The notes under the pieces were generated by a model that saw nothing but the letters and a program-made list of their open reading frames with translations, searched no databases and was not told where the DNA came from. Positions 1 through 40,447 of a DNA stretch of 40,447 bases are shown here, piece after piece. The position numbers and the translations under genes were made by a program. The stretch's first letter is position 1. The number at the start of each line of letters is the position of its first letter. The stretch is from a virus: positions 1 through 40,447 of the IMG/VR virus record IMGVR_UViG_3300010401_000052. One strand, 5' to 3'.

Positions 1-144
1 AAAAAGGAAAGAAATGAAGCAAGCAGAAGTAAAAATTAAAGGGTTGAGACCAATTTTATTCCATGCGTTTAAAATTGAGGCTATAACAAATCTAGAGCAA
101 AAGAAATCTGGTAGCGCCGGAAATAACCCAGAAGAATGGAAGTC
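1..144. repeat. Terminal direct repeat, left copy (pairs with 40304-40447)
   Basis: Bases 1-144 match 40304-40447 except at position 96 (A) versus 40399 (G). This is what a circular or circularly permuted genome gives when the contig runs past its own start. The unit length is therefore about 40,303 bp. The mismatch changes codon 28 of the gene at 14-616 from Glu (GAG) to Gly (GGG), so it is either a real variant in the population or a sequencing error. Confidence 0.9.
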
Positions 145-616
145 TACCGTTTTAGAAAAAGGCGGTCAACTGTATGTCCCAGCCTCTTATTGGAGTGGTT
201 GTCTTAAAGAGGCATCGAGATACACAAAAGCAGGCCGAGGATCTATCCAGAAGTCGTTTATCTCCTCATCTTTGGTTCTTACTGAAATTTCATTAATTGA
301 TAGATGGCTTCCTGAAGGTTGGGAGAAAATGGCATTTAATGAAATGCCAAGCGATAGTTCACAAGATGTATATTTAGATATCCGAGCTGTAATGAACCCC
401 AATTCCAAAGGGAAAAATATCCGTTACAGAGTAGCTTGCTGCCCCGGATGGAAAACAGAATTTGCTTTTTCTTTTGATGATTCTATTGTCTCACCATCAC
501 AAATCAAAAAGATTGTAGATGACGCTGGTAAGATGGTTGGCATCGGTGATGCCCGAGTGCTAGGTTATGGGCGGTTCGAAATAGAGTCTATCAAAATCAC
601 AGAGATGAAAGATTAG
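14..616 (+). CDS. RAMP/Cas7-like phage protein of unknown function
   Basis: A 200-residue soluble protein with an AAAGGAAAG ribosome-binding site before the ATG. Features in order: an N-terminal beta strand (KIKGLRPILFHAF, residues 8-20); a segment LYVPASYWSGCLKEA (53-67), like the 'PGSSLKGALR' region of RAMP proteins; and a C-terminal glycine-rich loop GIGDARVLGYGRFEI (176-190), like the RAMP G-loop. I recall a widespread family of prophage proteins with the same architecture and no known role. The RAMP link is inference from these motifs, and no catalytic residues are evident. It lies in the rightward operon that crosses the circle junction, between pentamer arrays 40178-40288 and 622-801. 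The 5' end is repeated at the right end of the contig. Confidence 0.7.
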   Translation: MKQAEVKIKGLRPILFHAFKIEAITNLEQKKSGSAGNNPEEWKSTVLEKGGQLYVPASYWSGCLKEASRYTKAGRGSIQKSFISSSLVLTEISLIDRWLPEGWEKMAFNEMPSDSSQDVYLDIRAVMNPNSKGKNIRYRVACCPGWKTEFAFSFDDSIVSPSQIKKIVDDAGKMVGIGDARVLGYGRFEIESIKITEMKD

Positions 617-621
617 AAAAG

Positions 622-801
622 CGTGGCGCGGCGAGGAGAGGCGTGATTTGGCCAGGTTCGGCATGGCCAGGAGAGAAACGGCATGGCCCGGCACGGCAAG
701 GCCCGGTAAGGCAACGCGCGGCGTGGTGAGGCGAGTCCTGGTACGGCGTGGCGAGGCTAGGAAAGGCAAGGTTTGGCTAGGCAGGACGAGGTAAGGCATG
801 G
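622..801 (+). repeat. YNNGG pentamer array, 36 units
   Basis: 180 bases that split without a gap into 36 five-base units. Most units end in GG, and most start with C or T; the two middle bases vary freely. Exceptions include cgtga, agaga, caacg, cgagt and cagga. The array starts five bases after the stop codon at 616 and ends in catgg followed by TTTTAATGA, just before the AGGAG site of the next gene. The reverse strand reads as a long open frame (a five-residue Pro/Leu/Ala pattern), which I treat as a by-product of the period. Confidence 0.93.
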
Positions 802-825
802 TTTTAATGAAAAAGGAGATAAAAA

Positions 826-1092
826 ATGGAAAAAATAAACAAACATGAGGCTCCATCTGCATGGTTTTTTGCGGAATGGATATCTATCATAGGTACTTTT
901 TTGGTATGTTTTGTGTTTTTGTTCTATCAAAACCAATTGCAAACCGAAAGGACTGATAAAATTTCTGAAAGATTACAACAAGAAATGTCCACGCAATCTG
1001 AAAGATCAGACAAATTATATATAATGTTTGCAGAATCACAAAAAGAATTTCACCAAAAATTCTACGATTTGCTGAAGGAAGGAAGGAAATAA
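826..1092 (+). CDS. Small membrane/coiled-coil protein
   Basis: An 88-residue protein with a strong AAGGAG site. Residues about 14-36 form one hydrophobic membrane segment (WISIIGTFLVCFVFLFY). After that comes a charged, Gln/Glu-rich helix that should form a coiled coil, ending in FYDLLKEGRK. The layout (short N-terminus, one TM segment, coiled coil, basic end) and the 'DKLY.MF...LLK' type ending are shared with the proteins at 21864-22013 and 28204-28404. A holin- or spanin-like role or a membrane-anchored adaptor is possible; nothing in the sequence decides this. Confidence 0.7.
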   Translation: MEKINKHEAPSAWFFAEWISIIGTFLVCFVFLFYQNQLQTERTDKISERLQQEMSTQSERSDKLYIMFAESQKEFHQKFYDLLKEGRK

Positions 1093-1093
1093 T

Positions 1094-1180
1094 ATGTTAG
1101 TAATGTCAATAGGTGGATTTTTTCTTTTTTTGATTATAATGCTAATTGGGAATAGCGAAGAAAAATATATGGATTATTGA
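1094..1180 (+). CDS. 28-residue membrane microprotein
   Basis: A short frame starting two bases after the previous stop, with a GGAAGG site seven bases upstream. It begins MLVMSIGGFFLFLIIMLIG and ends in a charged tail, NSEEKYMDY. The first 19 residues form a single membrane helix. Its stop is two bases from the stop of the convergent gene at 1183, so it closes the rightward operon. The ribosome-binding site and compact spacing argue that it is real. The function is unknown. Confidence 0.55.
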   Translation: MLVMSIGGFFLFLIIMLIGNSEEKYMDY

Positions 1181-1182
1181 TC

Positions 1183-2565
1183 TTATTTGTAAGGGATTTT
1201 TTTCTCTTTTTTAGCCAATTCTTTATCCAATTTTTCAAGATTACTTGTCATAAGAGCCGCATTTCCTCTAAGAGTAGCTAATATGGCATCTGTGTAATAT
1301 TTTCGAAGAATAGGACTTTGAGATACTCGGTTTAAAACTTGAATTCCTTTATAGATAGCAAATATAGGCGCGGCTGTTGTGGCTCCGATCGCTGTAGCTG
1401 TTGGTCCAGCGCCAAACAATGCCCTTGCCCCTTCGCTTACTAAAGGTTTGGTGTAGTTTTTGCTCACATAATTGGCTACATAATGACTATTGGCTATAGC
1501 TCCATGTGTTTCATTTGCGTTTTTCCAGCTCTTTACCCAATCTGGCGCTTGTTGACCTATATGTTCTACACCTTGATGAATGGTTTTTCTTAGATTATTC
1601 AGCTGTGTTCTTCCTCTTTCTAGTAACGAGGGATCACCTGTTATTTCGTTTAAACTTCGGTTCGAAGCTACTAATTCTTTCGCAGTAACAGGAGCATTAG
1701 GACGAGAAAGTTTGTCTATAAATTTATTTACTGCACTTAAAGCGCTACTTTCTGAAGGCGCTGTTAAACCCAAACTCAACTCGTCTCTGAGATGTTCTGC
1801 TTGTCTTAGCAAGTTTTGATTCTGTCTTTGAGTTACGGATATATTTGGAGCTGTATTTACAACGTTATTCCATAAGTCTCTATTGTACTTGGGCGCATTA
1901 GCACGGTTCATCAAATTTAAAAAAAATGTAATCCCGAATTTTGTCGCCGCTTGGCCTTTATCTTCAATCCCTAAGTATTCGGCCCCACTTTTTGATAAAT
2001 TAGAAATAACAGGTATGGCCAGATTTCTAAAAATATTTCTGGGACCTGAACCGGGCAAAACAGAAGAAATAACATCTTCAAATATTTCATGCCCGACTTT
2101 AGAAAATTCACCAGTTGGCTCTGTAAAACCACCAGTAAGCTCTTTGGATTTTTGACGCAATTGAGAACTTGTAGGAAACCAATCGATAATTGAGCCAACC
2201 AAGGGTATGATAGAAAGATTCTCATCCTCAAACTTCTTCAAACCAGTTTCGTTTTTCTGCAAAGATTTTATTTTTTGATAAAGTGGATCTATATGATAAA
2301 TGTCTTTCACGGTTTTAGCAAATTCGCGCATATTTCCTGGAAAACCAACGACCTGCTCTATCCCTCTAGAAGTTAATCCAGCTATATTTTTTTCCACCAC
2401 CCTATCAAGGTCGTCATCATTTTCATAAGATGCACCTGAAGGAATTCTATAGGCATCTCTGGGGTCTTTTTCTTCAGCAAGTGTTTGCGTAGGTTCTTTT
2501 TCTACAGGTTGGTATAAATTTTTTTTTATTCTGTATTGATCTCTAGCGTCTTCCGAAGTATTCAT
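1183..2565 (-). CDS. Internal virion / ejection-type structural protein
   Basis: A 460-residue protein, last gene of the leftward structural block. The first 45 residues are polar and contain two similar stretches, DARDQYRI and DPRDAYRI. The middle is alpha-helical with weakly hydrophobic segments (IIPLVGSIIDWFPTSS near 117-132; a Gly/Ala/Thr-rich stretch with GAGPTATAIGATTAAPIFA near 387-405). The tail is Lys-rich. The start overlaps the stop of the upstream gene by four bases (ATGA). Position after the tail genes and helical composition fit proteins ejected with DNA by podoviruses. That role is inferred from context, not from a recognised domain. Confidence 0.6.
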   Translation of the reverse strand: MNTSEDARDQYRIKKNLYQPVEKEPTQTLAEEKDPRDAYRIPSGASYENDDDLDRVVEKNIAGLTSRGIEQVVGFPGNMREFAKTVKDIYHIDPLYQKIKSLQKNETGLKKFEDENLSIIPLVGSIIDWFPTSSQLRQKSKELTGGFTEPTGEFSKVGHEIFEDVISSVLPGSGPRNIFRNLAIPVISNLSKSGAEYLGIEDKGQAATKFGITFFLNLMNRANAPKYNRDLWNNVVNTAPNISVTQRQNQNLLRQAEHLRDELSLGLTAPSESSALSAVNKFIDKLSRPNAPVTAKELVASNRSLNEITGDPSLLERGRTQLNNLRKTIHQGVEHIGQQAPDWVKSWKNANETHGAIANSHYVANYVSKNYTKPLVSEGARALFGAGPTATAIGATTAAPIFAIYKGIQVLNRVSQSPILRKYYTDAILATLRGNAALMTSNLEKLDKELAKKEKKIPYK

Positions 2566-3842
2566 GGTAAAGTATCACCCATATCTATAAATTTCTTCAC
2601 TTCAGATTCCGGCACTTCCATTGGATCGTTTTCATCACCATTAGCGAACATTAAAACATATCCAGGACGTATTTTATGCTGAGAATTTAATATTTTTCTT
2701 ATATTTTCCTTTAACTCTTCTTTTCTTGAGGCAATATAACCAAAAAGTCGTTCGTTAACTTTTGCTTGAAAATCTTCAGGTTTCTTGCCTCCATTTTCCT
2801 TTTTTAACTGTTCGGCGATTTTATATTCTTCGTTTAAGGTTTCTCCGACAATTCTTAAGTTTTTTACAATAGCCAAGTTTGCTTCTTTGCTAAAGTTAGG
2901 ATTAGGGTAGGCTCCAGATAAGATATTAAATTCCATAGCGGATAACTGAGATCCTGCCACTTCTTTAAAATCAGTGTATTGATTTTTGACTTCTGCTGCT
3001 AGTTCTCTTCTTCCTTCCGATGTTTTTGAAATCAATCCGACAGCTTCTAAGATTTGATCTACAGGTTTTCCAGAAACTCCCTTTTTTATTATTTTTTCTA
3101 TTCTGTCAAGAGATTCATTTTTTAATACTGTTTTCTTGGCGCGATTTTGCAATTCTTTATCATATTCTATGTCTGCTTGAGCTTGGGCCTTTGTTAATAA
3201 TTCTTGGCGTTGAAGTTGTGGGGATTCTTTTCTTTGAATTTCTTCAGATCGGCGTCTACTTTCCAATATATTGCTTGTCCTTCCAGGAAGAATCTCTGGT
3301 TCTTTATTAAAAGCTAATTCTAATTCTTCAGCAGAAGCTTGTGGGTTTTCTCTGATTACTCTTTCGATGGCCGCCGCTTCTTCTCGGCTAGGAGGCGTTC
3401 CTGCTAATCCTCCGAGCGGTGCTTTAGCTTTTTCAGGCCTAGAAATTCTTTCGGCCATTGCGGGATCATTTTCATAAGCAGATAGAGAACCGGGTTCTAA
3501 TCCGCGTCGGATTTCTAAATCCCGCGTTTTCTGTCTATTTTCATCTAGTTTTTGGTCGCCTTTTTGGAGTTCATGAGCGATTTTCTGCTGTTGCAGTCCC
3601 CCTTTTAGAGCATAATCAACATAAAGCTTTTGAAGTTCTGGTGGCAAATCAGCTATGGCTTCGCCTTGTTCTCCGACTAAACTATGTAAAGCCTGCCTTT
3701 TTTGCTTTTCTCGTTGGGCTTCTCTTTGTTGTTGCTGATAATTTTCATACAATTGAGAACCTTGTTCGACACTGGTTCTTAAAGATCTATTCAATCTTTC
3801 CGAGAAAGTCGGTTTACGATTTTCTTCTATAATTTGTACCAT
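2562..3842 (-). CDS. Long helical virion protein, probable ejection protein
   Basis: A 426-residue, highly charged, Gln/Glu/Lys-rich protein that is almost entirely predicted helix. A Gln/Arg-rich coiled coil lies near residues 27-60 (NYQQQQREAQREKQKRQ) and a second helical region near 190-260. No signal peptide or TM segment is seen. It sits between two other likely virion proteins, nine bases downstream of the stop of 3851-4420, and overlaps the next gene by ATGA. Such proteins in this position are commonly internal core components in podoviruses; I infer the same here. Confidence 0.6.
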   Translation of the reverse strand: MVQIIEENRKPTFSERLNRSLRTSVEQGSQLYENYQQQQREAQREKQKRQALHSLVGEQGEAIADLPPELQKLYVDYALKGGLQQQKIAHELQKGDQKLDENRQKTRDLEIRRGLEPGSLSAYENDPAMAERISRPEKAKAPLGGLAGTPPSREEAAAIERVIRENPQASAEELELAFNKEPEILPGRTSNILESRRRSEEIQRKESPQLQRQELLTKAQAQADIEYDKELQNRAKKTVLKNESLDRIEKIIKKGVSGKPVDQILEAVGLISKTSEGRRELAAEVKNQYTDFKEVAGSQLSAMEFNILSGAYPNPNFSKEANLAIVKNLRIVGETLNEEYKIAEQLKKENGGKKPEDFQAKVNERLFGYIASRKEELKENIRKILNSQHKIRPGYVLMFANGDENDPMEVPESEVKKFIDMGDTLP

Positions 3843-3850
3843 ATAACCCC

Positions 3851-4420
3851 TTAAAATAAACCTGAGCCCGCATTATAACCTAATGAAGCACCTGTAGCGG
3901 CTCCAGCTGGGCCTCCTAAAAAGAATCCTCCAGTGGCCCCAGCTGCTCCTCCAGCTAGTCCTCCCCAATCAAAACCTTGTTTCTGTTGTTTTTTCACTAA
4001 GAAATTTTCGTAGGGTCTTTGACCCATCAATTCATTACTCATGCTCATTAAATCTCTTAATGCTTGATTTCTTAATTCCATCCTTTGTCCTTGTAATTGC
4101 TGGGCGAAGTCACTAGTAGCTTGGTTCGCGTAGTTTTGGAATCCACTACTATGTCTTGCTCCTAATGCTCCTGGTCCACCACCTCCCTGGCTGAATCGAG
4201 AAGCCATTTGCCCTTGTAAACCTTGGAATTGGCGTAACGCAGGAGCTTCCATTTCTGCGAACATTGACTCATCACCACCAGCAAGCCTTGATAAGAAACT
4301 ATTAGGACCTACGTGGCGCATAGAGTTTTTTAATAATTTCATCTGATCAGGTGTAAATTGTTGTACTGTACCTTTTCGGTATCCAGAAGGGATGTTTTCT
4401 TTCATTCCATAAGAAGGCAT
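3851..4420 (-). CDS. Virion-associated protein with Gly/Ala-rich C-terminus
   Basis: A 189-residue protein. The centre is Gln/Met/Arg-rich helix (about residues 80-145). The last 40 residues are a Gly/Ala-rich, weakly hydrophobic stretch (GGLAGGAAGATGGFFLGG and following) that resembles the membrane-active tail of small ejection proteins. It forms a trio with the two genes downstream. The assignment to virion or ejection proteins rests on this composition and on the gene order. Confidence 0.55.
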   Translation of the reverse strand: MPSYGMKENIPSGYRKGTVQQFTPDQMKLLKNSMRHVGPNSFLSRLAGGDESMFAEMEAPALRQFQGLQGQMASRFSQGGGGPGALGARHSSGFQNYANQATSDFAQQLQGQRMELRNQALRDLMSMSNELMGQRPYENFLVKKQQKQGFDWGGLAGGAAGATGGFFLGGPAGAATGASLGYNAGSGLF

Positions 4421-4433
4421 ATATTCACCTGTA

Positions 4434-4925
4434 TTAGGGTTTTGAAATCCATTCTATCACGATGGTTCCATTATTTAAAGCCGGAGCCCCAGCACCTACT
4501 AAAAATTTTATTGTATCTGTGGTTGTGGATCCTGCATTTAGGGCTATGTAAAAAGAAATTTGTCCTGCAATTGCCACAGAGGTGCCTGGAATTAGCCCAT
4601 ACCAATTAGTGCCGTCAGTATACGTGCCAAAAAAGCGCACAAAACGCTCAATTGTAGAGAATTTGAAGCCCAAGTCCATATCTGCAGTAGTAGTGAATGT
4701 GTAAACCTGTCTTAGACCTTGCTGGCGTTGATTTTGAAAGATAAACCAGTTCTCACCATTGATTGCAGGCCGATTTGTAGGAAAAATCGATATGATGCGA
4801 TTATTAACGGTATTGGCAATATCGACATAGGCCTTATTCATTTCAACGGACATCTGATGCATTTCTTCCGGGAATTCCCTAGAAGTCCGTAAATATGCCA
4901 CCTGATTAACAACATTAGCGCTCAT
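4434..4925 (-). CDS. Putative tail protein
   Basis: A 163-residue protein. An N-terminal helical stretch (residues 1-40) is followed by a beta-rich body with many aromatic and Thr residues (YTFTTTADMDLGFKFSTIE). Its start overlaps the stop of the large tail protein 4922-7912 by ATGA, so the two are probably translationally coupled. It resembles small proteins found beside tail stabilisation proteins in podoviruses. I recognise no named domain. Confidence 0.6.
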   Translation of the reverse strand: MSANVVNQVAYLRTSREFPEEMHQMSVEMNKAYVDIANTVNNRIISIFPTNRPAINGENWFIFQNQRQQGLRQVYTFTTTADMDLGFKFSTIERFVRFFGTYTDGTNWYGLIPGTSVAIAGQISFYIALNAGSTTTDTIKFLVGAGAPALNNGTIVIEWISKP

Positions 4926-7912
4926 GCCAATACCTGGGAAGGTGATACATCCAAAATAAAGCTATGCAATTCAATTTCAGCAAATTGATTAGGGGCTACA
5001 ATTGTTGCAATACCCCCAGAAACATAAATTCCAAATGGGGCGGAATTGACTTCAATTGTTACGGTCGTAGCATCAGATTCCAGCACATTAAATATATTAT
5101 TGTTTAGTTCTGTCATGCCCACAACGCCCGTGATACGAATTGTAGAACCTGGAGTAAAGGCAGCTGTCGTTGTTAAAACACAGGGGCTTGCCCTTGTAGC
5201 TCCAGTAATAGCATATGAGTTCGTAGATACCTCTAAAGTCCTCATTTGGTCTTCGGACAAGGTAAATCCTAATTGGACTGTATCTCCAATGAGAGATGTG
5301 TTTATGCGATGCCAAATCTGCTGCTGAGCATCTGCCGTAGGCATCTGTAAATTAACATTTGCCGCCGTTAAACCTAAATTTGTGCTTTCTGGGCATGTGT
5401 AGAGTACAGTGCTATATAGAAGCGCATTATTTAAACTCAAAGGATCCGGTACAAAAGGCGGTTCATTATATGGACTACTATCGTTTTGGCTTAAGAATAT
5501 GAGCAGGGTAATTTGGGCATTCGAAGTCTTGCTCAAAAGATATTGCTGAACGCCTATTCTAGTTTTTCTCGCCATTCCCCAGGCTACTGGGAACTGCTTT
5601 GTTTGGATAAACGGCACATACATTCTTTTGATTAAGCCGCCTCCAAGATATGTTCCAGATGTAATAGTAGGATTTAAAATAAAGGTATTGTTATCTACTG
5701 AAGTTACTTGGAATATTTTCCCGTTTACTTGTGCGCCGACGGTTCCTAAAGCTCCTGTGATGATTATGAAGTCATCTTCATTTAAACCATGGTCTGGAGA
5801 CGTAACAGTGCTAGAAGATATGTTTTGGATGTATAAAGAGTTCCCTTCATTCGTTCCTTCGTCTTTGACCATTACGAAGCCTTGCTGATTACCTGCGATG
5901 ATTTCTGGTTGCAACAAAGTCGACTCACCTGCATTCCAAGGGTCATTCCAAGAATTCCATGTAGGATAAATCAGACCTACAGTACTCCAAATAAATCCTG
6001 TTTTTCTTCGAAACTGGCCATAATGAGTATAAGATTCATTGAAAATGGCCCAAGACTGGTCTCTATAGTTGTAGAAGAGCGTTTGGTTAGGAAATTTCAC
6101 TTTATCTTCATCAGCAGTATATGTGAGATAAATCCATTCATTTATGAAGTCTCTTTGGGCTGTGACGCGTTCTGGACCGTTATTTGTAAGCTGGAACTGG
6201 AAAACTTGATCAGGTATCTCTAAATCAATTCTTTGGCATTCTGTTTGCCCTGTAATGATGATACCGCGGCTTCCTCTAGTGATTACGCCTTTATCCATAT
6301 TGATTGCAGAGAAAACGCTGCTGGAACCCAGTTCAGAATTGATTATGTAGAAGTTGAATGGGATAATATCATTACCCGTATACACAAATCTGGCCTGCAA
6401 ACGATCAAACCCTAAAATAATCACATCCCCGTTCATGGAAGCACTGTTTATGGGCTGATCAATGCCGGCTGTAATAAAGCCGCCAAATCCTGTTTGGTCT
6501 TCCCAGTATGCGCTAGGGGTGGCTGTTTGATTGTCTGGAACAAGAATAGGATGGAAAGTCGTTGTCGCTAAAGATGGATCGCCAGTAAAAGACGCAGTGT
6601 AATATGGAGTTCCATTTTGGCTATATATAACAGTGTCCTGGAGATACCTCTGACTGCCCACTGCTGAAGTCTGGACGACTGGGCCAATAAAAATCAGGCG
6701 ATCTTTAAAAGACATTATCATCCTGGCGCCGACTAAGTAATATAGGGCCTTAGGTAGATCTGCGATAGAGAAATTAGATATTGATAAAGGAGGAGCAAAA
6801 TTTACCCATCCCTTAGCTCCATTTAATGTAGGATTTGTAGAATTACCATTAGTGGGATCTCCATCATACCATCTCAAAGAATCTACAGTGGTATCTGATC
6901 GGTTTGTAAGATATTGTGCTATCCCCCCAGTTCCATTACCGACCAAAGTCGCATTAGGAAACTCTACCGATACATTATTAGCGTCAATAACAGCGATCAC
7001 ATATCCTGTTTGAAAGTTTATCCCAGTAGTGGTTACCACTTCATTAATGAATAAAAAGTCTCCCACAACTAAGCCATGGCCTGTTATTTGCAATGTAGCT
7101 ATAGCAGGTGGTCCTCCCGCAGTAATAGTAACAGTAACAATTGGTTTAAATTGCATCCCGATATTTGTTGTGGTAAAAGGCACTGTGATGCCATTTGTAG
7201 CCCACAATGCGCCTTGATAATTCACAGTCCAGAATTGCTGATAATCCTGCCCATTCCATGTTGTAGGTGTGATATCAGTTTTTGGTATGTAGCCAGGCAA
7301 TAAAGCGCTAACGCCTGGGTTCTTATAAAAACTAACATCATAAATAGGGTATGGATTGGCGGTAGTGATATTATAAGAATAGACTGTATCGAACGCTAGT
7401 GTCCCTGGGAAATCGTTTATACCAATTGTTAGCTCTTCAAGACCCATTACGGGCAAATCAGGTGTATATAAAAATTGAGCCGTTATCGCATGGCCTGCAC
7501 CGCCAGTGATCGTTATAGCGCCGGTAGCGTAATTAATGGTTCCCGTTCCCGCGGGAGCTCCTGTTAGAGTGCCATTTTTTAGAGGATCTGTGTAAGTGCG
7601 GCCAGTTACGGTATCCAATATAGAAACGCTTCCAGGAACGATATTCCCATTGGTTTCTAAGCCAAATCCTGTAAGAATGTTGGCTGCTCCTCCGACCAGA
7701 TTAATAGTAGAAGTGGAAGAATAAGAAACCGAAGTGGATTTGAAAAATCTTTGTAACCGACCAAGAAGAGAAGTGCCGCGTTTACGCTTTATTCTTCCTC
7801 TCCATTGATATGCATTGACTAAAGTAGGAAATGAATCATTATCAATAACAAATGGAGTAACATCATTCCGCAAGCCTCTTGTGATGGGCCCTACAACGAT
7901 TTTGTCGCCCAT
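4922..7912 (-). CDS. Large tail / stabilisation protein with FCCH-like modules
   Basis: A 996-residue beta-rich protein, the largest in the genome. The N-terminus (GPITRGLRNDVTPFVIDNDS, residues 8-27) is typical of podovirus tail proteins that join the portal complex to the tail. Three copies of a small module of type 'HGL..GD.....G....N...F.V...D...' occur, at roughly residues 275-325, 695-745 and 920-975; database annotation often labels this fold as the ubiquitin-activating E1 FCCH domain. The same module appears in 10295-10948 and 10997-12118. The body is rich in Asn/Thr and aromatic residues, as in structural tail proteins. The next gene upstream ends one base before its start. Confidence 0.7.
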   Translation of the reverse strand: MGDKIVVGPITRGLRNDVTPFVIDNDSFPTLVNAYQWRGRIKRKRGTSLLGRLQRFFKSTSVSYSSTSTINLVGGAANILTGFGLETNGNIVPGSVSILDTVTGRTYTDPLKNGTLTGAPAGTGTINYATGAITITGGAGHAITAQFLYTPDLPVMGLEELTIGINDFPGTLAFDTVYSYNITTANPYPIYDVSFYKNPGVSALLPGYIPKTDITPTTWNGQDYQQFWTVNYQGALWATNGITVPFTTTNIGMQFKPIVTVTITAGGPPAIATLQITGHGLVVGDFLFINEVVTTTGINFQTGYVIAVIDANNVSVEFPNATLVGNGTGGIAQYLTNRSDTTVDSLRWYDGDPTNGNSTNPTLNGAKGWVNFAPPLSISNFSIADLPKALYYLVGARMIMSFKDRLIFIGPVVQTSAVGSQRYLQDTVIYSQNGTPYYTASFTGDPSLATTTFHPILVPDNQTATPSAYWEDQTGFGGFITAGIDQPINSASMNGDVIILGFDRLQARFVYTGNDIIPFNFYIINSELGSSSVFSAINMDKGVITRGSRGIIITGQTECQRIDLEIPDQVFQFQLTNNGPERVTAQRDFINEWIYLTYTADEDKVKFPNQTLFYNYRDQSWAIFNESYTHYGQFRRKTGFIWSTVGLIYPTWNSWNDPWNAGESTLLQPEIIAGNQQGFVMVKDEGTNEGNSLYIQNISSSTVTSPDHGLNEDDFIIITGALGTVGAQVNGKIFQVTSVDNNTFILNPTITSGTYLGGGLIKRMYVPFIQTKQFPVAWGMARKTRIGVQQYLLSKTSNAQITLLIFLSQNDSSPYNEPPFVPDPLSLNNALLYSTVLYTCPESTNLGLTAANVNLQMPTADAQQQIWHRINTSLIGDTVQLGFTLSEDQMRTLEVSTNSYAITGATRASPCVLTTTAAFTPGSTIRITGVVGMTELNNNIFNVLESDATTVTIEVNSAPFGIYVSGGIATIVAPNQFAEIELHSFILDVSPSQVLA

Positions 7913-8506
7913 TTAACTACCTATAGCTATCCAATAAAACGTATCCCCAACAGCGTAATTTCCATTTGTCGCGATTTTAAAGGTACTTAAACCGACCGCA
8001 CTTACATCCCAATCGTGAGTGCCACCACCAATAGCTGTAGTTGTCCTGGGTGTACATACAACAGAATATATCGCATTAGGAAAAGGTTTAGGATAAGTCA
8101 CAGTCACTGTACCTCCTGGATTAATAGGACTAACAGAACCGCATTGTAAATACATATTCCCGATTAATGAAGTCAATGCATTTACAGGTCCCTTAATCGG
8201 ATCCATTAAACCAGTTATTGCGAAAACCAAACCTGTATTATCCCTTGTATAACAAAGTTGTAGAAAATCATTTACAACAAAATTTGTAGAAAACAAAGCC
8301 AATTGGCCTATTGTAGTCACAGGAGCTCCTGCTCTAATGGGCATTGTGACTTGCTGATGCAAACCACCATTGGTGTTATTAAACCCGAAGTGTTCTACAG
8401 CTATAATTGTATCCGTAGAATTTGTATTAGTTTTCATCGGGTCTTGGTCCGAAGATGGATTGTGAGGGCCATCAGGAATGTCTCTTGTGTAAGCTAAATT
8501 AGGCAT
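7913..8506 (-). CDS. Tail protein with gp53-like C-terminal domain
   Basis: A 197-residue protein. The C-terminal third (about residues 138-197) reads FPNAIYSVVCTPRTTTAIGG, then a DWDVSAVGLSTFKI segment and a terminal YWIAIGS. This is the pattern of the 'tail fibre gp53-like C-terminal' domain, a small beta sandwich at the ends of many phage fibres. The first 60 residues are polar and likely extended. The gene ends directly before the large tail protein, in the same operon, so it probably forms a short fibre or knob. Confidence 0.65.
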   Translation of the reverse strand: MPNLAYTRDIPDGPHNPSSDQDPMKTNTNSTDTIIAVEHFGFNNTNGGLHQQVTMPIRAGAPVTTIGQLALFSTNFVVNDFLQLCYTRDNTGLVFAITGLMDPIKGPVNALTSLIGNMYLQCGSVSPINPGGTVTVTYPKPFPNAIYSVVCTPRTTTAIGGGTHDWDVSAVGLSTFKIATNGNYAVGDTFYWIAIGS

Positions 8507-8518
8507 TTGACCTCAAAA

Positions 8519-9700
8519 TTAGTTAACGGTTCCACCAAAATTATTACCAAAACCCTGGTTGGCACCAATACTGTAAAGTGTTTCAGTACGTGTTGCTGTC
8601 CATTGGCGTTGGCTTCTTTTCCAAACAAGCATTTCTTGTTCTCTGAAGAAAGGCTCATAAAATTGTAACTGTTCCAAGTCTCCAGTATCAGAAAGAATCT
8701 TCCTCGCAGCCCCTCGAGCAATATATTCCGACATATAACCGAAAGGAACAGCTTGAGTTGTTGTCAAGAAGGCTGCAGGTGATAAATAAGCATCTAATTC
8801 GACAAGGTATTGTGTGTCTGGGACTGTTCTCAAAGTCAACGTGTTATTGTAAAACAATACCGCTCTAGGTAGGCCGGCGTTGAAGAAATAGCATTGTACA
8901 TTGATGTTTTGACCTGAAGGTATAGCGACAGGGAATGTTACATTGATCACACCAGAAAGATAGTTTACCGTGTTAACTGTTGTGCTATATCCTCCGCCTA
9001 AAACTGAATATCCAAAAGGAGCCGTCCCTGGCGCCATTAACAAGCCATAATTAGGATTTGAAGTTAGAAATTGTCCAGAATCAGTCACTAAGACATTAGC
9101 CCCAGAAGCATCTATAGAAGTGATATAAACAGCCGGTAGAATGCTTGTAGAAGGGATTAAAGTATCTAAAGTAGTCCCCAAAGGAGGATCAACATTATTT
9201 CCTGTTGCAATAACTCCATTAATATCCACATGGCCCCTTAAGATGGCATTAATAGGCGGATTATTAGGCGTGGGAATTGATCCGGGCAAAATAGGGATTT
9301 GTAAACTATATGTAGTCCCGCCATTCCCAGTCCCTACTACTTGCAAGTTTTGTACAATATTTGGGAAAAAGTTGAAGAAACTGTTCTTTTGTGTAGAAAG
9401 CGCCACCCGGACGCCGTTAATATAAACAGGATCAAGAAATCCTTGATAAACAGGAAAAAAGTTAACGTTTTGCTGTCCTTCCACTTGAATGTCATATAAA
9501 GGCATGTTATATTGATCGACCCCAGGAGTTGTTTGAAAAGCGTATTTTGTCTTCAAATCAAACAACTGTATCCTGGCGTCTACATCCATTAGCCAAAAGC
9601 GATTGATAAAATCTATAATCAAATCATCGCTTATAACAGCATTCGAAGGACTTTTTATGATCCTGCGGACATAGGTGATAATATCACTTAAGAGATTCAT
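8519..9700 (-). CDS. Head-tail adaptor / tail tubular-like protein
   Basis: A 393-residue protein. It begins with a helical region (MNLLSDIITYVRRIIKSPSN) followed by ISDDLIIDFINRFW. The C-terminal region has RGAARKILSDTGDLEQLQFY (near 330) and ends in aromatic and Arg/Gln-rich helix. N- and C-terminal helices around a beta-rich insert are typical of podovirus adaptor proteins below the portal. It overlaps the upstream gene by ATGA. The assignment comes from architecture and from its place between capsid and tail genes. Confidence 0.6.
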   Translation of the reverse strand: MNLLSDIITYVRRIIKSPSNAVISDDLIIDFINRFWLMDVDARIQLFDLKTKYAFQTTPGVDQYNMPLYDIQVEGQQNVNFFPVYQGFLDPVYINGVRVALSTQKNSFFNFFPNIVQNLQVVGTGNGGTTYSLQIPILPGSIPTPNNPPINAILRGHVDINGVIATGNNVDPPLGTTLDTLIPSTSILPAVYITSIDASGANVLVTDSGQFLTSNPNYGLLMAPGTAPFGYSVLGGGYSTTVNTVNYLSGVINVTFPVAIPSGQNINVQCYFFNAGLPRAVLFYNNTLTLRTVPDTQYLVELDAYLSPAAFLTTTQAVPFGYMSEYIARGAARKILSDTGDLEQLQFYEPFFREQEMLVWKRSQRQWTATRTETLYSIGANQGFGNNFGGTVN

Positions 9701-10284
9701 TTGAAGTTATTAGCTCCCATAAAAATGGACTTGCTTGTAGAGGCTGGCTTCGCTGTTAATCGATCTATAGTCTTGTCTACCGCCATCGAACCATAATATT
9801 GCCCCATGCCATCTTGTGCAGTTATTGAAGTTTGTTGCATCACCAAACGATGGTAAGTGCACCTTGTCAGCTGTTCTGCTAGGTGTCTGGGCCCCCATAC
9901 AGGCTTATTAACTGGCACCTTCCAGAACTCGGCTGGCATGCCCGCAAAGGGCTTTGTCCATAACTCTATTGCTTCTCCAATGATTTCGTTATTTTCCGCG
10001 ATAAACTGGACATACTCAGTTTTAAAGTTATAATCTTGCCGATAATCTTCGTTGAATTTTTCCCTGCTAGAAATAGATCTGCTGGGCTTGAGATAAACAT
10101 CCGGCGATTTTTCGATTTCTCTACTAGACATTTTAGTTTGTGGCTCTACCTCGTCTTTAGGGGCCTTATTCATCCTGTCTAGAGTTAATTTCTGCACATT
10201 CTCATCAAATGCCTCAAATTGCTTTTCCACTTTATCCATTTCTTGTTGTGCTAGTGAACTTGCTGCTTTTGGTTTTGGTGACAT
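9697..10284 (-). CDS. Structural-block protein of unknown function
   Basis: 195 residues from the ATG at 10284, which has a perfect AGGAGG eight bases upstream; the frame is open further but that start has no such site. The first 95 residues are charged and probably disordered. The second half has aromatic residues and a helical segment (AEQLTRCTYHRLVMQQ). Genes like this sit between decoration and adaptor genes in related podovirus-like genomes. No enzyme motif is visible. Confidence 0.65.
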   Translation of the reverse strand: MSPKPKAASSLAQQEMDKVEKQFEAFDENVQKLTLDRMNKAPKDEVEPQTKMSSREIEKSPDVYLKPSRSISSREKFNEDYRQDYNFKTEYVQFIAENNEIIGEAIELWTKPFAGMPAEFWKVPVNKPVWGPRHLAEQLTRCTYHRLVMQQTSITAQDGMGQYYGSMAVDKTIDRLTAKPASTSKSIFMGANNFK

Positions 10285-10294
10285 GTTTTTCCTC

Positions 10295-10948
10295 CTACAA
10301 GGGTGAGATATTAGTGAAACTTCCTGGTACAAATATATTTTGAACTTTAGCATTAATGTTTATTTGACCGCTATTACTATCTCCTATAGCAATTATTTGA
10401 GGCGTAAGGCTATATGCGGGGAATGTCTCGGCCGTTCCTCCAGCCGTATAGGTGCTAAAAAGAGTAGAATTAACTGCTATCGTTATAGAAGTCGCATTTT
10501 GAGACAAAATCGAATAAACATTTCCATTCAACTGCGTCATCCCTCCTACACCAGAAATAAAAACACTAGGCCCATACACAGGCTCATCTACAGTCAAAAC
10601 ACATTGTAAAGCCTTTGTAGCGCCTGAAATATTCGCCACAAAAGGATCATCATCAAAAGCATTAGCGAAACTAGAATCGATATTGATTTCTACCTGATTA
10701 GCCGCAGGAATCGAAATCACAAAGCCAGAAAGATTATTTAACTGAAAAGATCCATAAGGCACAGGAACCAACAACCTGACTTCTTGCCCAATCACATAAT
10801 TGTGATTAACCGAAGTTGTAACTACCGTTGTTAAACCAATGATTATATCCGAAATGACAAACCTGCTCGGCTCATAAAATTGCGGCTCAATCGGTACATT
10901 GGAATACGCCGGTATTGGATAAGAAACTACTGTCCCTATTGAAGTCAT
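10295..10948 (-). CDS. Virion protein with two FCCH-like modules
   Basis: 217 residues from the ATG at 10948; a GTG two codons earlier is possible, but the AGGTG site is better spaced for the ATG. It contains a module beginning VNHNYVIGQEVRLLVPVPYG (near residue 50) and another with VFISGVGGMTQLNGNVYSI (near 140). Both correspond closely to segments of 10997-12118 and to the C-terminal part of 4922-7912. I infer a decoration or tail accessory protein. The terminator at 10960-10990 separates it from the capsid genes. Confidence 0.65.
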   Translation of the reverse strand: MTSIGTVVSYPIPAYSNVPIEPQFYEPSRFVISDIIIGLTTVVTTSVNHNYVIGQEVRLLVPVPYGSFQLNNLSGFVISIPAANQVEINIDSSFANAFDDDPFVANISGATKALQCVLTVDEPVYGPSVFISGVGGMTQLNGNVYSILSQNATSITIAVNSTLFSTYTAGGTAETFPAYSLTPQIIAIGDSNSGQININAKVQNIFVPGSFTNISPL

Positions 10949-10959
10949 AAACACCTATT

Positions 10960-10990
10960 AAAAGGGGGTGACACGTTCTCACCCCCTTTT
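10960..10990. terminator. Strong bidirectional intrinsic terminator
   Basis: A perfect 12-bp stem: AAAAGGGGGTGA (10960-10971) pairs with TCACCCCCTTTT (10979-10990) around a seven-base loop. The stem is G/C-rich in the middle and flanked by A on one side and T on the other, so it can work in both directions. It directly follows the capsid and decoration genes (leftward), which fits uncoupling their high expression from the tail genes. Confidence 0.85.
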
Positions 10991-10996
10991 ATCCGT

Positions 10997-12118
10997 TTAA
11001 GGAATGCTTAGGTCATGGAACAAGGCTCTCCAATAGATCACATCTGAAGCAGCTCCAACTAGGATTGCATCAGCGTCACCGACAGAAGCACCAGCACCAA
11101 TTATAAAGCCCTGACTTGTGTTATTCACAAACGCGCCCTGGATAGCAGGACCATTGATTGTGTTAACACGAGTTGTACCAATCGGCGAATAATAAGGAGG
11201 AGGATATAGAGCAGAACCACTAGAGATCTGCACTCCGCCAGTATTTACATCACCAACAGCAACAACTTGAGGGAAACTCAAGCCCGGAACATTGGCCACA
11301 GCAACGTTTGTTGTAAACGCAGTCATCGCCGTTGAGTCTATATTCACAACAAAGGTATTGAAGTCAGTCACAGCAATTACATAACCATAGACTGGAGCGC
11401 CTGGGGTTAATGTATTTGGTAATGTATTCAACTCTACAGTACCCCAAGCTGATGGGATACGGAATGCCACTTCTTGTCCTACGACAAAATTATGAGCATC
11501 TGTTGTGTCGATTGTTGTTGTTGTACCAGTTGTTATCGCGCTTATAACAGTTGTGCCAGGAAAATAAAGATACGGATAAAGTATCTTTTTAACCTTCGCA
11601 CTAGCTGGCGACGCAGATAAATTGGTATAAGCAGCGTTATTGCTATTCCAGTTTACTATGAAGTTGTTAGCATCTGTAACAGTAATCACAGTAAAAGGAA
11701 TACCATTCATTTGTGGCATACCAGTCGTTGCAGACTGGAAAAGTCCTTCAAATAAAACAACATCGCCTATAGCATAACCATGACCAGTTACTTGGAATGA
11801 TGTAGTTGTGCCTTTTGTAGAAGCCACAATCTGTTTCGCTGGTCCGAATTGAAGTAATTGGCCAGCTGAAAAAGTACTGATACCGTTGGAAGTAACGATA
11901 TCTGAAATTAAAGCTGATCCAGTACTTCTCTCTATAACAGCAAAACCCTGACCCATATTAATATCCCACCATGCGAATGGTACGACGTCATCGGTCATAG
12001 CAGCTGCTGCTGTATAGTTAATGAATTCTACATAATCAGGTTGGAAAGGCAAGTTAATAACTTGCGCATTACCTGTCGAAGTGAATTTACCCTTCGCCTG
12101 TTTAGAATATTCAGTCAT
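10997..12118 (-). CDS. Capsid decoration / head-fibre-like protein
   Basis: A 373-residue beta-rich protein next to the major capsid gene; one base separates the two frames. Residues 1-75 form a beta domain (GKFTSTGNAQVINLPFQPDY). It then has two FCCH-like modules starting VTGHGYAIGDVVLFEG (near 110) and TDAHNFVVGQEVAFRIP (near 210), each followed by a 'D.N.F.V.' strand pair. The C-terminus is a separate Gly-rich domain. The position after the capsid gene and before a strong terminator suggests an abundant structural product on the capsid surface. Confidence 0.65.
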   Translation of the reverse strand: MTEYSKQAKGKFTSTGNAQVINLPFQPDYVEFINYTAAAAMTDDVVPFAWWDINMGQGFAVIERSTGSALISDIVTSNGISTFSAGQLLQFGPAKQIVASTKGTTTSFQVTGHGYAIGDVVLFEGLFQSATTGMPQMNGIPFTVITVTDANNFIVNWNSNNAAYTNLSASPASAKVKKILYPYLYFPGTTVISAITTGTTTTIDTTDAHNFVVGQEVAFRIPSAWGTVELNTLPNTLTPGAPVYGYVIAVTDFNTFVVNIDSTAMTAFTTNVAVANVPGLSFPQVVAVGDVNTGGVQISSGSALYPPPYYSPIGTTRVNTINGPAIQGAFVNNTSQGFIIGAGASVGDADAILVGAASDVIYWRALFHDLSIP

Positions 12119-12119
12119 C

Positions 12120-13100
12120 TTACACCCCCAAGTTGCTTAAGCGTGTGCTTAAGAGGTTACGGATAGCTGTATCTTGTGTGATCGCTTGCGCTTGCGCAAA
12201 CTTCACAGCCAAAGTAGCGTTTTGGGCTAACATGCCAGAATAATAAGGGTCACGATAAATCAAGTTCATGCTAAAGCCGTCTTGATTTATATGCGTAACC
12301 GCCTGCTTGCCGAGCACTGTATTGTAATACAAGTCGTTAAGCGTGCCCGAGCTATTAGCTACAGCGTTTCTAGCCACTGGCGCTTCTGAGCTAGTCAACA
12401 CTCTAATATTGAATGCTGAACCAAATTCAGAAGGCAGCGCAGACGCATTGGTAGGATAGTTCCATTGGTTAAGGAATCCAGATCCCACTAATGAATCGAA
12501 ATCGGACTGCAATTCTGTAGACGCCAACATAAAGTAAGCGCTTCTTACAGGACCAGTACCGAAACGATCCATACCTTCTATGCCCGACATAAATTTGTAG
12601 GCATTGTTGGTATCAAGTGTAGTAGCCACTAAACTAAAGTCGGACATTCCGAGATTAGTTGGATTAAATCCATTACTTCCACCACCAGCATTAATTTGGC
12701 TAGCAGCAGAAATAATGTAATCTCTAAGTATAAGATCCTCCGCTTGCCGCATGGCGACAGCTAAACGCTCTGATACCCAGGCTAAAACGCCTTCTTGATC
12801 TTGCAGGATCACTTGTTCGTTTATAACGCATCCAGTACCAAAGAATGCCATTTGTGCGTCTATGATGTCTCTTTGTGGTACTTGAGCAGCAGGGTCAATC
12901 CCTGAGTTTCCTAATTGGACAGTGGGCGGGGTAAGGGCCCTTGGGCGCATGAATCTGCATGTGGTGCCGCCATTTGCGGGCATTGACACTTTATCGCAAA
13001 CTGTAATGTAATTCATAGTCGGCGTTGGCACATACAGCATGGCTGGAGCTAATGATTGCAAAATCATTGGCCCGAGATTACCCGTAGTAGTAATCGTCAT
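12120..13100 (-). CDS. Major capsid protein
   Basis: 326 residues. It has a helical and Gln-rich segment with ERLAVAMRQAEDLILRDYII (about 111-130), like the spine helix region of HK97-fold capsid proteins, and the order fits the N4-gp56-type or P22-like capsids of podoviruses. It lies after the scaffold-like gene and before a decoration-like gene, as expected. A separate promoter and a long structured leader lie upstream (13101-13298). The ribosome-binding site AGGT is modest. Identity is inferred from size, composition and place. Confidence 0.8.
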   Translation of the reverse strand: MTITTTGNLGPMILQSLAPAMLYVPTPTMNYITVCDKVSMPANGGTTCRFMRPRALTPPTVQLGNSGIDPAAQVPQRDIIDAQMAFFGTGCVINEQVILQDQEGVLAWVSERLAVAMRQAEDLILRDYIISAASQINAGGGSNGFNPTNLGMSDFSLVATTLDTNNAYKFMSGIEGMDRFGTGPVRSAYFMLASTELQSDFDSLVGSGFLNQWNYPTNASALPSEFGSAFNIRVLTSSEAPVARNAVANSSGTLNDLYYNTVLGKQAVTHINQDGFSMNLIYRDPYYSGMLAQNATLAVKFAQAQAITQDTAIRNLLSTRLSNLGV

Positions 13101-13298
13101 ATCAACCTATGTGGTGAATGAAAAGAATGTTACAAAACGTAACAAAACAAAATGATATGATGATCGGTAGACGAGCCTATTACGTCAGTTCTCGATCATA
13201 TCTGGCAAGTGCTTGCGAACACACAATAACGCTGATTTTCTGTTAACGTCAGAAGGACGATGCCATTTACGCCAGGCAGGCGAAACTTCAATATAGCA
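13101..13298 (-). promoter_or_regulatory. Capsid gene promoter and structured 5' leader
   Basis: On the minus strand an extended -10 box, TGC TATATT, occupies 13290-13298 (TATATT at 13290-13295) with AT-rich DNA upstream. Transcription from it would give a leader of about 180 bases. The leader has a large imperfect stem between 13154-13166 and 13193-13202 and a small hairpin GCAAG-TG-CTTGC near 13205-13216. A long structured leader on a highly expressed gene may stabilise the mRNA. No protein-coding frame of note lies here. Confidence 0.5.
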
Positions 13299-13321
13299 TA
13301 ATTAAATATTTATTGGCTATT

Positions 13322-13552
13322 TCAATCCGGCCATAATCTTATTCCCGCGGCCCTTCTTTCTTTTGCTTCTCTTATATTCTTTGCGACTTGGGTTTCGGCA
13401 AGAGGGATTAAAGTATCTCTCATTGTGTTATCATCTGTGTGATTATGCGCCGCTTCTGCGCATTCATTGCATACTTTAAATGCGGCGCCAGCTAGAACAA
13501 AAATGTGTGGATTTGTAACATCACGGCCACAATGAGAGCATTTGCAGTCCAT
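13322..13552 (-). CDS. Small zinc-finger protein
   Basis: 76 residues from the ATG at 13552 (a TTG codon just before it is also open). The first 40 residues hold a CxC..C and C..C pattern (CKCSHCG near 3-9 and CNECAEAAHNH near 28-38), suiting a structural zinc site. The rest is charged. It lies between the scaffold gene and the capsid gene. Small zinc proteins are common in phages; the partner is unknown. Confidence 0.65.
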   Translation of the reverse strand: MDCKCSHCGRDVTNPHIFVLAGAAFKVCNECAEAAHNHTDDNTMRDTLIPLAETQVAKNIREAKERRAAGIRLWPD

Positions 13553-13555
13553 CAA

Positions 13556-13672
13556 TTACTTGCCTTTAGAAGGCTTTTTATGGCCGTCTTTCTCTTTTGT
13601 CTCCATTTCGGAATGACTTTCAGGACGTGCTTTAGACTTACTTTTCTTGTGTTTTTCTTCGTAACCTTTCAT
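13556..13672 (-). CDS. Basic 38-residue protein
   Basis: A short frame (MKGYEEKHKKSKSKARPE...) with a perfect AAGGAG site six bases upstream. It ends three bases before the start of the zinc-finger gene and begins ten bases after the scaffold-like gene. It is very rich in Lys, Ser and Glu and likely disordered. It could be a small nucleic-acid-binding or head protein. Confidence 0.55.
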   Translation of the reverse strand: MKGYEEKHKKSKSKARPESHSEMETKEKDGHKKPSKGK

Positions 13673-13682
13673 ATTTTTCTCC

Positions 13683-14357
13683 TTATAATCTTAAGTTTTG
13701 TTTTAATTGCTGCATTTTTTCATATGCTTGCTTCTGGCCACCGGCACTAAAGTCGCTCATAGTAGAGTATGGGGCCGTTCCGACACCTGATGGCTGATAA
13801 TAAGGGCTCCGCTTATTGCTATCAACCTTTTCTTGAATGGATGTTTGTTTGACCTCTGGCTTATGTAGGCCTAATGCCTTGATGTTTTTATAGACTAGTT
13901 TCTGTCTTTCAAAGCCTTCAGGCATCTCAAGGATGCTTTCGGCTAGTTCGGGGTCTCTTTGGGCAAGCTTTTCGGCATGCTGCAACACATCATAGAAATC
14001 ATTATTGCTTTTAAGCCAATTGTTCTTTCTTTCTTCTTGTAGAGCTACCTGAACGGCTCTATTTATTTCGCTTTGTGTTTGCACTTTCGTTTGCTCGCCG
14101 AACTTATCTAGTTTTTTCTTAAGCTTTTTTTGATCGATATATGGTTCATCATCGTTATCATCATCGTCATTAATTTGCTGGCGTTTAGCTAATGCTTCAT
14201 GAGCCGCCTTTTCTGCTTCTAGCCTTGCAGATCGCTCCTGGGCCAGGGCTTTCTCATATTTAGCCTCAAGCATGCGGAAGTTTAATTCCTTATCACTTGG
14301 CTTGTTTTCCTGTACTGCTTGATTGGGGACTTGACTTGATGGGGTTTGAGCTGTCAT
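13683..14357 (-). CDS. Scaffolding-like protein
   Basis: 224 residues, highly charged and helical. A coiled coil spans about residues 25-60 and is followed by an acidic run INDDDDNDDEPY (62-73) and a basic helix KKLKKKLDKFGEQ. The C-terminus is short and polar. This helical, acidic composition and the place between the portal and capsid genes fit a scaffold. No protease is seen nearby. Confidence 0.6.
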   Translation of the reverse strand: MTAQTPSSQVPNQAVQENKPSDKELNFRMLEAKYEKALAQERSARLEAEKAAHEALAKRQQINDDDDNDDEPYIDQKKLKKKLDKFGEQTKVQTQSEINRAVQVALQEERKNNWLKSNNDFYDVLQHAEKLAQRDPELAESILEMPEGFERQKLVYKNIKALGLHKPEVKQTSIQEKVDSNKRSPYYQPSGVGTAPYSTMSDFSAGGQKQAYEKMQQLKQNLRL

Positions 14358-14435
14358 ATATATCCTTTGCCCTTAACGCAGGACTGCGGTTGGATTTATC
14401 TGCATTAAACTAAAATTATGAATTGATGGCAAGGC

Positions 14436-14642
14436 ATGAACATAAATCTTTCAAAAGTCGAGATTGAAAAAGTAATTATATCCATGGAAATTGCCCTCAA
14501 AATAGGTCTAGAAATCGATCTAGACCTATTAAAAAAGCTTTATGGATTCTTAAAAATCATAGAAGATGTGGAGAATTTGAATGAAAATAGACCGCTTAGA
14601 AACACACGACCGCCTAAAACACTTCACAAAACAAAACTTTAG
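14436..14642 (+). CDS. Small helical protein on the plus strand (uncertain)
   Basis: A 68-residue frame beginning MNINLSKVEIEKVIISMEIA. The first 45 residues look like a genuine amphipathic helical protein, but the last 20 overlap the next gene by 62 bases and look like a shadow. The best ribosome-binding site (GCAAGG) is too close to the ATG. A 12-bp perfect inverted repeat lies inside it (14501-14530). It may be real, or only leader DNA for 14581-15063. Confidence 0.35.
   Translation: MNINLSKVEIEKVIISMEIALKIGLEIDLDLLKKLYGFLKIIEDVENLNENRPLRNTRPPKTLHKTKL
14501..14530. repeat. Perfect 12-bp inverted repeat
   Basis: AATAGGTCTAGA (14501-14512) and TCTAGACCTATT (14519-14530) are exact reverse complements around the six-base centre AATCGA. 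It is followed by six A residues. It could be an RNA hairpin, a bidirectional terminator between the leftward and rightward genes, or a dyad operator. It falls inside a doubtful coding frame. Confidence 0.8.
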
Positions 14643-15063
14643 TATCGCGGAGTGTTGCCAAGATTTAATTGATCAACGCCCATTTGGTGAACATCCCTTT
14701 TATATCTTTTCTCATGCTAGAACAGAAGACGATGGCGTTAATAAACGCATCATATGGCAACCAAGATTAACAAAGCCAAAAGCCCAAACCAATTCAATGC
14801 TTTTCAAAGCCTATCCTGGGACAGATCTAATCAAAGTAATTTGGATGATACCAGCGGTAGAGCTATGGGACAGCTTCAAAATCGGCAAGATGACTGAAAA
14901 TAAAACTGTTTTGGATAGCATTGATAAATTTTTATATGAAAAAGAGCGCTTAGAATCTCCTGAAGAAGACGATTTAAGCGATCAAGCAATTGATGAAATC
15001 TATAAATCTCTCGCCAGATCTGCAAAGGCCAAAAAAATAGGAAATAATATATTACTATGCTAA
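14581..15063 (+). CDS. Conserved phage protein, portal-linked, unknown function
   Basis: 160 residues with a GGAG site seven bases upstream. Notable stretches are PFYIFSHARTEDDGVNKRI (about residues 39-57), WQPRLTKPKAQTNSMLFKAY (59-78) and an acidic C-terminal region. I recall phage proteins with the same 'HPFY.F.H.RTEDDG' and 'NSMLFKAYPGTD' signatures near portal and scaffold genes. It is on the strand opposite to its neighbours and its last nine bases overlap the convergent gene 15055-15234. No catalytic motif is apparent. Confidence 0.75.
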   Translation: MKIDRLETHDRLKHFTKQNFSIAECCQDLIDQRPFGEHPFYIFSHARTEDDGVNKRIIWQPRLTKPKAQTNSMLFKAYPGTDLIKVIWMIPAVELWDSFKIGKMTENKTVLDSIDKFLYEKERLESPEEDDLSDQAIDEIYKSLARSAKAKKIGNNILLC

Positions 15064-15234
15064 AGATTTTGGAGGCGTCTTCATTTTCTTTCCGCCAAGT
15101 GGATTCATGCCTTCCACATCTCTAATACGCCCTAGCTTCGCTTTAATTCCTGAGCCATAGTAGTCCCCCATCCCTATCTTTGTATTCGCTGTATGGGCGT
15201 TCTGTGTGGGTTTTAGAGGCGTTGGCTTCTTCAT
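15055..15234 (-). CDS. Small conserved portal-linked protein
   Basis: A 59-residue basic protein. It contains KIGMGDYYGSGIKAKLGRIR (about 19-38) and the end GGKKMKTPPKSLA, which I recognise from a family found next to podovirus portal genes. Its start overlaps the stop of 15231-15494 by ATGA. The function is unknown; a virion or assembly factor is likely from context. Confidence 0.75.
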   Translation of the reverse strand: MKKPTPLKPTQNAHTANTKIGMGDYYGSGIKAKLGRIRDVEGMNPLGGKKMKTPPKSLA

Positions 15235-15494
15235 TCCTCAATCTCGATTCTTAGATTCTTATATGGCACTTCATCGTCTTTCATTGTCTTAACACGGCCT
15301 TTTGGAAGCGTTGGGGCTGTAGCTTTAGGATTATCCTTATGCCCAACAGGCTGGCGATGACCTACACCATAATGGGAACCAGCGTTAACATAACAACTCG
15401 TTCTCTCATCATAGGGGGGACAATCAAAATTCCAGGGCGATTTCAATGTCTTTTCTTTCTTCAATGCTATTGGGTCTTTAAAACCAGTATCCAT
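15231..15494 (-). CDS. Small conserved portal-linked protein
   Basis: An 87-residue protein with the stretch LKSPWNFDCPPYDERTSCYV (about 17-36) and then SHYGVGHRQPVGHKDNP. This signature, with conserved Cys, Tyr and Gly residues, recurs in phages with the same gene order. It forms a set with 15055-15234 and 15575-15793. No enzyme motif is seen. Confidence 0.75.
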   Translation of the reverse strand: MDTGFKDPIALKKEKTLKSPWNFDCPPYDERTSCYVNAGSHYGVGHRQPVGHKDNPKATAPTLPKGRVKTMKDDEVPYKNLRIEIEE

Positions 15495-15514
15495 AATTCC
15501 TCAATTGTTTAATT

Positions 15515-15572
15515 GGGGGATAAGATTTTTAGTCTTTCCCCCGAATCCTTGATGCAAAAAGGAACATCAAGG
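15515..15572. terminator. Two tandem hairpins between portal-linked genes
   Basis: The first stem pairs GGGGGA (15515-15520) with TCCCCC (15537-15542) and extends through AAGA/TCTT. The second pairs CCTTGATG (15547-15554) with CATCAAGG (15565-15572) exactly. They fill the 80-base gap between 15231-15494 and 15575-15793. Neither has a clear U-run in the leftward direction, so they may be processing sites or partial terminators. Confidence 0.6.
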
Positions 15573-15574
15573 AA

Positions 15575-15793
15575 TTAATTCCTGTGTCCGGCTTTTCTAG
15601 GATGACCTTTCACTTTACTGTCACCCATATTTTGAAACTTTTTGATTTCTTCTGTAGTATCTTCATACTCTGACACAGCGCCCGCTGACATCGCAGAGCT
15701 CTCCGCTTTTGTATGGACACCTTGTGGCATGACCATGTTTTTTCCAGGCCCACCCGCCCAGAACTTGTGGTCGTCGATTCTTTTTCCACTCAT
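15575..15793 (-). CDS. Small conserved portal-linked protein
   Basis: A 72-residue protein with IDDHKFWAGGPGKNMVMPQG (6-25) and then TKAESSAMSAGAVSEYEDTT (28-47). I recognise this pattern from podovirus-like genomes, where it also sits between the portal and scaffold genes. The function is unknown. A hairpin precedes it (15843-15865) and another pair follows it. Confidence 0.75.
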   Translation of the reverse strand: MSGKRIDDHKFWAGGPGKNMVMPQGVHTKAESSAMSAGAVSEYEDTTEEIKKFQNMGDSKVKGHPRKAGHRN

Positions 15794-15842
15794 ATATACT
15801 CCCTGAGCCTTTTCGGCCCAATTCTAGTTTTTTAACTCGTCA

Positions 15843-15865
15843 CCTTGAACCCAAAAATTTCAAGG
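15843..15865. terminator. Hairpin after the portal gene
   Basis: CCTTGAA (15843-15849) pairs exactly with TTCAAGG (15859-15865) around CCCAAAAAT. It resembles the second hairpin at 15547-15572: both share the CCTTGA arm and a following CAAGGAATT. It lies just downstream (leftward) of the portal stop. Confidence 0.55.
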
Positions 15866-15880
15866 AATTCTTTACACCAT

Positions 15881-17950
15881 TTATATCATCTGTTCTTGCA
15901 TTTGTCTAGGTCTTTGACCTTGCTGTTGATTTTGGCTCATTCCGCTCATGATTTGCTGAATAAACTCAGAACTTTTAGCGGTCATCTTTGCATCTACTTT
16001 TTCTCTATCTTCTTCTTGTATTTGCTGATCTTCCATTGTATGGAGATTGTTTTCCTGCATGTAAGTCTCTAGTTCCCCGAACTTCTGGATAGCTTCTAAT
16101 AGTTGAGTTAAGGCCGCCATCTTTTCTTTTTGTGCGAGTGCCCTGTTCTTGGTGATCATGCTTAAACGCTCTTCAAAGAGTCCGATATTACTTTCAGCGC
16201 GTCCATGTCTTTCGCGTGCTGTAGCCAGATTGGAAGCGGCCTTCGAGTACATTTCTTGTAGTTTGGCGTTCTCAAATGCATGCTCAACGGCTGTTTGCTG
16301 TTGTTGCATTTCACCGGCCTGCTGTTCTTGTTGCTGCAAGAACTTAATAGCTTCGCCTTTGCCTGTGATGTTGAGCTTAGGAATAATCATGGAAGGCGGG
16401 AAGACCTCGCGGCCGAAACGCTCATTCATTTCAAACATCTGTTGAGCTTGTAGATTCTGCTGTGTCGGGGTTAAATCTGACTCTTCAACAATTGTTTGAT
16501 ACTTTGCAAACACCTTTGAATAGAAGTGAGGGCTAGGCTCATGACCGATATATAGAGCGCACTTTTCTGCATTCCAGTTATTCAACACAATCTGCAATAA
16601 ACGGTCTCCTAATAGCCTATCGGCAAAGTCCCATTGGTCGAAGTATTTCTGGAAGACCATCAAATTAGCAGCTTGCTTTAGAAGCACTGTAAGCGCTGAT
16701 GTCTGCTTGTCTTGTTGGCCAGACCAGTTCTCCAGGTTAATGCCTGAAGTATTGTAAATAAGATCGGCCATTTGTTGTGCAAGGGCTAAATCGGACTCAG
16801 GAACAGCGCTGGGGATGATTTTCTCAACATCAGTCATCTCATAGCCATCATTGATAATGACATCCCATCCTTGTCCAGATTTCTTTAAGTTGTCTTCATT
16901 AGCTACTGCGCCAATCTTTCGTTTCCAACCAGCATTAATTGTAGCTGCTGCTATGTCGTTATTTTGGATAATCTTGTAGTTGAAGAGGAATTGTGGGTCA
17001 CGCATTGTTCTGATAAGGCTTCTTACCCTTAAATCATAGTGATTGATATGCGGATCATAATTCCAGTAATAAGGGATAAATGGACAGCCGTCAAAGCCTA
17101 ATGGATTTTCACCTTGAAACATTAGCTGATCATTCAGCACTACGGCGAGTTTCCAGCATGGCACTTCAACTGTTACTTCTTCCATGTCTGGAATATTGTA
17201 CAGAAGCGCCTCTAGATTCTCTTCTCCACCTGCGAAATCAAAGAATTGGTTTCTTTTCTTAGAATAAAGACGCTTCTTTTTGCGTCTCCATTTGTACCAA
17301 ATATAGGACAATACCATCAGGTCATTGCGGGCCATATTATAGTTTTCAGGCAAGAAGTAGAAATTGCCATATCTTTGCGGACTGCCAGACATCGGGCTGA
17401 TCTTCTCTGCTTTTTCTGGAAAGCGGGCTTGTGCTTCCCTTTTGCTAATATATTCCTGGCACCATACAAATTGTGCATCAGACATATCAGGATTTCTAAA
17501 GTATGGATCAACTAGAAAAGAATTATATTCCCATATCTTTAGCTTCAGTTCCCCTTGCGCCTGATCTTCATTTGTATAATCTAAATAAGGCTGCGCTAAA
17601 ACCATTCCTGAAACAGTCGACAATTCTTTTGCTTTAGATTTCTGTTCGTGTATTGAACCAGCATTAGCAACATGTGTAATAAGCGTTGTGTATTCATCTG
17701 TAGTTGTAGGATCGGCGCCTTCAGTAGCAATATAAGAAAAGGTCTTTCGATGTTGCCTTTCATAACCAGTCACCATGTTTACAGGCTGCTGTACCAAATT
17801 GAAATAGAATTGCTGTTGAGAAGAAGTAGGGGAAAAGTTGAAATACCTATTCACGTAAGATTGTGAACCAGCATAAAACAACGTGTCGATGTTTGATTGA
17901 TTCCAGCGCGCTTGTTCAATAGGTTGAAACTTCGCATAAAGATTATCCAT
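15881..17950 (-). CDS. Portal protein
   Basis: A 689-residue podovirus-type portal, close to the roughly 700 residues usual for P22-like portals. The N-terminal half is aromatic-rich (NRYFNFSPTSSQQQFYFNLV near 34-53) with the stretch LKIWEYNSFLVDPYFRNPDM (near 134-153), a known feature of these portals. The C-terminal 150 residues are Gln-rich helices that would form the barrel. Portals form the dodecameric ring through which DNA enters and leaves. Just upstream is a consensus promoter (18052-18080). The initiator ATG has only a weak AAGG site 16 bases upstream. Confidence 0.85.
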   Translation of the reverse strand: MDNLYAKFQPIEQARWNQSNIDTLFYAGSQSYVNRYFNFSPTSSQQQFYFNLVQQPVNMVTGYERQHRKTFSYIATEGADPTTTDEYTTLITHVANAGSIHEQKSKAKELSTVSGMVLAQPYLDYTNEDQAQGELKLKIWEYNSFLVDPYFRNPDMSDAQFVWCQEYISKREAQARFPEKAEKISPMSGSPQRYGNFYFLPENYNMARNDLMVLSYIWYKWRRKKKRLYSKKRNQFFDFAGGEENLEALLYNIPDMEEVTVEVPCWKLAVVLNDQLMFQGENPLGFDGCPFIPYYWNYDPHINHYDLRVRSLIRTMRDPQFLFNYKIIQNNDIAAATINAGWKRKIGAVANEDNLKKSGQGWDVIINDGYEMTDVEKIIPSAVPESDLALAQQMADLIYNTSGINLENWSGQQDKQTSALTVLLKQAANLMVFQKYFDQWDFADRLLGDRLLQIVLNNWNAEKCALYIGHEPSPHFYSKVFAKYQTIVEESDLTPTQQNLQAQQMFEMNERFGREVFPPSMIIPKLNITGKGEAIKFLQQQEQQAGEMQQQQTAVEHAFENAKLQEMYSKAASNLATARERHGRAESNIGLFEERLSMITKNRALAQKEKMAALTQLLEAIQKFGELETYMQENNLHTMEDQQIQEEDREKVDAKMTAKSSEFIQQIMSGMSQNQQQGQRPRQMQEQMI

Positions 17951-18015
17951 CCAGTGGCGTATGTTACCTTCAGATGGCTCTAAAGAATTGTCCCAAGGAG
18001 CATGATAAAGAGAAA

Positions 18016-18030
18016 TATAGGCCTCCTATA
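18016..18030. promoter_or_regulatory. Leader hairpin with a buried AGGAGG
   Basis: TATAGG (18016-18021) pairs with CCTATA (18025-18030). On the minus strand the loop and stem contain AGGAGG, a perfect ribosome-binding site. A seven-codon frame (MLLGTIL) begins about 20 bases further on. It could regulate translation of the portal mRNA, or be a relic. Confidence 0.35.
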
Positions 18031-18051
18031 ACCCATCGGTTGTAAGTGGTG

Positions 18052-18080
18052 ACTATACAATAAATATTTAATTATGACAA
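18052..18080 (-). promoter_or_regulatory. Promoter for the portal gene
   Basis: On the minus strand TTGTCA (18075-18080) lies 17 bases from TATAGT (18052-18057), five of six matches in each box. The spacer is AT-rich (TAATTAAATATTTATTG). Transcription would start near 18045 and give a leader of about 95 bases. Confidence 0.6.
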
Positions 18081-18098
18081 GCTTTGGCAGGCCAAATA

Positions 18099-18287
18099 CT
18101 ATTCCACTTCTCGCCAGTGAGTAATCACATAGCCTTCTTCTTTGTTCTTTGAAACTACAGGGAATTCTGGAGTGTCCCAATTATAACCATCATAATAACA
18201 TTGGCATTGCACATTATGACGACAATCTTTTACTTGATATGTGCCCTTATCATTCGGAGATTCATTCCTAACGCTAGTCCAACTCAT
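18099..18287 (-). CDS. Small DUF551-like protein
   Basis: 62 residues from the ATG at 18287 (the frame is open upstream but only this start has an AAGAG site). Sequence: W-S-V near the start, then CQCYYDGYNWDTPEFPV and VITHWREVE at the end. This matches the short DUF551-type proteins of phages, which end in 'V.HWR.'. It overlaps 18274-18495 by 14 bases. The function is unknown. Confidence 0.6.
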   Translation of the reverse strand: MSWTSVRNESPNDKGTYQVKDCRHNVQCQCYYDGYNWDTPEFPVVSKNKEEGYVITHWREVE

Positions 18288-18495
18288 TGATTTGCTCTTG
18301 TAAACTATCAAAGCGTACTTGAATTTCAGTTTCCAAATCTGTGCAATAATTTTCAAGGCCCATGTAATCTGCCTCTAACGTTTTCATTTCCTTTACAATA
18401 AGAAGCAACGCATCTCTGATAAAAGACACTTCGGCTATTTCGGAACTTGGGTCATTTAAGACCTCAAATAATTCATCTATGCTATCACATTCCAT
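18274..18495 (-). CDS. Small coiled-coil protein
   Basis: 73 acidic residues, almost all helical, with heptad-like Leu spacing (ENYCTDLETEIQVRFDSLQE near 48-67). It overlaps both neighbours, so it belongs to the operon downstream of the large terminase. No known domain is seen. Confidence 0.6.
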   Translation of the reverse strand: MECDSIDELFEVLNDPSSEIAEVSFIRDALLLIVKEMKTLEADYMGLENYCTDLETEIQVRFDSLQEQINELD

Positions 18496-18655
18496 GGCTC
18501 TTTACCTTTTTCTTTAATGCCTCTATTTCTTTTGTCAAGATATATACACCTTTTAGCATTGAAGCATTGTTTTCCCATTCTTCAAGGCCATGTTCGTCTA
18601 TTAAATCTTGTCTATCTTTTTCTAATTGTTCAAGCATGTCTTTAAAGTCTTTCAA
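18485..18655 (-). CDS. Small charged helical protein, TTG start
   Basis: 56 residues if started at the TTG at 18655, which overlaps the stop of the large terminase and has GGAG seven bases upstream. An ATG six codons later gives 50 residues. The protein is a charged helix (DMLEQLEKDRQDLIDEHGLE). The stop lies inside the next gene by 11 bases. Overlap on both sides supports a translationally coupled small gene. Confidence 0.55.
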   Translation of the reverse strand: MKDFKDMLEQLEKDRQDLIDEHGLEEWENNASMLKGVYILTKEIEALKKKVKSHGM

Positions 18656-19932
18656 AACCTACTCCCGAATCTATTTTGTTGGTATTCATGAGGATTATGC
18701 GTCTGCGGCTGATAATTAGCAACCTTATGCGTAGCCAAACAATATCTTAAAGCATCTAATAGATGATCATCTTTTTTAACCGGCCGATCTTCCCCTTTTT
18801 CAGCAGCCTTTGAATCCCATATATAGGTTTCTATTTCACGTATTAGGTTCGGGCATTGCTCACAGATCAATACAGAGCCTTTTTTCATTTCTGATGTCAT
18901 GATTGATATACCATTTTCGACATCGTTATATCCATCAGTTACATGCATTCCTCTTTTTCTCAACTCATATTGGAAAGCTTCTGCGGATGGATCGCAGTAA
19001 ATATTCTTAATCGCATATGGCTCAAGAAAGGCTTGCAACTCATTAGCATATTCGCTTTGTGTCTTCTGCTTTTCCATCTTTTTCGAATCCCAAAAGTATT
19101 CTTTCTCTACCCACATCTGCTTTCCAGTCTGTGTGTAACGGCCTGTTGATACGCCAATCAGAACGCATCCAAACGCATTTACAGAGCCATAATCAACACC
19201 GGCGATCCAATATTCTGCAGCTCTTGGTGGCTTCTTTACGACATAAATATTACGATCAAAAAAGTCAAAAATTGCACCATCAGCCATAGCCCACAAACCA
19301 AGAACATTCCGTTTATAAAACAAGCCAGAACTGGCCTTACGGATACGGTCCTTGTAGTCATCAGGCAAAAAAGGATTATCATCCAAAACAAAGTGTAGAG
19401 CATAATAATTTGGGTCTCCTTGTGCTGCTAAATCGATCCACGTTTTCAACTTATGGCGTGGATGTGAAGGGTTCATAGAAGCGTAGGCTTTGCTATAAGG
19501 CAATGATAGACGCGAATCGATCATGTCGATAATCGACTCAGGATATAGCGTCATTTCATCACAATAGCATCTGGACATTGTTAAGCCTTGAAATGCGCCT
19601 ATTGCTCCTTCATCCTTTGCCCCTAGTGTTTGTATTACTTTATCGCGATACAGAAGTTGGCGCTTGCCTGAATACCATGTGCAAAATGGCCTGAATTCTG
19701 ACAGTTCAGGCGCTTCAAACAACAATCTCACAGCGTTTCTATAGATTGTGTCGGAAGAATGGCCTACCATGTAGATCAAAGAATCAGGGCAATCGTGCAA
19801 AGAATGCATAAAGGTCAGAAGTGTAATGATTGTCTTTCCAGTTCTCACGCTACCATGGGCCAGATTCCATTTCCTTGTAGCATGGCCAAGAAATTCTAGT
19901 TGCTTAGGGGATAAAGGAGCTGGTACAATCAT
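18652..19932 (-). CDS. terL: Terminase large subunit
   Basis: A 426-residue packaging motor. The N-terminal ATPase has the Walker A motif GSVRTGKT (27-34) and a Walker B region CYCDE (122-126). The C-terminal nuclease has the acidic sites GVDYG (245-249, Asp247), YCDPSAE (312-318, Asp314) and DDHLLDALRY (388-397). It uses ATP to pump DNA through the portal and cuts the concatemer. It is encoded close to the small subunit, but two plus-strand genes lie between them. The length and motifs match complete terminases. Confidence 0.93.
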   Translation of the reverse strand: MIVPAPLSPKQLEFLGHATRKWNLAHGSVRTGKTIITLLTFMHSLHDCPDSLIYMVGHSSDTIYRNAVRLLFEAPELSEFRPFCTWYSGKRQLLYRDKVIQTLGAKDEGAIGAFQGLTMSRCYCDEMTLYPESIIDMIDSRLSLPYSKAYASMNPSHPRHKLKTWIDLAAQGDPNYYALHFVLDDNPFLPDDYKDRIRKASSGLFYKRNVLGLWAMADGAIFDFFDRNIYVVKKPPRAAEYWIAGVDYGSVNAFGCVLIGVSTGRYTQTGKQMWVEKEYFWDSKKMEKQKTQSEYANELQAFLEPYAIKNIYCDPSAEAFQYELRKRGMHVTDGYNDVENGISIMTSEMKKGSVLICEQCPNLIREIETYIWDSKAAEKGEDRPVKKDDHLLDALRYCLATHKVANYQPQTHNPHEYQQNRFGSRF

Positions 19933-19959
19933 TCCTTGAAAATAACTAAAGGCGTGTTT

Positions 19960-20124
19960 ATGGGGAAGAGAAAATCGTTAGCAAATAAACCTCAGCCCCC
20001 TGCACATTATGCTAGGATCTTGGATATTATTTTGAGCCATTTAGAAGACGAAACCGATTTGGAAGATGTTCATTGCATGGCAAAAGAAATTGTAGAATAC
20101 ATAGAGTGGTTAAATGAGAAATAG
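19960..20124 (+). CDS. Small plus-strand protein between the terminase genes
   Basis: 54 residues from the ATG at 19960, preceded by AAAGGCG. A TTG 24 bases earlier has no better site. It begins with a basic stretch (MGKRKSLANKPQPPAHYA) and continues as an acidic helix (LEDETDLEDVHCMAKEIVEY). It is divergent from the large terminase and overlaps the next gene by 11 bases. The function is unknown. Confidence 0.55.
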   Translation: MGKRKSLANKPQPPAHYARILDIILSHLEDETDLEDVHCMAKEIVEYIEWLNEK

Positions 20125-20503
20125 AGCTAAGTGCAAATTGTGCAAAGAGGTCATAGAAAGCTTTCATGCCCATGATCATCAAGTATGCAAATGCGGTGAA
20201 ATAGAAGTGAGCGGTGGAGATGCCCTGAAATGCTATGCAAAGGACTTTAATAACTTCTTGCGAGTTGATGATGAAGGCAATGAGATTATAGTAAAGATTA
20301 AGGGGAAAGGAGCTATAGAGCCCCTGAAAAATGACAATAAGCTCACAAAACATCAGCTGTTGGGCATGCTTAGTGAAATGGCTGCAAATATTGAGAAATT
20401 GCCTTCACAAGCACTCTCAACACCCATTACCCATTATGATTATTGGTCTTTGCTTTTGCTTTTATCTGCTATCTTTCGGGAAGATTGCAAGGATGATATT
20501 TGA
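20114..20503 (+). CDS. DUF7695-like zinc protein
   Basis: 129 residues. The N-terminus has two Cys pairs, CKLC (7-10) and CKCG near 25-28, with His residues between them, then EIEVSGGDALKCYAKDFNNF and LRVDDEGNEI. I recognise this pattern as the phage family usually called DUF7695. The last 64 bases overlap the small terminase gene, which is convergent. A nucleic-acid or protein binding role through zinc is likely; nothing more can be said. Confidence 0.7.
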   Translation: MRNRAKCKLCKEVIESFHAHDHQVCKCGEIEVSGGDALKCYAKDFNNFLRVDDEGNEIIVKIKGKGAIEPLKNDNKLTKHQLLGMLSEMAANIEKLPSQALSTPITHYDYWSLLLLLSAIFREDCKDDI

Positions 20504-20892
20504 TCCATCATGGCTTCATGACGTGATACCATCTCTTCTGTAAGGGCGGTGACTTCTTGAGATTTGAGCTTTGATTCGAATTCGGCTGTGTCTCTTTCTT
20601 CTTTCTTTAAATCTCTATGATATAAAGATAAGAATCTTTGAGCTAGAGAAGGGTGTAGTGTTCCATTTCGTGCATTACGTGCAACTAAACTAAGCGCTTG
20701 TTCATAATATGGCAGAAACTCCGGCAGTTCACACATCGCATTCCAGGTCTTCCATGGTATCATCTTTTCAATAGAGAACCATTCAGAAAGGTGTGTAGGA
20801 TTGTTTATAGCTACCCAAGCTACTAATTCTTCGCCTAATTCGATACATTGCTCAGGATCGGGCGAAACTGTTCTTGGTCTTCCACCGGCCAT
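20440..20892 (-). CDS. terS: Terminase small subunit
   Basis: 150 residues. It begins MAGGRPRTVSPDPEQCIELG, typical of small terminases, then EWFSIEKMIPWKTWNAMCEL (an HTH-like DNA-binding segment, about 40-59) and a helical centre with SLAQRFLSLYHRDLKKEE. The C-terminal tail is charged. The protein recognises the packaging site and hands DNA to TerL. It is preceded by a 45-residue Lys-rich gene overlapping it by one base. Confidence 0.8.
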   Translation of the reverse strand: MAGGRPRTVSPDPEQCIELGEELVAWVAINNPTHLSEWFSIEKMIPWKTWNAMCELPEFLPYYEQALSLVARNARNGTLHPSLAQRFLSLYHRDLKKEERDTAEFESKLKSQEVTALTEEMVSRHEAMMDQISSLQSSRKIADKSKSKDQ

Positions 20893-21029
20893 TATTTCTT
20901 CTTCTTTTTTAATGCTTTTTTGCCTGCATCGACGAATTTGTCGCGCTTCTTATCGGCCTTTTCAAGAGCTTTAAGGTCCTTGTCGACCTTTTTCGATTCT
21001 TTTTCTATTTTGCGGATTTGTTTGTCCAT
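20892..21029 (-). CDS. Lys-rich 45-residue protein
   Basis: A tiny basic protein (MDKQIRKIEKESKKVDKDLK...) that is about 40% Lys and ends in five Lys. It has an AAGGAAT site before the ATG, and its stop overlaps the small terminase start by one base. The site itself lies at the 3' end of the 21032-21115 gene. It may form a helix and bind nucleic acid. Confidence 0.6.
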   Translation of the reverse strand: MDKQIRKIEKESKKVDKDLKALEKADKKRDKFVDAGKKALKKKKK

Positions 21030-21031
21030 AT

Positions 21032-21115
21032 CTATTCCTTAAAGAGGTAGTAGACCATTGCCAGAAGAAAGACGCCGATGCAAATAAACATAAAGTCTAA
21101 GGGATTATCACACAT
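21032..21115 (-). CDS. 27-residue membrane microprotein, holin candidate
   Basis: MCDNPLDFMFICIGVFLLAM followed by VYYLFKE. Residues 7-24 form one membrane helix with an acidic start and a mixed-charge end. The stop is two bases before the start of the Lys-rich gene, and the ribosome-binding site of that gene overlaps its end. Its own site is weak. Small single-helix proteins can be holins or regulators, but this is inference. Confidence 0.4.
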   Translation of the reverse strand: MCDNPLDFMFICIGVFLLAMVYYLFKE

Positions 21116-21146
21116 GAAATCAAAGTAATAAGTTTAGTATAAGTTG

Positions 21147-21389
21147 TCAAGATTCATTTTCAGCATAATCGTGTTCGATAAAAGTTTGCAGGATACTAAT
21201 AAAAATCCTTACATTTTCCTTTTCAGTACCCGAAATCATGTTCGCAGCCCGTAAAACAAGTCCAGAAAGTGCAAATAAAAGATCCGAAGGTACTGTGTCA
21301 GGGTCTTTGATCACTTCTTCCAATACTTTTTTAAACTTTTCTTCTATTACATATTTTTCTTTGCGATACATGGAATTCGAGTAATTCAT
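21147..21389 (-). CDS. Small helical protein
   Basis: 80 residues, helical, with a charged N-terminal half (EEKFKKVLEEVIKDPDTVPS near 16-35) and a hydrophobic centre (DLLFALSGLVLRAANMI). It shares the 'P.D.L..L...' and 'LG...' layout with the first half of 21592-21855, suggesting a distant relation. Unknown function. Confidence 0.6.
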   Translation of the reverse strand: MNYSNSMYRKEKYVIEEKFKKVLEEVIKDPDTVPSDLLFALSGLVLRAANMISGTEKENVRIFISILQTFIEHDYAENES

Positions 21390-21428
21390 CTCATTTCCTC
21401 AACAGGCATCCGATCGAAATACAGCACG

Positions 21429-21614
21429 TCATCGTTCCAGTTTATAGACTGGTTGGATGATGGTGACAGTCCAGCCGGCTTGTTGACAAATGAGGAGTTG
21501 CTCTTTAGTGAGAGAGCGACGCCCACATAACTCAAGGAGAGCCCGGGCGTTATCATTGATGGCATAAAAGCGTTCATTTCCATATCCTTTATCAAGTCTT
21601 ACCTCGATTATCAT
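21429..21614 (-). CDS. Small conserved phage protein
   Basis: 61 residues with VRLDKGYGNERFYAINDNAR (5-24) and LCGRRSLTKEQLLICQQAGW. The order '..KG.GN.R.Y....A......G...LT......' is familiar from short phage proteins of unknown function. An overlapping frame, 21386-21595, is also open and would couple to 21147-21389 by ATGA, but its composition is poorer. I chose this frame because of the family resemblance. Confidence 0.6.
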   Translation of the reverse strand: MIIEVRLDKGYGNERFYAINDNARALLELCGRRSLTKEQLLICQQAGWTVTIIQPVYKLER

Positions 21615-21855
21615 TGTTTTCCTTCTTTTCTAAATTTTCTAAGCGCTCTTTTTTTAAAGCTTCTTCTTGTGCTCTACTCAATTCTGCATAATATTCCTGT
21701 AACATTTTTTTAGGATCTCCTTCAAAGTGATCAAAAAATCCTAAAGTGATTGTTCCAAGACATGCTAAAATATCATAAGGAGAAGCGTTTTCGTGATTAG
21801 CTGCATGAACAATAAGTTCGCTTAGTGAGCTAACCAGTTTTTTTCTATTAAACAT
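21592..21855 (-). CDS. Small helical protein
   Basis: An 87-residue protein with LSELIVHAANHENASPYDIL (14-33), LACLGTITLGFF and a strongly charged C-terminus (ALKKERLENLEKKENNDNRG). It begins nine bases after the stop of 21864-22013. Unknown function; the helical first half resembles 21147-21389. Confidence 0.6.
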   Translation of the reverse strand: MFNRKKLVSSLSELIVHAANHENASPYDILACLGTITLGFFDHFEGDPKKMLQEYYAELSRAQEEALKKERLENLEKKENNDNRGKT

Positions 21856-21863
21856 GGTTTTTC

Positions 21864-22013
21864 CTATTGACGTTTGAGAAGGTCAATGAAGTTTTCATAA
21901 AGTTTATTTGTGTATTCATTAGCTTCATGAATACTTTTTTGTATTTCTCGATGGATATAATATGCAGAGGCCACAACTGTAGCCATGATTGATAGTGTTT
22001 GAATCCAATCCAT
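21864..22013 (-). CDS. Short TM/coiled-coil protein of the repeated family
   Basis: 49 residues with an AAGGAAAAC site. It begins MDWIQTLSIMATVVASAYYI (a short membrane helix) and ends YTNKLYENFIDLLKRQ. That ending matches those of 28204-28404 (IDQLYRMFIDLLKDRK) and 826-1092. It is the smallest member of this family and lies in the small-gene cluster upstream of the terminase. Confidence 0.6.
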   Translation of the reverse strand: MDWIQTLSIMATVVASAYYIHREIQKSIHEANEYTNKLYENFIDLLKRQ

Positions 22014-22037
22014 AAGTTTTCCTTTTTTATTTCTACT

Positions 22038-22214
22038 TTAGGCGCAATAAAGAGCTAATTCAACGATTTCTTCTAAATCGTATCCTAAATCTTGCAGGAA
22101 AAGGATTTTATTCTCAGCAGATATTGCTGGATGCATAATTACGTATTTAGCAAGTTGGTGATTGCTTTGATATATTTCTTGTGCTTTTTTAAATTTAATT
22201 TCTTGTGAGTTCAT
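22038..22214 (-). CDS. Small protein, first gene after a strong promoter
   Basis: 58 residues: a Gln/Lys-rich helix (MNSQEIKFKKAQEIYQSNHQ) followed by an acidic helix (QDLGYDLEEIVELALYCA). It has an AAAAGGA site and is the first gene of the transcript from 22317-22345. It does not match a family I know. Confidence 0.55.
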   Translation of the reverse strand: MNSQEIKFKKAQEIYQSNHQLAKYVIMHPAISAENKILFLQDLGYDLEEIVELALYCA

Positions 22215-22310
22215 ATATTCCTTTTTTTGTTTTGTTTGTATCTCTGCTTAACCGCTACGACCTGCCGGGTTTGATGGCCCGGTCACCAGGGAGACTGGTT
22301 TTGCTTTGAT
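22215..22310 (-). promoter_or_regulatory. Structured 5' leader with two hairpins
   Basis: The leader between the promoter and 22214 has two stems: ACCAG (22285-22289) with CTGGT (22295-22299), and CCGGG (22265-22269) with CCCGG (22278-22282). On the minus strand they read in the order CCAG-CTGG then CCGGG-CCCGG, followed by GGTCGTAGCGGTTAAGCAGA. It might be a ribosome or RNase control element. No open frame of note lies here. Confidence 0.45.
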
Positions 22311-22316
22311 GAAATT

Positions 22317-22345
22317 AATATAACAAAGCGCGGCATATATGTCAA
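22317..22345 (-). promoter_or_regulatory. Near-consensus leftward promoter
   Basis: On the minus strand TTGACA (22340-22345) lies 17 bases from TATATT (22317-22322). The -35 box is perfect and the -10 box has five of six. An imperfect CATAT...ATATG dyad covers the -35 region. It would drive the small genes and the terminase region, starting near 22310. The 9-mer GCGATGTGT lies just upstream at 22355-22363, as also at the switch (26187-26195). Confidence 0.75.
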
Positions 22346-22419
22346 TATGTACATGCGATGTGTAAAGTGATATGCTGAAGTAGTCCGATAATTGTGCTTA
22401 TGTTACTAAGAAATAGGCT

Positions 22420-22788
22420 TCACATGATATCCTGGAGTGGGATAATCTTTTTCGAATGAGAAAGGGGGTCGTGAGTGTATTTTAGGCATGGGGAACCATT
22501 CTTCATGCCTGTATAGGAGCGATTAGTACGTTCATCATTAGGAAACGCATACTTTTCGAATGTGCTTAGCGTGTCATTTGTGTTGTGTGTATGTGTTCTA
22601 GGTGCAGCTTGTTTTCTTTGTTGTCTGTTTTCATCATAAATGATCTTTGCTGCCATGAATGCGATTTGTGTTTCCTCAGACCAATCGAGCATGAAAGACA
22701 CATCCATGAAATCGTCACCGTGCTTCTCAAAAAAATGGTCATCGGAGAAGGCTAAAAGGAATTCATTAATTTGGTCTTTTAATTTCAT
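22420..22788 (-). CDS. Unknown protein ending the replication operon
   Basis: 122 residues. The first 60 are helical and acidic (NEFLLAFSDDHFFEKHGDDF); a Gln/Arg/His/Thr-rich linker follows, and the C-terminus is polar. Its start overlaps the stop of 22785-22982 by ATGA. No domain recognised. Confidence 0.55.
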   Translation of the reverse strand: MKLKDQINEFLLAFSDDHFFEKHGDDFMDVSFMLDWSEETQIAFMAAKIIYDENRQQRKQAAPRTHTHNTNDTLSTFEKYAFPNDERTNRSYTGMKNGSPCLKYTHDPLSHSKKIIPLQDIM

Positions 22789-22982
22789 ATGAGGGGTACC
22801 GGGATTGAGAAGTTTGGACTTGCAGAAGCTGACTGAGCCTCATCAACGGTATCACTTGCGTGACCAGTGGCCTGGGTGTTATTCAAAGATATAGTGCATC
22901 CTGAAAAAAGAACTGTAAGAGTCAAAATTATGATCAACGTACCAATGGAAAAATAAAGGAAGTACGGTTCATCATGTCTCAT
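22785..22982 (-). CDS. Lipoprotein-like small protein
   Basis: 65 residues. A signal-anchor (YFLYFSIGTLIIILTLTVLF) is followed by SGC at about 28-30, a plausible lipobox (LFSGC), then a Ser/Thr/Pro-rich tail. It overlaps the neighbour 22972-23184 by 11 bases. Two lipoproteins in tandem could be outer-membrane spanin-type parts, but no inner-membrane partner is clear. Confidence 0.55.
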   Translation of the reverse strand: MRHDEPYFLYFSIGTLIIILTLTVLFSGCTISLNNTQATGHASDTVDEAQSASASPNFSIPVPLI

Positions 22983-23184
22983 AGCTACCCCTTAAGTTAA
23001 AAGGTGTGTTTTGAATAGCTGGTTGCTGAAGAAAGTTTTTCATGTCAGTGATATCTTTGTAGAGGGGCTCGGAATCTTTTTCGATTTGGTTTATTTCTGC
23101 TTCAGATTTCAATAAAATTTCTCTAAAAGGCTCACAAGAGCTCAGCAAAGAAAGGAGACAAAGAAAAAAACTGAGGCGTTTCAT
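22972..23184 (-). CDS. Lipoprotein-like small protein
   Basis: 70 residues with a lipoprotein signal (MKRLSFFLCLLSLLSSC; the lipobox LLSSC ends at Cys17) and a charged helical remainder. The AGGAAAAC site is well placed. Its start overlaps the RusA stop by four bases. Its role is unclear; entry exclusion or lysis are both possible. Confidence 0.6.
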   Translation of the reverse strand: MKRLSFFLCLLSLLSSCEPFREILLKSEAEINQIEKDSEPLYKDITDMKNFLQQPAIQNTPFNLRGSYET

Positions 23185-23633
23185 TTTGGTTTTCCTGGTA
23201 AGATGGTTATAAGCACTTCGGTTCTTGGGGTAAAAGAATAGAATTTCTCTATAGTTGCCCCTATAACCTGGCTATCATCTTTGTAAATTATTTTATTGCC
23301 ACAGTCAAGAAAAAACTTCACAAGGTTATCGAAGTCTGGTTTGGTCGTGCAATAAAATTCAGGATCATGGGGATTAGCCTCAAAACGCTTTCTTTTTGCT
23401 TTAGACCAACTTTTAGGTAAGGGAAGGTAGAAGTTAATGGCAAGCTTAATTGCTTCGTCTGACGGAAAGTAAACCGTGTTCCCGGGCCATTTGCGGATTT
23501 CGGCAAGTAACAACCATTGAAAGCTTTTCTTTTTAGTGTTTTGGGGATCGTACGCACGAGACCGGCCATTAACGGTGGCTGTTTTATGTCTTGCTTTAGC
23601 TATAGGGTCGCCCATGAGTGTAAGCTTAATCAT
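23181..23633 (-). CDS. rusA: RusA-family Holliday junction resolvase
   Basis: 150 residues, close to the 120-150 of the family. The family's catalytic region is present: KPDFDN (98-103) and KDDSQV (118-123) with Asp100, Asp102, Asp119 and Asp120, followed by a strand with Lys130. It resolves four-way junctions to process replicated DNA for packaging. It is in an operon with a replication protein and an HTH regulator; overlaps of a few bases link it to both sides. Confidence 0.9.
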   Translation of the reverse strand: MIKLTLMGDPIAKARHKTATVNGRSRAYDPQNTKKKSFQWLLLAEIRKWPGNTVYFPSDEAIKLAINFYLPLPKSWSKAKRKRFEANPHDPEFYCTTKPDFDNLVKFFLDCGNKIIYKDDSQVIGATIEKFYSFTPRTEVLITILPGKPK

Positions 23634-23925
23634 TTGCGTTCTTCTTTTTTTGGAGGTAGTCGTAGGCTTTTTTTCTCAAAAGACGATCATCAACGCCGTA
23701 ATAGTCTGCAAGCTGTACCATGTGGTGAATCTTAGGCATCACACAAAAGTCTCCCTTTTCCAGGTGGTATTGCTGCATTTTGTTGACACCAGTATCTTCT
23801 GCTACAGTGCGCCTTGTCAGGTTATAGCTTTGCCTGAGAAGGCTTAAGAAATCCGGAAAATCATATCTAGCTTCGTTTGCTATGCAAGATTGTATTTTTG
23901 TTTTTGTTTGTTGTTCTCTATTCAT
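23626..23925 (-). CDS. Xre-type HTH regulator
   Basis: 99 residues. The HTH lies about 30-70: LRQSYNLTRRTVAEDTGVNK, then MQQYHLEKGDFCVMP, typical of Xre/Cro DNA-binding domains. It overlaps the replication gene by ATGA and RusA by eight bases. It probably controls the replication operon or another early promoter. Confidence 0.7.
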   Translation of the reverse strand: MNREQQTKTKIQSCIANEARYDFPDFLSLLRQSYNLTRRTVAEDTGVNKMQQYHLEKGDFCVMPKIHHMVQLADYYGVDDRLLRKKAYDYLQKKKNAND

Positions 23926-24839
23926 GAGTTCTCCTTAATTGTTATTTTAAGTTTTCTACACATGTTCTCGAATTGTTCTAAAAAGCCATTTTCCTTGAAA
24001 GCTATTTGCATATGAGATTGGCCTAACACCGAAGTAAAAGAAATGCCTAAAGAGTTGATATTACATTCGTAATTGCTATAGATTTCGCCGCTTTTAAAGA
24101 TTTTTCTTACATACTGCTCTGGGTTAAAAGTGTTTGTTTTTTTACCATTTGCATTGTAGGCGATGCAAAGTTTGTCGTAGTTTTTCCTCAAGTTTGCAGG
24201 GGAAAGTACCACAGTCGACCAAAATTCGTCATGTGGAAGCCAATCAATAATTTTCTTTATCTCTTCAGGGGTTCTGTTGTCGATACGGATCATGCGATCG
24301 ATCTGTAGCTCCCATTCCTTGAGGTTGGGTTCTTTGAAGCTAGGAAGCATACAGCGAATGTTTTTCAATAAACTTTGAGAGAGCTCTTTAGGAAGAGATG
24401 AAAAAGGAAAAGGAATAGCGACGTCAGGAGCGCTCTCTTCTTCTTTTCTTTCATCTTTACTCTCTATATAATGAGAGGGTTGGATTTTTTTCACAGTCTG
24501 GGTTGGATTTTTTTCCAACCCTGCCTTGGATTGGCTTTCATGAACATATTTATGAACCAGAGATTTCACTACCCTTTTTCTGCCATCAAATGAAATATCT
24601 TCTATAAGATTCTTTTTTCTGAGATTGACCATGCATTTGGCTATAGTATTTTCTTTAACTTTGAGACGTTGTGCTAAATATTGATTTGAGGCGAAACAAC
24701 CACCTTTTTCTTTGTCATAAAGTGCATCGATCCAAGATAAAAGAATTTGCTCGAGTGGGGTAAGATCTTCTATTTCCAACACTTCAACAGGGATAAAGAT
24801 GCCCGTAAAGCGAGGTTTGGGTTGAGGTTCTTCAGACAT
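23922..24839 (-). CDS. Winged-helix replication initiation-like protein
   Basis: 305 residues. The N-terminal 100 have the pattern of a phage replication winged helix: LEIEDLTPLEQILLSWIDAL (20-39), then FASNQYLAQRLKVKENTIAK (48-67) and RKKNLIEDISFDGRKR. A Ser/Lys-rich linker follows, then an aromatic C-terminal domain. It resembles RepA/DnaD-like or lambda O-type initiators. No helicase motif is seen, so host helicase loading is likely. It probably marks the origin; no iterons were found by eye. Confidence 0.65.
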   Translation of the reverse strand: MSEEPQPKPRFTGIFIPVEVLEIEDLTPLEQILLSWIDALYDKEKGGCFASNQYLAQRLKVKENTIAKCMVNLRKKNLIEDISFDGRKRVVKSLVHKYVHESQSKAGLEKNPTQTVKKIQPSHYIESKDERKEEESAPDVAIPFPFSSLPKELSQSLLKNIRCMLPSFKEPNLKEWELQIDRMIRIDNRTPEEIKKIIDWLPHDEFWSTVVLSPANLRKNYDKLCIAYNANGKKTNTFNPEQYVRKIFKSGEIYSNYECNINSLGISFTSVLGQSHMQIAFKENGFLEQFENMCRKLKITIKENS

Positions 24840-25344
24840 TTTTCACCTCGTCACGAATTTTTCTTGATTCAAATTGTTGGAAATTACTATGTTCCATGAC
24901 GTCTACCTTATGATTCATATGGCATCTCCTATGTGGTTCATTTGGGGACTCCCTCGCTTCTGGCTTGATTCTCGTGCCTTGGTTGAGGATCGGTTTAAGG
25001 GCTTGGTTTTGCGAATCTCCTATAGATATTTGCATTTTTTCGTAGATACCTCTTGACCCGTAGATCAATTGTGGTTTACGGGTCTTTTCGTTATATGTGG
25101 CTGTCAATAAGTGTCTTACGTCACAATTGCATGTGCCACTGTAGTGAGATTCGCACTTTTCTTTACTAGAAAGATTTCCCATGTTATTGTATTGGCAACA
25201 GAAACGGCTTTCATAAAAAAAGTTGGCTTTTTTGAACAAATGAGAACGGGAGCCTGTTGGGTTCTTTGTTTTGTAAGGTGCGATCATAGATGTACCTTCG
25301 TTCATTGGGCCTGTTGGGCTCTTTGACTTCTTTGTTGTGATCAC
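24832..25344 (-). CDS. Cys-rich protein of unknown function
   Basis: 170 residues from a GTG at 25344, which has AGGAG ten bases upstream. The first 30 residues hold two similar segments, KSKSPTGPMNEGT and YKTKNPTGSRSHL, from a short DNA duplication. A Cys/His cluster follows (CCQYN near 49-53, then KEKCESHYSGTCNC), likely to bind zinc. The remainder is polar. It heads the leftward replication operon and overlaps the next gene by eight bases. I do not recognise it. Confidence 0.55.
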   Translation of the reverse strand: MITTKKSKSPTGPMNEGTSMIAPYKTKNPTGSRSHLFKKANFFYESRFCCQYNNMGNLSSKEKCESHYSGTCNCDVRHLLTATYNEKTRKPQLIYGSRGIYEKMQISIGDSQNQALKPILNQGTRIKPEARESPNEPHRRCHMNHKVDVMEHSNFQQFESRKIRDEVKNV

Positions 25345-25429
25345 TTAAGAGTTCTCCTCTTTTATGTTTGCTTTTTCTCGTTTACCACTCTCTGGAAGCT
25401 AACAAAAAAGGCTTCTGGAGTTGTCATCG

Positions 25430-25517
25430 CCCCTTCAGGGGTGGTGCTTCCTTTGACGGGGAAGCGGTGTTTTGGTTTAGGGTTCCCGGACTGAGCCTGA
25501 TGGCTCCGGCTCAGTCC
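25430..25517. repeat. Cluster of three stem-loops
   Basis: From left to right: CCCCT (25430-25434) with AGGGG (25437-25441); GCTTCC (25446-25451) with GGAAGC (25460-25465); and GGACTGAGCC (25488-25497) with GGCTCAGTCC (25508-25517), a perfect 10-bp stem. They lie in the 196-base gap between the repressor genes and the replication operon, where I see no coding frame on the leftward strand. They could be terminators, attenuators or a small RNA. Confidence 0.6.
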
Positions 25518-25540
25518 AATTTTCTAAGGTTCTTCCGAAG

Positions 25541-25801
25541 TTACTCTTTTTCTTTCTTTTCTTTCAAGGCTTTTTTTATCTTTCTGGGAGATATCTGATG
25601 GCCACATAGTCGGCAACATCTGTATAGCTTATTGAATTTTACTTCTCCTAGCGTAAGTTCAGAGATGGTTTTGGCGAGTGTCGGGCTCATTCCTCGGGCG
25701 CCATTCAAAACCTTTGAGAGATGGTTCTTGGATATTCCTAACATTGCTGCAAATTCTTTTCCAGTCATTTTTTCTTTTTTTAGATATTTTTTAAGGTGCA
25801 T
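25541..25801 (-). CDS. HTH repressor-like protein with C-terminal Cys pair (copy 2)
   Basis: 86 residues from the ATG at 25801, with AAGGAAGG just upstream; the longer open frame has no such site. The HTH is about residues 13-45 (KEFAAMLGISKNHLSKVLNG). It then has LGEVKFNKLYRCCRLCGHQI with a CxxC, and a Lys/Glu-rich tail. It is a paralogue of 25791-26042, which overlaps it by 11 bases. The pair is the likely regulator of the divergent promoters. Confidence 0.75.
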   Translation of the reverse strand: MHLKKYLKKEKMTGKEFAAMLGISKNHLSKVLNGARGMSPTLAKTISELTLGEVKFNKLYRCCRLCGHQISPRKIKKALKEKKEKE

Positions 25802-26042
25802 ATGCCTTCCTTTTTTTCCCGCGCCTAGGTCGGATTTTCTGGCCGCATTTGTTACAAACATGAAATACTTCGGTAAACTTCACTTCTCCAGAAGAAAATT
25901 CTTCAATAGCTTTAGCCATCTCCATACTACAGGCTCGGGTGCCTTTAATTACTCCTGTTACGTGATTGTAATGTTTGTTTAATACCTTGGCGAGATCTTT
26001 TAAAGTCAGTTTCTCTTTTTTCAAAAAAGCCTTTACCTTCAT
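25791..26042 (-). CDS. HTH repressor-like protein with C-terminal Cys pair (copy 1)
   Basis: 83 residues from the ATG at 26042 with AGGAG upstream. The layout is identical to copy 2: KEKLTLKDLAKVLNKHYNHV (HTH, about 9-28), VIKGTRACSMEMAKAIEEFS, then SGEVKFTEVFHVCNKCGQKI (51-70) with CxxC. The N- and C-terminal motifs align without gaps. It is the first leftward gene from the switch, with its own promoter at 26074-26102. The longer upstream frame reaches across the promoter and is not real. Confidence 0.8.
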   Translation of the reverse strand: MKVKAFLKKEKLTLKDLAKVLNKHYNHVTGVIKGTRACSMEMAKAIEEFSSGEVKFTEVFHVCNKCGQKIRPRRGKKRKAYAP

Positions 26043-26073
26043 GCTGCTCCTGTTTGTTATGAATTTCACAGAA

Positions 26074-26102
26074 AACATAAAAGTTTCAGAAATATAAGTC
26101 AA
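26074..26102 (-). promoter_or_regulatory. Leftward promoter of the HTH genes
   Basis: On the minus strand TTGACT (26097-26102) is 17 bases from TATGTT (26074-26079). TTTCACAGAAA- and GTTTCAGAAA-like sequences overlap the -10 and spacer and may be operators. The transcript would start near 26066 and reach the ATG at 26042. Confidence 0.65.
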
Positions 26103-26159
26103 CCTGAAATGCTCTTCTTTTTCATAGACATGAAAAATCCAAACGCGAATTTTAAAACA

Positions 26160-26186
26160 AACACAAAATGTGTTGCATGAAAATGC
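26160..26186. promoter_or_regulatory. Operator-like dyads over the rightward -35
   Basis: A perfect dyad AACACA-AAA-TGTGTT spans 26160-26174 and runs into the -35 box. A second, GCAT-GAAA-ATGC, spans 26175-26186. Either could bind the HTH proteins to block the early operon. Confidence 0.55.
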
Positions 26187-26201
26187 GCGATGTGTTATGA
26201 T
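26173..26201 (+). promoter_or_regulatory. Rightward early promoter
   Basis: TTGCAT (26173-26178) and TATGAT (26196-26201) are exactly 17 bases apart. The spacer contains GCGATGTGT (26187-26195), shared with the 22.35 kb control region. It would drive the operon that begins at 26264. Confidence 0.7.
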
Positions 26202-26263
26202 GATGTCAGTTAGTCGGAAATCCCGAATAACTCGCGAGCACTTAAAAACATAGGAGCCAACCA

Positions 26264-26569
26264 ATGTTAGATAGATACCTAGAGCAGGATGTCCCATCTC
26301 CATATGAAATGGAAGAATGCCGTTCTTGCCATCAGAAAGATCAAATGCTGGATGATGCCAGCGAATACTTTGATGAAGTATTAAAGCAGCTTTATAGCAC
26401 GAGTGAATTAGATAAAGAAATCCTTCACCATTGCTTAGAAGAGGTTGCCTTCTTACTGAAGGTGAAAATGCCCAAGACTTGGTTACAAGTCGAAAGGACA
26501 TCGCCGCAAAACATGCTCAGAGAATGGATGTCACAAAACAACAAATATCTTTACAAACTTGCTCAATAA
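26264..26569 (+). CDS. Early protein of unknown function
   Basis: 101 residues with AGGAG upstream. It contains an early EECRSCHQKDQMLDDASEYF (18-37) with a CxxC, and is acidic and helical. It is the first gene of the early operon, so it may affect the host or the switch. No family recognised. Confidence 0.65.
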   Translation: MLDRYLEQDVPSPYEMEECRSCHQKDQMLDDASEYFDEVLKQLYSTSELDKEILHHCLEEVAFLLKVKMPKTWLQVERTSPQNMLREWMSQNNKYLYKLAQ

Positions 26570-26585
26570 CAAACAGGAGTCATAT

Positions 26586-27362
26586 ATGTCATTTTTACCA
26601 CAAGATTATCAAGCGCCAAAATCGGCCGGCTTTTACATGAAGCTACAAGATGGCGAAAACCGCATCAGAATTTTAAGTAATGCGATCGTAGGATGGGAAG
26701 ACTGGATAGAAAATCGTCCAGTTCGTTACAGAATGGATCAAAAACCTAAGACTCAAAATGATCCAAAGAAGCCTATCAGGCACTTTTGGGCATTTATTGT
26801 ATGGAATTATAATGAGAGCAAAATACAGATATTGCAAATCTCTCAGGCGTCCATAAGGAAAACTTTAGAATCTCTTTGCCAAGATGCAGACTGGGGTAGT
26901 CCTTGGCTTTATGATATCAAGATCATTAAATCAGGAGCGCTAAAAGACACAGAATATATGGTTAATCCCTTACCGCATAAACCTGTTTCCGATCAAATAA
27001 GAGAGGCTTTTTCAAAGCAGCCATGCTACTTAGAGGCTTTGTTTGAGAATGCGGACCCATTCGCAATGGGATTAGAGTCTTACACAAAAGGAATGTTTGA
27101 TGTTGTGGAGGTGCCTAAAAAACAAAAATCTGAGCCACAGGTAGCTGTGAAAAAGGTTATAACCGATGCACAAGCCAGAGAATTAGGAGAGCTTCTTCTG
27201 TGGTGTGATTCCCAATATCTTGACCTTATGTGGAAATCTTTAGAAAAAGAATACAACGTAAGGACTGTAGAAGAAATACCCGCAGACCTATACACAAGGC
27301 TGTTAGCGGCGGCTAAGAAGAATGCAAACACAGTCAAAAACAAACAGGAGAAAGTAGCGTGA
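26586..27362 (+). CDS. Putative single-stranded DNA-binding protein
   Basis: 258 residues from the ATG at 26586, which has AGGAG; a start 27 bases earlier lacks it. The N-terminus MSFLPQDYQAPKSAGFYMKL then LQDGENRIRILSNAIVGWED, followed by HFWAFIVWNYNESKIQILQI (near 70-89), is a known phage pattern usually annotated as a gp32-like ssDNA-binding or recombination accessory protein. The C-terminal part is charged and Lys-rich. It overlaps the YqaJ gene by GTGA, which supports a role in single-strand annealing or coating with that nuclease. Confidence 0.6.
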   Translation: MSFLPQDYQAPKSAGFYMKLQDGENRIRILSNAIVGWEDWIENRPVRYRMDQKPKTQNDPKKPIRHFWAFIVWNYNESKIQILQISQASIRKTLESLCQDADWGSPWLYDIKIIKSGALKDTEYMVNPLPHKPVSDQIREAFSKQPCYLEALFENADPFAMGLESYTKGMFDVVEVPKKQKSEPQVAVKKVITDAQARELGELLLWCDSQYLDLMWKSLEKEYNVRTVEEIPADLYTRLLAAAKKNANTVKNKQEKVA

Positions 27363-28207
27363 GCTTAACACACGAACAGCTATTAGAGCGTAAGAAGTAT
27401 ATAGGCGCTTCAGATGCACCCGCAGTAATGCGGGTGTCTCCTTGGAAAACGCCCCTACAATTGTGGATGGACAAGGTTTCAGACCATGTTTCTACATTCA
27501 CAACTCCAGCTATGCAAAGGGGTAATGAACTAGAAGAAAGAGCCCGACAATGTTTTGAAAACATGACAGGACTTGTTATGTTTCCTAACAAAGTAAAGGT
27601 ACACGAAACAATTCCTTACATGAGAGCTTCTTTGGATGGTATGGACATCGAAGAACAAAATTTTGTAGAGATCAAATGTGTTAATTTAGTGGACCATACC
27701 ATGGCAATGGCAGGAAAAGTTCCTGAAAAATATGTGCCTCAGGTTATGCATCAGCTGGAAGTTTGCCAACTTGACATGGGTTACTACTTTTCTTTTGACG
27801 GAAAAGATGGTGTTATAGTAAAGGTATACCGTGATGAAAAATATATAAAAAATCTGATAAAAGAAGAGGAAAATTTCTGGCAATGCGTAGAAAACTTCAT
27901 AGCTCCTCCAATGACGGAGAAGGATTACAAGATAATGACTTCTCAAGAGTGGCAAGATATTGCTGGAAGGTGGCTGTCGACCAAGAAACAGCTAAAAGAA
28001 TTGGAGAAGGCGGAAGCCGAACTACGTGGTTCTTTGATCTTGATGACAGAGGAGAGAAATTGCACGGGCTCTGGAGTCTGCGTCCAAAAAAAACTTCGAA
28101 AAGGAAATGTAGATTACTCGAAAATCCCTGAGCTACAAGGCAAAAATCTTGATATTTTCCGTAAGAGTAATATAGAATATTGGCAAATTGAGGAGGCAAG
28201 ATCATGA
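27359..28207 (+). CDS. YqaJ-type viral recombinase (exonuclease)
   Basis: 282 residues, starting GTG in a GTGA overlap. The family signature YIGASDAPAVMRVSPW (14-29) is followed by the catalytic set: GNELEE (55-60), Asp93 in SLDGMD (91-96), and EIK (104-106). This is the lambda-exonuclease fold; it resects double-stranded ends for recombination by a single-strand annealing partner. The C-terminal third is coiled. Its partner is probably the gene just upstream. Confidence 0.85.
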   Translation: MSLTHEQLLERKKYIGASDAPAVMRVSPWKTPLQLWMDKVSDHVSTFTTPAMQRGNELEERARQCFENMTGLVMFPNKVKVHETIPYMRASLDGMDIEEQNFVEIKCVNLVDHTMAMAGKVPEKYVPQVMHQLEVCQLDMGYYFSFDGKDGVIVKVYRDEKYIKNLIKEEENFWQCVENFIAPPMTEKDYKIMTSQEWQDIAGRWLSTKKQLKELEKAEAELRGSLILMTEERNCTGSGVCVQKKLRKGNVDYSKIPELQGKNLDIFRKSNIEYWQIEEARS

Positions 28208-28404
28208 ATGGAGATTGGACACAAACACTTACTTTAATGGGCGTTTTCGTGGCGCTTTTCGGAACATTAGCTATGATGATCATTTGGATGACCGCCAAGC
28301 TTGATTCAGATATAAAAAGTTTAGGTAATAGATTAGATGGTCATGCCACCCGCATCGATCAGCTATATAGAATGTTTATAGATTTATTAAAAGATCGTAA
28401 ATAA
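28204..28404 (+). CDS. Small TM/coiled-coil protein of the repeated family
   Basis: 66 residues. One membrane helix (LTLMGVFVALFGTLAMMIIW, about 10-29), then a coiled coil (LDSDIKSLGNRLDGHATRID) ending IDQLYRMFIDLLKDRK. It overlaps the exonuclease stop by ATGA. Same plan as 826-1092, 21864-22013 and the two at the right end. It is followed by hairpins. Confidence 0.65.
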   Translation: MNGDWTQTLTLMGVFVALFGTLAMMIIWMTAKLDSDIKSLGNRLDGHATRIDQLYRMFIDLLKDRK

Positions 28405-28409
28405 AAAGA

Positions 28410-28482
28410 GCCTAGCGTAAATGACAAAAACGCTAGGCCCCCCACAAAAAGAAGGAAGTTGCTCACTGTCATGGGCAACTTC
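28410..28482 (+). terminator. Two hairpins after the recombinase segment
   Basis: GCCTAGCGT (28410-28418) pairs with ACGCTAGGC (28430-28438), nine perfect bases. GAAGTTGC (28455-28462) pairs with GCAACTTC (28475-28482), eight bases, followed by TTC. Neither has a long U-run; together they may attenuate transcription between the two halves of the operon. Confidence 0.6.
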
Positions 28483-28505
28483 TTCATATTACACAAAGAG
28501 GAATT

Positions 28506-28721
28506 ATGGAAAAGCAATTATTGCTTTTTGCTGATAGCAAAGAGGAAATTCTAGAAAGAAGAATGGCTAAGCTCGAAGAAAAATATGAGAATTTACGCAA
28601 AGGCAGTCACGCAAAAATGGGTGTAATACTAAAAATATGTTCCGATCTTAAATCCGAAAATGAGTCACTTAAAGCTGCAATTTGCCGAAATTCTCCGATC
28701 TACAGAGAGGCCCTTTTTTGA
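28506..28721 (+). CDS. Small coiled-coil protein
   Basis: 71 residues, a charged helix with LERRMAKLEEKYENLRKGSH (16-35). The stop TGA overlaps the next start (TGATG). Similar short coiled-coil proteins are common in phage early operons. Function unknown. Confidence 0.6.
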   Translation: MEKQLLLFADSKEEILERRMAKLEEKYENLRKGSHAKMGVILKICSDLKSENESLKAAICRNSPIYREALF

Positions 28722-28966
28722 TGGAAAAAAGGAATTTAAATCCCGGGGATGTGGTGCAGTTGAAACCAAACCATGAGCACTATGCAGAGATGTTGCTTGT
28801 GGTTACATCCCCGAGAACTTTTGGCTGTCAAGGGTATTTGTTAAGCTGGGCCCCGTTCGAAGGGGTTTCTTTTAAAGGAAAATCCTTCTTTAAGGTCTCA
28901 TGGGATCAAATGGAATACGTTGGAAAATTACCCTTCTTTGATGAAGAAGATTATAAGGATCAATAA
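28721..28966 (+). CDS. Small conserved early phage protein
   Basis: 81 residues from the ATG at 28721. The stretch NLNPGDVVQLKPNHEHYAEM (5-24), then LVVTSPRTFGCQGYLLSW and a final FFKVSWDQMEYVG, is a beta-rich pattern I recognise from phage proteins of unknown function. A longer frame starts at 28682 but overlaps the previous gene. It overlaps the next by TAATG. Confidence 0.65.
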   Translation: MEKRNLNPGDVVQLKPNHEHYAEMLLVVTSPRTFGCQGYLLSWAPFEGVSFKGKSFFKVSWDQMEYVGKLPFFDEEDYKDQ

Positions 28967-29112
28967 TGACAGCCCCTAGATGCATAATAAGCAAATGCAC
29001 ATTATGCGGAAGAGTCAAGCCTACACAGGTTCTTGACAATGGCTACAATATTATATGTAAAACCTGTGATAAAAAGCTCGGTTATCCTAGTATATATTCA
29101 AATATAGCATAG
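28966..29112 (+). CDS. Small zinc-ribbon protein
   Basis: 48 residues with CTLC (11-14) and CKTC (31-34), a four-Cys zinc ribbon, followed by a basic and Tyr-rich end. The ATG overlaps the previous stop. Could be a regulator or modulator of host machinery. Confidence 0.55.
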   Translation: MTAPRCIISKCTLCGRVKPTQVLDNGYNIICKTCDKKLGYPSIYSNIA

Positions 29113-29120
29113 AGGATAAT

Positions 29121-29528
29121 ATGGCTTCTCCCACAAATAGATCCGCAAGCGCTCCAGCATGTTCTAGAATTCTTTTTAAAGACGAGGTGGTCTCGACAAA
29201 AATTTGCGCTATATGTGAAAAGGTTTGTACCTTCGGGAATTTTATTTTCTCAAGCTTTTCAGCTCATGAAAAGAGAAAAGAATATATCTGCTCAAAAGAA
29301 TGCATGGAGATTCAAATATACGAAAGGAATTTTGTTAATAGCTTAAAGGCCTCTAAAGAAAAGGCTGAAGCAGAAGCGGCAGAAAAAGCAGCTAAAAAAG
29401 TGGATGTGGCGGCGGTTGCATTGTCACCAAGAAAATCAGTTTCTCTAGATATCCCGATCAATATCAGTGATGAAGCGAAAAAGATAATACGAAGACAAGC
29501 TACACCTTTTGTGAAGGGACAAACATGA
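29121..29528 (+). CDS. Zinc-finger early protein with Ala/Lys-rich linker
   Basis: 135 residues. CAICEKVC (31-38) and, later, YICSKECMEI (58-67) could bind one or two zinc ions. A coiled Ala/Glu/Lys stretch follows (KEKAEAEAAEKAAKKVD). No known family. It overlaps the DUF551-like gene by ATGA. Confidence 0.6.
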   Translation: MASPTNRSASAPACSRILFKDEVVSTKICAICEKVCTFGNFIFSSFSAHEKRKEYICSKECMEIQIYERNFVNSLKASKEKAEAEAAEKAAKKVDVAAVALSPRKSVSLDIPINISDEAKKIIRRQATPFVKGQT

Positions 29529-29794
29529 AAATTTCCATAAGTCTATCAGATAATAAAATGACAATCACTTTTAAATGGACATCCATTGAAGAAGCATTGC
29601 CTAATGATGGGATGAAAGTATTGGCTATTTATAGAAGCAAAGAAGGAATGACATATAATTGTGCCTATAGAGGGTGGTTTAGAGATATAATATACGATTG
29701 TTCTTTTGAGAAAGGTAAATTCATAATGGAAATGGATGGACCAGAATTGCCAGCTACTCATTGGATGCCATCAATAGACTTACCAAAAGAATAA
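29525..29794 (+). CDS. DUF551 family protein
   Basis: 89 residues. The core is WTSIEEALPNDGMKVLAIYR (about 18-37), then YRGWFRDIIYD and the end ATHWMPSIDLPKE, the DUF551 hallmarks. The family is common in phages and prophages; the function is unknown. A second, shorter DUF551-like protein is at 18099-18287. Confidence 0.8.
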   Translation: MKISISLSDNKMTITFKWTSIEEALPNDGMKVLAIYRSKEGMTYNCAYRGWFRDIIYDCSFEKGKFIMEMDGPELPATHWMPSIDLPKE

Positions 29795-29813
29795 AAAGGA
29801 CCGATTGTAAAAA

Positions 29814-30044
29814 GTGGATGAAAAATTCTGTATCATATCAGGAGATATACATAGGCTTATAAAGATTAAAGAGGAAGAAGATTGGGCCTTTCACGCATGG
29901 CGAATTCATGAAAAAGATGACTTATATTGGGTGCCAGTGAAAGATTACAAAGCAAATCTTACTGAAGGTCATTGGTATTATCGACCTTTTTTTGATGACC
30001 AATGTCAGGCATGCTTGAGAAGGTGGAGAAGCCGAGAAGGATGA
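29814..30044 (+). CDS. Small Trp-rich early protein
   Basis: 76 residues from a GTG at 29814; an AAGGA site lies about 14 bases upstream, so the start is uncertain. It has many Trp, Tyr and acidic residues (EEEDWAFHAWRIHEKDDLYW) and two Cys near the end. No family recognised. Confidence 0.5.
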   Translation: MDEKFCIISGDIHRLIKIKEEEDWAFHAWRIHEKDDLYWVPVKDYKANLTEGHWYYRPFFDDQCQACLRRWRSREG

Positions 30045-30112
30045 TGGACGATTATAAAACTCCTCCACCTAAAAAAACTTACAAGCGGATCTAATGGGAA
30101 GGATTTCTTAGT

Positions 30113-30334
30113 ATGGACGGAAAAATGAAAAATCAAAAAGAAATAAGTTCCTCTGAACTTATCCCAGTATATCTTTATGATCAACTTGTAGTTTCTAACG
30201 CCATTATGCGTGAAGTGCAAAAAGGAAATTTGGAATTTGCAAAACAATTGAAAAAAGACGCGCTCGAGTATTTAAAAGAAAAAAATATGGAAACTGAATG
30301 GTTGGAAACTATAGTTTGGAAGGATGAAAAATGA
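30113..30334 (+). CDS. Small helical early protein
   Basis: 73 residues with AAGGA 10 bases upstream. It is charged and helical (LEFAKQLKKDALEYLKEKNM) with a Tyr- and Leu-rich beginning (ELIPVYLYDQLVV). Unknown function. Confidence 0.55.
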   Translation: MDGKMKNQKEISSSELIPVYLYDQLVVSNAIMREVQKGNLEFAKQLKKDALEYLKEKNMETEWLETIVWKDEK

Positions 30335-30425
30335 AACATCCTTTTAAAAATCCAAAAGAGGATATATGAAAATTATAACAATTACCTGGCGACTCCAAAA
30401 GCAGGTTTTAAAATAAGGAGAAAAA

Positions 30426-30650
30426 ATGAAAACTATTACTTCATTTTTATGTGTTATGCTGTCGACGTCTGTAATGGCGACTGATATGCAAGTTGTAAAA
30501 TATTTTGTTCAAATCGAAATGCAAGATGCAAAAGATCGCATGATAGAAGGCGATCTAGATCCATGTGAATATAGCTATTTTTATGGTAAATATCGCGCTC
30601 TTGAAGATGTATTAGAATTTATCAAAAAGCCTAAGAAAGAGATAAAATAG
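30426..30650 (+). CDS. Small secreted protein
   Basis: 74 residues with AAGGAG upstream. The N-terminus MKTITSFLCVMLSTSVMA is a typical signal peptide, likely cleaved after Ala18 (SVMA|TDM). The mature part is acidic and helical. It ends the early operon before a hairpin. A periplasmic role, perhaps superinfection exclusion or lysis control, is possible. Confidence 0.6.
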   Translation: MKTITSFLCVMLSTSVMATDMQVVKYFVQIEMQDAKDRMIEGDLDPCEYSYFYGKYRALEDVLEFIKKPKKEIK

Positions 30651-30655
30651 GCTTT

Positions 30656-30677
30656 TACGCTAGTCGGCAGTAGCGTA
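30656..30677 (+). terminator. Hairpin after the early operon
   Basis: TACGCTA (30656-30662) pairs exactly with TAGCGTA (30671-30677). It shares CTAGCG with the hairpin at 28410-28438. CCCTTT follows. Probably an operon-end terminator or a processing site. Confidence 0.55.
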
Positions 30678-30702
30678 GGCCCTTTAGCAAGGCTCTGTCG
30701 AG

Positions 30703-30855
30703 TTATTTCTTCTTTTTCTTAGGAATCTTGGCACCAGCCTTACGGGCTGTGCTTAGAGCGATAGCAACGGCTTGCTTTTGCGGTTTTCCGTGTTCCATTT
30801 CAGTGCGGATATTCGATGAAATGGTTTTTTTTGATTTACCTTTTTTTAGTGGCAT
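30703..30855 (-). CDS. DUF6496-like basic protein
   Basis: 50 residues: MPLKKGKSKKTISSNIRTEM, then HGKPQKQAVAIALSTARKAG, then a Lys-rich end. The 'QAVAIAL' core with a basic tail is the DUF6496-type pattern found widely in phages. A promoter lies upstream (30886-30914). It may bind nucleic acid. Confidence 0.7.
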   Translation of the reverse strand: MPLKKGKSKKTISSNIRTEMEHGKPQKQAVAIALSTARKAGAKIPKKKKK

Positions 30856-30885
30856 ATGATATTCCTTTGTAATTTTATGATTTAC

Positions 30886-30914
30886 ATGTTAATTGCAATT
30901 GGCTGGATTATCAA
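30886..30914 (-). promoter_or_regulatory. Leftward promoter for the basic protein
   Basis: On the minus strand TTGATA (30909-30914) lies 17 bases from TAACAT (30886-30891). It precedes the ATG at 30855. Confidence 0.5.
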
Positions 30915-30944
30915 CTCATTAACATATCCATTTAGGAAAGACAG

Positions 30945-31049
30945 ATGAGACTTGCTGTATTAAATGAAACAATACCCTGTAAAATCTGCGGATTTCCTAT
31001 TCCATGCGATACATCAGAACCAAAAATTTGCACCGTATGTTATGCCTAA
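30945..31049 (+). CDS. 34-residue zinc-ribbon microprotein
   Basis: MRLAVLNETIPCKICGFPIP, then a short linker and CTVC, giving two CxxC pairs. It has AGGAAAG upstream. Its stop overlaps the stop of 31046-31345 by four bases, on the other strand. Short but well formed. Confidence 0.5.
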   Translation: MRLAVLNETIPCKICGFPIPCDTSEPKICTVCYA

Positions 31050-31345
31050 AGCTTTACTTCTTTTGGTTCTCTTTGTGACCTATTCTTATAATTAGGTTGA
31101 GAGAAAATAAGTACAGCTAGGGCATCAGGATCAGTTGGTATCATAGAAACACCGTTTGCCCTAAGCTTAGGTTCCCACTCTTTCTTGAGCCGCTCAAAAC
31201 ATCTTTCATATTTATGTGTCAAAATGTATTGAAGGCGTCTTTTCATGTCTTCATCAAAGATATCCTCATGGATGTCATTTTTGATGACTTTTTTTTGTGT
31301 CTCTGAAAGTCTAAACAACTCTTGATCATCTACTGAAATTTTCAT
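31046..31345 (-). CDS. Conserved protein after the fibre gene
   Basis: 99 residues with AGGAG. It begins MKISVDDQELFRLSETQKKV, then HEDIFDEDMKRRLQYILTHK and YERCFERLKKEWEPKL. I recognise this pattern from phages, where it lies near tail-fibre genes. It is probably a fibre chaperone or small virion part; the function is not known. Confidence 0.7.
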   Translation of the reverse strand: MKISVDDQELFRLSETQKKVIKNDIHEDIFDEDMKRRLQYILTHKYERCFERLKKEWEPKLRANGVSMIPTDPDALAVLIFSQPNYKNRSQREPKEVKL

Positions 31346-31352
31346 ATTTCTC

Positions 31353-32972
31353 CTAACAAGCTAAGTAACCTGTAAAAAAAGTATTAGGATCCGTTGCACC
31401 ACCATATACATCATCCGTGTCCGCGGTTTCACCAATTCCTATAACCGTTGTTGTACATGTATCAGCCGCATCCATATCAACTAATGCATTACATTCGCAT
31501 GCATTGTTCACATTTGATGCGCCTCTTTGTGTGGAATTTGTCCAAATTCGATTAGAAGTAGCTAAATTAACAACTGTCTTTGTATTTATTGTACAGCCTG
31601 TTAAAACACATGTTGCACTTAAGTTATATCTTCCTGTAACTGGTGCTGTAAAAACTCCTGTGCCGTTATTGTAGTCTGCATTCTGATCAAAAATTTCTGT
31701 ATCACACACAAAAGTATAAATTGTAGAATTACCGGTAACATTATTTGTTGGTGAACTTTTAAAGGCAGCAAATGCTGTTTGAAGAGGGTAATTTATTTCT
31801 CCTGAAGTAGCCACGCTCATCACATTTGTAGTACCTAAAGCAGTAGAAGCGGCGATCACAAATGCATCTGATGCACTATTATCTAAACCGAAAGTAAATG
31901 TTGTTACCCCAGAAATCGTTGCTTGAAAAGTTGGATCTGCAGCTGTTCCTCCACCGACAGTAGAAAGGATATTTGCTGAAGAGGTAGCAGTGTTAGAGCT
32001 ATTTGTCACAGTTAATGTGTTTGTATTTCCAGAATTTGACGAGCCAAAAGTTGCGCTAGGTCCTCTATTGAACAATGTTTGTGTTGTTGTATTTATATTT
32101 GAAGATGTACCTGTAAAGATAAGTCCGCCATAATTTATTGTACCAGCACCTGTTATGGCATTTGTATTACTAGAAGAAATCACAGATCCACTTAAACTCA
32201 TCGTTTGAGATATTGAAATTGCGGATGCAGATCCAGAAAGAAACTGTGAACCTGTTACTGCTCCGTTTCCAGAACCTCCACAAGTGACTGCTGTAACGTT
32301 TTGAGCTGATGAATCTACAGAAGCGTAAGTAAAAGCTATAGCCCCTGTAGAGGAAGAAGTAACTGGATTTTTTAGTGAAGACCAACTAAGATTAAATGTG
32401 CCTGCAGAAATGGTGTTGGCCGTAGAAGAAGCGCCAGTGTTTGTAAAAAGAGAATAGGACAAACTTAATGCTCCCGCACTACTAGAAGCAAATAAGCCTA
32501 TACCTGTAGTGCCTAAGTCTCCAGTACAACGGTTTAGGGCAATTGCTGCACTACCACTTGAAGTTGTGAAAGATATTCCTGTATTGTTAGTGCAATTCAA
32601 ATTGCAATTAACAAGATTAACAATTGAAGCCGCTGAACCAGTTACTGCGAGTAGAAAATCGGAATTTGTTTGCAGTTGAATGCCCGAAATAGTAACAGTA
32701 CCCGCTGCTGTAAATGTCGCCTTACCTGAAATGATCACTTTACCAGTTTGGTTTAATGAGCTGTCGGATCCATAGGCTGTTAAATTAACGCCAGCCTTTA
32801 AAGTTAAGTTTTCTGTATAGGTGCCTGGCCTAATAAAAATTGTGTCACCAGAAGAAGCGGAAGTAAGCGCTGCGGCGATTGTTGTATGGGTTCCGTTGGC
32901 GGCGCTAGCATCTACAATAAACTTAGCTGGCCCGTAGTTGTTGGTCGATAGAGCATGAGTAAACGCGCTCAT
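31353..32972 (-). CDS. Tail fibre with beta-helix and C1q/TNF-like tip
   Basis: 539 residues. The N-terminus has the usual repeat of a parallel beta-helix (SGDTIFIRPGTYTENLTLKA, about 40-59), as in pectate-lyase-type fibres. A long Ser/Thr/Gly/Ala region follows. The C-terminal 139 residues (401-539), with FAAFKSSPTNNVTGNSTIY and then GVFTAPVTGRYNLSA, resemble C1q/TNF-like trimeric heads. Such tips recognise host receptors. Its start overlaps the HNH gene by ATGA. Confidence 0.75.
   Translation of the reverse strand: MSAFTHALSTNNYGPAKFIVDASAANGTHTTIAAALTSASSGDTIFIRPGTYTENLTLKAGVNLTAYGSDSSLNQTGKVIISGKATFTAAGTVTISGIQLQTNSDFLLAVTGSAASIVNLVNCNLNCTNNTGISFTTSSGSAAIALNRCTGDLGTTGIGLFASSSAGALSLSYSLFTNTGASSTANTISAGTFNLSWSSLKNPVTSSSTGAIAFTYASVDSSAQNVTAVTCGGSGNGAVTGSQFLSGSASAISISQTMSLSGSVISSSNTNAITGAGTINYGGLIFTGTSSNINTTTQTLFNRGPSATFGSSNSGNTNTLTVTNSSNTATSSANILSTVGGGTAADPTFQATISGVTTFTFGLDNSASDAFVIAASTALGTTNVMSVATSGEINYPLQTAFAAFKSSPTNNVTGNSTIYTFVCDTEIFDQNADYNNGTGVFTAPVTGRYNLSATCVLTGCTINTKTVVNLATSNRIWTNSTQRGASNVNNACECNALVDMDAADTCTTTVIGIGETADTDDVYGGATDPNTFFTGYLAC
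32953..32965. repeat. 13-bp direct repeat, inner copy (fibre gene 5' end)
   Basis: GCATGAGTAAACG here is identical to 33615-33627. This copy lies in the present 5' coding end of the fibre gene (codons for FTHA). The two copies flank the HNH gene. Confidence 0.8.
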
Positions 32973-33568
32973 AAAACCTCTTTTTTATTTTTTTGAGCCA
33001 TTCTTCTTTTTTCTGTCCAAGGTTTCCCTTTCATTTTTTCTCTCATTTTCTCTTTACTTTCTTCTGTATGTGGTTTTCTTTTTTTCCCCGCTCTGTATCC
33101 TTTAATACCTTTATTCCAGGCGGCAACTCCAGTTCGTTGCTTACTCCATAATTCCAATGTCTCTTTAGAGTATATTCCTTTTTTTCCTTTATTCCATACT
33201 ACTGGATTATTTGGTAATTTAGGCTCGACAATAGCATGACATATATCACAAAGAGTTATCACGTTACTTGGTTCATATCTCAATTCTTCACTTTCTTTCC
33301 AAGGCACAATATGATGAGCATGTAATGTTTGTGTATTTCCACATCTCGTACATTTATATCCATCACGCTCTAATATTTGAGTCCTAAATTGAAAATAAAA
33401 TCTTCCGCCTTTCCCTCTACTTCTGAATAATCCTTTATTTCCGACTGGTTTGCCCGTCCTTCGAGATTTATTTTTGCATTCCTTACATTTATTTCCATAT
33501 TTGCAATGAGACTTGATAAATCTCTCTAATTCTTTTTCTTCACCGCATTTTCTACATACTTTTAACAT
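32969..33568 (-). CDS. HNH homing endonuclease
   Basis: 199 residues from the ATG at 33568, which has AGGAG. The N-terminus has two CxxC pairs (CRKC, CKEC). The HNH domain follows: CTRCGNTQTLHAHHIVPWKE with the His pair, then SNVITLCDICHAIVEPK. The C-terminal half has NUMOD3-like motifs (NKGKKGIYSKETLELW and KPHTEESKEKMREKMKG). It sits exactly at the start of the tail fibre gene. A 5' fragment of that gene survives on its other side (33615-33627), so this is an inserted selfish element. Confidence 0.85.
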   Translation of the reverse strand: MLKVCRKCGEEKELERFIKSHCKYGNKCKECKNKSRRTGKPVGNKGLFRSRGKGGRFYFQFRTQILERDGYKCTRCGNTQTLHAHHIVPWKESEELRYEPSNVITLCDICHAIVEPKLPNNPVVWNKGKKGIYSKETLELWSKQRTGVAAWNKGIKGYRAGKKRKPHTEESKEKMREKMKGKPWTEKRRMAQKNKKEVL

Positions 33569-33614
33569 GTGTTTTCTCCTATTTAGCGGAGTGTACCACA
33601 TTCGTTAATTCTAT

Positions 33615-33627
33615 GCATGAGTAAACG
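33615..33627. repeat. 13-bp direct repeat, outer copy (orphan fibre 5' end)
   Basis: On the minus strand this copy lies in a remnant frame, ATG ACG TTT ACT CAT GCA TAG (M-T-F-T-H-A-stop), which parallels the fibre start M-S-A-F-T-H-A. AAGGATTAAT precedes the ATG. It looks like the original fibre start cut off by the HNH insertion. Confidence 0.75.
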
Positions 33628-33639
33628 TCATATTAATCC

Positions 33640-34104
33640 TTAAAATGCCTTAATGGATAATCTGTAATGATTCAGGGCTTGCAAGAAATATTGCCATTCT
33701 GGGAACTCAAGCGTTTTACTACCGGATCTAGGAAGCATTTCTACCTTTGTGCTTGACTTGGTTGCTTGATATTCCACCACATTCGGATCTGTATGAGCGC
33801 TGATAATCAAATTCCATATACCAGGATCGTGCAGCTCGTTTATGAATAATTGAGAAAATGGTACAGTAGCAAAGACGTTAATGGAGGGATAATTGAAGAG
33901 GATGGCTGTCTGAAAGATGTTAATTTGATCACAAAAAGGAAGAAATTCCGCGAAATCAATAATGATATCATCTCGCGCATCGAAAGTTATTTGGTTTGTT
34001 GAGTTATCATAAGTAATATTCTCCACGTTGCTTCCTAAAACTGTTGCGAGAATATTAATCAGTCCTGAGGCCAGATCTACAACAATATTTGAAACTAATG
34101 CCAT
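33640..34104 (-). CDS. Tail-associated protein
   Basis: 154 residues, a beta-rich body with hydrophobic strands (IFQTAILFNYPSINVFATVP about 63-82) and a polar C-terminal third. It lies between two fibre genes. No family recognised; a tail or fibre-attachment part is likely from context. Confidence 0.55.
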   Translation of the reverse strand: MALVSNIVVDLASGLINILATVLGSNVENITYDNSTNQITFDARDDIIIDFAEFLPFCDQINIFQTAILFNYPSINVFATVPFSQLFINELHDPGIWNLIISAHTDPNVVEYQATKSSTKVEMLPRSGSKTLEFPEWQYFLQALNHYRLSIKAF

Positions 34105-34114
34105 ATATTTTCCT

Positions 34115-35578
34115 TTAACCTATAAGCCATGTTCCGATCACAGAAACGGCCATAAAAAATCCCTGTGTAGCATCAAAGCGAAGCGTTAAAGAATCGCCTA
34201 TAGCTGTGCTGGTCGCTGTTCCCGCCGCAGATGATAATAATGTACCAATGCGTATCTTTTGAGCTCCTACAGCCTGAATAATCAACGCTCCTGCGGTCGT
34301 ACACGAATAAATAAATAGATCACCGTCAGCCAGTCCGGCACTCACAGGAAGCGTCCTAGTTACGGCCGCTGTGACGAATTCACCCGAATTTAAACTGCTT
34401 GTCCCGGCACCACCTACTTGTGAAAATGGCGGACTCTTAATTGTAAGGGTATTCGTGGCTCCAGATGTCTTACTTCCCGAAAGGCCGACGATGTTCCAAT
34501 TGTTCGCAATCGGGCTTAATGCGCCGCCTGAATCTCCAGTGATGGTTTTCCCGGCGCCTGTTGTGCTTAGTGTCACAAAACCTGTCGCTGCTACTGCAAA
34601 ACTAGAGGAATCAAAATTAGAAAGGCCGATTTTTGTCGCATCAGCTGATGCTAATGCCTGTGATGTTTGAACATTTACAGTCAAAGTACTAACAGCACCG
34701 CTAGTTGTGACAGGCGATGTTCCTGCTGCCGTTGAAGCCCCCAAAATATTCCAATTATTTGCTGTTGGACTAAGGGCACCTCCAGAATTTCCTGTTATTG
34801 TCTTACCAGCACCCGTGGTACTTAATGTGACAAAACCTGTTGCAGCTACTGCGAAACTAGAGGAATCAAAATGTGAAACGCCATTTTTTGTCGAATCAGC
34901 ACCTGCAACAGCTGTAGTACGTTGTATTTCAATTGTGAAAGAATTTGCTGCCAAAGAATCAGTTCGTATTACATTGGCGCCGATAGTCCCGGTGGCTACT
35001 TGAGCGCCCGTGATAGTAATTATTCCAGATCCATTTGGAGTAACCGGGTTACTCCCAGGCGCTGTGAATGTGTCAACTGTTATAGAATCAACTGCCGCAC
35101 CACCACCGACTAGGCTGACGAATCCGTTAACATCTACTGTAAATTCGGTGTTATTAAAAGACGCGAAACCCAATTTGGTAATATCTGTGACAGGTATAGC
35201 CTGTGCTATGGGCATATTTATTTGAAGACTAGCGGGGCCAGTTGTAAAAGTAACAGCAGCTAAATTGCTCGTTAATGTAGAAAATGCAGGATCTGCACCT
35301 GTTGAACCTATAAGGAGTTGTCCATTAGTGCCGACAGCTAGCTTGGTAATGGTCGCTGTTCCTGCACCCACTAAAACAGCATGGTTAGTTAATCCTGTGA
35401 GTTGAGTTGTGAGAGTGCTTGTGCCAGGAGAACCTACGGTTGTTATACTACCAGAACCGACTGTGAAAATATTATTAGCCGTTGGTGGTACAGGGCCGCC
35501 AGAATTGCCTGTGAGGGTAAATATCGGAGATCCGCCACCGCCACCACCAGCTATATTTATTATGCCGGCTTGGCTCAT
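34115..35578 (-). CDS. Fibre protein with internal repeats
   Basis: 487 residues. The N-terminus MSQAGIINIAGGGGGGSP is nearly shared with 35575-35979. A repeated segment with FDSSSFAVAATGFVTLSTTG, then GAGKTITG(N/D)SGG, and ANNWNI occurs twice (about residues 240-285 and 325-370). The C-terminus is a small beta domain. The Ser/Thr/Gly-rich repeats are typical of trimeric tail fibres. Confidence 0.7.
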   Translation of the reverse strand: MSQAGIINIAGGGGGGSPIFTLTGNSGGPVPPTANNIFTVGSGSITTVGSPGTSTLTTQLTGLTNHAVLVGAGTATITKLAVGTNGQLLIGSTGADPAFSTLTSNLAAVTFTTGPASLQINMPIAQAIPVTDITKLGFASFNNTEFTVDVNGFVSLVGGGAAVDSITVDTFTAPGSNPVTPNGSGIITITGAQVATGTIGANVIRTDSLAANSFTIEIQRTTAVAGADSTKNGVSHFDSSSFAVAATGFVTLSTTGAGKTITGNSGGALSPTANNWNILGASTAAGTSPVTTSGAVSTLTVNVQTSQALASADATKIGLSNFDSSSFAVAATGFVTLSTTGAGKTITGDSGGALSPIANNWNIVGLSGSKTSGATNTLTIKSPPFSQVGGAGTSSLNSGEFVTAAVTRTLPVSAGLADGDLFIYSCTTAGALIIQAVGAQKIRIGTLLSSAAGTATSTAIGDSLTLRFDATQGFFMAVSVIGTWLIG

Positions 35579-35979
35579 ATATAAAATCCTATGACATAAA
35601 TAGTTTCCAGATCTGTGGCAAAAGTAGATGGGCTTGTGATGTTTATTTTAAATGGCAACGCAACGGGTATAATTTGTGGAGTATCAAAACTCCATTCATT
35701 TGATCCTGTAGCACCTGTAAACCTCAAAGGAGGATTAAAATTAGAATTGGCTGTAAAATCATTATAAAGTGGGCCTGTCCAACCCAAACTCCAACTAGCA
35801 CTAGCTCCAGGAACAGTCACATTTGTTCCTCGTGCAAAAATTCCAGTAAGAAAAAAGTTTCCTGTAGGAGTAAATAAAGTAGACGCGCCTGCAACTGTCA
35901 TATTTACAGAAACACCCGGGATAACAATTACGCCACTGGGGGTGCTACTGCTATTGCTGAAAATTCCCGCCTGGCTCAT
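35575..35979 (-). CDS. Small virion/tail protein
   Basis: 134 residues starting MSQAGIFSNSSSTPSG, like the next gene. A beta-rich domain with aromatic residues follows (WSLGWTGPLYNDFTANSNF). It overlaps the next gene by ATGA. The shared N-terminus may be an attachment motif. Confidence 0.6.
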   Translation of the reverse strand: MSQAGIFSNSSSTPSGVIVIPGVSVNMTVAGASTLFTPTGNFFLTGIFARGTNVTVPGASASWSLGWTGPLYNDFTANSNFNPPLRFTGATGSNEWSFDTPQIIPVALPFKINITSPSTFATDLETIYVIGFYI

Positions 35980-35986
35980 GTAGTTC

Positions 35987-36322
35987 CTATGAAATAGTAA
36001 TAAACTGCGACACCATATAGATAAGACCTACGCCTCCAGCCCCCGTGCCGCTTTTGACATAAACTTGAGTGCCCGCTGGAATAGCTTCATGAGAAGGGTT
36101 GCCTTCATCTTCATCATAAAGAAAAAAAGAATTTGCAGGAGCTACATCTATATCTGTAACACCGTCTATAGATATTGTTACAAGAATATTTGAATTGTTA
36201 ACGATTTTCAAAATATATGAAGGATGTACTAAAGGGCCTCCCAGGGCTACGTAAGAGGCCGCTAATGTGGCAGAGTCCACACTTCTTAAAGTTTCCCAGT
36301 TTAATCTTGTTGTGTAGCCCAT
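35987..36322 (-). CDS. Small tail-associated beta protein
   Basis: 111 residues. It begins MGYTTRLNWETLRSVDSATL, then SYILKIVNNSNILVTISIDG and VTDIDVAPANSFFLYDEDEG. I have seen this pattern in phage fibre clusters; the domain is likely a small beta sandwich. The function is not known. Confidence 0.65.
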   Translation of the reverse strand: MGYTTRLNWETLRSVDSATLAASYVALGGPLVHPSYILKIVNNSNILVTISIDGVTDIDVAPANSFFLYDEDEGNPSHEAIPAGTQVYVKSGTGAGGVGLIYMVSQFITIS

Positions 36323-36330
36323 TTTTACCC

Positions 36331-36540
36331 CTATTCTGCTTTTGGCTGTTCTTGTGCAGCTTTTTCTTCTTCCGCTTTCTTGGCTGCTTGGGCCCTACAT
36401 TGGTCTTCGATTTGACCAACGTATTTTTGGAATTGGAAAAGAGCCTCTTTTACTTCTACTAACGGAGAGTCGTGATCAGCAAAAAACTGATAGATCTTCT
36501 CTCCGATTTTGCATTCAAGTTTCGATACGGTTTTCAGCAT
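36331..36540 (-). CDS. Small charged helical protein
   Basis: 69 residues with AGGAGG (AAGGAGGACT) upstream. It has an aromatic helical part (IGEKIYQFFADHDSPLVEVK) and an Ala/Glu/Lys-rich tail. Similar small genes lie next to fibre genes in related phages. Confidence 0.6.
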   Translation of the reverse strand: MLKTVSKLECKIGEKIYQFFADHDSPLVEVKEALFQFQKYVGQIEDQCRAQAAKKAEEEKAAQEQPKAE

Positions 36541-36576
36541 AGTCCTCCTTTATAGGTTAAAGTAATCTTTAACCGT

Positions 36577-38964
36577 TTATAAAGGTCTTACTATAAAATA
36601 TGCAAATGAGGAAACATCTGCCGTTTGCGTTGATGCAGGAGTGCCCAAAATCAAACTAGTGACAGTGAAGCTTGTAGCATTTATGATAGTATATGTGTAC
36701 TCGCCTAATGTTACAGAGCCGTTGCTAGCTATCCTAGATAGGAATATCAAGTCACCAGTAGCGATATTTGTGTTGGCAATTGTGACTGTACCTAAAGTGA
36801 GTACTCCAGTACCTGCGAAGTCAGTAGCAGCTCCAGTTTTAATTTGTAGGCCTTTTCCAGTTGTCGCGATTCTTAAGTTGGCTCCTGTAACCTTAACATC
36901 ACCAGACCCTGCGTTCAGGACTGTAGTTGATGTTGTTGTTGTTGAGCCCAAGGTAACAGTTTTTGCTGCACCACCTGTACCGATAAGCAATGTAGTCGCT
37001 GCGGCATCGCCTGAAATGGTAATTGCTCCTGTACCAGTAGCCAATGTGAAGATACCATTTGTGGTCGTGTATGTTGTTCCTGCAGTACCTGTATTCACGT
37101 TAACTGCAGTAGCGCCCGTGATATTACCGATAGTAACGATATGCGCTATTGCGTTAGTCCCGACGTTTACTCCACCTGTACCGGCATTAAGTGATACCGC
37201 AGTAACACCAGTAGAGTTACCGATATTGATCGTATGGTCTGCTGCGTCAGCGCCGATTGAGATGGTTCCTGTTCCTGTAGTTAAAGCGAATGCTCCGTTA
37301 GTTGTGTTAAATGAGCTAGCGCCAGTTCCTGCGTTAATCACAACAGTAGAAGCGCCAGTAACATTACCTATGGTTACTGCGTGAGCAATAGCATTTGTTC
37401 CGACGTTTACACCACCTGTACCACCATTAATAGATACAGCAGTTACTCCTGTCGAGTTACCGATCGTGATAGTATGGTCAGCAGCATCAGCACCGATTGA
37501 GATAGTTCCTGTTCCTGTTAATAGACTGAAAATGCCATTAGTAGTCGTTAGGGTTGTGCCACCTGTTCCTGTGTTGATATTGACAGCAGTAGCACCTGTG
37601 ATGTTACCGATGGTTACAGTATGCTCGATAGCATTAGTACCAACGTTAACGCCAGAAGTACCACCATTTAAGGAAACGGGAGTCGCGCCTGTAGAGTTAC
37701 CAATATTGATGATATGATCAGCAGCATCAGCGCCAATGGATATAGTTCCAGTCCCGGTAAGTAGGCTAAAGATACCGTTAGTGGTTGTGACTGTAGAGCC
37801 ACCGGTACCAGTATTGATATTAACGGCTGTAGCTCCGGTGATATTACCTATGGTGACTGTATGGGCAATTGCGTTCGTACCGACCGTGACACCGGCAGTA
37901 CCTGCGTTAAGAACTACTTGAGTAGCGCCTGTGCTATTGCCTAAAGTGATAATATGAGCAGCTGCATCAGTACCAATGTTGATACCACCAGTTCCTGTAG
38001 CGATAGTGAATGTGCCGTTTGTAGTTGTAAAGGCAGAGCCACCAGTACCAGTATTGATATTGACTGCAGTACCGCCTGTAATGTTACCTATCGTAATTGT
38101 TTTAGCAACTGCGTCTGTTCCGACCGAAATGGCTCCTGTGCCGGTCAACACACTAAAGATACCGTTGGTTGTTGTTATTGTAGATCCGGCGGTTCCTGTG
38201 TTAACGTTTACTGCAGTAGCGCCTGTGATATTTCCAATTGTTACTATATGGGCTATAGCATTAGTGCCTATGTTTAATGCACCAGTGCCGGCGTTTAGTA
38301 CTATGCTTGTAGCGCCCGTGGAGTTACCTAGGGTGATTGTACGAGCAGCCGCTCCTGTTCCTATATTGATTGCATCTGCTGAAGCATCCGAACCGATATT
38401 GATTGCTGTACCACCAGAAAGGATTGTTGCACTTCCACTTAATGAGGCTAAACCGCTCGCTCCGATTGTTGTGAATAAAGCAGCCGCTGGAGTTGTTCCT
38501 CCGATAGCTGGATTAGCAGCGAACACAGCCGCAAGACTCTTTGGTTGTACTGCAAGAGGTGTTCCTGGGTTTAAGTTGGTTCCTGCTACTGCCTGGGCAT
38601 CTGTAGCTTCTTGAATAAGCCCTACAGCAGCTTCTGTGGCTAAATTACCACCTGCTATTACAACGCTATTAACAAATGTAAAGACATCGTTGGCTAATGG
38701 CACTACAGAACCTGCTGGAGCTGTCCCTGCTTCTAATTGTGCTAATGTAGAGAGAAGTACACTACCAGCTAATGTAGTAGATGCAGGCGAAGCTCCTCCT
38801 GTTACCCATGTCAGGCCATTGTATACATATTCTGCTGGTGGCGTTACGCTTTTATCGAAATATTGCTGACCTAATTGGGCTCTAAAACTTAATGGAGGAG
38901 GTCCAAAACCTGTCACTGCACCATCTTGAACCGCTATTAGACCACCTATACCATATGCTGTCAT
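36577..38964 (-). CDS. Repeat-rich tail fibre
   Basis: A 795-residue protein with GAGG before the ATG. The N-terminal 100 residues look like a phage attachment domain (GPPPLSFRAQLGQQYFDKSV). The centre, about residues 195-650, consists of imperfect repeats of type 'GTGAI.IGTDA..HTITIGN.TGAT.V..NTGTGG...TTTNG.F', with an 80-residue higher-order unit. The C-terminal 100 residues are a small beta domain. The repeats would form a long beta-structured shaft. Its promoter is 39015-39043. Confidence 0.8.
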   Translation of the reverse strand: MTAYGIGGLIAVQDGAVTGFGPPPLSFRAQLGQQYFDKSVTPPAEYVYNGLTWVTGGASPASTTLAGSVLLSTLAQLEAGTAPAGSVVPLANDVFTFVNSVVIAGGNLATEAAVGLIQEATDAQAVAGTNLNPGTPLAVQPKSLAAVFAANPAIGGTTPAAALFTTIGASGLASLSGSATILSGGTAINIGSDASADAINIGTGAAARTITLGNSTGATSIVLNAGTGALNIGTNAIAHIVTIGNITGATAVNVNTGTAGSTITTTNGIFSVLTGTGAISVGTDAVAKTITIGNITGGTAVNINTGTGGSAFTTTNGTFTIATGTGGINIGTDAAAHIITLGNSTGATQVVLNAGTAGVTVGTNAIAHTVTIGNITGATAVNINTGTGGSTVTTTNGIFSLLTGTGTISIGADAADHIINIGNSTGATPVSLNGGTSGVNVGTNAIEHTVTIGNITGATAVNINTGTGGTTLTTTNGIFSLLTGTGTISIGADAADHTITIGNSTGVTAVSINGGTGGVNVGTNAIAHAVTIGNVTGASTVVINAGTGASSFNTTNGAFALTTGTGTISIGADAADHTINIGNSTGVTAVSLNAGTGGVNVGTNAIAHIVTIGNITGATAVNVNTGTAGTTYTTTNGIFTLATGTGAITISGDAAATTLLIGTGGAAKTVTLGSTTTTSTTVLNAGSGDVKVTGANLRIATTGKGLQIKTGAATDFAGTGVLTLGTVTIANTNIATGDLIFLSRIASNGSVTLGEYTYTIINATSFTVTSLILGTPASTQTADVSSFAYFIVRPL
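37000..38400 (-). repeat. Tandem repeats in the fibre gene, 240-bp period
   Basis: Blocks at 37201, 37441 and 37681 begin with the same 60-base pattern (codons for TGV/A, then HTI.IGNSTG); the spacing is exactly 240 bases (80 codons). Further copies are more diverged. The repeats allow length change of the fibre shaft by recombination. Confidence 0.8.
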
Positions 38965-39014
38965 ATAAACCTCGTGCTTGTAGCCGTTTTACGGCAATTT
39001 AATTTTTTGATTTG

Positions 39015-39043
39015 ACAATACATTAAAATTTTAATTGCGTCAA
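39015..39043 (-). promoter_or_regulatory. Leftward promoter of the fibre block
   Basis: On the minus strand TTGACG (39038-39043) is 17 bases from TATTGT (39015-39020). A perfect 14-bp palindrome, ATTAAAATTTTAAT (39022-39035), fills the spacer. It sits back to back with the rightward promoter at 39069-39097, so the two may share a regulator. Confidence 0.65.
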
Positions 39044-39068
39044 ATATTTTATATTTTGGTAACATGCA

Positions 39069-39097
39069 TTGACAAAATTTGTGACTTTTGTTACCAT
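39069..39097 (+). promoter_or_regulatory. Rightward promoter of the array operon
   Basis: TTGACA (39069-39074) is 17 bases from TACCAT (39092-39097). A start site six to eight bases on falls at or next to the A of the ATG at 39104, so the first mRNA may be leaderless. Confidence 0.65.
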
Positions 39098-39103
39098 AGG
39101 TAT

Positions 39104-39337
39104 ATGAAAGAAGAAAAAGCGTACCTTACAATCTTAGAATTCGCGCATGAAATATCGGCGCATCCTAATACTGTTAGGAAAATGATCAAGAGCGGGAGAA
39201 TATCGGCCTTCAAACTAGACGGAGGCAGGAAATCGGCCTATAGAATAGCCAGATCAGAAATAACCAGAATGGCGGTTGTTGATTTAGAAAAGATCGTTAA
39301 TGATATGGTAGAGAAGCGGTTGAAAGAGAAAAAATGA
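39104..39337 (+). CDS. Excisionase-type HTH DNA-binding protein
   Basis: 77 residues from the ATG at 39104; the frame is open upstream, across the promoter. The fold YLTILEFAHEISAHPNTVRK (7-26) then MIKSGRISAFKLDGGRKSAY (27-46) with RIARSEI matches small MerR/Xis-type winged helix proteins. The C-terminus is a basic helix. It is the first gene of the operon with pentamer arrays, and perhaps the regulator of both divergent promoters. No integrase is present for it to serve as a true excisionase. Confidence 0.8.
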   Translation: MKEEKAYLTILEFAHEISAHPNTVRKMIKSGRISAFKLDGGRKSAYRIARSEITRMAVVDLEKIVNDMVEKRLKEKK

Positions 39338-39477
39338 TATGGCAACGCCAGGTTTGGCGGGGTGAGGCATGACGTGGTGAGGCGTCACATGGCAGGGCCA
39401 GGTTTGGCAAGGCAAGGCATGGTTCGGCTAGGCGTGGCAAGGCGAGGGTAGGCAAGGTAAGGTAAGGCGAGGCTTGG
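39338..39477 (+). repeat. YNNGG pentamer array, 28 units
   Basis: 140 bases with 28 five-base units in register; it starts one base after the stop codon. Exceptions are caacg, catga and cgtca. It ends cttgg followed by TTTTAATAATAGGAG, directly before the next gene. Confidence 0.93.
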
Positions 39478-39498
39478 TTTTAATAATAGGAGAAGCAT

Positions 39499-39759
39499 AT
39501 GAGTGAAGCCTGGGTGCAAGTACTAGCTCTTTTCGTAGGGAATGCAGCGTTAATTTTATGGTTTAGATCTGAATCTCGAGCTGATTGGCGTCATATGGAT
39601 AATAAGTTAGATATTTTCGTTAAAGGAATCCAGGAAGAAATAAAAGATTTCCATGGCAGATTGGAAAGGCAGGATGCAGAGTTTAAGGGAAGACTAGAGA
39701 AGCAAGACGCGGAATTTAAGGCCCATCTTCTATATCATCATCAGAAAGAAAATAAGTAA
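39499..39759 (+). CDS. Small TM/coiled-coil protein with tandem 11-residue repeat
   Basis: 86 residues with AGGAG. It has a membrane helix (VQVLALFVGNAALILWF, 6-22), then a coiled coil with EEIKDFHGRLERQDAEFKGR and an exact repeat of type RLE(R/K)QDAEFK (two copies, 33 bases each). It ends in a His/Lys-rich tail. It shares KDFHGRL with 39985-40170. Confidence 0.65.
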   Translation: MSEAWVQVLALFVGNAALILWFRSESRADWRHMDNKLDIFVKGIQEEIKDFHGRLERQDAEFKGRLEKQDAEFKAHLLYHHQKENK

Positions 39760-39764
39760 TTAGT

Positions 39765-39964
39765 TTTGGTTCGGCCTGGTCTGGTTCGGCTGGGCATGGT
39801 ATGGCGAGGCATGGCGGGATAAGGCTTGGCATGGTGAGATGTGGTCTGGTTCGGCAAGGTCTGGTTCGGCTAGGTGTGTCTGGGTTAGGCCAGGTGAGGT
39901 AAGGTCTGGCGAGGCATGGAACGGCGAGGTCTGGCTGGATGGGGCGAGATGAGGCGAGGCTTGG
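39765..39964 (+). repeat. YNNGG pentamer array, 40 units
   Basis: 200 bases giving exactly 40 five-base units. Exceptions include cggga, tgaga, tgtgt, ctgga and cgaga. It starts six bases after the stop codon and ends cttgg before TTTATTAAAAGGAA and the next ATG. Confidence 0.93.
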
Positions 39965-39984
39965 TTTATTAAAAGGAAAAATCT

Positions 39985-40170
39985 ATGACAGAAGCAACAA
40001 TACAAGTATTGACGATTGTAGGATCAAATTTAGTGATTATGTTCACATTTTTTGGTGTAACTGTATCTTTGCATAATGGAATACGCGAAGAAATAAGGGC
40101 TATTAAAGACGAGATGAAAGACTTCCACGGTAGGCTATGCGCTATTGAAGAAAGAAACAAGAATAAATAA
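39985..40170 (+). CDS. Small TM/coiled-coil protein of the repeated family
   Basis: 61 residues with AAAGGAA. The hydrophobic N-terminal segment (VLTIVGSNLVIMFTFFGVTV, about 8-27) spans the membrane. A coiled coil follows (REEIRAIKDEMKDFHGRL), then a basic tail. Its plan and the KDFHGRL motif match 39499-39759. Confidence 0.65.
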   Translation: MTEATIQVLTIVGSNLVIMFTFFGVTVSLHNGIREEIRAIKDEMKDFHGRLCAIEERNKNK

Positions 40171-40177
40171 GTTATTG

Positions 40178-40288
40178 CCGGGTGGGGCCCGGCACGGCGG
40201 GGCCCGGTGAGGCTCGGACAGGTAAGGCTGGCCATGGTGAGGCTGGGCCATGGCGTGGCTAGGTATGGTACGGTGAGGTGCGGTATGG
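40178..40288 (+). repeat. YNNGG pentamer array, 22 units with one slip
   Basis: 111 bases: 22 units plus one extra C at 40248, which shifts the register once. It ends tatgg followed by TTTTATTACAC before the RAMP-like gene. It is the most G/C-rich of the four arrays at its start. Confidence 0.9.
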
Positions 40289-40303
40289 TTTTATTACACA
40301 AAC

Positions 40304-40447
40304 AAAAAGGAAAGAAATGAAGCAAGCAGAAGTAAAAATTAAAGGGTTGAGACCAATTTTATTCCATGCGTTTAAAATTGAGGCTATAACAAATCTAGGG
40401 CAAAAGAAATCTGGTAGCGCCGGAAATAACCCAGAAGAATGGAAGTC
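40304..40447. repeat. Terminal direct repeat, right copy
   Basis: Identical to 1-144 except position 40399. It shows that the operon crossing the right end continues at the left end. Confidence 0.9.
40317..40447 (+). CDS. RAMP/Cas7-like protein, 5' partial (second view of 14-616)
   Basis: The ATG at 40317 corresponds to 14. Only the first 43 codons are present because the contig ends. It is not a second gene. Codon 28 reads Gly here and Glu in the left copy. Confidence 0.9.
   Translation, partial: MKQAEVKIKGLRPILFHAFKIEAITNLGQKKSGSAGNNPEEWK

What the first reader, a model, noticed from the sequence alone, without database searches (positions are those of the whole stretch)
14..616. Phage protein with RAMP/Cas7-like features inside the array operon
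The N-terminal strand, the YWSGCLKEA region and the GIGDARVLGYGRFEI loop are laid out as in RAMP proteins of type I/III CRISPR complexes, which bind RNA in a fixed period of six. No cas genes or CRISPR array occur here. A RAMP-like RNA binder next to strictly periodic RNA suggests the arrays might be its ligand, coated along the mRNA or a processed RNA. This is a hypothesis joining two independent oddities.
Basis: partly seen in the sequence, partly recalled or inferred. Interest (0 to 1): 0.8.

Follow-up and report, generated by a model that had tools for sequence, protein, structure and literature searches.

The report
Phage RNA-guided VIPR system, new member

Summary
The observation and the core of the interpretation hold. 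The 200-aa protein at 14-616 has a RAMP fold: AF2 pLDDT 92, and all 50 listed Foldseek PDB rows are CRISPR RAMP entries. By sequence it is a homologue of the solved SUSP1 Vipr protein (PDB 36pp; E 5e-6 alone, 4e-41 by profile). It sits on one strand with four YNNGG period-5 arrays. Family and arrays co-occur: 82 of 120 array loci found by DNA pattern alone encode a homologue, against 0 of 119 period-6 control loci. This is VIPR (PMC13142463, 2026): Vipr binds vrRNA arrays whose NN pairs read DNA with a one-base skip. The window is a new member of a known kind.

New details: it is a nuclease-free phage relative of a cellular clade with an adjacent HNH gene; its arrays are mostly long (up to 40 units) and interleaved with a phage-family membrane-protein gene. 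No target was established and no 3' tail was seen.

In passing: in 18 viral contigs, including the nearest relative's, arrays lie beside covarying tRNA-like minihelices, a probable RNase P/Z processing layout not mentioned in the paper's main text; its supplement was not readable.

The parts
14..616 (+). vipr gene, 200 aa, RAMP fold, homologue of SUSP1 Vipr
625..801 (+). vrRNA array A4, 36 units by the automatic finder, 31 with perfect GG
826..1092 (+). small ORF, 88 aa, hydrophobic N-terminal stretch; downstream in the same orientation, probably not a VIPR part
   Evidence: phrog_3934, E 1.3e-4, unknown function
39069..39097 (+). sigma-70-like promoter match (TTGACA-17-TACCAT, 10 of 12, TG before the second hexamer), a candidate operon promoter
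   Evidence: the number of such sites in the region (5) is not above shuffles (3.1, sd 2.0)
39104..39337 (+). helix-turn-helix, excisionase-like gene at the head of the operon; possible DNA-binding accessory
   Evidence: phrog_66, E 4.6e-5
39351..39477 (+). vrRNA array A1, 26 units, 24 with perfect GG
39499..39759 (+). small membrane-type ORF, 86 aa, with a DFHGRL motif
   Evidence: no PHROG match
39768..39964 (+). vrRNA array A2, 40 units, 35 with perfect GG
39985..40170 (+). small membrane-type ORF, 61 aa, with a DFHGRL motif; a common gene of related phages, most of which lack VIPR
40181..40288 (+). vrRNA array A3, 14+8 units around a phase slip
40317..40447 (+). second copy of the start of vipr in the terminal repeat of the record

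Best explanation
The gene at 14-616 is a Vipr, a minimal phage RAMP protein, and the four neighbouring YNNGG arrays are its guide RNAs (vrRNAs). Shown here: the RAMP fold, sequence homology to the solved SUSP1 Vipr, the shared strand and neighbourhood, and the family-wide link to arrays. Inferred from the published system: Vipr subunits line up along the array RNA, about one per five bases, holding the GGY positions; the NN pairs base-pair with double-stranded DNA, skipping one base per pair, usually the wobble base of a codon; the complex then sits on a gene of a competing phage, satellite or prophage and blocks its transcription. No adjacent nuclease gene is present, so blocking rather than cutting is the likely outcome here. 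The guide length (one long guide per array, or several), the RNA ends and the targets of this particular phage remain unknown.
For: RAMP fold: AF2 pLDDT 92.1, Foldseek E 1.2e-8, Z 12.8. Only PDB sequence match is 36pp 'SUSP1 Vipr protein': E 3.7e-41 by profile A1, 5.4e-6 for the window protein alone. Array loci found by DNA pattern alone encode a homologue in 82 of 120 cases against 0 of 119 period-six controls. Within loci related by another phage gene, 0 of 73 without Vipr have GG arrays, 2 of 3 with Vipr do. Units: 115 of 122 with Y third, GG nearly fixed, NN 15 of 16 types. Over 278 array runs the one-base-skip model wins 146 against 66 and 66 for the alternatives. The published experiments are in PMC13142463 (main text).
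Against: No target was found in the window or in 76 related loci; of three exact ten-unit patterns one gave a single weak hit and two gave none. The window's own array runs do not favour the one-base skip singly: five of six score below the best alternative. Three of four arrays are longer (26, 36 and 40 units) than the published 9-16. No conserved structured 3' tail was seen; the arrays run into the next gene's ribosome-binding site. 14 of 122 units have an imperfect GG. A GC-matched redealing of units keeps most of the one-base-skip advantage.
Confidence: 0.93

Rival explanations
1. Vipr binds the arrays as part of its own mRNA, an autoregulatory coat on an operon transcript, and no free guide RNA is made.
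For: The arrays lie between genes of one strand and end directly before ribosome-binding sites, with no recognisable tail or processing element; the tRNA-like model finds nothing in the window.
Against: NN is hypervariable while GGY is kept, and NN fits codon positions 1-2 over the population, which a mere coat would not need. The published homologue makes discrete ~100-nt vrRNAs (PMC13142463).
Confidence: 0.04
2. It is a VIPR that cuts DNA, using the distant HNH protein at 32969-33601 as its nuclease.
For: All ten cellular relatives have an HNH gene directly after vipr, and the window's HNH protein matches that HNH family weakly (E 2.7e-5).
Against: The window's HNH gene is about 7 kb away on the other strand and matches phage HNH families better (phrog_1271, E 6e-18); the nearest relatives L001 and L017 and the related phage locus L279 show no match to the HNH in the DNA held.
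Confidence: 0.03
3. The RAMP resemblance and the arrays are unrelated coincidences.
For: Short GC-rich tandem repeats are common in general, and the arrays sit near the record's ends.
Against: Fold and sequence matches to CRISPR RAMPs and to solved Vipr and co-occurrence of 82 of 120 against 0 of 119.
Confidence: 0.01

Closest known systems
VIPR system of Escherichia phage SUSP1 (Vipr, PDB 36pp; PMC13142463)
   Same: Homologous ~200-aa RAMP protein, YNNGG arrays on both sides of the gene (for SUSP1), phage-borne, no cas genes seen.
   Different: Only ~23% identical by tblastn; three of four arrays longer (26-40 units against 9-16 published); arrays interleaved with membrane-type genes; no structured tail seen; no homologue of the SUSP1 neighbour gene was looked for.
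Cellular HNH-bearing relatives (L266-L275, L002, L004); probably one of the paper's nuclease-bearing types III-V, type not assigned
   Same: Closest cellular relatives of the window's Vipr, 36-47% identical; GGYNN array nearby in 7 of 10 genomes.
   Different: They have an HNH gene directly downstream (10 of 10) and usually a single array; the window has several arrays and no adjacent HNH.
Csm3/Cas7 RAMP subunits of type III and type VII CRISPR
   Same: Fold and, for Vipr by publication, guide-RNA binding.
   Different: RNA period of five instead of six, no CRISPR repeats or spacers seen, single small protein, discontinuous DNA readout (published).

Membership tests
VIPR | Vipr protein: RAMP fold, homologous to known Vipr | tested here: met
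   Fold; homology to PDB 36pp
VIPR | vrRNA arrays of GGY/NN repeats beside the gene | tested here: met
VIPR | 9-16 repeats per vrRNA | tested here: inconclusive
   Arrays of 26, 40, 14+8 and 36 units; RNA ends unknown. 40 of 385 arrays elsewhere also have at least 21 units
VIPR | Conserved, structured 3' tail | tested here: inconclusive
   Arrays end GGTTT(T)A..T before the next gene; no common structure was established. Two of four array regions were folded: A2 z -3.3, A4 z -0.2
VIPR | Recognition of DNA with a one-base skip | tested here: inconclusive
   Supported over 278 runs, not by the window's own six runs; no target found (weak hit)
VIPR | Accessory vap gene | tested here: inconclusive
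   An excisionase-like helix-turn-helix gene heads the operon; it was not compared with vap1-6 because the supplement was not readable
VIPR | Vipr binds vrRNA | not testable with these tools
   Needs a pull-down
CRISPR-Cas class 1 | RAMP fold | tested here: met
CRISPR-Cas class 1 | Repeat-spacer CRISPR array near the RAMP gene | tested here: not met
   The tandem-repeat scan shows only pieces of the period-5 arrays and two unrelated repeats at 24480 and 37100; other cas genes were not searched for systematically

The most novel reading that the evidence does not exclude
VIPR has a tRNA-punctuated branch: in 18 viral contigs, including that of the window's nearest relative L001, vrRNA arrays lie beside small tRNA mimics (about 12 paired bases, as in acceptor plus T stem, a linker of usually 10-12 nt with a GG, and a T-loop) that host RNase P and tRNase Z would cut to release each guide. 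The window itself represents the nuclease-free phage side from which, or beside which, a cellular HNH-armed VIPR branch arose, and it may use unusually long guides.
Probability: 0.6. Interest if true: 0.6.

Novelty: new member of a known kind. Interest (0 to 1): 0.45.

Why it matters
It confirms, from an unrelated phage and by independent computation, that a RAMP protein and YNNGG arrays form one system, and it places a nuclease-free phage VIPR next to a cellular branch that carries a nuclease. That placement bears on the published idea that such systems moved from phages into cellular defence. The tRNA-like spacers in relatives, if cut as predicted, would give VIPR a processing route through host enzymes and a natural example of a multi-guide transcript.

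Tried and rejected
Membrane-type genes as VIPR accessories: rejected. The DFHGRL gene family occurs in 76 viral loci, of which 73 have neither a vipr nor GG arrays; it is a gene of that phage group. The phages and plasmids collections gave no match to it.

Target searches: the own genome at skips 0-3 (the skip-3 hits are the arrays themselves), and 76 related loci plus the window at skips 0-2: no better than shuffled. Exact ten-unit patterns in IMG/VR: A4 one hit, A1 none, A2 none; A3 was not searched there. The A4 hit (L248, 22 of 22 bases over 11 units, in codon frame) is not claimed: I estimate, without a calculation by any tool, about 0.1 such hits by chance for the 20 bases searched. A guessed 35-aa peptide gave nothing in phages.

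Host: the portal protein has no match in the phages collection; the host is unknown. Pfam gave only a sub-threshold hit of no meaning; PADLOC has no model that matches Vipr.

Hammerhead ribozymes next to arrays: a crude regular expression found 1 against 4.6 expected; Rfam at gathering thresholds found nothing in six sources. Neither a curated hammerhead nor a curated tRNA family was seen there. ARAGORN found no tRNA in the window and one odd call in L007.

Promoter- and terminator-like sites near the operon are not more than in shuffles.

Full report
WHAT IS THERE. The ORF at 14-616 (+) is real and contains the quoted motifs. The record, an IMG/VR-type virus record of 40,447 bases, repeats 144 bases at its ends with one mismatch, so the operon runs across the record ends: helix-turn-helix gene (39104-39337), array A1, membrane-type gene, array A2, membrane-type gene, array A3, vipr, array A4, membrane-type gene. 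All lie on the + strand. Runs of eight GGNNN units occur 24 times against none in 100 shuffles. Of 122 units delimited by hand, 108 have a perfect GG, 115 have a pyrimidine third, and NN covers 15 of 16 dinucleotides. Array lengths by an automatic finder are 26, 40, 14+8 and 36 units.

WHAT THE PROTEIN IS. An AlphaFold2 model from a 52-row alignment (A1) has mean pLDDT 92.1 and pTM 0.87. All 50 listed Foldseek rows are CRISPR RAMP-bearing entries, best E 1.2e-8. VIA-align gives Z 12.8 (rmsd 4.8, 162 residues) to a type VII Cas7 chain and Z 12.4 (rmsd 2.9, 141 residues) to Csm3 5yjd_B. By sequence the only PDB match is 36pp, 'SUSP1 Vipr protein': E 3.7e-41 with A1, whose rows are the window and IMG/VR loci only, 5.4e-6 with the window protein alone, and 5e-8 with the five-row clade alignment A2. 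PHROG 4652 (unknown function) matches at 1.4e-12.

THE PUBLISHED SYSTEM. PMC13142463 (bioRxiv 2026; I read the whole main text, and nothing of the supplement) describes VIPR: a phage RAMP protein, Vipr, and vrRNAs of 9-16 YNNGG repeats plus a 3' tail. The NN pairs recognise double-stranded DNA with a one-base skip; targets are competing phages, satellites and prophages; binding represses transcription. It was found by the search; a search for the system's names found only this paper. I saw its SUSP1 layout, one array upstream and three downstream of the gene, in KT454805 (the fourth array is short at my threshold).

CO-OCCURRENCE, TESTED. A profile seeded on six proteins outside that set and then extended from its own hits finds a homologue in 82 of 120 at E<=1e-2, 81 at 1e-5. 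Of the 38 misses several are plain G-rich or low-complexity tracts and most others look like true arrays. The same pattern at period six gave 119 new loci, none with a homologue. In 76 loci that share a DFHGRL membrane-protein gene with the window, 3 carry a Vipr; two of those (L279, L280, which look like the same locus) have five GG arrays each, and the third (L309) has period-five repeats of another motif, read by eye as GC-NN-W. None of the 73 without Vipr has GG arrays.

THE CODE. Over 278 array runs in 108 loci I asked whether the NN pairs fit one constant codon phase (one-base skip) or a rotating one (other skips), each with six free choices. Constant phase won 146, the others 66 and 66. 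The commonest best phase, 113 of 278, is codon positions 1-2 on the sense strand. Redealing units among arrays of similar GC keeps most of the advantage, so composition explains much of it. The lead of constant phase is 111 against 81 redealt (sd 12, largest of 100 redeals 114) over one alternative and 123 against 83 (sd 12, largest 111) over the other. The window's six runs do not favour it singly (five of six negative). This supports the published rule for the population, not for the window by itself.

PLACE IN THE FAMILY. A genome scan found ten cellular relatives of the window clade, in Bacillota and Chloroflexota. All ten have an HNH gene directly downstream, and seven have a detected array. 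In a tree of 23 proteins the 11 HNH-bearing rows (nine of these genomes plus L002 and L004) form one side of a fully supported branch (100/100). Window, L001 and L017, with no such gene next to vipr, fall outside; the window is placed nearest to the HNH rows (80/65, weak). The window thus looks like a phage-borne, nuclease-free neighbour of a nuclease-armed cellular branch. This fits the paper's view that nucleases were added after transfer to cells; the direction is not shown here.

A SIDE FINDING: tRNA-LIKE SPACERS. In L001 (the window's nearest relative, 52% identical), in Gordonia phage Trine (L007) and in L042, arrays alternate with small T-arm hairpins: 9 next to arrays, in four loci, against 0.95 expected from the background rate; the one in L014 differs in loop and stem and may be chance. 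A pattern search for GTTCGACTCC before an array found 18 contigs, of which one is L001's contig, one is L042 and one has Trine's length. Elements there pair 11-12 of 12 bases around a linker of 10-12 nt: 35 distinct ones, by a search that itself required pairing. In 13 of these (A3) 96.8% of cells are paired against 61.6% shuffled, 10 of 12 pairs change on both sides, and the covariation score is 0.872 against 0.194 shuffled and 0.25 at most when slid. Because selection required pairing, the fraction paired is inflated; the model search is the cleaner test. The covariance model hits L042 three times and L001 once among 100 sources, 95 of them array loci, and nothing in 100 of the 119 control loci (931 kb). 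The window has none. L251 and L257 seem to carry full-length tRNA-like elements beside arrays. The paper's main text contains the word tRNA zero times and names hammerhead-interspersed and staggered arrays instead. A literature search with tRNA-like, vrRNA, RNase P, guide RNA array and phage (at least four of five terms) found nothing. My reading, that host RNase P and tRNase Z release the guides, is inferred from the structure and from recalled knowledge of minimal RNase P substrates.

ARRAY LENGTH. Of 385 arrays in 106 loci by the automatic finder, 275 have 9-16 units, 40 have at least 21 and 18 at least 30. The window's long arrays are a minority form; whether they hold one long guide or several is open.

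VERDICT. The result is a new, diverged member of VIPR, not a new kind of system.

Noticed in passing
L001:5820-5856, L007:5576-5847, L042:6883-7218, L250-L265: tRNA-like minihelices (acceptor plus T-arm, T-loop TTCGACT) stand between or beside vrRNA arrays, with compensatory changes in the stems; a likely RNase P/Z processing layout not named in the VIPR paper's main text.
   Followed up: partly
L266-L275: Bacillota and Chloroflexota genomes carry Vipr plus an adjacent HNH gene (10 of 10) and usually a single array (7 of 10 detected).
   Followed up: partly
L309:3480-3640 and 5260-5345: A distant Vipr (gene at about 3743-4384) lies between period-five repeats of another consensus, GC-NN-W by eye, in a phage related to the window by its DFHGRL genes.
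   Followed up: no
window 39499-39759 and 39985-40170; L276-L351: Small membrane-type proteins with a DFHGRL motif are common in viral contigs, many 35-41 kb long (76 loci), mostly without VIPR; function unknown.
   Followed up: partly
window 37100-37884: A 240-base tandem repeat, 3.3 copies at 72% match, inside a long ORF on the - strand (36577-38964), perhaps a repetitive structural protein.
   Followed up: no
L248 (reverse strand, 11 units): Exact match to 11 NN units of array A4 at a one-base skip, in codon frame, in a phage protein gene; may be chance.
   Followed up: partly

Follow-up and report, generated by a model that had tools for sequence, protein, structure and literature searches.

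A phage VIPR locus with four long GGYNN arrays and no HNH gene beside vipr

We analysed the DNA of virus record IMGVR_UViG_3300010401_000052 over its whole length of 40,447 nucleotides, hereafter called the window. The contig is circular, with positions 1–144 repeating positions 40304–40447 at 99% and a circle of ∼40.3 kb. The operon under study runs across the contig junction and comprises a first gene of the HTH_17 type, three genes for small membrane (TM) proteins, vipr, and four arrays of five-base units in the gaps (Table 1). Because of the terminal repeat, the initial annotation of this DNA was right to place the fourth array after the junction, on the far side of the circle.

Table 1. 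Features of the operon, in their order around the circle
Feature	Position	Strand	Description
Best promoter-like site of the operon	39069..39097	+	TTGACA-17-TACCAT, extended -10; consensus match only
HTH_17 (Cox/excisionase-like)	39104..39337	+	Opens the operon; belongs to the phage backbone and is shared with some VIPR-free relatives
Array A1	39341..39480	+	28 units, GG in 25
TM1	39499..39759	+	Small membrane and coiled-coil protein; phage backbone gene, outside VIPR
Array A2	39768..39967	+	40 units, GG in 35
TM2	39985..40170	+	Paralogue-like small membrane protein; phage backbone gene
Array A3	40181..40291	+	22 units, GG in 21; one unit of six bases
vipr	14..616	+	200 aa, phrog_4652, RAMP/Cas7-like fold; the RAMP-like gene of the initial annotation
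Array A4	625..804	+	36 GGYNN units, 31 with GG; putative vrRNA guide array in the vipr/TM3 gap
TM3	826..1092	+	Small membrane protein; counterpart in array-free L156, read by eye

Separately from the arrays, a 225-nt repeat occurs five times in imperfect form at positions 37021–38352 of the window, mostly at a spacing of 240 nt, inside a gene of 795 aa (36577–38964) that probably encodes a tail-fibre-like repeat protein. Distant blastn hits were to Mycobacterium and Gordonia phages.

The units of the four arrays stand head-to-tail and follow a rule that is sharper than the spacing of GG by which they had been described. Among the 125 five-base units, position 1 is G in 122 and position 2 is G in 113; GG opens 111 of them, with ∼11% of units lacking it, and position 3 is a pyrimidine in 118. 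Positions 4 and 5 are nearly random, with entropies of 1.93 and 1.80 bits. The array rule is a fixed GGY followed by two hypervariable bases (NN). Different arrays have no NN runs in common beyond chance, and tandem-repeat calls on the arrays are low-scoring. A3 is the sole array in which the register breaks, once, at its six-base unit. In A4 the count of 36 units and their single register stood as first annotated, with the span of 622–801 lying three bases too early. Within the local A4 stretch the best of the five registers holds 31 GG; when this stretch was shuffled 2000 times, the range was 5–16. The 3′ ends of A1–A4 display no clear structured tail; the two of the four that were folded yielded 0 and −3.6 kcal/mol, which is not clearly better than shuffles.

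The initial annotation had also claimed that this rule is confined to four junctions of a single operon beside the RAMP-like gene, and had suggested scanning the whole genome for it. We scanned the circularised sequence on both strands in blocks of 16 units, with 20 shuffled genomes as a control. Only the four arrays scored, reaching 13–16 as compared with 5–7 in the shuffled genomes, and the remaining genome had no comparable run, staying at background with values of no more than 5 on the minus strand. An exact pattern of seven units gave the same picture, with 32 matches on the plus strand, every one within the four arrays, and 0 on the minus strand. The claim of confinement is borne out by both searches.

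We then searched IMG/VR with a degenerate array pattern, which returned at least 120 stretches. Among the pattern matches listed, most carry several arrays, which almost without exception share a strand; the GC content of the genomes ranges from 28 to 73%, and long arrays are also present at other loci of this set. When the array neighbours were inspected without prior assumption, the same kind of protein recurred. A profile composed of 27 such neighbour proteins and the window's own located vipr in 90 of 121 loci (120 among the pattern matches listed, plus the window), and of the arrays near vipr in these loci 108 lie on the vipr strand and 1 on the opposite strand. Since this profile was seeded from array neighbours, we performed the reverse test, in which a Vipr profile is searched before any array. 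The profile used here was a closer set of ten proteins taken from pattern-found loci, which makes the search of this test independent but leaves its seeds tied to the pattern. Arrays were present on the vipr strand in 67 of the 79 loci so obtained, and on the other strand in 1. None were detected in the controls, namely 27 loci of phages with the TM1 gene, 23 unrelated viral loci, and shuffles. The positive control, made up of two Felixounavirus-type phages and one Pseudomonas phage with vipr, showed the same arrays; units without GG occur in them occasionally, the isolated Felixounavirus phages included. Bacterial relatives of the window Vipr have a single array downstream in 7 of 8 cases. 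The array rule is a property of a mobile two-part system, made up of vipr and arrays, that occurs in many phages and some bacterial chromosomes. The earlier assertion that the rule belongs to this operon consequently holds within this genome and is too narrow beyond it.

The window Vipr matches no Pfam family and has no match among isolated phages. Three matches were obtained in plasmid-collection records. A 60-member profile led by the window gene matched the "SUSP1 Vipr protein", whose structure is solved (chain 36pp_D), at E 1.2e-42, and the next RAMP in that search, Csm5, appeared at E 0.76. Of the 60 members of this family, the window gene included, 59 match phrog_4652, a family of unknown function. 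The structure model of the window Vipr has a pLDDT of 92 and a pTM of 0.87; its closest folds are Csm3 and the type VII Cas7 (Foldseek E 1e-8), with the best fold comparison giving Z 12.8 over 160 residues.

VIPR, for Viral Interference Programmable Repeat, is described in one 2026 bioRxiv preprint (PMC13142463), which alone gives the full name among the literature searched. As reported there, the system is composed of a RAMP-like Vipr protein, which has a branch of its own, and of vrRNAs in which GGY alternates with NN; the arrays flank vipr, between genes and on its strand. Double-stranded DNA is recognised through pairing of the NN bases, with one target base skipped between NN pairs; the skipped base falls on the codon wobble position, and the complex acts as a transcriptional repressor against competing phages. 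Seven types have been published, and VIPR is presented as ancestral to CRISPR effectors and as an inter-phage weapon (PMC13142463). The window locus is a VIPR, and thus a case of a kind already described, by its GGY and hypervariable NN rule, by the family of its protein as judged from the SUSP1 Vipr match, by the Csm3/Cas7-like fold, by strand, and by placement: all arrays are intergenic and on the plus strand, with A3 immediately 5′ and A4 immediately 3′ of vipr. Taken jointly, we consider it highly probable (roughly 0.93) that the arrays are vrRNA guides and 14–616 encodes Vipr, with coated tracts that pair through NN with a DNA target and silence it.

Given their position between the arrays, the TM proteins were considered as VIPR accessory proteins, and this was rejected. 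Relatives of TM1 are present in 27 related-phage loci, all of which are devoid of arrays and vipr, and the TM genes are for this reason ordinary phage genes; the ownership of the rule that had been ascribed to the operon does not extend to them. In the array-free locus L156, read by eye, counterparts of TM3, TM2 and TM1, together with another small ORF, stand in a row with hardly any space between them, and the structural genes that flank the TM genes on both sides are the same as in the window. Because the L156 cassette is compact and has the same flanking genes, we infer that VIPR probably entered such a compact cassette of this phage by insertion; alternatively, VIPR may have been lost in the relatives. 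The window phage is a well-delimited VIPR case, with a probable insertion that is visible because the nearest relatives have the same gene cassette without VIPR.

Since the best promoter-like site lies ahead of the HTH_17 gene, all arrays are probably carried on one RNA, and the promoter of the whole operon would lie before 39104. By analogy with the published systems, Vipr subunits would coat each GGY/NN tract, probably with one subunit per five bases, and the coating would leave GGY unavailable for pairing. The NN dinucleotides would then jointly pair with a double-stranded DNA target of the form NN-x-NN-x, in which the skipped base would usually be the codon wobble position. As no HNH nuclease is present beside vipr, the complex would most likely block transcription, thereby silencing genes that belong to rival phages or prophages. 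That Vipr binds RNA, that one base is skipped and that transcription is repressed is known from work on other VIPRs (PMC13142463) and presumed to apply to this phage. Protein-like strings result when the arrays are taken as the first two positions of codons, which fits the wobble skip of the preprint but is no test because nearly any NN series reads so. A search of the phage for self-targets gave best 12-unit matches that equal those of shuffled controls at skips of 0–3. In IMG/VR, four exact seeds, from A1 (units 13–21), A2 (units 1–8 and units 24–33) and A4 (units 8–15), returned 4, 6, 0 and 13 hits, respectively; exact seeds are insensitive, and no hit could be convincingly extended past its seed. 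Likewise, tblastn of decoded A2 or A4 revealed no target in isolated phages.

Several features of the arrays are also compatible with explanations other than guiding. Each array ends shortly upstream of the following gene's ribosome site, in the form GGTTTTAAT or one near to it, as would be expected if the arrays were Vipr binding tracts on their own mRNA that regulate translation of that gene and have no DNA target, and the three target searches (self, IMG/VR seeds, isolated phages), which gave no target, also fit with such a role. However, a pure coating tract needs neither near-random NN nor arrays without common NN runs, and in related single-array VIPRs the array stands behind the genes and in most cases is not closely followed by another, which makes regulation of the phage's own mRNA quite improbable. 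A decayed VIPR, in which the arrays have drifted and guiding has been lost, would be consistent with the ∼11% of units without GG, the frame slip in A3, the target searches that gave no target and the lack of a nuclease gene beside vipr. We regard such a remnant as unlikely, given that the vipr reading frame is intact, that the structure model is of high confidence, that the conserved glycines of the family are kept, and that units without GG also occur in the arrays of isolated Felixounavirus phages.

Replication slippage would account for head-to-tail units and low-scoring tandem-repeat calls, and the arrays might in principle be a functionless five-base tandem repeat of this origin. Slippage yields identical units, whereas here GGY alone is kept and NN is near random. 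It also leaves unexplained the linkage to vipr in diverse phages and the use of a single strand, and the linkage data refute it, to the point that we give it hardly any credence. The preferred reading is that the arrays are guides of a VIPR.

Among the published systems, the window locus resembles type II VIPR of Escherichia phage SUSP1 and a Pseudomonas fulva prophage in its Vipr family, in its GGY/NN pentamers and in having several intergenic arrays per locus on the vipr strand (PMC13142463). Type II arrays have 9–16 repeats and a structured 3′ tail (PMC13142463), whereas those of the window have 22–40 units and no clear structured tail, each one immediately preceding the ribosome site of the gene after it. 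The window Vipr moreover lies on a different branch and has no identified accessory gene. With class 1 CRISPR-Cas (Csm3, Cas7) the locus shares the RAMP fold and would share a protein that repeats along a guide RNA, and it differs in its period of five with GGY, as compared with six and one flipped base in CRISPR. No repeat-spacer array is present among the repeats found in the window and no cas gene among the window proteins scanned, and vipr has a phage TM gene on one side and TM3 on the other.

In the Vipr tree, a clade of 14 (support 99) unites the window with its nearest relatives, namely the uncultivated phage locus L129 and 12 HNH-associated members. The latter group apart at a support of 100, leaving the window Vipr outside, and all 12 have an HNH gene beside vipr; a tblastn search of the window at 1e-4 found no HNH gene of the clade family. 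The HNH-associated members come from Firmicutes chromosomes and some phages (L130–L132, L137–L144 and L077), and apart from L129 they have the Viprs closest to that of the window, at 36–44% identity. Their HNH gene is directly 3′ of vipr (downstream in L077), and they have mostly one short array where found, in contrast to the four long arrays of the window. The closest relative is L129, whose Vipr is 52% identical to the window's and which, like the window, is without a found HNH gene of the clade family and has several arrays, these being after vipr. Its units are GGANN instead of GGYNN, and each of its arrays is followed by a tRNA-like hairpin.

The locus is unusual within a known kind in its long arrays, its lack of a clear tail and the absence of an HNH gene beside vipr. 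Tentatively, and at less than even odds, we propose that it represents a nuclease-free phage branch of VIPR, sister to an HNH-armed and mostly chromosomal branch, with very long tail-less arrays in each cassette gap. Each array would possibly address a long stretch of a competitor gene, and the arrays would be processed from one operon RNA by a route new relative to the types studied. Two things make this case valuable, namely the probable insertion, seen by comparison with relatives that have no arrays, and a position next to the HNH-associated branch. As the window Vipr falls just outside that mostly chromosomal branch, the proposed step from a phage silencing tool to a nuclease-armed host defence becomes directly testable.

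Several observations concern the related loci themselves. The L129 region 5621–6160 holds three GGANN arrays, of which arrays 2 and 3 have their last 11 units in common, and the hairpins combine an acceptor-like stem with a T-arm (GTTCGACTC); neither ARAGORN nor Rfam recognised a tRNA in them. Among the bacterial VIPRs, a CTGATGA motif is located shortly upstream of the single array in L139 (7040–7160) and also in L137, L140, L141, L143 and L144. It is possibly part of a hammerhead-like ribozyme; Rfam returned no match for it, nor did it recognise a ribozyme or any other credible family in the stretch 38950–40447 of the operon, in L129 or in L139. The VIPR locus L039 (3331–5160) carries many arrays in series, separated by similar AT-rich spacers (TTTTGCAATCATTTATAA...). 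Finally, many loci, among them L013, L023, L058 and L079, have a recurrent second conserved protein of ∼155 aa beside vipr or the arrays, often with a motif like GG-x-LTPExVV, and is perhaps the product of an accessory gene of another VIPR type.

What the first reader, a model, noticed from the sequence alone, without database searches (positions are those of the whole stretch)
39338..40288. Three degenerate YNNGG pentamer arrays filling operon gaps at the right end
Seen directly: between the stop codons and next ribosome-binding sites, the DNA splits into 28, 40 and 22 five-base units. GG is held at unit positions 4-5 and C/T at position 1; positions 2-3 vary. The units are not identical copies, so recent slippage alone does not explain them; selection on period and GG, or a templated diversifying process, is needed. 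Arrays start within a few bases of stop codons and end in a TTTTA- or TTTATT-like tract. I know of no described element like this. It may act in mRNA structure, ribosome binding, protein binding or DNA topology.
Basis: seen in the sequence. Interest (0 to 1): 0.92.

Follow-up and report, generated by a model that had tools for sequence, protein, structure and literature searches.

The report
Phage VIPR guide-RNA arrays beside Vipr
The odd five-base repeats are the guide-RNA arrays of VIPR, an RNA-guided DNA-recognition system that phages use against competing phages, first described in a 2026 preprint; this uncultivated phage is a new carrier with unusually long arrays.

Summary
The three arrays (28, 40 and 22 YNNGG units) are far beyond chance, and a fourth (622-801, 36 units) was missed because the contig is circular: its ends overlap by 144 bp. 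All four lie in one operon with a ~200-aa gene (40317 onward, complete at 14-616). That gene is a Vipr protein. Its family profile matches the solved SUSP1 Vipr (PDB 36pp) at E=5e-42, and its AlphaFold model (pLDDT 93.8) has the Cas7/Csm3 RAMP fold. Of 120 viral loci fetched by the array pattern alone, 86 encode this protein, always in the same orientation as the nearest array. The arrays are therefore vrRNA guide arrays of VIPR (Viral Interference Programmable Repeat; PMC13142463, 2026). There, GGY is the protein-held scaffold and each NN pairs with target DNA under a 1-nt skip. Independent support: across 115 GGY loci, NN frequencies match codon positions 1-2 better than any other register (500/500 bootstraps). 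No target of this phage's guides was found. Additions: relatives use GGA instead of GGY (at least 8 switches on the Vipr tree), the window's arrays are long and mRNA-embedded, and putative membrane coiled-coil genes accompany them. New member of a known kind.

The parts
39104..39337 (+). small excisionase/HTH-like gene at the head of the operon; possible DNA-binding accessory protein
   Evidence: PHROG excisionase families E 4.6e-5 to 1.5e-4; role inferred
39338..39477 (+). vrRNA guide array 1: 28 YNNGG units (25 perfect GG)
39478..39498 (+). short 3' tail TTTTAATA and ribosome-binding site; T(T)TTA tract follows the last GG in all four arrays and in relatives
39499..39759 (+). 86-aa protein, N-terminal hydrophobic segment then coiled-coil-like charged region; candidate accessory gene
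   Evidence: no Pfam/PHROG match; homologue beside Vipr in related phage L315, 42% identity, E 2e-17; membrane/coiled-coil reading is by eye
39765..39964 (+). vrRNA guide array 2: 40 YNNGG units (35 perfect GG)
39985..40170 (+). 61-aa paralogue of the 39499 protein
   Evidence: 39% identity in alignment
40178..40288 (+). vrRNA guide array 3: 22 units (14 + 8, 1-nt phase shift at 40248)
40317..40447 (+). 5' part of the vipr gene, repeated at the other contig end (positions 14-144) because the genome is circular
   Evidence: 144-bp terminal overlap, 1 mismatch
14..616 (+). vipr gene, complete copy: 200-aa RAMP protein
   Evidence: PDB 36pp SUSP1 Vipr: phmmer E 5.9e-6, family profile E 5e-42; AF2 pLDDT 93.8; Csm3/Cas7 folds Z up to 12.8; phrog_4652
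826..1092 (+). 88-aa protein, hydrophobic segment + coiled-coil-like; candidate accessory gene
   Evidence: homologue beside Vipr in L315, 41% over 37 aa, E 6e-10

Best explanation
This is a VIPR locus of a circular (or circularly permuted) ~40-kb tailed-phage genome. The operon is transcribed rightwards. The four arrays become the guide tracts of vrRNAs. Vipr, a minimal Cas7-like RAMP protein, coats the RNA with one subunit per five-base unit, holding the GGY bases and exposing the two variable bases NN. The NN of successive units pair with double-stranded DNA as NNx NNx NNx (one target base skipped), and the bound complex blocks transcription of a competing phage, prophage or satellite. Shown here: arrays, linkage to and identity of Vipr, RAMP fold, shared orientation, codon-like NN statistics. 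Shown by others for SUSP1 and P. fulva: vrRNA expression, co-purification, 1-nt-skip recognition, silencing. Inferred for this phage: processing of the long arrays, stoichiometry, targets, and the role of the membrane/coiled-coil genes.
For: The Vipr profile hits the solved SUSP1 Vipr at E 5e-42 as the only PDB match. AF2 pLDDT 93.8; Foldseek top 50 are all CRISPR Cas7/Csm3-type chains, VIA Z 12.8, rmsd 4.7 over 162 residues to type VII Cas7. 86 of 120 viral loci fetched only by array pattern encode the family, 86/86 with the nearest array in the same orientation, 67 within 300 bp. In bacterial genomes 4 of 8 degenerate-array loci have Vipr against 0 of 111 simple-repeat loci. The same detector finds YNNGG arrays on both sides of vipr in SUSP1, where vrRNAs were sequenced (PMC13142463). 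NN dinucleotides match codon positions 1-2 best of six registers, r 0.58, 500/500 bootstraps, r 0.91 in GC<0.5 loci. Related phages keep vipr and arrays but change units.
Against: No natural target was found: IMG/VR exact scans of 8-9 unit windows return chance numbers of hits, tblastn and PHROG searches of decoded peptides give nothing convincing, and related phages give nothing beyond shuffles. The arrays (22-40 units) exceed the 9-16 units reported for the two studied clades, lack an evident structured 3' tail, and some units lack GG. No RNA data exist for this phage.
Confidence: 0.94

Rival explanations
1. The arrays are cis elements in mRNA (stability, antitermination, translational standby, G-quadruplex or R-loop formation) bound by an autoregulatory RNA-binding protein, like TRAP and its NAG repeats, with no guide function.
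For: Arrays lie in operon gaps directly upstream of ribosome-binding sites, on the coding strand only; linked to an RNA-binding-type RAMP protein.
Against: SUSP1 arrays are expressed as separate ~100-nt RNAs and direct silencing (PMC13142463). Pure cis binding does not explain why NN follow codon positions 1-2. Many arrays in other loci lie in blocks without genes between them.
Confidence: 0.04
2. A degenerate satellite or slippage product, or an assembly artefact, without function.
For: Simple 5-bp tandem repeats of the same pattern are common in bacterial genomes.
Against: Unit-uniqueness fraction median 0.71 in viral arrays against 0.23 in genome hits; association with one gene family in 86 loci, always the same orientation; corresponding gaps occupied in a related phage with different units.
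Confidence: 0.01
3. The arrays serve DNA-level recombination or replication (annealing-protein sites, Chi-like sites), placed near recombination genes.
For: Some arrays precede genes that look like RusA or RuvC resolvases by their N-termini (L020, L031, L123; by eye); the phage has a RecE-like exonuclease.
Against: The consistent partner is Vipr, not a recombinase.
Confidence: 0.01

Closest known systems
VIPR of Escherichia phage SUSP1 (PMC13142463; PDB 36pp; type II in the preprint)
   Same: Vipr family protein; YNNGG arrays on both sides of vipr on its strand; hypervariable NN
   Different: SUSP1 tracts are 12-16 units with a conserved structured tail, and vap1 follows; here tracts are 22-40 units, sit between genes with only a short T(T)TTA tail, and hydrophobic/coiled-coil genes sit between the arrays
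Class 1 CRISPR-Cas RAMPs (Csm3, type VII Cas7)
   Same: Same fold, including the glycine-rich loop (GIGD); Cas7-type subunits also coat a guide RNA and interrupt pairing periodically
   Different: No cas operon and no CRISPR repeats; unit of 5 with information in 2 bases, rather than a contiguous spacer read with one base in six flipped out
TRAP and its NAG repeats (from general knowledge)
   Same: Protein-bound RNA with roughly 5-nt periodic motif
   Different: TRAP is an attenuator that carries no target information; Vipr is a RAMP protein

Membership tests
VIPR | Vipr protein: single-RRM RAMP homologue | tested here: met
   36pp profile match E 5e-42; AF2 + Foldseek/VIA Csm3/Cas7 hits
VIPR | Tandem YNNGG repeats (GGY/NN), at least 9 units, flanking vipr on its strand | tested here: met
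VIPR | NN hypervariable, GG and Y conserved | tested here: met
   Window: GG 0.98/0.90, Y 0.94 at position 1, positions 2-3 mixed
VIPR | vrRNA tract of 9-16 units with conserved structured 3' tail (as in the two studied clades; descriptive) | tested here: inconclusive
   22-40 units; only a short T(T)TTA tail shared with relatives. Long arrays may be processed, and the preprint reports other architectures in other types
VIPR | vrRNA expressed and bound by Vipr | not testable with these tools
   No RNA data for this uncultivated phage
VIPR | Targets follow the 1-nt-skip rule on competing elements | tested here: inconclusive
   NN statistics fit codon positions 1-2; no target found
VIPR | vap accessory gene | tested here: inconclusive
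   HTH/excisionase-like gene and conserved hydrophobic/coiled-coil genes; the supplement defining vap1-6 was not readable
CRISPR-Cas | near-identical repeats separated by unique spacers | tested here: not met
   tandem repeat and sequence inspection
simple tandem repeat (microsatellite) | identical or near-identical units | tested here: not met
   Viral-array uniqueness median 0.71 against 0.23; units listed

The most novel reading that the evidence does not exclude
A distinct VIPR form in which very long, tail-poor guide tracts (22-40 units) are embedded between genes of one mRNA and act with small membrane-anchored coiled-coil accessory proteins. The family-wide scaffold base alternates between Y and A through changes in the Vipr glycine-rich loop (G178 to S/C/A).
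Probability: 0.3. Interest if true: 0.6.

Novelty: new member of a known kind. Interest (0 to 1): 0.42.

Why it matters
It places an anonymous environmental phage among carriers of what its discoverers propose is an RNA-guided system older than CRISPR. It shows that vrRNA arrays can be found by DNA pattern alone, without knowing the protein, and independently supports the codon-register (wobble-skip) reading of the NN code on over a hundred loci. The repeated GGY/GGA switches among relatives make the question of how Vipr reads its scaffold base testable.

Tried and rejected
Literature searches for pentamer repeats or GGCAAGGC in phages gave only unrelated matches. DNA similarity to known phages: none. 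Target search: exact 8- and 9-unit patterns in IMG/VR gave 1, 0, 22 and 12 hits, about what chance gives for 16-18 fixed bases, and extension beyond the pattern was at background. The single 9-unit hit, L262, extends to 10 consecutive units in the antisense of a large phage ORF (989 aa, tape-measure-like by eye; skip on the wobble base by my count), but one such hit is expected by chance, so it is not claimed. Decoded peptides found nothing convincing in phages or PHROGs. Guide-to-related-phage and all-against-all searches equalled shuffled guides. No Rfam family in the window, no hammerhead in 14 array loci. A link between Vipr residue G178 and GGY/GGA stands out in weighted mutual information (z 11) but fails a phylogenetic pair test (3.0 pairs for, 0.2 against, median p 0.25): a lead only. 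L259/L260 and L261 carry Vipr homologues without a clear array nearby. I considered TRAP-like attenuation, G4/R-loop, recombination-site and simple-repeat readings.

Full report
Observation. Between 39338 and 40288 the DNA divides into 28, 40 and 22 units of the form YNNGG, as described. The run score far exceeds dinucleotide shuffles (26.8 against at most 4 for the whole window), and G autocorrelation peaks at lag 5 only. A fourth array of 36 units lies at 622-801. The contig ends overlap by 144 bp with one mismatch, so the genome is circular and the order is: HTH-like gene, array 1, small gene, array 2, small gene, array 3, 200-aa gene (40317 to 616), array 4, small gene.

Distribution. These arrays are degenerate (median unique-unit fraction 0.71), while hits of a longer pattern in bacterial genomes are mostly identical-unit microsatellites (0.23). 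Composition over 271 viral arrays: position 1 C 0.68/T 0.26, positions 2-3 free, GG 0.97/0.96. The pattern imposes Y and GG in part, so those figures are biased upward; the window itself gives Y 0.94 and GG 0.98/0.90.

The linked protein. A profile grown from the window's 200-aa gene finds one family in most of these loci: 86 of 120, 67 with an array within 300 bp, and 86 of 86 with the nearest array in the same orientation. In genome contigs, 4 of 8 degenerate-array loci carry it and 0 of 111 simple-repeat loci do. Since the loci were fetched by array alone, array and gene form one system.

Identity. The protein matches PDB 36pp, 'SUSP1 Vipr protein', at E 5.9e-6 by itself and 5e-42 with the family profile, the only PDB hit. 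AlphaFold gives pLDDT 93.8, and the best structural matches are Csm3/Cas7-type RAMPs (Foldseek E 1.3e-9; VIA Z 12.8, rmsd 4.7 A, 162 residues). The preprint PMC13142463 (bioRxiv 2026.04.26.720920, read) describes VIPR: Vipr plus vrRNAs of GGY/NN repeats that recognise double-stranded DNA with a 1-nt skip, silence transcription and target competing phages, prophages and satellites. As a positive control, the SUSP1 locus read with the same detector shows YNNGG arrays of 12, 16 and 15 units around its vipr, followed by a conserved tail.

A test of the code on independent data. If NN pairs with codon positions 1-2 and the skip falls on the wobble base, NN frequencies should resemble codon 1-2 dinucleotides of phage genes. 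Over 115 GGY loci they do so best among the six registers (r 0.58; next 0.20; 500/500 bootstraps) and strongly in AT-rich loci (r 0.91). In 43 GGA loci the same register is best but not decisively (344/500). This supports the rule without identifying any target.

Related phages. Two IMG/VR phages whose terminase is 59% and 57% identical to the window's carry Vipr with arrays of ANNGG (GGA/NN) units. In the first (L315), array, hydrophobic/coiled-coil gene, array, vipr, array, hydrophobic/coiled-coil gene follow one another, and both small proteins are homologous to those of the window. The period and GG are kept while units, unit number (12, 13, 10) and even the fixed base change. A scan for GGANN x10 plus GG found 58 loci, 33 with Vipr in the same orientation. 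On a tree of 117 Viprs the Y/A state needs 12 changes, at least 8 on strongly supported branches. The preprint mentions 'a related consensus' in some types, so GGA itself may be known; its supplement could not be read.

What is special here. Arrays of 28, 40, 22 and 36 units are long (median 13 in this set; 39 of 603 have 28 or more) and longer than the 9-16 reported for two clades. Each ends in GG-T(T)TTA followed by a ribosome-binding site, a short tract shared with relatives, and no structured tail is evident. Whether each array is one long guide or is cut into several is unknown. The small hydrophobic/coiled-coil proteins differ from the DNA-interacting vap genes described; their role is inferred only from conservation next to Vipr in one relative.

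Targets. None found (see Tried and rejected). The host is unknown and the collections that could hold the target were only partly searchable.

Mechanism and status of each step. Shown here: arrays, linkage, homology, fold, orientation, codon-like NN statistics. Shown elsewhere for homologues: expression, binding, skip rule, silencing, anti-phage effect. Inferred for this phage: all RNA-level behaviour, targets, and accessory roles.

Verdict. Real, widespread and functionally important, but it is a new member of VIPR, a system already described in a 2026 preprint.

Noticed in passing
L258 4813-5150 (and L321); L044 6829-7056: vrRNA-type arrays alternate with tRNA acceptor/T-arm-like hairpins (GGTTCGACTCCC), possibly RNA-processing signals; L302 6880 onward has a tRNA-like sequence right after an array. 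Seen by eye; ARAGORN not run.
   Followed up: partly
58 viral loci L297-L354: GGANN arrays beside Vipr in 33 loci; the scaffold base switched between Y and A at least 8 times on the Vipr tree.
   Followed up: yes
Vipr residue G178 of window:14-613 (GIGD loop): Glycine in most GGY Viprs, S/C/A in most GGA Viprs; suggestive but not significant once relatedness is counted.
   Followed up: partly
L031 6308-7012: A single 141-unit YNNGG array followed by a gene that looks like RusA by its N-terminus.
   Followed up: no
L259 3986-4672, L261 3989-4582: Vipr homologues (39-40% identical) without a clear GG array nearby; L259 has only a short G-rich tract at 4900-4990. Possibly another unit consensus or lost arrays.
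   Followed up: partly
window 37100-37884: 240-bp tandem repeats (3.3 copies, 72%) inside the 795-aa minus-strand ORF 36577-38964, perhaps a fibre-like protein.
   Followed up: no
window 1-144 and 40304-40447: 144-bp terminal overlap with one mismatch although IMG/VR class is 'linear': the genome is circular or circularly permuted.
   Followed up: yes
phages collection, Ounavirinae (SUSP/Felixounavirus-like): 117 records at 90% identity or more to the SUSP1 Vipr; the 20 rows shown are annotated 'hypothetical protein' or 'Phage protein'.
   Followed up: no
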